Below, one piece after another: positions 1-21,509 of a DNA stretch of 21,509 bases. Position 1 is the first letter of the stretch. Each line of letters begins with the position of its first letter. Source of the DNA: a virus; IMG/VR virus record IMGVR_UViG_3300017781_000172, positions 1 to 21,509 of that record; one strand, given 5' to 3'. The translations under genes and the position numbers were made by a program. The notes below the pieces were generated by a model that searched no databases, had not been told where the DNA came from, and saw only the letters and a list, made by a program, of their open reading frames with translations.

Positions 1-115
1 ATACCTGCCATGCATTGTTGTATGCAGTCTCTAATAAAATTGCATCTAACTGCATTTGTTCTATTTCCGTCAAACCATTTGACTCTTCATTGTGATCATC
101 TTCCCAATTTCCCAT
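1..115 (-). CDS. N-terminal fragment of an unknown protein, runs off the window
   Basis: Read leftward from an ATG at 115, this frame stays open to the window edge and gives about 38 residues beginning MGNWEDDHNEE. The visible part is acidic and hydrophilic, with a likely helix (TEIEQMQLDAILLETAY) and no recognisable domain. The start has no Shine-Dalgarno sequence; the leader is A/T-rich, as at most starts here. It is divergent from the + strand gene at 351, so the 235-nt gap must serve both directions. Function unknown. The stable acidic, helix-forming composition supports a real gene, but only the first third or less of a normal protein is seen. Confidence 0.6.
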   Translation of the reverse strand, partial: MGNWEDDHNEESNGLTEIEQMQLDAILLETAYNNAWQV

Positions 116-350
116 GTTATATATTTAGTTAGTAACTCTTCTATAAGAACAATATAGTCATTTTTAAGATTTTATAAAAGTAATTCTTTTACTAATATTG
201 CCCCACCGGATATAAAAAAATTTTTTCCCCCACCAAAAAGTTGTGTGTTTTGCGTGCTTGAGATGTACTATGGTTCTGCTCCCCAGCTATAAAGTGTGGC
301 AGGGATACCCCCGTAAGCAATCCACAACAAATTAATAAAATATAATAATT
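116..350. promoter_or_regulatory. Divergent intergenic control region with A-tract and leader hairpin
   Basis: This non-coding gap separates two divergent genes. It holds two CCCCACC direct repeats (201-207 and 228-234) on either side of a symmetrical A-tract/T-tract (214-226), a pattern expected to bend DNA. Nearer the + strand gene, TGTGG (295-299) can pair with CCACA (322-326) around an inner GGG-ATA-CCC hairpin. The sequence TCTGCTCC-nn-AGCTATA (275-291) recurs at 785-801. No convincing TAnnTTTG promoter core was found on either strand, so promoters are inferred from gene orientation only. Confidence 0.45.
275..291 (+). repeat. Direct repeat, copy 1 (partner at 785-801)
   Basis: TCTGCTCC, two variable bases, then AGCTATA. 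The same blocks with the same spacing occur 510 bp downstream at 785-801. The repeat is too short to be a mobile element. It could be a protein-binding site in the two non-coding regions. Confidence 0.4.
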
Positions 351-683
351 ATGAGTGTATTCTTTAGAAAACTAAGAATTAATGATAAGACTAATACAGC
401 AACTATCATTGTAACAGACAAGCCTGTGTCAACATCAAAGAGAGAAATCAATGGTGTCAAAGTAGGAGTAAGAACTAGTAGTAATATAACTTTCGGTGTG
501 CTATCTCTTATAGACCCTGAAACAAACAAAGTCATGAGTGCAAAGCATCCTGATATATTAAAACTACAACAGACATTAAACCAAGGTGATGAAATGCCAG
601 GGTTTGCATTAAATGGTGGACCTGTAGTAGACTTAAACACAGGTGAAGAAACTAACCTAGTTTGGGCAGGACCAGCTAACTAG
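351..683 (+). CDS. Small conserved phage protein of unknown function
   Basis: A 110-residue protein starting MSVFFRKLRIND. The N-terminal half looks like beta strands (TATIIVTDKPV, ITFGVLSLID). The C-terminal half has KHPDILKLQQTL followed by GDEMPGFAL and ends with a short 'V-D-x-x-T-G-E' turn and LVWAG. No signal peptide, membrane segment or catalytic motif is visible. It has its own leader (AATT-ATG start) and is followed by a strong terminator, so it is probably expressed alone, which is typical of an abundant small phage protein. The tone of the sequence resembles small proteins found with Bacteroidota phage replication genes, but I cannot assign a function. A nucleic-acid-binding role is only a guess. 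Confidence 0.75.
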   Translation: MSVFFRKLRINDKTNTATIIVTDKPVSTSKREINGVKVGVRTSSNITFGVLSLIDPETNKVMSAKHPDILKLQQTLNQGDEMPGFALNGGPVVDLNTGEETNLVWAGPAN

Positions 684-698
684 ATTGAGAACAATAAG

Positions 699-726
699 CA
701 AGAGAGTGTAATAGCTCTCTTGTTTG
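699..726 (+). terminator. Intrinsic terminator after the 351-683 gene
   Basis: CAAGAGAG (699-706) pairs perfectly with CTCTCTTG (715-722) around an 8-nt loop. A T-rich tail (TTTGTTTA) follows. It lies 16 nt after the stop codon of the upstream gene and fits a Rho-independent terminator. Confidence 0.75.
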
Positions 727-784
727 TTTAAATAGAGTCAGAATAACTGTAGTTACTGCTATCTGCTCTAACATTTTACTATAA

Positions 785-801
785 TCTGCTCCATAGCTAT
801 A
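785..801 (+). repeat. Direct repeat, copy 2 (partner at 275-291)
   Basis: Matches copy 1 at 15 of 17 positions (TCTGCTCC-AT-AGCTATA against TCTGCTCC-CC-AGCTATA). A related TCTGCTC also occurs at 763-769. Copy 1 is in the leader of the 351 gene; copy 2 opens the long non-coding stretch. Confidence 0.4.
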
Positions 802-1084
802 GTTTGTAGTATTAAACTCAATTATATGTGGTAAAAATTAATATTTGTGTGTGTCACACTAAAGATGACCTCACATATCCACTAATTACCACTATTTACC
901 ACATTAAAATAATAGTTACTGCTAATAATATAAATATAGCTAACGCTACAACAAGCGTAACTATTACACTCAACAATACAACAATGGTAGTCTTTGTCTC
1001 TTCCTCTATAGGATAATAGGCATAGTACCCGAAATCTTATCAAAATAAAGAATAGTATAAACATAGACGTGCACTCTATGCCAG

Positions 1085-1109
1085 GAAGTGTTCTGCAAAG
1101 CAGAGCTTC
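1085..1109 (+). other. Two-part hairpin
   Basis: GAAG (1085-1088) pairs with CTTC (1106-1109), and inside it TCTGC (1092-1096) pairs with GCAGA (1100-1104) around an AAA loop. The two stems are separated by a small asymmetric internal loop. No T-run follows, so it does not look like a terminator. It may be part of the structured RNA region that continues to 1274. Confidence 0.4.
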
Positions 1110-1134
1110 AACAAAAAGTCATATAATTCCCAGA

Positions 1135-1155
1135 TAGTCAGAGGAGGTTTGACTA
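1135..1155 (+). other. Hairpin with a GAGGAGG loop
   Basis: TAGTCA (1135-1140) pairs perfectly with TGACTA (1150-1155). The 9-nt loop is GAGGAGGTT, the most Shine-Dalgarno-like sequence in the window, yet no ATG follows at ribosome-binding distance. The loop may therefore be a contact site for another RNA rather than a ribosome-binding site. Confidence 0.35.
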
Positions 1156-1170
1156 CTATTCTTATAACAC

Positions 1171-1189
1171 ACACTAATCAAATATACAA
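1171..1189 (+). repeat. Leader-type direct repeat, copy 1
   Basis: ACACTAATCAAATATACAA is repeated at 1286-1304 with one mismatch. The two copies flank a 96-nt element that contains the 15-bp stem. Shorter versions precede the LRR gene (ACACTAACCAAT, from 1482) and the membrane protein gene (CACTAATCAA, 2142-2151). Confidence 0.55.
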
Positions 1190-1274
1190 AGTAAGGAAAG
1201 AGACCGAGAACTCATTAAAACACCAGTACTGTGCACAAGTGTCTGCCAACGGCGTTGGATTTCCTTATTTTGTA
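1185..1274 (+). ncRNA. Likely structured RNA (leader element or small RNA)
   Basis: TACAAAGTAAGGAAA (1185-1199) pairs over 15 bp, with one G-U, with TTTCCTTATTTTGTA (1260-1274). The 60-nt interior can form at least one clear hairpin, CCAAC-GGC-GTTGG (1246-1258), and a weaker one closed by ACAC (1220-1223) and GTGT (1239-1242). The result is a multibranched fold on a long closing stem. It ends 38 nt before the lipoprotein start. I do not recognise it as a known riboswitch or ribozyme class. It could be a cis-regulatory leader, a processed small RNA, or (through its 3' TTATTTTGTATTTT) a terminator with a large loop. Confidence 0.4.
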
Positions 1275-1285
1275 TTTTAAAACAT

Positions 1286-1304
1286 ACACTAATCAAATAA
1301 ACAA
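1286..1304 (+). repeat. Leader-type direct repeat, copy 2
   Basis: ACACTAATCAAATAAACAA, 18 of 19 identical to 1171-1189 and placed 9 nt before the lipoprotein ATG. In this position it acts as the gene's A-rich 5' leader. That suggests copy 1 was also a leader, now separated from a start codon by the structured element. Confidence 0.55.
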
Positions 1305-1312
1305 TAACAATT

Positions 1313-1477
1313 ATGAAAAAGTATCTAATATTACTTTGCTTCCTCTTTATAGGGGGACCAATGATGACATCATGTAGCAGTTCAAGAGGATCTGGCTATT
1401 GTAAGAGTAAAGGCAGAGATTATAAACCGGCTAAGTGCTGGAATGCTAAGAAACAAAAATACGTAAGATGTCACTAA
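1313..1477 (+). CDS. Small lipoprotein with signal peptide
   Basis: A 54-residue protein. MKKYLILLCFLFIGGPMMTSC is a textbook lipoprotein signal: two lysines, a hydrophobic core, then a lipobox-like MTS followed by Cys21. After cleavage and lipidation only about 34 residues remain. These are Ser/Gly-rich at first, then Lys/Arg-rich with four cysteines (C21 included), enough for one disulfide pair or a metal site. The start has an AATT-ATG context and the repeated ACACTAATCAAAT leader. It opens a cassette of three exported or membrane proteins. A small phage lipoprotein could act in superinfection exclusion or inhibit a host envelope receptor (inference). No homologous family is recognised. 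Confidence 0.75.
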   Translation: MKKYLILLCFLFIGGPMMTSCSSSRGSGYCKSKGRDYKPAKCWNAKKQKYVRCH

Positions 1478-1506
1478 AATAACACTAACCAATAATAACA
1501 ACTATT

Positions 1507-2139
1507 ATGAAACAACTACTAATTATCTTATTCATGCCATTAATATCTATGGCACAACAACAAACCTATGTACCAGATGATAACTTTGAGGCTGCCTTAG
1601 AGTATATGGGTATAGGTAACGGCATACCAAATGATGACTATGTTCACACATATAACATAAGTGATATACAATCATTAAATATTACAAATCAAGGTATATC
1701 TGACTTAACAGGTATAGAAGACTTCCTTAGCTTAGTAAGTCTACATGTTCAGTTAAACCAATTATCAAGTATAGATCTCAGTAATAATACAGCTTTAAAG
1801 TTTTTATATATTAGTGACAACCAGCTTACACAACTTGATATAAGCAATAATCCTGTGATAGAACTCATTTATGCATTTAACAATCCAGGCTTGGAATGTA
1901 TAAATGTGTATGATATAACTCAAGCAAATGATTGGCCTGCTGGTCAAATTATTCTTGATAATAACCAATACTTCAGTGAATCGTGCATGTTAACAGATGT
2001 ATCAGAGACATATCAGTATAGAAAAGTCGTGAAGATAATAGATCTATGGGGTAGAGATGTAATCACATCTAATCAACCTGTGTTCTTTATCTATGATGAT
2101 GGAAGCGTAGAAAGAAAAATAATAATAAACAATAACTAA
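1507..2139 (+). CDS. Secreted leucine-rich-repeat protein with type IX secretion-like C-terminal tail
   Basis: A 210-residue protein. Residues 1-16 form a signal peptide (cleavage likely after SMA). Residues 20-60 match the start typical of flavobacterial LRR proteins (YVPDDNFEAAL). Residues 60-125 hold short LRR units with the N-x-L-x-x-(I/L)-D-(L/I)-S-N-N pattern. Residues about 171-208 (KVVKIIDLWGRDV ... FFIYDDGSVERKI) resemble the C-terminal sorting tail used by the Bacteroidota type IX secretion system. If so, the protein is exported through the host Sec system and anchored or released at the cell surface. This is a host-type protein, probably captured by the phage. A role in altering the infected cell's surface or neighbours is inferred. 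LRR and tail assignments are strong; the role is unknown. Confidence 0.85.
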   Translation: MKQLLIILFMPLISMAQQQTYVPDDNFEAALEYMGIGNGIPNDDYVHTYNISDIQSLNITNQGISDLTGIEDFLSLVSLHVQLNQLSSIDLSNNTALKFLYISDNQLTQLDISNNPVIELIYAFNNPGLECINVYDITQANDWPAGQIILDNNQYFSESCMLTDVSETYQYRKVVKIIDLWGRDVITSNQPVFFIYDDGSVERKIIINNN

Positions 2140-2151
2140 ATCACTAATCAA

Positions 2152-2487
2152 ATGAAAAACCTAATTAAAGTTTCAATCAAATTACTATTCGTAGTAATAC
2201 TACCAATCTTAATAACAATTAGTGTTGTTTATCTCCTGAAAGATAGCTCTGCCTATAATGGTGGAGCTGTCTCTTGGGTTTTAGCAATAACACTACTACT
2301 ATGCATATATGGTAATGCCATTATGTATCTAGGATGGATGAGTAAAACATCTATCGTACCTAAAGTATCACTTCAGTTCTTACCAGTCTTTGGATTTGCA
2401 ATAGCATATGATAATATAGATAAATGGATACTTATACTACCGTTTTGTTCTATAGAGTTCAAAAGAAAAGATAGAAATGAATTATAA
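2152..2487 (+). CDS. Small multi-pass membrane protein
   Basis: A 111-residue protein with a Lys-rich start (MKNLIKVSIK), a first membrane segment at about 11-29 (LLFVVILPILITISVVYLL), a second at about 42-65 (WVLAITLLLCIYGNAIMYLGW) and a possible third at about 77-98. It ends in a charged tail (FKRKDRNEL). The start lies directly after a CACTAATCAA leader repeat, 12 nt after the LRR gene stop, so both are probably on one transcript. It could be an inner-membrane superinfection-exclusion, holin-like or transport-modifying protein. The late-gene context needed for a holin is absent. Function unknown. Confidence 0.75.
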   Translation: MKNLIKVSIKLLFVVILPILITISVVYLLKDSSAYNGGAVSWVLAITLLLCIYGNAIMYLGWMSKTSIVPKVSLQFLPVFGFAIAYDNIDKWILILPFCSIEFKRKDRNEL

Positions 2488-2572
2488 AAGTCTCATGAGT
2501 GAGGTACTAACAACACCAGTATTATTATAGTTAGTAATAACACTAGTAGTTAGGCCTTGTCAATATTATACT

Positions 2573-2618
2573 ATGCAGGTGAGTTTGTTTTCATAATAAC
2601 TTGTTTGCTCACCTGCAT
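2573..2618. repeat. Perfect 11-bp inverted repeat
   Basis: ATGCAGGTGAG (2573-2583) and CTCACCTGCAT (2608-2618) are perfect reverse complements separated by 24 nt. The stem is too GC-balanced and the loop too large for an ordinary terminator, and no T-run follows on either side. It lies 23 nt before the start of the 2642 gene, in the 154-nt gap after the envelope cassette. An operator for a dimeric repressor or a leader RNA hairpin both fit. Confidence 0.55.
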
Positions 2619-2641
2619 GTATAATTCTAAAAATAAATTAA

Positions 2642-3148
2642 ATGTCAGATACATACACAATAAGCAAAGACGTGATAAATACTATCTTTAATGAGGTAGT
2701 ATCAGAAGAAGCGGTCTTAGAGAAAAAAAATACTAAACATATTAGCTCAATACTATTAAATGAATTAAGTGACACTACAATAGAAACTATAATTCACCTA
2801 ATGTTAACTAATAAAGAATATAAACCTCTTAAAATAGGAGACTATGTAAGAGTTAAACCACCAACATATCATAAAGGATCAGAATATGAGCCTGATATAC
2901 TTGATGACTTAGGATTACTACCTAAAGAAACAGATTATGTCTATGGTATAGTAATGGGTGATACATCTTGGTCATCAGATAAACCATTTAATCCTTTTTA
3001 TGTAAGGCTTAAGGTCAATCTTTTGTATCATGATAGTAATAAGAAGTTAAAAGAACATGAACATGAGGTTAATCCTTTATCCTGTACAAGGGTAAACAAA
3101 GGGTCTATCTCATATTTTAAAACCAATAAAGAAAGTCAAGATGCCTAA
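2642..3148 (+). CDS. Unknown protein, possible small beta-barrel domain
   Basis: A 168-residue protein. Residues 1-60 are helical and acidic (ISKDVINTIFNEVVSEEAVLE). The middle, residues about 60-75, has a short beta-rich stretch (PLKIGDYVRVKPP) that recalls the entry strand of SH3-like or KOW folds. A further strand-rich part follows around residues 98-127 (YVYGIVMGDTSW, PFYVRLKV). No catalytic motif, signal peptide or membrane segment is seen. It overlaps the next gene by 8 nt, so it is translationally linked to it. It opens a run of small genes after the inverted repeat. Function not recognised. Confidence 0.75.
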   Translation: MSDTYTISKDVINTIFNEVVSEEAVLEKKNTKHISSILLNELSDTTIETIIHLMLTNKEYKPLKIGDYVRVKPPTYHKGSEYEPDILDDLGLLPKETDYVYGIVMGDTSWSSDKPFNPFYVRLKVNLLYHDSNKKLKEHEHEVNPLSCTRVNKGSISYFKTNKESQDA

Positions 3149-3329
3149 AATAAATATAGAAACAATCAAAGAAGAGTATAACCTCTATAGAAAATCAGGC
3201 AAAGAGACTGGATTTGGAGAATATATGAATACTAAATATAATCTTGTTGATGTAGAGCTTGTAAAAGAGCTAGATAACAACATGGCTATGTTAAGAATAC
3301 TAAAGGATTATGTCATGGAAAGACAATAG
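3141..3329 (+). CDS. Small unknown helical protein
   Basis: A 62-residue protein starting MPKINIETIKEEYN. It appears entirely alpha-helical and charged, with KSGKETGFGEYMNTKYNL in the middle. Both ends overlap neighbours (8 nt with the gene before, 20 nt with the gene after), which is typical of a translationally coupled phage operon and is the best support for its being real. Function unknown. Confidence 0.6.
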   Translation: MPKINIETIKEEYNLYRKSGKETGFGEYMNTKYNLVDVELVKELDNNMAMLRILKDYVMERQ

Positions 3330-3567
3330 TAAAAGATTTGGTATAGTTAAACACCAAGTTATGACAGATCCAGCTGTATCAGTATCAGCTAAGGCTTTAT
3401 ATGCCTTATTATGTTGTTATGCTAATAAAGAAAGACAATGTTGGCCTTCTATTAGTAGACTAGCTGATGAACTTGACTCAGGTCAATCTAGTGTAAATAG
3501 ATGGATAAAAGAGTTAAAACAACATAAATATATACAAAGAGTGGGTAGAAAGCTAACAATTTTATAA
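3310..3567 (+). CDS. Winged-helix DNA-binding protein (HTH_36-like)
   Basis: An 85-residue protein with one helix-turn-helix domain of the kind found in phage and plasmid replication initiators. It shows a 'D-P-A-V-S-V-S-A-K-A-L-Y-A-L-L' entry helix (20-34), a turn with CWPSISRLADEL (44-55), a recognition helix (SSVNRWIKELKQ, 60-71) and a wing start (KYIQRVGR). The start at 3310 overlaps the previous gene by 20 nt. HTH_36 domains usually sit at the N-terminus of longer proteins. Here it ends just after the wing, and a perfect 7-bp inverted repeat straddles the stop codon. It may be a stand-alone regulator or a shortened initiator. Confidence 0.8.
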   Translation: MSWKDNSKRFGIVKHQVMTDPAVSVSAKALYALLCCYANKERQCWPSISRLADELDSGQSSVNRWIKELKQHKYIQRVGRKLTIL

Positions 3568-3577
3568 AGCGTTAGCT
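3551..3577. repeat. Inverted repeat across the end of the winged-helix gene
   Basis: AGCTAAC (3551-3557) pairs with GTTAGCT (3571-3577) around a 13-nt loop that contains the TAA stop (3565-3567). No T-run follows immediately. It could be a weak terminator, an mRNA 3' end stabiliser, or an autoregulatory site for the HTH protein it adjoins. Confidence 0.4.
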
Positions 3578-3674
3578 ATTATACTGCACTTTATTTTAAG
3601 AGTTTGATTAAATAGATCTAATTAGACTGACTGAATGCTAGTTATATTATTATCTTTACAACAATAAAATAAAG

Positions 3675-3944
3675 ATGATAGTACAACTTCCAAACGGCAG
3701 AATAATAGAATGTTCATTAGAACAATACCTTTCATTAACAGATGAAGAGTATCAGGATCTAAATGGATTAAGCTCTGTATACACCAAGGAAGTGGGTGAT
3801 CCGTTTTACAACAGGTTTGCTAGATCAACTAAAAAGGAAGCAATTGACGCAATAGAACATATTGAAGAGAATGAACCAGCTTTAGATGAACTAACAGCCT
3901 TTGAGAAACTAGAAGACCCGTATTTCCATTCAGATGATATGTAA
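3675..3944 (+). CDS. Small acidic protein of unknown function
   Basis: An 89-residue protein. The first 30 residues are well structured (MIVQLPNGRIIECSLEQYLS followed by LTDEEYQDL), and the remainder is strongly acidic (IEHIEENEPALDEL, ending EDPYFHSDDM). No catalytic or membrane features are present. The N-terminal pattern gives me the impression of a small protein family shared by Bacteroidota phages, but I cannot name a function. Acidic small early proteins often act as protein-protein inhibitors or DNA mimics; that is speculation here. It is preceded by 107 nt with a TATCTTTA element (near TAnnTTTG) 17 nt before the start. Confidence 0.7.
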   Translation: MIVQLPNGRIIECSLEQYLSLTDEEYQDLNGLSSVYTKEVGDPFYNRFARSTKKEAIDAIEHIEENEPALDELTAFEKLEDPYFHSDDM

Positions 3945-3987
3945 ATCATCAATCAATTATTTTATTAATCACTAAATTTTATTAAAA

Positions 3988-4548
3988 ATGCAAAATCAAG
4001 TAAACATCATTGCTGATGACATGGGAAATGTTATCCGCCAGTCAAACACTAACTCAGAATTTGGCTACGTAAGACTACAACAAAGTAGAGCAACCTTTGG
4101 AAGTAATAATTTCTTAAACAAAAAGAATTTATCTACTCTAATACACGGTAAACTAGAAGATTTACAGTCTATGGGCTGGAAAGCTGATCAAGTACTACCT
4201 GGTAAGATCCAAGTAAGAGAGCAATTAGAGCCATTTAGTTCTAATGATCCTGACAGAGATCTTAAAATGGCTGGAGATACAGAAATAGTATGCTGTGTAG
4301 ATGGTCAACCTATTTATAGGAAAACATTCTTTATGCCAGATGTAAATGCACAGGATGTATTATTAGCTCACACTAATGGAGATGCTATTAGAGAAGCTAA
4401 CGGGTCTATTATGTCAAATGCAGACGTTAAAAAAGCTACGTCAGCACAAGCATTTGGAATTAATGTAGATGAGAAAGTAGAGGAAGTAGTTAATGAAGTA
4501 GAAGAAGAAGTTGAATTAGAAGAAGCCGTTGAGGATTTCACACTCTAA
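3988..4548 (+). CDS. Conserved phage protein with long acidic tail, possibly ssDNA-binding
   Basis: A 186-residue protein. Residues 1-150 form a compact alpha/beta domain with LPGKIQVREQLEPF, LKMAGDTEIVCCVDGQPIYRKTF and HTNGDAI blocks. Residues about 158-186 are a run of Glu/Val/Asp ending VEDFTL. An acidic tail with a terminal aromatic/hydrophobic patch is the hallmark of SSB-type partner-docking tails, and the SSB-like protein at 12186-12860 ends similarly (DDFDL). The gene has its own leader and is followed by a small hairpin, so it is probably strongly expressed. A single-strand binding or replication-accessory role is inferred from the tail only; no OB-fold motif is certain. Confidence 0.7.
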   Translation: MQNQVNIIADDMGNVIRQSNTNSEFGYVRLQQSRATFGSNNFLNKKNLSTLIHGKLEDLQSMGWKADQVLPGKIQVREQLEPFSSNDPDRDLKMAGDTEIVCCVDGQPIYRKTFFMPDVNAQDVLLAHTNGDAIREANGSIMSNADVKKATSAQAFGINVDEKVEEVVNEVEEEVELEEAVEDFTL

Positions 4549-4577
4549 CTAAAGATTTCTAAAGAATGCATAAAGGT

Positions 4578-4595
4578 TAACCCATCAGAGGGTTA
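4578..4595 (+). terminator. Weak terminator-like hairpin
   Basis: TAACCC (4578-4583) pairs with GGGTTA (4590-4595) around a 6-nt loop, 30 nt after the stop of the 3988 gene. The following sequence (TTAAATG) is only moderately T-rich, so termination is likely partial. Confidence 0.4.
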
Positions 4596-4612
4596 TTAAA
4601 TGTGGATCTATT

Positions 4613-4622
4613 TGTGATCACA
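4613..4622. promoter_or_regulatory. Perfect palindrome TGTGATCACA
   Basis: A 10-bp perfect palindrome in the 130-nt gap between two genes. Its half-site TGTGA matches the core of CRP/FNR-family operators, but the spacer between half-sites is absent, so it is not a standard CRP site. It could be an operator for the 4679 operon. Confidence 0.3.
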
Positions 4623-4678
4623 GCCTTTGTTCATTTTTATACTACTAAACTAATTACTAAACTCTAAATAAACACACT

Positions 4679-5221
4679 ATGTTATCTCATGAACAATTAA
4701 AAAAAATCCAATTAAATGACCAAAAATTAAAATTAAGCTTACGCATTGAGCGTTATCAATACTTAGGTATACTAGAAGAATACCAATTACATCCTCCTTC
4801 AGTAATTAACTCCTTTGAATATAGTAAACTAAACCCATATCAGCACTTTTTATTTAAACGTGTACTACATGGTCTTAATGTTTATAAACCTGAAGAAGTT
4901 AAGAAGTTACACTGGGACAAGAAAAGACGCATTTCAAAAGTTTGGAGACGTGGGCAAAGAGAAATCAATGCTTGGAAGCAAACACTTTGTAATAAGAAAA
5001 TAAATGCGTATTTTAGAAAAACATTTAAAGACTCTAAATTAGCACAGTATATAGCAAGTATACCTGCAGAAGAAACTTTAGATGATTACAATAACACTAT
5101 GACTTTCAAAGAATTAGGTATAAAATATGAAGATGTGATACTAAAATTCATGTCTTTAGGGTTATTACCTAATAACTTCTTTACAATAAAACCAAATGAG
5201 TATCAGAAAAGTCTCAAGTAA
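4679..5221 (+). CDS. Unknown basic protein
   Basis: A 180-residue basic protein, mainly helical. The middle is rich in Lys/Arg/Trp (KKLHWDKKRRISKVWRRGQ around residues 75-95, then INAWKQTL), suggesting nucleic-acid contact. The C-terminal third (TFKELGIKYEDVILKFM) resembles a small helical domain. No metal-binding or catalytic motif is visible. It has its own A-rich leader after the TGTGATCACA palindrome and overlaps the HNH-type gene that follows by 26 nt, so the two are co-translated and may work together. Function unrecognised. Confidence 0.75.
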   Translation: MLSHEQLKKIQLNDQKLKLSLRIERYQYLGILEEYQLHPPSVINSFEYSKLNPYQHFLFKRVLHGLNVYKPEEVKKLHWDKKRRISKVWRRGQREINAWKQTLCNKKINAYFRKTFKDSKLAQYIASIPAEETLDDYNNTMTFKELGIKYEDVILKFMSLGLLPNNFFTIKPNEYQKSLK

Positions 5222-5465
5222 AATGTCAAAGATAAATGCTGCTTATAGCAAATTGCGTAAGCAGTATTTACAAGACCATCCTATCTGTCATGCTAAGATA
5301 CACAAGTGTTCTTTGCATGCCACAGAAGTTCATCACAAACAAGGCCGTGGAGTGTATCACTTAGATACATCTACATGGCTGCCTGTTTGTAGAAACTGCC
5401 ATAACTGGATAGAAAACAATCCAACTGAATCCTATGAACTAGGATACTCAGCATCAAGATCATAA
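5196..5465 (+). CDS. Small HNH-type zinc-binding nuclease-like protein
   Basis: An 89-residue protein. After a basic N-terminal helix (AAYSKLRKQYL) come a Cys pair (C31, C38), a beta strand and the HNH-type core ATEVHHKQGRG (H47, H48), then WLPVCRNCHNWIENNP with a CxxC pair and His. The order C-x6-C, HH, CxxCH is typical of compact phage HNH proteins. The first His pair would activate water; the cysteines hold zinc. I keep the ATG at 5196 because IRKVSSKMSKINAAYSKLR fits the usual N-terminus of such proteins; an alternative ATG is at 5223. It may act in genome processing or host DNA attack. Sequence alone cannot tell whether it is a homing enzyme. Confidence 0.75.
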   Translation: MSIRKVSSKMSKINAAYSKLRKQYLQDHPICHAKIHKCSLHATEVHHKQGRGVYHLDTSTWLPVCRNCHNWIENNPTESYELGYSASRS

Positions 5466-5478
5466 ATCAAATAATATT

Positions 5479-6591
5479 ATGGAAACAAAACTCTCTAATA
5501 GAGAAATTGTACAGGAAGATGCATTAGCAATTGCTGTAAAAAATAAAAGATGTGGGTTAGGTATATCTATGGGTGTAGGCAAAACAAGAATTGCTATACA
5601 ACACTTATTGATTAACTTTAATCCTTTAATAGAAGCCTTAGTAGTGATACCAAAACACTCAGTAGCTCAATCATGGATTGATGAGTTAGGCAAGATGGAC
5701 CTAGAAAAACTAACCAAACATATAACATTTACTACATATCTATCATTAAAAAAGCATAATCCTAATGACTATGATATTGTATATCTAGATGAATGCCATT
5801 CTCTTAAATACTCACATGAGTTATTCTTAGGCCCTTATACAGGTAAGATACTTGGCTTAACAGGTACACCACCAAAGCATAAGAACTCAGAGAAAGGTGA
5901 ATTAGTGCAGAAGTATTGTCCAATCAAATATAAGTTTGATGTTGATGATGCTACTGACTCAAACATATTAAATGATTACCAGATAATAATACATGAACTA
6001 GAACTATCAAAGTTACCTACTTTAAAAAAGAAAACTAAAGCAGGTGGTCATTGGTATACTACAGAGCAAAAGGATTATAACTATATAACCGGAAGACTTG
6101 CAGAAGCACAGACTCAAAAGCAAATACAGTTTGCTAGAATCATGCGTATGCGTGCTCTAATGGACTATACAAGTAAAGAGAGCTATGTCAAGAGTATGTT
6201 AAAAAATATAGACAATCAATGCATTGTCTTTGCTAATACTCAGAAGCAAGCAGACAGAATATGTAAGTATAGTTATCATTCTCAAAATCCAAAGTCAGAG
6301 GAGAACCTAGAGTTATTCTCTGATGGTAGGATTAATGAGTTATCCTGCGTGTTACAATTATCAGAGGGTGTTACAATACCTAATTTAAAACAGGGTATTA
6401 TTATGCATGCATATGGTAATGAAAGAAAAACATCACAGAGAATAGGTAGATTACTTAGGCTTAATCCAATTGAGACAGCAACATGTCACATATTGTGTTA
6501 CAAAGGTACACAAGATGAAAAATGGGTAGAGTCAGCAATAAGTAACTTTGATCCAAATAAAATAAAACGTTATAATCCACTTAAAAGATAA
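5479..6591 (+). CDS. SF2 DNA helicase / ATPase
   Basis: A 370-residue protein with the complete superfamily 2 set: Walker A MGVGKT (31-36), motif Ia VVIPKHSVAQSW (55-66), motif II DECH (104-107), motif III LTGTPP (127-132), a second RecA lobe starting at CIVFANTQKQADR (248-260), and motif VI SQRIGRLLR (319-327). It is close to minimal size and has no added nuclease or zinc domain. In phages, helicases of this build act in replication restart, branch migration or recombination. It follows the HNH-type gene by 13 nt and leads directly into a zinc-ribbon protein, which suggests a shared DNA-processing operon. Its exact substrate cannot be read from the sequence. Confidence 0.93.
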   Translation: METKLSNREIVQEDALAIAVKNKRCGLGISMGVGKTRIAIQHLLINFNPLIEALVVIPKHSVAQSWIDELGKMDLEKLTKHITFTTYLSLKKHNPNDYDIVYLDECHSLKYSHELFLGPYTGKILGLTGTPPKHKNSEKGELVQKYCPIKYKFDVDDATDSNILNDYQIIIHELELSKLPTLKKKTKAGGHWYTTEQKDYNYITGRLAEAQTQKQIQFARIMRMRALMDYTSKESYVKSMLKNIDNQCIVFANTQKQADRICKYSYHSQNPKSEENLELFSDGRINELSCVLQLSEGVTIPNLKQGIIMHAYGNERKTSQRIGRLLRLNPIETATCHILCYKGTQDEKWVESAISNFDPNKIKRYNPLKR

Positions 6592-6595
6592 AATT

Positions 6596-6829
6596 ATGGG
6601 AAAAATGAAAGAAATATATATGAAACAAATAGAAAAAGAATATAATGGCAGTCATGAAGCAATGATAGCTAGTATGGCCAGACAATCATGTGAAGAGTTT
6701 ATAAAAGATGAAGGCACAATGTGTCCAAATTGTATACAACCAGCTCTAGAGCGTAATGAAACTGAAGCACGGTGTATAAATTGTGGACAAGAGTATGTGT
6801 GGGTTGGATCAGCATTAAGATTTAAGTAA
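6596..6829 (+). CDS. Zinc-ribbon protein
   Basis: A 77-residue protein. Residues 1-38 are helical and charged; residues 43-64 form a zinc ribbon with CPNC and CINC pairs about 13 residues apart, followed by GQEYVWVG, the typical strand after the second knuckle. It could bind nucleic acid or act as an adaptor on the helicase encoded just upstream (4-nt gap, AATT-ATG start). It overlaps the next gene by 1 nt (TAATG). Specific function unknown. Confidence 0.8.
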   Translation: MGKMKEIYMKQIEKEYNGSHEAMIASMARQSCEEFIKDEGTMCPNCIQPALERNETEARCINCGQEYVWVGSALRFK

Positions 6830-7098
6830 TGGCTAGACATACAATTGACATAGACAAAACATTATATTGTGAAGTAGATTATACATATCATAAAGAAGAA
6901 GAGCAAGTGTGGTCAGATAGCAATGGAGACCCTGGTACGCCAGGTTATCCAGCTTATATTGAAGTGCATGCTATTTATATGCCTTTAAAAGATGAGATAG
7001 GAAATACCGTTGGTGTAGATATATTACCTATCTTAGATGATATGGTTGACATAGATTTAGATAACATAGAAAATAAAATATTAAGATACAATGAGTGA
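6829..7098 (+). CDS. Small acidic protein with PGTPGYPA motif
   Basis: An 89-residue acidic protein, mostly beta: IDIDKTLYCEVDYTY, then a Gly/Pro turn (NGDPGTPGYPAYIEVHAIYM, about residues 41-60) and an acidic C-terminal helix. The turn-strand block is the most distinctive part and looks conserved in style, but I do not recognise the family with certainty. It is coupled to both neighbours (1-nt overlap before, 8-nt after). Function unknown. Confidence 0.7.
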   Translation: MARHTIDIDKTLYCEVDYTYHKEEEQVWSDSNGDPGTPGYPAYIEVHAIYMPLKDEIGNTVGVDILPILDDMVDIDLDNIENKILRYNE

Positions 7099-7273
7099 AG
7101 AAATAGAAAAAGATATGCAGGATATGCAAGGAAGCCGCATAACTGAAGAAGATATAAAATACAGACAAGGTAGACCAAGATGGAAAGTAGAACAAACAGA
7201 GATAGCAGCAGCTGTATCTATACTACTATGCTTAATAGGTTTAACTATAATTTGGTATATAACACACATATGA
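7091..7273 (+). CDS. Small tail-anchored membrane protein
   Basis: A 60-residue protein. Residues 1-37 are charged and soluble (MSEEIEKDMQDMQ, then ITEEDIKYRQGRPRWK), and residues 38-58 form one hydrophobic segment (IAAAVSILLCLIGLTIIWYI) with almost nothing after it. By the positive-inside rule the basic RQGRPRWK keeps the N-terminus in the cytoplasm. It overlaps the previous gene by 8 nt and the next by 4 nt (ATGA). It could tether DNA-processing proteins to the membrane or act as an exclusion factor; both are speculation. Confidence 0.65.
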   Translation: MSEEIEKDMQDMQGSRITEEDIKYRQGRPRWKVEQTEIAAAVSILLCLIGLTIIWYITHI

Positions 7274-7653
7274 GAGATCAATTATTTGTACAAGCAACAA
7301 TCAAGGAAGGTAAATTACACTTCCCTATAAAAGCCTTTGAAACTAAGTATAATAAGTTTCTTAAAGAAATGCCTGATGGAGTTCGTATTGAGCTCTTTAT
7401 AGGTGTACAAGATGGTAAAGGCAGTAACCCGCAACTAGCAAGGGTACATGCTATGATAAGAGAGATAGCAAATGAGATAGGTCATACATTTGAAGAAGTA
7501 AAACTACAAGTCAAGCGTAAAGCTGGCCTATGTTTTGTTAAAAATAATGTAGAACACTGTAAATCTTTTGGTAAGTGTGATAAAGAAGAACTAAACTTAG
7601 CTATACAAGCCTGTTTAGAAATAGGAGACTTTAGTGGAATGCAATTAAGATGA
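7270..7653 (+). CDS. Possible NinB-like recombination protein
   Basis: A 127-residue protein. I start it at the ATG at 7270, which forms an ATGA junction with the stop of the membrane protein; the 30 upstream in-frame codons (from 7180) lie inside that gene and look non-coding. It has a beta-rich N-terminus (LFVQATIKEGKLHFPIKAF), a strand of the form VRIELFIGVQDG, then NPQLARVHAMIREIANEIGHTFEEVKL and a Cys-containing loop. This order recalls the NinB/Orf family of phage recombination mediators, where strands are followed by an N-x-x-x-(H/Y) helix and an 'E-x-G-x-x-x-(E/D)-x-V-K' segment. The match is by pattern only. Its 3' end overlaps a minus-strand gene by 9 nt. Confidence 0.65.
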   Translation: MRDQLFVQATIKEGKLHFPIKAFETKYNKFLKEMPDGVRIELFIGVQDGKGSNPQLARVHAMIREIANEIGHTFEEVKLQVKRKAGLCFVKNNVEHCKSFGKCDKEELNLAIQACLEIGDFSGMQLR

Positions 7654-7785
7654 TAGAAAAACTGCGTAAGCTTTAAATGGTGATCCTTTAGGGCCTAATA
7701 ACCTTTTTTCTAGTACAATTGGTTCTTTAACTTGGCTCTTAGGCATATACTTAGGGTTTTTGCTGTTAAGCTTTCTCTTTTTCAT
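7645..7785 (-). CDS. Small basic protein, second gene of a minus-strand islet
   Basis: A 46-residue frame from an ATG at 7785 to a TAA at 7645. The sequence begins MKKRKLNSKNPKYMPKSQVK and ends with a beta-like FKAYAVFLSS. It is strongly basic, as is common for small nucleic-acid-binding phage proteins. Support comes from position: it starts 1 nt after the stop of the upstream minus-strand gene, its stop falls just inside the convergent + strand gene, and the 130-nt space would otherwise be empty. Function unknown. Confidence 0.6.
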   Translation of the reverse strand: MKKRKLNSKNPKYMPKSQVKEPIVLEKRLLGPKGSPFKAYAVFLSS

Positions 7786-7786
7786 A

Positions 7787-8224
7787 TTATCTAACTATTT
7801 TAAGTTTAGATGCAATAGCATCAACTTTAGCTGCTAAATCTTTATCAACTGTGCCTTGAGCAACTTGATTAGATAACTCAACTATATCAGAATTATCATA
7901 GTCAACTGTTACTTCTTTAGCATAACCTTGCTCATTAGCTTGGAACTTAAGTAATTGTACTAAAGAAAATAAAACATATAAATCAGATTCCCATTCATCA
8001 AGTTTGATGTCCGGTATCCCATCTTTTTCATGGTTATGCTCAACTAGTTTATTGAATTTATCAATTGTCACAGGTAATCTTAATTGATCTTCCTCAGATG
8101 ATCTTAGAATAAATTTACTAGTTATACGTTGTAAACCAGCTATATAAGATGTATGAATTTGTAGATCTTTAATTACTTCTTGATCATATTCCCATACAGA
8201 GGCTGTTTTTTTATCTTCTGACAT
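7787..8224 (-). CDS. Unknown acidic helical protein on the minus strand
   Basis: A 145-residue protein. I start it at ATG 8224 (MSEDKKTASVWEYD). The open frame extends 16 codons upstream to 8272, but those residues are hydrophobic and lie across the promoter-like sequence and the start of the divergent UDG gene. The protein looks all-helical (EVIKDLQIHTSYIAGLQRITSKFI, WESDLYVLFSLVQLLKFQ) and ends in VDAIASKLKIVR. No known domain was recognised. It is one of only three minus-strand genes in the window and is placed between two + strand operons, which suggests different timing. A TAnnTTTG match sits just upstream on its strand. Confidence 0.75.
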   Translation of the reverse strand: MSEDKKTASVWEYDQEVIKDLQIHTSYIAGLQRITSKFILRSSEEDQLRLPVTIDKFNKLVEHNHEKDGIPDIKLDEWESDLYVLFSLVQLLKFQANEQGYAKEVTVDYDNSDIVELSNQVAQGTVDKDLAAKVDAIASKLKIVR

Positions 8225-8242
8225 AATAATAATTTTAATAAA

Positions 8243-8250
8243 CAAATATA
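8243..8250 (-). promoter_or_regulatory. Candidate Bacteroidota -7 box for the minus-strand genes
   Basis: On the minus strand this reads TATATTTG, a perfect match to the Bacteroidota TAnnTTTG core, 18 nt before the ATG at 8224. The expected -33 TTG about 19-20 nt upstream is only approximated (ATG). The box overlaps the start codon of the UDG gene, so minus-strand initiation and + strand expression could interfere. Confidence 0.4.
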
Positions 8251-8933
8251 TGCAAAATATTGACGTAAACATAATAAAACTCAGAGAAAAACTTAATGAA
8301 AATCTAATAAAAAGTGGATGGCATACAATGTTATCACCATATGTAAATGGTTTAAACTTTGATATAATAATAAACTATCTAGTAGACAGTGTAAATAATG
8401 GTAAACGTTTTACACCTAGATTTAAAGATATATTTAATGCATTCTATGAGTGCCCTTATGATGATATAAAGATTGTTATAGTAGGACAGGACCCATATCC
8501 ACAATTAGGATCAGCTGATGGAATAGCTTTTAGTTGTAGTAGAAAAGGTAAAGCTGAAAAGTCTCTACAATATATTAATAAAGCATTAGGAACTGATCAC
8601 GTTGATCTTAGATGCTGGGCTAATCAAGGTGTATTATTAATTAATACAGCATTTACATGTGAGATAAATAAAATAGGTTCTCACTATAACATATGGAAAA
8701 GCTTTACACAATACCTATTTGAAAATCTTAATAGACATAAGCCTAAGACAGTATTTATACTTATGGGTAAAAAAGCAGAAGAGTGGCAAACACTTATACC
8801 TAATCAAATAATTATAAAAGTACCACACCCAGCTTCAGCTGCATATAAGGGTGGTATATGGGATGATAAAGATGTCTTTAATAAAGCAAATATAGAGCTA
8901 GAAAAACAAGGTAAAACTTGTATTAACTGGTAA
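8250..8933 (+). CDS. ung: Uracil-DNA glycosylase, family 1
   Basis: A 227-residue enzyme that removes uracil from DNA. The water-activating motif is GQDPYP (79-84) with catalytic Asp81, followed by ADGIAFS (89-95). The uracil-binding Asn is N132 in GVLLINTAFT (127-136). The DNA-intercalation loop is HPASAAYKGG (193-202) with catalytic His193. Two departures from the usual family stand out. GQDPYH has become GQDPYP, and HPSPLS has become HPASAA, so the Leu that normally wedges into DNA is missing. Length matches the family. The gene sits at the head of the replication block, so it likely guards phage DNA during replication or helps degrade uracil-containing DNA. Confidence 0.93.
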   Translation: MQNIDVNIIKLREKLNENLIKSGWHTMLSPYVNGLNFDIIINYLVDSVNNGKRFTPRFKDIFNAFYECPYDDIKIVIVGQDPYPQLGSADGIAFSCSRKGKAEKSLQYINKALGTDHVDLRCWANQGVLLINTAFTCEINKIGSHYNIWKSFTQYLFENLNRHKPKTVFILMGKKAEEWQTLIPNQIIIKVPHPASAAYKGGIWDDKDVFNKANIELEKQGKTCINW

Positions 8934-8948
8934 TTTTGATTATATTTG
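8918..8948 (+). promoter_or_regulatory. Bacteroidota-type promoter for the replication operon
   Basis: TTG at 8918-8920 and TATATTTG at 8941-8948 with a 20-nt spacer match the Bacteroidota -33 TTG / -7 TAnnTTTG promoter. Transcription would begin near 8955, giving a leader of about 15 nt before the ATG at 8970. It lies across the end of the UDG gene and would drive the DnaA-like/DnaB operon. Confidence 0.65.
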
Positions 8949-8969
8949 TAAACCAACAAACAAATACAA

Positions 8970-9488
8970 ATGCCTACAAATCAACAACTTACACAAGATA
9001 ATGATATAAAGAAGTTCAAAAAGAAATTCTTTAAGAAATATGGAGTACATCTCTATATACATAGTGCAGGACATCCTAATTATAAGATAGCATTAGAAGT
9101 ACTAGAAGAATGTACTCTGATGGCTTTAAAACTGGATAATCCAAAGTATAAGTGGATGGAGAATCTTAAATATAAATTAAGAGAAAGACCTTACTTAGTA
9201 TATACACAAGCTATGGCCTACCTGGGTCATATTGCTGGACATTCTAAGTCAAGTATAGGTCATTATATGAACAAGAATCACGCAACAATTATTAATTCGG
9301 TAAAACAAGTAGAAAATGCTTTGTTTACTAAAGAACCAATGTTGAATGAAGCATTATCTAACATTTTAAAAGAAATAGAAAACCATGTGGGAATTATTCC
9401 AGAAGATATTAAAAGCAAACTTAACTCCCAATCAAACGTTGATCCTATTTGGGATAAAGCAAGGCGTTTCATTGCCAAACACAACTGA
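8970..9488 (+). CDS. Stand-alone DnaA domain IV-like DNA-binding protein
   Basis: A 172-residue protein. Residues about 71-118 resemble the C-terminal origin-binding domain of DnaA: RERPYLVYTQAMAYLGHIAG, then SKSSIGHYM, then NKNHATIINSVKQVENAL, corresponding to the 'IG..f..rDHsTV..a...i' signature. No AAA+ ATPase part is present. Residues 1-65 are basic and helical (IKKFKKKFFKKYG) and may bind DNA or a partner. In DnaA this domain recognises the 9-bp DnaA box, so this protein may mark the phage origin or capture host DnaA sites. It follows a good promoter and heads the operon carrying the DnaB-like helicase. The C-terminal 34 codons overlap the next gene out of frame. Confidence 0.75.
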   Translation: MPTNQQLTQDNDIKKFKKKFFKKYGVHLYIHSAGHPNYKIALEVLEECTLMALKLDNPKYKWMENLKYKLRERPYLVYTQAMAYLGHIAGHSKSSIGHYMNKNHATIINSVKQVENALFTKEPMLNEALSNILKEIENHVGIIPEDIKSKLNSQSNVDPIWDKARRFIAKHN

Positions 9489-9975
9489 TGAGGAAAAAGA
9501 AGAGTTAGTTCTTAATGGTTACTTAGAGAAAAAAGGTAACCAATATATTATGACACAAAGTGCTAAACTTATCTGTGTCAGGCTGGATAATTATTTTATC
9601 AAAGCTAAAAAGAAAACTGATATACAGTTAATGGGTAAAAACCATATAGATAGCATAAATAAGTATAGAGAAGTATTTCCTGCAAAGAAACTACCTAGCG
9701 GTAAACCAGCAAGAAATAATGTTAAAGCTCTTGGAGAAGCATTTAGATGGTTCTTTGAAACTTATGACTATAGCTGGCTTGATGTAATGAAAGCTACTAA
9801 AATGTATGTAAATGAGTACAGGGATGCAGAGTATATGTATATGCAAACCAGCCAGTACTTTATATGTAAACAAGATAAACATAGAGTAAAACACTCTACA
9901 TTAGCAGACTATTGTGATATGATTCTAGAAGGAGTCAGCACAGAGGATGATCACTTTAAAGAAAACGTAGTATGA
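9385..9975 (+). CDS. Replication accessory protein with winged-helix N-terminus
   Basis: A 196-residue protein. Residues about 10-60 read like a small winged helix (LTPNQTLILFGIKQG, then DEEKEELVLNGYLEKKGNQYIMT). After a linker come FPAKKLPSGKPARNN (79-93) and a helical region with FRWFFETYDYSWLDVMKATKMYV, and an aromatic run around MYMQTSQYFI. It overlaps the preceding gene by 104 nt in another frame and joins the DnaB-like gene by an ATGA overlap. Gene order between an origin-binding-type protein and the helicase suggests a helicase loader or replisome organiser. That is inference from context; no loader ATPase motif exists here. Confidence 0.75.
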   Translation: MWELFQKILKANLTPNQTLILFGIKQGVSLPNTTDEEKEELVLNGYLEKKGNQYIMTQSAKLICVRLDNYFIKAKKKTDIQLMGKNHIDSINKYREVFPAKKLPSGKPARNNVKALGEAFRWFFETYDYSWLDVMKATKMYVNEYRDAEYMYMQTSQYFICKQDKHRVKHSTLADYCDMILEGVSTEDDHFKENVV

Positions 9976-10928
9976 AGAAAACATCAGAAGCATGGGTTGG
10001 TCAATATGCAGCTTTTAATGAAGCACTTAAATATATGTATGCCAGATCAACTGGTGATGAGAAGTCTATATACACCCCATGGCCTAAGTTTAATGATGCT
10101 GCTACTGATGGATTAGAATGGAATACCTTAACTGTTATAGGTGGTAGACCTGGCTCAGGTAAAACACTAATTAAAGATCAGATCATAAGAGAATCATTTG
10201 CTCTAAATCCTAATGATAAGTTTAGAGTATTAGAGTTCCAGTTTGAGATGGTGGGTAGAACCTCAGCAATTAGAGAGTTTAGTTCTATAACCGGTAAGAC
10301 TTATAAAGAACTATGTAGTGCAGGATCAATCTTAAGTAATGATACATTAAACACATGTCATCAATATGCTAAAGAAAGAATAAAAAATCCTGTTGATATT
10401 ATAAGTACACCTATGACTGTTAACCAAATGCGTGAACAGATAGATGCCTATATGAATATGCATAAAGGAGTAAATACAATTATAACACTTGATCATACTA
10501 TGTTAGTTAAGAGAGCACCTTATCAGAATAGCACATTAGATATGTTATTTGAGTTAGGTGAGTTCTTTACACAGTGTAAGAGAGATTATCCTTGTTTGTT
10601 TATTGCTTTGTCACAACTTAATAGGAATATAGATAACCCGGATAGGGCTATAGATGGTAAGTATGGTAACTATATACTTGAGTCAGATATATTTGGCTCA
10701 GATGCAATGCTACAACACGCAGATATGTTAATAGGTATCAATAGACCAGCTAAACAAAAGATCAGATTTTATGGACCTGATAGATATATAATAGAGAATG
10801 ATAGGACATTAGTCTTACATTTTCTGAAAGCAAGGAATGGTGATGCTAGAATGAGTTTCTTCAAAGCAAAGTTTGAACAAATGCAAATTGAAGAGATGGC
10901 TACACCTGGACAACAAGAACGTAGATGA
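9972..10928 (+). CDS. DnaB-like replicative helicase
   Basis: A 318-residue RecA-fold ATPase equivalent to the C-terminal motor of DnaB. Walker A is GGRPGSGKT (57-65), Walker B TIITLDH (169-175), the DnaB-type SQLNR motif is at 214-218, and the segment SDIFGSDAMLQHADMLIGINRP (238-259) plus FLKARNGD (284-291, arginine-finger region) completes the set. The usual N-terminal helical domain of about 150 residues is largely missing; only some 50 residues precede the motor. It would unwind the phage fork as a hexamer. It is coupled by 4-nt ATGA overlaps to the genes before and after. Confidence 0.93.
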   Translation: MKKTSEAWVGQYAAFNEALKYMYARSTGDEKSIYTPWPKFNDAATDGLEWNTLTVIGGRPGSGKTLIKDQIIRESFALNPNDKFRVLEFQFEMVGRTSAIREFSSITGKTYKELCSAGSILSNDTLNTCHQYAKERIKNPVDIISTPMTVNQMREQIDAYMNMHKGVNTIITLDHTMLVKRAPYQNSTLDMLFELGEFFTQCKRDYPCLFIALSQLNRNIDNPDRAIDGKYGNYILESDIFGSDAMLQHADMLIGINRPAKQKIRFYGPDRYIIENDRTLVLHFLKARNGDARMSFFKAKFEQMQIEEMATPGQQERR

Positions 10929-11476
10929 TAAATACTAAAAATATAAATAATAAAGATATGGGACTAACACCCGCACAACGTAAAGAAAAAGTTGCAAAGC
11001 TTAGAGAAGAGCATCAAGAGTACTTTAATACTAGTAATCTAAAGAATGCACTATATATTCCTAAGATGGCTTATAGACCATCTGGTAAGGATGATCTACA
11101 TGTTAGTTTCTTTCCTAGTGAACTAGAGAAAGAGACAGACATATATACAGAGTTTGTAAGTATTGATTATGACTCAGAAGATCCTAAGAGAACGTTATAC
11201 TTATTAAAGCATAATCCTCATTGGAAAGAAGAGTTTGAATTAATAACCAGTAACTCTGGGTTTCAAAGACACATGGTTCCAGCTAGTGAGCTCAAAGTAA
11301 TAAATGATGTAACTAGTAGAGGACCAGAAAAAAAAGAGCAGGTAATATTAGATTTTGCAAATCCTAGTATACCTAATCCTGATGATGTAGTTGTAGACCC
11401 TTTGATAGAAAAGCTAGAAGAAATTAATCAAACATTAATAACATTAACCAAAGTAATAAATAAAATAGTAAAATAA
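10925..11476 (+). CDS. Unknown protein with C-terminal coiled coil
   Basis: A 183-residue protein. The N-terminal part is basic and helical (MGLTPAQRKEKVAKLREEHQ). The middle is strand-rich (DDLHVSFFPSELEK, TLYLLKHNPHWKEEFELIT). The C-terminus holds a likely coiled coil (PLIEKLEEINQTLITLTKVINKIV). No enzymatic motif was seen. It sits between the DnaB-like helicase and the Sak4-like ATPase with overlapping or touching ends, so it is probably part of the replisome or recombination complex. The coiled coil could mediate oligomerisation. Not recognised. Confidence 0.75.
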   Translation: MINTKNINNKDMGLTPAQRKEKVAKLREEHQEYFNTSNLKNALYIPKMAYRPSGKDDLHVSFFPSELEKETDIYTEFVSIDYDSEDPKRTLYLLKHNPHWKEEFELITSNSGFQRHMVPASELKVINDVTSRGPEKKEQVILDFANPSIPNPDDVVVDPLIEKLEEINQTLITLTKVINKIVK

Positions 11477-12160
11477 ATGGCACAAAGCGTATTAGTAATT
11501 GCAGATTCAGGTACAGGAAAGTCTACCTCAATCAGAACATTAGATCCTAAAGAGACTTTCATTATAAACATTGCAAATAAACCTTTACCATTCAAAGGCT
11601 ATAAGAGTAAATATACTCAGATTAGCAAAGAGAATCCAAAAGGTAATCTTACCTCTGCATCAAGTGCACCAGGTATAATCAAAGCAATGAAACATGTAAA
11701 TGATAAAATGCTAAACATCAAAACTATTGTTGTAGATGATTGGCAATATATGAGTTCTTTTGAGTATTTTGATAGAGCTAATGAAAAAGGTTATGATAAA
11801 TTCACTCAGATTGCAGCTAACTTAGCAATGGTTGCAAAGCTTCCAAAAGACTTGAGAGATGACCTAACTGTTATTTTCTTAACTCACTCAGAAGATTCAA
11901 CTGATATAAATGGAAACAGAAGAATTAAAGCAAAGACTATTGGTAAAATGATTGACAATACTCTTACTTTGGAAGGTTTGTTTTCTATTGTATTATTTGG
12001 TAAGGTAAATAAAAATGATGATGGTGAACTTGAATATGGTTTTGAAACCCAAAACAATGGAGAGAACACATGTAAATCACCTATGGGTATGTTTGAAGAT
12101 GAGTTCATCTCAAATGACCTTAAATTTGTAAAAGATTGTATTGAAGAATATAATCAATAA
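11477..12160 (+). CDS. Sak4-like RecA-fold ATPase (single-strand annealing/recombinase)
   Basis: A 227-residue ATPase. Walker A is DSGTGKST (10-17), only nine residues from the start, as usual in compact Sak4/AAA_24-type proteins. Walker B is IKTIVVDD (81-88) and the sensor strand is TVIFLTHSED (131-140), followed by KAKTIGKMID, the typical Sak4 segment. Sak4 proteins are known as minimal RecA/Rad51-like recombinases that anneal single strands with help from an SSB. The very next gene (25-nt gap) encodes an SSB-like protein, which supports the call. It starts directly after the stop of the preceding gene. Confidence 0.85.
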   Translation: MAQSVLVIADSGTGKSTSIRTLDPKETFIINIANKPLPFKGYKSKYTQISKENPKGNLTSASSAPGIIKAMKHVNDKMLNIKTIVVDDWQYMSSFEYFDRANEKGYDKFTQIAANLAMVAKLPKDLRDDLTVIFLTHSEDSTDINGNRRIKAKTIGKMIDNTLTLEGLFSIVLFGKVNKNDDGELEYGFETQNNGENTCKSPMGMFEDEFISNDLKFVKDCIEEYNQ

Positions 12161-12185
12161 TTAATAATTAATAAAAAAGTAAATT

Positions 12186-12860
12186 ATGTTAAATACTAAA
12201 GACATGTCTGCCGGATCAGGTGGAACTAAACCAGTAATTGGAACAGGTAATCACAAAGTAAAGATTAATTCAATTACATTTGATCAAACACCATATGATG
12301 CAGACGCATACAATATAACATTACATATAGAAGGTGAGCCTGTATCAGGTGAGTTTAATGGTTTCTTAAAAGATATGAATAATCCTAATGGACCAAAATA
12401 TCAAGGTCAGGTAGGTAGAGTTAGATTCTCACCATATCCATTTAAAGATGCTACATTAAATAATGGTAATGAAATAAGCAGAGACACAGAAGTCTTAAAA
12501 GCTATGGTATTTCTTGCTGAGGTAGTTAATAAAAGAAGTGAGCTTGATGCTATTGAGGCAAATACAATTGAAGACTTTATGGCAAAGGCGTCAAAGGTAT
12601 GTGCTGATACTGGATACATTAATGCATGCTTAGGTGCACGTGAGTGGGAAAACAAAGAAGGTTATGTAAATAATGATTTGTTCTTACCTAAGAGAAGTAG
12701 AAATGGTGTACCATTGGAAGCATTAGACACTGAAAACTCTAATCTATTAACATTTGATAAGAATGATACCAATCATTTCAGACCAATGATTAAGAAAGAT
12801 GCACCTACTACAACCAGCTTTGAACCAGCTGTAGCTAGTGGTGATGATTTTGATTTATAG
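12186..12860 (+). CDS. SSB-like single-stranded DNA-binding protein (DUF669-like)
   Basis: A 224-residue protein. It opens MLNTKDMSAGSGGTKPVI and continues with strands typical of OB-fold ssDNA-binding proteins (HKVKINSITFD, YNITLHIEGEPV). A helical middle and a disordered linker (around 190-215) lead to the tail GDDFDL. An acidic tail with a hydrophobic end is the mark of SSBs that recruit repair and replication partners. It directly follows the Sak4-like ATPase and precedes a strong terminator and then the primase. I would call it the phage's replication SSB; the OB-fold itself is inferred from strand pattern. Confidence 0.75.
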   Translation: MLNTKDMSAGSGGTKPVIGTGNHKVKINSITFDQTPYDADAYNITLHIEGEPVSGEFNGFLKDMNNPNGPKYQGQVGRVRFSPYPFKDATLNNGNEISRDTEVLKAMVFLAEVVNKRSELDAIEANTIEDFMAKASKVCADTGYINACLGAREWENKEGYVNNDLFLPKRSRNGVPLEALDTENSNLLTFDKNDTNHFRPMIKKDAPTTTSFEPAVASGDDFDL

Positions 12861-12871
12861 TTAGTTAATTT

Positions 12872-12915
12872 AAAAGAAAGGGGGTAATGTTATGTTATCC
12901 CCATTTCTTTTTCTT
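12872..12915 (+). terminator. Strong intrinsic terminator after the SSB-like gene
   Basis: AAAAGAAA (12872-12879) pairs with TTTCTTTT (12904-12911), and inside it GGGG (12881-12884) pairs with CCCC (12899-12902), with TAA/TTA closing the loop and one mismatch. A T-rich tail continues to TTTTC. It ends the operon that starts near 8955. The primase ATG follows only 12 nt later, so the primase must depend on read-through or on an unseen promoter. Confidence 0.75.
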
Positions 12916-12926
12916 ATTTTTAAATT

Positions 12927-13904
12927 ATGTTTAACACTAAAAATTTTGTTATAGAAGGACAAGATGTACCAAGTACGTGGGTGTTTCAATACTATTTAGA
13001 TTTACCAGAGAAGTTAACTGGTCAGGATTTAAAGATTGTATCAGTTTTTAATCCTAATGAAAGAACTCCTAGCTTCTGTATATACGTTGATAAAACAATT
13101 ATGCAATATAAGTTTAAGGATTTCTCTACAGGTAAAAGTGGTAATAAAATTGACTTAGTTAAATTAATGTTCAATGTAGATTTCCCAACTGCTATGCAAA
13201 AAATAGTAAAAGATTACAACACATATGTAAGATCATCAGAATATATAGAACAAAAATTTCAACCTCAATCTAAGTGGGAAATAGATTTTATAAAGCTTAG
13301 AGAGTGGACAATAGAAGATAAAGATTATTGGTTATCATATAGAATTGGCAAGACAATGCTAGACACCTATAATGTTAAACCAATAGAATATTATAACCTT
13401 ATAAAAGAAGAAACAGGAGAAATTAGAAAGTTGAGGATTGCTAGTAAATATATGTATGGCTACTTTGATAAGAACAAAGAAGTATATAAAATTTACCAAC
13501 CTCATAGTAAAAGTCACAAGTTCCATAAAGTTAAACCTTATTTACAAGGTTTTGATCAACTACAATTTAACCAGCCTTATTTAGTTATATGTTCATCTCT
13601 TAAGGATGCAATGTGTCTTAAAGGTATGGGATATAATTTAGAAGTGTTAGCACCAGATAGTGAGAATACTATGATCAAACCTCATATAATAGAACATCTT
13701 AAGAAAAAATATAAAACAATAATAACTCTTTTTGATAATGATGACGCAGGTAAAGCTGCTATCAAGAAGTATCATGAAATGTATAACTTATCAGGAATGA
13801 TCTTCCCAACAGCTAAAGATATATCTGATGCTATGAAAGAAAATGATTTTGGATATGTACATTCTATTATACAACCAATATTAAAAAAGATTTTAAATAA
13901 ATAA
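12927..13904 (+). CDS. DnaG-like primase with degenerate zinc and TOPRIM motifs
   Basis: A 325-residue protein. Residues about 38-93 align with the CHC2 zinc domain of DnaG: FNPNERTPSF (41-50) stands for CPFHxxKTPSF, and FKDFSTGKSGNKIDLV (63-78) for the FGCGxxGD part, so all zinc ligands are gone while the surrounding fold residues remain. The TOPRIM part (about 217-302) keeps LFDNDDAG (268-275) and KDISD (297-301), but the usual Glu of the EG motif is Ser (VICSSLKDAM, 220-229). It is short, with no helicase-interaction domain. It probably makes primers on the lagging strand, but the changes leave real doubt about catalytic activity. Overall family call is secure. Confidence 0.85.
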   Translation: MFNTKNFVIEGQDVPSTWVFQYYLDLPEKLTGQDLKIVSVFNPNERTPSFCIYVDKTIMQYKFKDFSTGKSGNKIDLVKLMFNVDFPTAMQKIVKDYNTYVRSSEYIEQKFQPQSKWEIDFIKLREWTIEDKDYWLSYRIGKTMLDTYNVKPIEYYNLIKEETGEIRKLRIASKYMYGYFDKNKEVYKIYQPHSKSHKFHKVKPYLQGFDQLQFNQPYLVICSSLKDAMCLKGMGYNLEVLAPDSENTMIKPHIIEHLKKKYKTIITLFDNDDAGKAAIKKYHEMYNLSGMIFPTAKDISDAMKENDFGYVHSIIQPILKKILNK

Positions 13905-13906
13905 TT

Positions 13907-14293
13907 ATGACTAAAAGAAGATGGTTTATACCTGGTAATGTACCTAGCAGTAAAAATGGTAGGCGTTGGACAGGTAAATACTTTATTGCTAGCAAAGCTG
14001 TAATGAATTACAGAAAGGCTACCAAGGAACATTATACTAAATTAACTGAAGAGTTTAAAACACAAGTTGCTGAACTCAATCTGCCAGTAAAAATAAGCTT
14101 TGAATTTATTAGAGGCAGCCGTCATAAGTTTGATTATATAAATCCTGCACAAACAGTGCAAGATGATATGGTTAAGTATGGATGGATTGAAGATGATAAT
14201 GCTGAGTTCATTATACCAACATTTAAACAATATACTTATGATAAAGAGAACCCCGGTGTATGGATAGAAATAATTTTAGATGAAGAAAAATAA
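13907..14293 (+). CDS. rusA: RusA-like Holliday junction resolvase
   Basis: A 128-residue protein matching the RusA family in length and order. It starts with FIPGNVPSSKNGRR (7-20), the family's conserved opening. The acidic active site is D76 (HKFDYINPAQ), D86/D87 (VQDDM) and D96/D97 (IEDDN), in the usual spacing. It would cut four-way junctions formed during recombination-dependent replication. The gene starts 2 nt after the primase stop, with an AATT-ATG context, and overlaps the next gene by 14 nt. Confidence 0.88.
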   Translation: MTKRRWFIPGNVPSSKNGRRWTGKYFIASKAVMNYRKATKEHYTKLTEEFKTQVAELNLPVKISFEFIRGSRHKFDYINPAQTVQDDMVKYGWIEDDNAEFIIPTFKQYTYDKENPGVWIEIILDEEK

Positions 14294-14579
14294 AAAAATT
14301 ATAACAATTGAAGAGTTCTTTAGATTAAAACAAATGTTTGCTGGTTCAACAGAAGATAAGGCAATGGCTTTTGAAATATGGGACAATCAATATAAAGATA
14401 GAAACATAATAGATCCTTTAATGTTTAAAGGACTTATGTTTACAGATAGAAAGAGTTTTGCAAAAGCAGTGAAAGTAGATTTTACTACTAAAACTGGAAA
14501 AATACTTTACACATTTTTATCTGAACAACAAGCAGATGAAATTTATAAACAAATTTTAGATAAATTAATGAATGATTAA
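14280..14579 (+). CDS. Small unknown protein preceding the VWA gene
   Basis: A 99-residue helical, basic protein (MKKNKKIITIEEFFRLKQMF ... LSEQQADEIYKQILDKLMND). No recognised domain. It overlaps the resolvase gene by 14 nt and the VWA gene by 8 nt, so it is part of the same translation unit. Possible adaptor or partner for either; unknown. Confidence 0.7.
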   Translation: MKKNKKIITIEEFFRLKQMFAGSTEDKAMAFEIWDNQYKDRNIIDPLMFKGLMFTDRKSFAKAVKVDFTTKTGKILYTFLSEQQADEIYKQILDKLMND

Positions 14580-15735
14580 TATACAAGACCAGGTTGCAAG
14601 AACAACCAAAACATTAATATTTACTGAGCCCTTTTACGGGCTCTTTTTAATTGGTATCAATAAACAATATAGTGAGCGTATTCCTACAGCAGGTGTAAGT
14701 AAGCATGGTATTGGTATGCAATTGACTATAAACCCAGAGTTTTACAATGAACTTAGTGAAGACCACAGATTTGGTTTAATAAAACATGAACTATTGCATA
14801 TTGCATTTGGCCATTTATTATTAAGAGATACATATTCTAATCATAAGTTATTTAATATAGCAGCTGATTTGGAGATCAACCAGTACATACTGGAAAGTAA
14901 ACTACCTAAAGGAGGTTTATTACTATCAAGTTTTCCTGAATTAAATCTTCCTAAGAAAGCAGGTACAAGAGAATATTATGATCTGTTGATGCAAGCAAAG
15001 AAAGATGGCACATCTCCATCACTTGATAATTTGATGAATCAAATGGACGGTGAATCACAGTATTGTCATAGTACATGGGAAGAGTTTGATGAGCTACCTG
15101 AAGCTGATAAGAAATTAGTACAAAAACAAATAGAACATCAGTTAAAGGACTCAGCAGAACAAACAGCTAAGAAACAAGGTCATATACCAGGGGAGTTAGC
15201 AAATATTATACACAGACTAATGCATATTGACCCACCTAAATTTGACTGGAAAGGTTATTTAAAAAGATTTGTGGGTAATTCAAGTATAGTATATACTAAA
15301 AAGTTGAGACGTAAGTATAACAAACGTTATGCTGCAAATCCTGGCCTAAAGATCAAGTTTAAAAATCATATCCTTGTTGGTGTTGACACAAGCGGATCAG
15401 TAAATAATGATGAGCTAAAAGAATTCTTTAATGAATTAGCACATATGGTTAAGACTGGTCATAAGATAACAGTAGCACAGTGTGATACACAGCTTAAGAG
15501 TGTTAAGGAGTTTAACCCTAAACATGATTGGGAAATACATGGACGTGGTGGAACAAGTTTCCAACCTGTAATAGATCATTACAATGAAAAGAAAGGAGCA
15601 TATACTGCTCTAGTATATTTAACAGATGGTGAAGCTTATTCTCCAGATAACTGCCCTAAAAATACCTTATGGTGTTTAAGTAGTATATCTGAGATGAATA
15701 ATGATTTACCAGGACAAGTAATAAAATTAAATTAA
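14572..15735 (+). CDS. Putative metallopeptidase with VWA-like domain (DUF2201-type)
   Basis: A 387-residue protein with two parts. The N-terminal zincin-like domain has HELLHIAFGH (72-81), including HExxH at 72-76, and FNIAADLEINQYI (94-106), a companion motif of this family. The C-terminal VWA-like domain carries the MIDAS metal site: DTSGS (272-276), T328 in RGGTSF, and TDGE (351-354). Such proteins occur in tandem with MoxR-type AAA+ ATPases, and here the ATPase gene starts 8 nt after the stop. The pair is known to act as a remodelling or chaperone machine on protein substrates. Whether the HExxH is catalytic is untested. A terminator-like hairpin sits in codons 19-26. Confidence 0.88.
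   Translation: MINIQDQVARTTKTLIFTEPFYGLFLIGINKQYSERIPTAGVSKHGIGMQLTINPEFYNELSEDHRFGLIKHELLHIAFGHLLLRDTYSNHKLFNIAADLEINQYILESKLPKGGLLLSSFPELNLPKKAGTREYYDLLMQAKKDGTSPSLDNLMNQMDGESQYCHSTWEEFDELPEADKKLVQKQIEHQLKDSAEQTAKKQGHIPGELANIIHRLMHIDPPKFDWKGYLKRFVGNSSIVYTKKLRRKYNKRYAANPGLKIKFKNHILVGVDTSGSVNNDELKEFFNELAHMVKTGHKITVAQCDTQLKSVKEFNPKHDWEIHGRGGTSFQPVIDHYNEKKGAYTALVYLTDGEAYSPDNCPKNTLWCLSSISEMNNDLPGQVIKLN
14626..14648 (+). terminator. Intrinsic-terminator-like hairpin inside the VWA gene
   Basis: GAGCCC (14626-14631) pairs perfectly with GGGCTC (14638-14643), loop TTTTAC, followed by TTTTT (14644-14648). This meets the usual description of a Rho-independent terminator, yet it lies 54 nt into the VWA coding sequence, where it encodes EPFYGLF. 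It could attenuate transcription of the VWA/MoxR block; translation by a closely following ribosome would prevent folding. Confidence 0.5.
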
Positions 15736-15743
15736 TAGAAAAA

Positions 15744-17015
15744 ATGGCACAAGTAAACTTAAATGTAACAGAATTAAAAGGCTTTGTAAATCACATAATT
15801 AAAAACAATAGGTATTTACAAGAAAATAATAAGAACTCAGTATCCGTAGAGGTGGTTGGTGAATCAGGTATTGGTAAGACTTCTACTATAGTAGAGCTAG
15901 CTCAAGATAATAATCTAAAGTTTGTAAAACTTAATCTAGCACAGATAGAAGAGCTAGGTGACTTAGTAGGCTTTCCTGTACGTCAATTTCAGATGTATAA
16001 AGAAAAAGTAATACCAACTAAAAAGTTAGACAACTTAAGTATGGTTACTGCTACACAAAGAGCTGCAGGCAATAGTCTAGCTAATCTAAACACAAGCACT
16101 ACTAAAAAAGTAGGCATGTGGGTTGATGAGCTAGCAGTACAAGAGTATCTAAAGAATGGATACAAGATGACCGGTAAGAATAGAATGTCTTATTGTGCTC
16201 CTGAATGGATTGCTGATGCAAAAGCAGGTGGTATCTTATTACTAGATGACTGGAATCGTGCTGACACAAGATTTATACAAGCAGTTATGGAATTAATAGA
16301 TAGACAGTCTTATATCTCTTGGACTCTACCTAAAGATTGGCATATTATATTAACAGCTAACCCGGATAACGGTGACTATATGGTTAACAGTGTAGATTCT
16401 GCACAGAAGACCAGATATGTAACAGCTAATCTTAAGTTTGATGTTAATGTATGGGCTCAATGGGCAGAGTCTGCTAATATAGATACAAGATGTATTAACT
16501 TTTTGTTATTACATCCTGAGCTTGTAACTCAAGAAACAAATGCAAGATCAATTACAACATTCTTTAATTCAATATCTAGTTTTGAAGAGTTTGAAGCTAA
16601 CTTATCTTTAATTCAAATGATTGGTGAAGGTAGTGTTGGTGATGCTTTTGCTTCTATGTTTACAACTTTTATTAATAACAAGCTTGATAAGTTGATAACA
16701 CCTACAGATTTATTGACTCATGATAATGAGCAGTATATTCTTGGTGAACTTAGATCTTGTATTGGTAAAGATGATACTTACCGTGCAGATATTGCTGCTA
16801 CACTAGCAACAAGACTTGGTAACTTTGCTGTAGTATATTCTAAAGAAAATACTATTGGGCAAAAGCACACTGATAGATTGATTTCACTATGTACTAAAGA
16901 TTACTTTACTAATGATCTTAAGTATCTAATTGTAAGAACAATCTTTAATGGTAATAAAAAGAAGTTCAACAAAATGATGATGAACCCAGATATAATTAAA
17001 ATGACAATGAAATAA
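15744..17015 (+). CDS. MoxR-type AAA+ ATPase
   Basis: A 423-residue AAA+ protein. Walker A is GESGIGKT (39-46), then LNLAQIEELGDLVGFPV (64-79), the MoxR/dynein-like segment where the ring contacts substrate. Walker B is GGILLLDDWNRA (162-173), sensor 1 LTANPDN (203-209) and a sensor 2-type NARSITTF follows near residue 265. The C-terminal third is helical. MoxR ATPases work with VWA proteins, and the partner gene lies just upstream. The energy of ATP would be used to remodel or load a partner; target unknown. The large C-terminal region beyond the AAA+ core is not recognised. Confidence 0.9.
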   Translation: MAQVNLNVTELKGFVNHIIKNNRYLQENNKNSVSVEVVGESGIGKTSTIVELAQDNNLKFVKLNLAQIEELGDLVGFPVRQFQMYKEKVIPTKKLDNLSMVTATQRAAGNSLANLNTSTTKKVGMWVDELAVQEYLKNGYKMTGKNRMSYCAPEWIADAKAGGILLLDDWNRADTRFIQAVMELIDRQSYISWTLPKDWHIILTANPDNGDYMVNSVDSAQKTRYVTANLKFDVNVWAQWAESANIDTRCINFLLLHPELVTQETNARSITTFFNSISSFEEFEANLSLIQMIGEGSVGDAFASMFTTFINNKLDKLITPTDLLTHDNEQYILGELRSCIGKDDTYRADIAATLATRLGNFAVVYSKENTIGQKHTDRLISLCTKDYFTNDLKYLIVRTIFNGNKKKFNKMMMNPDIIKMTMK

Positions 17016-17016
17016 A

Positions 17017-18054
17017 ATGGCAAATAAATCAGTATATCAAAATTTTGATAATGATGCATTGACATACTTTGGACTAGCAGCTGACCCGTTATACGGGTTA
17101 GTTACTAGTACAGGTGTTGAGAAGGTATTATGTACTCAAGATGAAAAAACATATGATAAAATACACAGTATATTAACGGTCCCTACAGAAGATGACCAAA
17201 CTTTTAGAACTAAAAAGAAAGCTTTTATATTACCCAGGTGTGGGGTATCACAAGATAGATTAAAAGCAGCTCTTAAAGAGCATAGTATAACTGTAACAAA
17301 TGACTATGAACTAGCAGATCTTATAATAGGGCATGATGATATAAGCACAGATGACAAGTTATCTAATGGTGAAAACATTCCATCTACAATTATGATGAAT
17401 AAGTTGTGGAACTATGAGACTACATTTGGAGATAAGAATAGTATAGGTGTATTAAAGAAAATATCTGATGCAAATATACAGTGTATTGTTACACCTAAAG
17501 TAACTGATAAAGTAAGATACTATGATATTGATATGCATGATAACATATTAGATGTTTGGATGCTTTCAGGTATGGCAGTAAATCTTGCACATATTATTAA
17601 TACTACAGATGTAAGTGTTATTGATACTGAGACAGTATTGCATGCATCAGCTACAAGGTTAGTTTTAGATGAACAACTTCTTGCAGATCTTAAAGCTCAA
17701 TTAAATTCTTATAGTGATGATAAAGCTCTTGCTATAAAGATTGTTCCTACTATAGACTATACTAAGAACTATCATTTATTATGGCAGCTAGCACAAGACT
17801 GTGGTAGTCTTGAGTATGCTGACAATAGAGATAAAGATTTACAGTATTGGCTTGATGTATCTAAATTTGTTAGTTTTGGTAGAAAAAGTGCACAAACTAT
17901 GATAAACTGGTTAGAAGTAAATGATAAATTATGTAAAACAACCTTTAGATACTTAGAGCCTATAGTCAGATCAGAAATAAGCATACAAAACAGAGACCTT
18001 TATACATTTAAAGTATCTGTTAAAAAAGAATACCTAAAATATTTAAAAAATTAA
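17017..18054 (+). CDS. Large unknown protein, first of a pair
   Basis: A 345-residue soluble protein starting 1 nt after the MoxR stop. Near the N-terminus is AADPLYGL (21-28), encoded by a hairpin-forming sequence. Residues about 68-108 (KAFILPRCG, then LKEHSITVTNDYELADLIIG) look like one small alpha/beta unit, with a pattern that resembles the next protein's residues 84-118. The rest shows alternating helices and strands without known motifs. Because it is tightly linked to the MoxR/VWA pair it could be a substrate or third component of that machine (inference). Confidence 0.8.
   Translation: MANKSVYQNFDNDALTYFGLAADPLYGLVTSTGVEKVLCTQDEKTYDKIHSILTVPTEDDQTFRTKKKAFILPRCGVSQDRLKAALKEHSITVTNDYELADLIIGHDDISTDDKLSNGENIPSTIMMNKLWNYETTFGDKNSIGVLKKISDANIQCIVTPKVTDKVRYYDIDMHDNILDVWMLSGMAVNLAHIINTTDVSVIDTETVLHASATRLVLDEQLLADLKAQLNSYSDDKALAIKIVPTIDYTKNYHLLWQLAQDCGSLEYADNRDKDLQYWLDVSKFVSFGRKSAQTMINWLEVNDKLCKTTFRYLEPIVRSEISIQNRDLYTFKVSVKKEYLKYLKN
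17081..17101 (+). other. Coding-sequence hairpin
   Basis: CTGACCCG (17081-17088) pairs over 8 bp, with one G-U, with CGGGTTAG (17094-17101), leaving the 5-nt loop TTATA. No T-run follows. It encodes ADPLYGL near the protein N-terminus, mirroring the hairpin at 14626 that encodes EPFYGL. Confidence 0.35.
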
Positions 18055-18056
18055 TT

Positions 18057-19238
18057 ATGATTAAAAAATTTCACTTACATATAAATATTACTCCTGAAAC
18101 AACAATTACTAATGATGAGAGTATAGTAGATAATAATAAAACAACCAATAAACTTTTAGCTGATGCAATTAAATTAGAAGAAACTGGTGTGTATATTGGA
18201 ACAACTAATGGTTGGACATTGGATAAACAATTAGTAGATACTGTATTGCCTAAGCGTCCTGATGTAATTAATATACAAGATAAAAAACTATATAGATGGC
18301 CTCATCTAGATTTACCAAGACAAAAGGTAGATCTTTTAAAAGATAAGTTCAATTGTAAAGTTATTAGGAATGTAGATAAAGCAGATATAGAAATTATTTC
18401 TATGAATGGAATGAGAAAATTAGTAGAAATGGATTGGCATGCTTCTTTTAGTTATAGTGGTATGTATAATTTTCTATCCTTTCTTAAGTCTGCAGACATC
18501 TTAACAAAATCTTCATTAGATAAATGTAGAGACATATTAGAAGGCATACCTAAAGAATCTAGAATTAGTATTACTAGAGATCATCCTTGGAATATAGATT
18601 CTGCAGGAGAACTTTTTCAAACATCTAAAATAATAAATAAGTATTTAGATAGTAATAGGCCTAAAGGAGTAGGTAGAGAAGCAATAGTTAAAGGTAAAGA
18701 TAAAATAGATACTTATCATCATATAATTAATACATCATCACAAGTAGTATTTGATGTTGACATAAATAATATAATTGATGAAGATCTAGCTGTTATTAAA
18801 AATACTGAATTAGAAAAAATACAACAAATGATTTCTAGTAGTGATAGAGATAATAGATCTTTAGCTTTAGAGATGCTAGCAAACTGTAACGTTAATAAAT
18901 CTTTTGATGTTGTTAGTATTATATATTACTGGTATTATGATTGGTTAAAGGATACTAATAACTGGAATACTGTAAATGTAAAAGCACTAAAATCAAAAAT
19001 GAAAGCCTTTGAAGGTGGTGGTTCTACAAGTTCTATTTACAGTTATAATAACTATATTAAGAATTTGGTTGAACATGATAAATTAACTAAGTTTGCTATA
19101 GATGATACCCGTAAAAGATTATATAAACATATACTTTTAAATCTAGTAGGTACAGATAATGAGGTGGCTGTATTTAATGTAGATATTGACTCTTTAGTAT
19201 TAAAAAATGAACTAATAGAAAATATAACAAATGACTAA
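18057..19238 (+). CDS. Large unknown protein, second of a pair
   Basis: A 393-residue protein starting 2 nt after its neighbour (AATT-ATG start). Residues about 84-118 (LDLPRQKVDLLKDKF followed by KADIEIISMNG) resemble the LPR...ADLII unit of the upstream protein. Residues about 250-300 (LEKIQQMISSSDRDNRSLAL, EMLANCN) form a helical repeat-like segment reminiscent of HEAT-type helices. No enzymatic motifs. Together with the upstream protein it may form a partner complex for the MoxR/VWA system; the role is unknown. Confidence 0.8.
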   Translation: MIKKFHLHINITPETTITNDESIVDNNKTTNKLLADAIKLEETGVYIGTTNGWTLDKQLVDTVLPKRPDVINIQDKKLYRWPHLDLPRQKVDLLKDKFNCKVIRNVDKADIEIISMNGMRKLVEMDWHASFSYSGMYNFLSFLKSADILTKSSLDKCRDILEGIPKESRISITRDHPWNIDSAGELFQTSKIINKYLDSNRPKGVGREAIVKGKDKIDTYHHIINTSSQVVFDVDINNIIDEDLAVIKNTELEKIQQMISSSDRDNRSLALEMLANCNVNKSFDVVSIIYYWYYDWLKDTNNWNTVNVKALKSKMKAFEGGGSTSSIYSYNNYIKNLVEHDKLTKFAIDDTRKRLYKHILLNLVGTDNEVAVFNVDIDSLVLKNELIENITND

Positions 19239-19371
19239 AAAAGAAGATAGAAAAGCGTTGATAGAGACTATACTATTGTATAAGGAAAAGATAAGACAAA
19301 CTCCTGGTATAAAAACAATGATACAGAAACTACAACAAAAATTAGATAAATTAAATGATAAACGTAAATAA
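19231..19371 (+). CDS. Small basic helical protein
   Basis: A 46-residue frame, ATG at 19231 to TAA at 19371, starting MTKKEDRKALIETILLYKEK and ending LQQKLDKLNDKRK. It is a plausible amphipathic helix or coiled coil and is strongly basic. It overlaps the gene before by 8 nt and the gene after by 17 nt, filling what would otherwise be a 116-nt gap in a tightly packed operon. Function unknown. Confidence 0.65.
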   Translation: MTKKEDRKALIETILLYKEKIRQTPGIKTMIQKLQQKLDKLNDKRK

Positions 19372-20347
19372 AGAAAAAGAGGAGAAGTTTTATGCAAATA
19401 AAGATTTTTGCTTTAGCTACTCCTCTTTAAATAAATTATTATTTTCACCATCCTTATTTTACAAGGACTATATACTGTGGGACCGTGAGGTCAGAACAGA
19501 CAAACATCTTATAGAAGGCAAGCTTATACATTGCTTGCTGTTTGAAGAAGATAAAGTTGAAGAAAAGTTCAGCATTGTACCTGGTAAAAGCCCTAGTGAT
19601 AATATCAGAAAGGTATTAAAAGATATGTCTCTTTATACAGATGCAGAGACACTGGTTGATTGTGAAGACTCTATAATTCTTGACTCACTTAAGAATCTAA
19701 ATTTATATCAATCTTTAAAAGCTGATGACTCAAGGCTATCTAAGATAAGAACACAAGATAATGAGCCGTATTGGAAGTTTATTGGTAATAGTAACGTTGA
19801 TGTTGTAGATCAAGATACTCTTCTTAGATGTAAAGAAAAGGTTAGTATACTTAAAGTAAATAAAGATGTGATGTCTTTATTTGAAGAAGTAACAACTGAC
19901 TTTGATTTAGATCCTATTGAAACACATAGTGAGAGGTATCTTAAATCTGATTTAATTGGTTTGGATTTTGGCCTGCACGGCTATATAGATTATTATAAGA
20001 TTGACACTGATAAAAAAGAAGTTACTATATGTGATCTTAAAACAACCGGTAAGACAGTTTCTGACTTTAAAGACACTGTAGACTTTTATAATTACTGGTT
20101 ACAGGCTGCTATTTATATGAAGTTAGTCTATGATACATTAGGAGATGATGCTGATGAGTATGAATTAACTTTTAAATTTATAGTTATTGATACATATGAT
20201 CAAGTTTATGTATTTGAAGTATCAAAAGATACAATGGGTAGCTGGGCAAATGGCCTTGGTGGTGCTATAAAGACTGCTAAATTTCATTATAACAGTAGAA
20301 ATTACTCATTACCTATTGAGTTTTTATCAAATAAAGTTACCTTATAG
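19355..20347 (+). CDS. PD-(D/E)XK exonuclease (RecE/RecB-like)
   Basis: A 330-residue nuclease. FSYSSLNKLLFSPSLFY (20-36) is the usual opening helix of RecB-type nucleases. The GxxxH motif is GKLIHCLLF (55-63). The active site is D212 in GYIDYY and D227/K229 in CDLKTTGK (226-233), and the QxxxY motif is QAAIY (250-254). This corresponds to phage exonucleases that resect double-strand ends to give 3' single strands for annealing by proteins such as Sak4. The glutamate of the classic ExK is Asp here, which is common in this family. It likely works with the Sak4-like and SSB-like proteins, although it lies 7 kb downstream. Confidence 0.88.
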   Translation: MINVNKEKEEKFYANKDFCFSYSSLNKLLFSPSLFYKDYILWDREVRTDKHLIEGKLIHCLLFEEDKVEEKFSIVPGKSPSDNIRKVLKDMSLYTDAETLVDCEDSIILDSLKNLNLYQSLKADDSRLSKIRTQDNEPYWKFIGNSNVDVVDQDTLLRCKEKVSILKVNKDVMSLFEEVTTDFDLDPIETHSERYLKSDLIGLDFGLHGYIDYYKIDTDKKEVTICDLKTTGKTVSDFKDTVDFYNYWLQAAIYMKLVYDTLGDDADEYELTFKFIVIDTYDQVYVFEVSKDTMGSWANGLGGAIKTAKFHYNSRNYSLPIEFLSNKVTL

Positions 20348-20348
20348 T

Positions 20349-20945
20349 ATGGGTTTGATCTATACTGACTACTTTCAAAAGAGTAAAGTCTTTCTATATC
20401 CTTTGTTAGGTATAGGTAGAAAGGCTAAGTATGTACCTAGACAAACTTATATTTGTTGGGATGGTTTTTACTCTACTGAAGATTGTAAGCTGATATTAGA
20501 ATATAAAACTAAACCTTCTGAATCTTTTAAAAAGTTTGCTTCTAGATTTCTAGATAAGCATGTTATGTATGAAGATAGTGTACAAATTTCTGATAACTCA
20601 ATTATATATATATTTGATTTTACTTATATACATAATAAAACCTATAAATCAGACTATAAAAAAATTGTAGAAGGTAATTATTCTAAATTAAGTATGACTT
20701 CTAAAGTTCTCATACTGGATTTCTTTGGTGATGAAGACAAAGCCGGAGAGTATATCAATACATTTTTATCTCCAGGTGATAGTTTTGAAACATATGCTAA
20801 TTTCTTTGATGTAGAAGAAGCAGTACTATATAATATAGGGGAGCTGTGCTCTAAACCTGACATAGAAAAAGAAACTTTAGTTGATAATAATTACCTATTA
20901 AAACAATTATTAAAAAAAAGTTCTATATATTTGACAAATAAATAA
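20349..20945 (+). CDS. Unknown protein downstream of the exonuclease
   Basis: A 198-residue protein. I chose the ATG at 20349, 1 nt after the exonuclease stop; a TTG at 20316 would add 11 residues and overlap. It starts MGLIYTDYFQKSKVFLYPLLG, then YVPRQTYICWDGFYS, a strand pair (SIIYIFDFTYI, 92-102) and helices toward the C-terminus (FETYANFFDVEEAVLYN). No motif is recognised. Position directly after the exonuclease suggests a shared transcript and perhaps an inhibitor or accessory role (speculative). Confidence 0.75.
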   Translation: MGLIYTDYFQKSKVFLYPLLGIGRKAKYVPRQTYICWDGFYSTEDCKLILEYKTKPSESFKKFASRFLDKHVMYEDSVQISDNSIIYIFDFTYIHNKTYKSDYKKIVEGNYSKLSMTSKVLILDFFGDEDKAGEYINTFLSPGDSFETYANFFDVEEAVLYNIGELCSKPDIEKETLVDNNYLLKQLLKKSSIYLTNK

Positions 20946-20952
20946 AAAAATT

Positions 20953-21372
20953 ATGGCAAACCAAATTGGACAAAATATGATGTTAGTAAATTCTAGTTTT
21001 AGAAATGCTAAATCATTTACGTTAATCCCAGTGAGCATAGACTCACCATATGTAGAAGCTATGTTTGACCCTACGTCAGGCATCTTAGCTGTCATCAGTA
21101 AAGTGATGAAACAATCTTACCACATGGTAGCCAAACTAGATGATGAAGGCCAGCCTATGAGGTTAAAAAAACCTAATATGCAAACAGGTAAAACTGTTAA
21201 AGAAGAAAGAAGACTGGTAGATACATTTTCTGAGTTTTATCTTAGTGATAGAGGTGACATAGAAACATTTATACACATGTTTGCTGTAAATGCAGAAAAC
21301 TTTAGTGTAGAAGAGTTCTTTGTAGACTTAAAGAAGACTGAACCTTCTAAGATTATATTACCTGGTCAATAG
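20953..21372 (+). CDS. Small unknown protein at the operon end
   Basis: A 139-residue protein starting MANQIGQNMMLVNSSFRNAK. The middle has strands (FTLIPVSIDSPYVEAMFDP, TSGILAVISKVM) followed by a Lys-rich loop (MRLKKPNMQTGKTVKEERR) and an acidic C-terminal helix region. No motif is recognised. AATT-ATG start, 7 nt after the previous stop, and followed by an intrinsic terminator, so it is the last gene of the long block that begins with the primase. Confidence 0.75.
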   Translation: MANQIGQNMMLVNSSFRNAKSFTLIPVSIDSPYVEAMFDPTSGILAVISKVMKQSYHMVAKLDDEGQPMRLKKPNMQTGKTVKEERRLVDTFSEFYLSDRGDIETFIHMFAVNAENFSVEEFFVDLKKTEPSKIILPGQ

Positions 21373-21400
21373 TATTCCACTTACAGTTGACTAAAAAAAG

Positions 21401-21427
21401 AAAAGCTCATTGATTTGGGCTTTTTTT
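21401..21427 (+). terminator. Intrinsic terminator at the end of the operon
   Basis: AAAAGCTC (21401-21408) pairs with GGGCTTTT (21417-21424) over 8 bp with one G-U, loop of 8 nt, then more T residues to 21427. It lies 28 nt after the stop of the 20953 gene. Confidence 0.7.
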
Positions 21428-21451
21428 GGCTCTATTAAATAAAAATGCAAT

Positions 21452-21509
21452 ATGAAAGAATATAATACATACATCATGCAGGTAGGAGAAGGCATGGGAG
21501 GACCTCTTA
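21452..21509 (+). CDS. Start of a further gene, cut by the window
   Basis: An open frame from ATG 21452 to the window edge gives MKEYNTYIMQVGEGMGGPL. An ATG at 21445 is in another frame and stops after six codons, so 21452 is preferred. Only 19 residues are seen, too few to classify. It follows the terminator and so probably has its own promoter or depends on read-through. Confidence 0.5.
   Translation, partial: MKEYNTYIMQVGEGMGGPL

What the first reader, a model, noticed from the sequence alone, without database searches (positions are those of the whole stretch)
14572..19238. Four-gene MoxR/VWA block inside a phage replication region
A HExxH plus VWA protein, a MoxR-type AAA+ ATPase and two large unknown proteins are joined with gaps of 1-8 nt and sit between RusA and an exonuclease. 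MoxR/VWA pairs are known remodelling machines in bacteria. The two unrecognised proteins always directly downstream here could be dedicated substrates or adaptors, making this a candidate undescribed phage system acting on replication or on host proteins.
Basis: partly seen in the sequence, partly recalled or inferred. Interest (0 to 1): 0.65.

Follow-up and report, generated by a model that had tools for sequence, protein, structure and literature searches.

The report
crAss-like phage MoxR/VWA block with BRCT-like partners
Marine relatives of the gut phage crAssphage carry, among their DNA-replication genes, a molecular motor with its protein-cutting partner plus two look-alike proteins of a BRCT-like fold, which suggests a protein-remodelling machine that serves viral DNA replication or recombination.

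Summary
In detail: A (metallopeptidase + VWA, DUF2201), B (MoxR-type AAA+), C and D are four contiguous genes (gaps 8, 1 and 2 nt). A small gene (o99) separates RusA from A. The source is a marine crAss-like phage. The A-B pair is not new in phages: it is N4 gp24/gp25, two core genes of unknown function, and was described in jumbo phages. New are its place in a crAss-like replication block and its partners. C and D have no Pfam family, but confident models give both a BRCT-like domain with an insertion plus a HEAT-like domain; they are probably distant paralogues. The linkage was tested. The order prim-RusA-A-B-C-D-Exo is constant wherever contigs are long enough. In a deeper branch, A-B-C stay together although the resolvase and exonuclease belong to other families and D is absent. 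Isolated marine crAss-like phi14:2 has RusA-gp42-exonuclease with no block; gut crAss phages carry one different AAA+ ATPase in that slot. Most likely B and A form a MoxR/VWA remodeller, with C and D as adaptors or clients, acting on replication or recombination complexes. Linkage is well supported; biochemical function is inferred. New variant of a known kind; interest about 0.5.

The parts
14572..15735 (+). Gene A: N-terminal zincin-type metallopeptidase (HExxH at residues 72-76, H81, N95, D99) plus C-terminal VWA domain with full MIDAS set (D272, S274, S276, T328, D352); DUF2201 family, N4 gp25-like
   Evidence: Pfam above cut-offs; phrog_1314 7e-67; residues invariant in 11 proteins incl. 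distant phages
15744..17015 (+). Gene B: MoxR-type AAA+ ATPase, N4 gp24-like; Walker A GESGIGK, Walker B LLLDD, NRA motif, N206, R224, R268; catalytic Glu replaced by Asp169
   Evidence: phrog_1297 2e-33; midasin is best PDB match; motifs
17017..18054 (+). Gene C: BRCT-like domain (about 60-215, with an insertion after the third strand) plus HEAT/ARM-like helical domain (about 215-345)
   Evidence: AlphaFold2 pLDDT 85; BRCT chains dominate top rows, best Z 7.4; sub-threshold Pfam BRCT at 67-119
18057..19238 (+). Gene D: N-terminal beta-rich part, BRCT-like domain (about 72-245) plus HEAT-like helical domain (about 246-393); probable paralogue of C
   Evidence: AlphaFold2 pLDDT 87.5; all of the top 31 rows are BRCT entries, best Z 7.6
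14280..14579 (+). o99: small gene between RusA and A; has a short motif resembling one in the C and D helical domains; phi14:2 has an unaligned 92-aa gene at the same place
13907..14293 (+). RusA-like Holliday junction resolvase (left flank), 54.5% identical to phi14:2 RusA
   Evidence: phrog_1682 3e-22
19355..20347 (+). PD-(D/E)XK / exonuclease VIII-like nuclease (right flank)
   Evidence: PF12705 1e-6, phrog_412 3e-13
9972..13904 (+). Upstream replication genes: DnaB-type helicase, 183-aa protein, Sak4-like ATPase, SSB-position protein, primase; homologues and synteny in crAss-like phages

Best explanation
The block is a dedicated AAA+ remodelling module of a marine crAss-like phage clade. 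B would form a MoxR-type ATPase ring. A would dock on it through its VWA domain, bind a target through its MIDAS site and carry a metallopeptidase that may clip that target. C and D, probable paralogues with a BRCT-like fold plus a HEAT-like domain, would be adaptors that bring the machine to phage DNA-replication or recombination complexes, or would be the clients it remodels. Shown here: gene content, intact active-site residues, predicted folds of C and D, linkage of A-B-C beyond local synteny, and position among replication genes. Inferred: complex formation, target, proteolysis, and the adaptor role.
For: A-B-C-D order constant in every locus with enough flank. A-B-C kept together in L245-L248 although the resolvase is DUF1064-type instead of RusA (L246, L248) and the exonuclease is 5'-3' FEN-type instead of exoVIII-like. 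The block lies between DnaB/Sak4/primase/resolvase and exonuclease/PolB and, in the two whole genomes checked, on the strand opposite to TerL and portal and about 20-80 kb away. Gut crAss phages put a different AAA+ ATPase in the same slot. In Schitoviridae the pair is core and middle-transcribed (PMC4193335) and can lie next to helicase and DNA polymerase genes. Catalytic and MIDAS residues are invariant; B is about as conserved as the replicative helicase (80% and 79% in L052). BRCT-like plus HEAT-like folds of C and D. VWA docking in the MoxR ring pore is established for NorQ/NorD (PMC9976466, PMC13036017).
Against: No physical interaction was tested. BRCT assignment rests on predicted models with Z 7.4-7.6, below the level taken as secure, and Pfam BRCT stays below its cut-off (16.8 vs 21.3 bits). 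The hallmark GG and alpha-3 Trp of BRCT are not evident. Direct C-D profile similarity is weak (P 0.006 one way, 0.05 the other). Asp instead of Glu in Walker B could mean slow or no ATP hydrolysis. Gene position is only indirect evidence for function. phi14:2 lives without the block.
Confidence: 0.5

Rival explanations
1. The machine serves virion assembly or maturation: MoxR/VWA as chaperone pair, the metallopeptidase trimming structural proteins, C and D as assembly scaffolds.
For: Proposed for the same pair in jumbo phages, citing the tail-assembly MoxR/VWA of Acidianus two-tailed virus (PMC7824862). In K64-1 and XbC2 the pair is flanked by structural genes. Some N4-like roseophages have virion proteins encoded near gp24/25 (PMC4193335).
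Against: Here the block is inside the replication gene block, far from TerL and portal and on the opposite strand. The crAss review places replication genes in a separate, earlier transcribed module (PMC10136315). N4 gp24/25 are middle genes.
Confidence: 0.22
2. Host takeover or counter-defence: the remodeller/peptidase acts on host proteins (for example replication, transcription or defence complexes), with C and D as target-recognition adaptors; fast divergence of D reflects adaptation to hosts.
For: D diverges fast (23-65% identity) while A and B are nearly constant. The block is absent from phi14:2, so it is not essential to all crAss-like phages.
Against: No match of C or D to known defence or anti-defence families in PADLOC. 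C, with the same architecture, is much more conserved. Constant position among replication genes is unusual for accessory counter-defence genes.
Confidence: 0.18
3. No functional link of C/D with A-B: they are simply neighbours kept by clade-wide synteny of the replication operon.
For: Nearly all loci come from one clade in which the whole region is syntenic. The A-B pair occurs without C/D in other phages and in bacteria.
Against: In L245-L248 flanking genes have been replaced (RusA in L246/L248, exoVIII-like gene, extra genes) yet A-B-C remain contiguous. No C or D was found away from A-B in the viral scans; one of 141 bacterial-genome pattern matches was a true relative and it also had the whole block.
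Confidence: 0.1

Closest known systems
N4 gp24 (AAA) / gp25 (vWFA), core pair of Schitoviridae
   Same: Same two protein families, neighbouring genes, middle transcription in N4, near replication genes in some members
   Different: No C/D-like partners recognised next to it; sequence identity of A only 26-29%; function unknown there too
MoxR + metallopeptidase-vWA pair of group 2.2 jumbo phages (PMC7824862)
   Same: MoxR ATPase next to a vWA protein fused to an N-terminal metallopeptidase
   Different: Proposed for virion assembly; other neighbours; no BRCT/HEAT partners reported
Bacterial DUF2201 + MoxR pairs
   Same: Adjacent A-like and B-like genes
   Different: No C/D; two of four contigs instead have a leucine-rich-repeat-like neighbour (my reading of the ORFs)
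NorQ/NorD, RavA/ViaA, midasin (MoxR/VWA remodellers)
   Same: MoxR-class AAA+ ring with VWA/MIDAS partner, likely same mechanical principle; midasin is B's best PDB match
   Different: VWA partner here carries a metallopeptidase; Walker B Asp; different genomic setting
crAss-like phage gp34 AAA+ ATPase (cr113_1)
   Same: AAA+ ATPase in the same slot between resolvase and exonuclease
   Different: Single gene, PF00004-type AAA, not alignable to B beyond the P-loop, no VWA, C or D
SprT/SPRTN-type proteases with AAA+ unfoldase (DNA-protein crosslink removal)
   Same: HExxH peptidase plus AAA+ motor in a DNA-replication context; weak SprT-family match of A (E 0.0046)
   Different: Far below the SprT cut-off; different domain layout; no DNA-crosslink evidence

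Membership tests
DUF2201 metallopeptidase-VWA (gene A) | Both Pfam domains above curated cut-off | tested here: met
   PF13203 70.1/23.2 bits, PF09967 58.3/26.4 bits
DUF2201 metallopeptidase-VWA (gene A) | Intact HExxH and MIDAS DxSxS...T...D | tested here: met
   H72, E73, H76, D272, S274, S276, T328, D352 invariant in 11 diverse proteins
MoxR AAA+ ATPases (gene B) | Walker A, sensor 1 Asn, Arg finger, sensor 2 Arg | tested here: met
   G39, G42, G44, K45, N206, R224, R268 invariant among 10 diverse proteins; roles assigned by position, from general knowledge of AAA+
MoxR AAA+ ATPases (gene B) | Walker B with catalytic Glu (DE) followed by NRA | tested here: inconclusive
   NRA present, but D168-D169 instead of DE in the clade and in L246/L248
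MoxR AAA+ ATPases (gene B) | Pfam AAA_5/AAA_3 above cut-off | tested here: not met
   AAA_5 17.7 vs 22 bits, AAA_3 16.6 vs 27; PHROG ATPase match 2e-33. So I call it MoxR-type, not a certified member
MoxR AAA+ ATPases (gene B) | Hexameric ring bound by the VWA partner | not testable with these tools
   No complex prediction available
BRCT domain (C, D) | BRCT fold | tested here: inconclusive
   BRCT entries dominate the top structural matches of both models (Z up to 7.4 and 7.6); Z below 8 may be a common arrangement
BRCT domain (C, D) | Pfam BRCT above cut-off | tested here: not met
   C: best 16.8 vs 21.3 bits, at residues 67-119; D: BRCT not among its Pfam matches. Hence 'BRCT-like', not BRCT family
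BRCT domain (C, D) | GG turn and conserved Trp in helix 3 | tested here: not met
   Not conserved in alignments A1 and A2, judged by eye
N4 gp24/gp25 pair | Adjacent homologues of both genes | tested here: met
   A matches N4 gp25-like proteins of Schitoviridae over >90% of length; B aligns with the gp24-like neighbour at 21%
vWA-MoxR ternary conflict systems (VMAP) | Third component VMAP and effector domain | tested here: inconclusive
   No Pfam or PADLOC match of C or D to such components; absence of a hit is not proof
Crassvirales | Portal/TerL homology and replication-gene synteny | tested here: met
   cr113_1 portal found in 10 of 10 long family contigs; TerL, PolB, DnaB, primase and RNAP pieces in the whole genomes checked, MCP in one of them. 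The window itself is a 21.5-kb fragment without portal, assigned through its relatives

The most novel reading that the evidence does not exclude
A phage-encoded, replication-coupled segregase-protease: the MoxR ring and its metallopeptidase-VWA partner pull apart and clip proteins stuck on replicating or recombining phage DNA, with two BRCT-like/HEAT-like adaptors as DNA-complex sensors, a viral counterpart in principle to AAA+/SprT-type roadblock or crosslink clearance. It would also give a function to the N4 core pair gp24/gp25.
Probability: 0.12. Interest if true: 0.82.

Novelty: new variant of a known kind. Interest (0 to 1): 0.5.

Why it matters
A MoxR/metallopeptidase-VWA pair is one of the few conserved core functions of N4-like phages without any known role, and it recurs in jumbo phages and bacteria. 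The marine crAss-like phages place it firmly in a replication-recombination operon and supply it with two candidate partner proteins of a recognisable fold, and relatives with D missing, or with the whole block missing, offer natural comparisons. That turns 'core gene of unknown function' into concrete tests: does the pair act on replication complexes, and are BRCT-like proteins its adaptors or clients?

Tried and rejected
C and D against INPHARED phages by tblastn: nothing at E 1. C and D profiles against PDB sequences: nothing. PHROG matches of C and D: weak and inconsistent. Gut 'Bacteriophage sp.' contigs with A and B homologues looked like a second phage group; their ORFs show they are bacterial chromosome pieces. 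cr113_1 gp34 tested as homologue of B: only P-loop-level similarity. Neighbours of the pair in other phages searched for BRCT/HEAT partners: none by Pfam. Head-on profile comparison of C and D gave only weak support for paralogy; I kept 'probable' because of shared architecture and because the C model matches two proteins of one crAss-like-relative phage (ctz6O13) in BFVD. Considered and dropped: HNH endonuclease (PHROG label of A, contradicted by Pfam and motifs); BREX BrxF (E 0.005, P-loop only); a separate promoter before the block (matches at chance level).
Full report
Observation. The four ORFs exist exactly as described: A 14572-15735, B 15744-17015, C 17017-18054, D 18057-19238, all on the + strand, separated by 8, 1 and 2 nt. 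RusA (13907-14293) lies upstream and a PD-(D/E)XK exonuclease (19355-20347) downstream. A small gene, o99 (14280-14579), lies between RusA and A and overlaps both. No terminator-like site falls in the gaps between the four genes and promoter-like sites are at chance level, so a single operon is likely but not proven.

What A and B are. A has both DUF2201 domains above the Pfam cut-offs. Its HExxH motif, further candidate zinc-site residues (H81, N95, D99) and all five MIDAS residues are invariant in an alignment with very distant phage homologues. PHROG calls this family 'HNH endonuclease'; motif and Pfam evidence show that this label is wrong. B has a Walker A motif, Walker B followed by NRA, and conserved sensor and arginine positions. 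Its Pfam AAA scores are below cut-off, but it matches the PHROG ATPase family at 2e-33 and midasin is the best PDB match. The usual Walker B glutamate is aspartate (D169) in the whole clade and in the deeper branch.

What C and D are. Neither has a Pfam family. AlphaFold2 models built from 37 and 33 family sequences are confident (pLDDT 85.0 and 87.5). For C, BRCT domains take most of the top 24 structural matches (best Z 7.4) over residues 60-215, and HEAT/ARM/TOG-type domains match 215-290. For D, BRCT domains take all of the top 31 rows (best Z 7.6) over 72-245, and HEAT-like domains match 246-323. In both, my reading of the secondary structure is that an insertion separates the third strand from the second helix. 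Sub-threshold Pfam BRCT matches in C lie at 67-119, the same place. I call both BRCT-like. They are probably paralogues: same architecture; C's best profile match among 15 comparison profiles is D (P 0.006), though the reverse comparison gives only P 0.05 and ranks o99 first; and the C model matches two proteins of one phage, ctz6O13, as well as one of crAss-like ctYsL76, at E about 1e-7 in BFVD.

Source. The window is a 21.5-kb IMG/VR record. Its helicase and primase are closest to crAss-like phages. The cr113_1 portal is found in all ten long family contigs searched, and TerL, portal, PolB and other crAss genes were found in two relatives of 113-116 kb. RusA, uracil-DNA glycosylase, helicase, Sak4 and primase have homologues in the cultured marine crAss-like phage phi14:2. 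Marine Bacteroidota hosts are an inference.

Linkage. Of 223 family loci fetched (many contigs more than once; at least 106 distinct contigs), 192 show prim-RusA-A-B-C-D-Exo. The rest either run into a contig end or are the four loci L245-L248. Those four form a deeper branch: A, B and C are contiguous and D is not detected. ORFs of L246 and L248 show a DUF1064-type resolvase in place of RusA and a FEN-type 5'-3' exonuclease in place of the exoVIII-like enzyme. So A-B-C stay together when neighbours change. Nature also gives empty sites: phi14:2 has RusA, a 92-aa gene, then exonuclease, and L282 has primase and RusA without A-D. Gut crAss phages have one unrelated AAA+ ATPase in this slot.

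Prior knowledge. The A-B pair equals N4 gp24/gp25, two of the 14 core genes of N4-like phages, function unknown, middle-transcribed (PMC4193335, PMC2784036). The jumbo-phage survey reported a MoxR/metallopeptidase-vWA pair and proposed virion assembly (PMC7824862). The literature searches made here found no report of the pair in crAss-like phages or with BRCT-like partners; the library holds open-licence papers only.

Mechanism. From NorQ/NorD, the VWA protein plugs the MoxR ring and ATP hydrolysis moves a linker in the VWA protein to remodel a target (PMC9976466 and PMC13036017 abstracts). By analogy B would be the motor and A the coupling protein with an added peptidase; C and D, which carry no recognisable catalytic family, are best placed as adaptors or clients. 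The position amid helicase, Sak4-like recombinase, primase, resolvase, exonuclease and polymerase genes, on the strand opposite to TerL and portal in two whole genomes, favours replication or recombination complexes over virion assembly. This step is inference. Confidence: A-B-C functionally linked about 0.85; acting in replication/recombination about 0.55; C/D adaptors rather than clients about even.

Verdict. A real, conserved and previously unremarked arrangement: known motor pair, new setting, new partners. New variant of a known kind, interest 0.5; the segregase-protease reading would deserve about 0.8 if true.

Noticed in passing
window 14572-15735 and phage records listed: PHROG phrog_1314 is labelled 'HNH endonuclease', but its members carry HExxH and VWA/MIDAS motifs; the wrong label appears in many RefSeq phage records.
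   Followed up: yes
L026:6309, L041:5666, L050:5000, L053:5213, L061:6328, L254:5291 (start positions): An optional conserved ORF of about 128-133 aa ('MGRYYxGDIEGKFxFGxQSS...CSFTAEL') sits between A and B in some relatives.
   Followed up: partly
window 15744-17015, residue D169 of B: Walker B catalytic Glu replaced by Asp in the whole clade and in the deeper branch, Glu in most other phages aligned; may tune or slow ATP hydrolysis.
   Followed up: partly
L238-L241 (MT837993, MT836813, MT838754, MT837937): Records named 'Bacteriophage sp.' whose ORFs look like bacterial chromosome pieces carrying a DUF2201+MoxR pair.
   Followed up: yes
L212 (WLWP01000004.1, 114,697 b): A contig binned in a Pseudomonadales MAG carries the full phage block and has the length of the family's genomes; probably a phage contig mis-binned.
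   Followed up: partly
window 1507-2139: Secreted-type leucine-rich-repeat protein with weak internalin-type matches.
   Followed up: no
window 7787-8272, minus strand: A 161-aa minus-strand ORF lies between plus-strand genes beside the uracil-DNA glycosylase gene.
   Followed up: no
L246:4761-5621: A gene of the spore photoproduct lyase family (radical SAM) directly precedes A in a deep-branch relative.
   Followed up: no
G001 (contig of L046): Portal, TerL and exonuclease matches are split into pieces, which suggests indel errors in that assembly.
   Followed up: no
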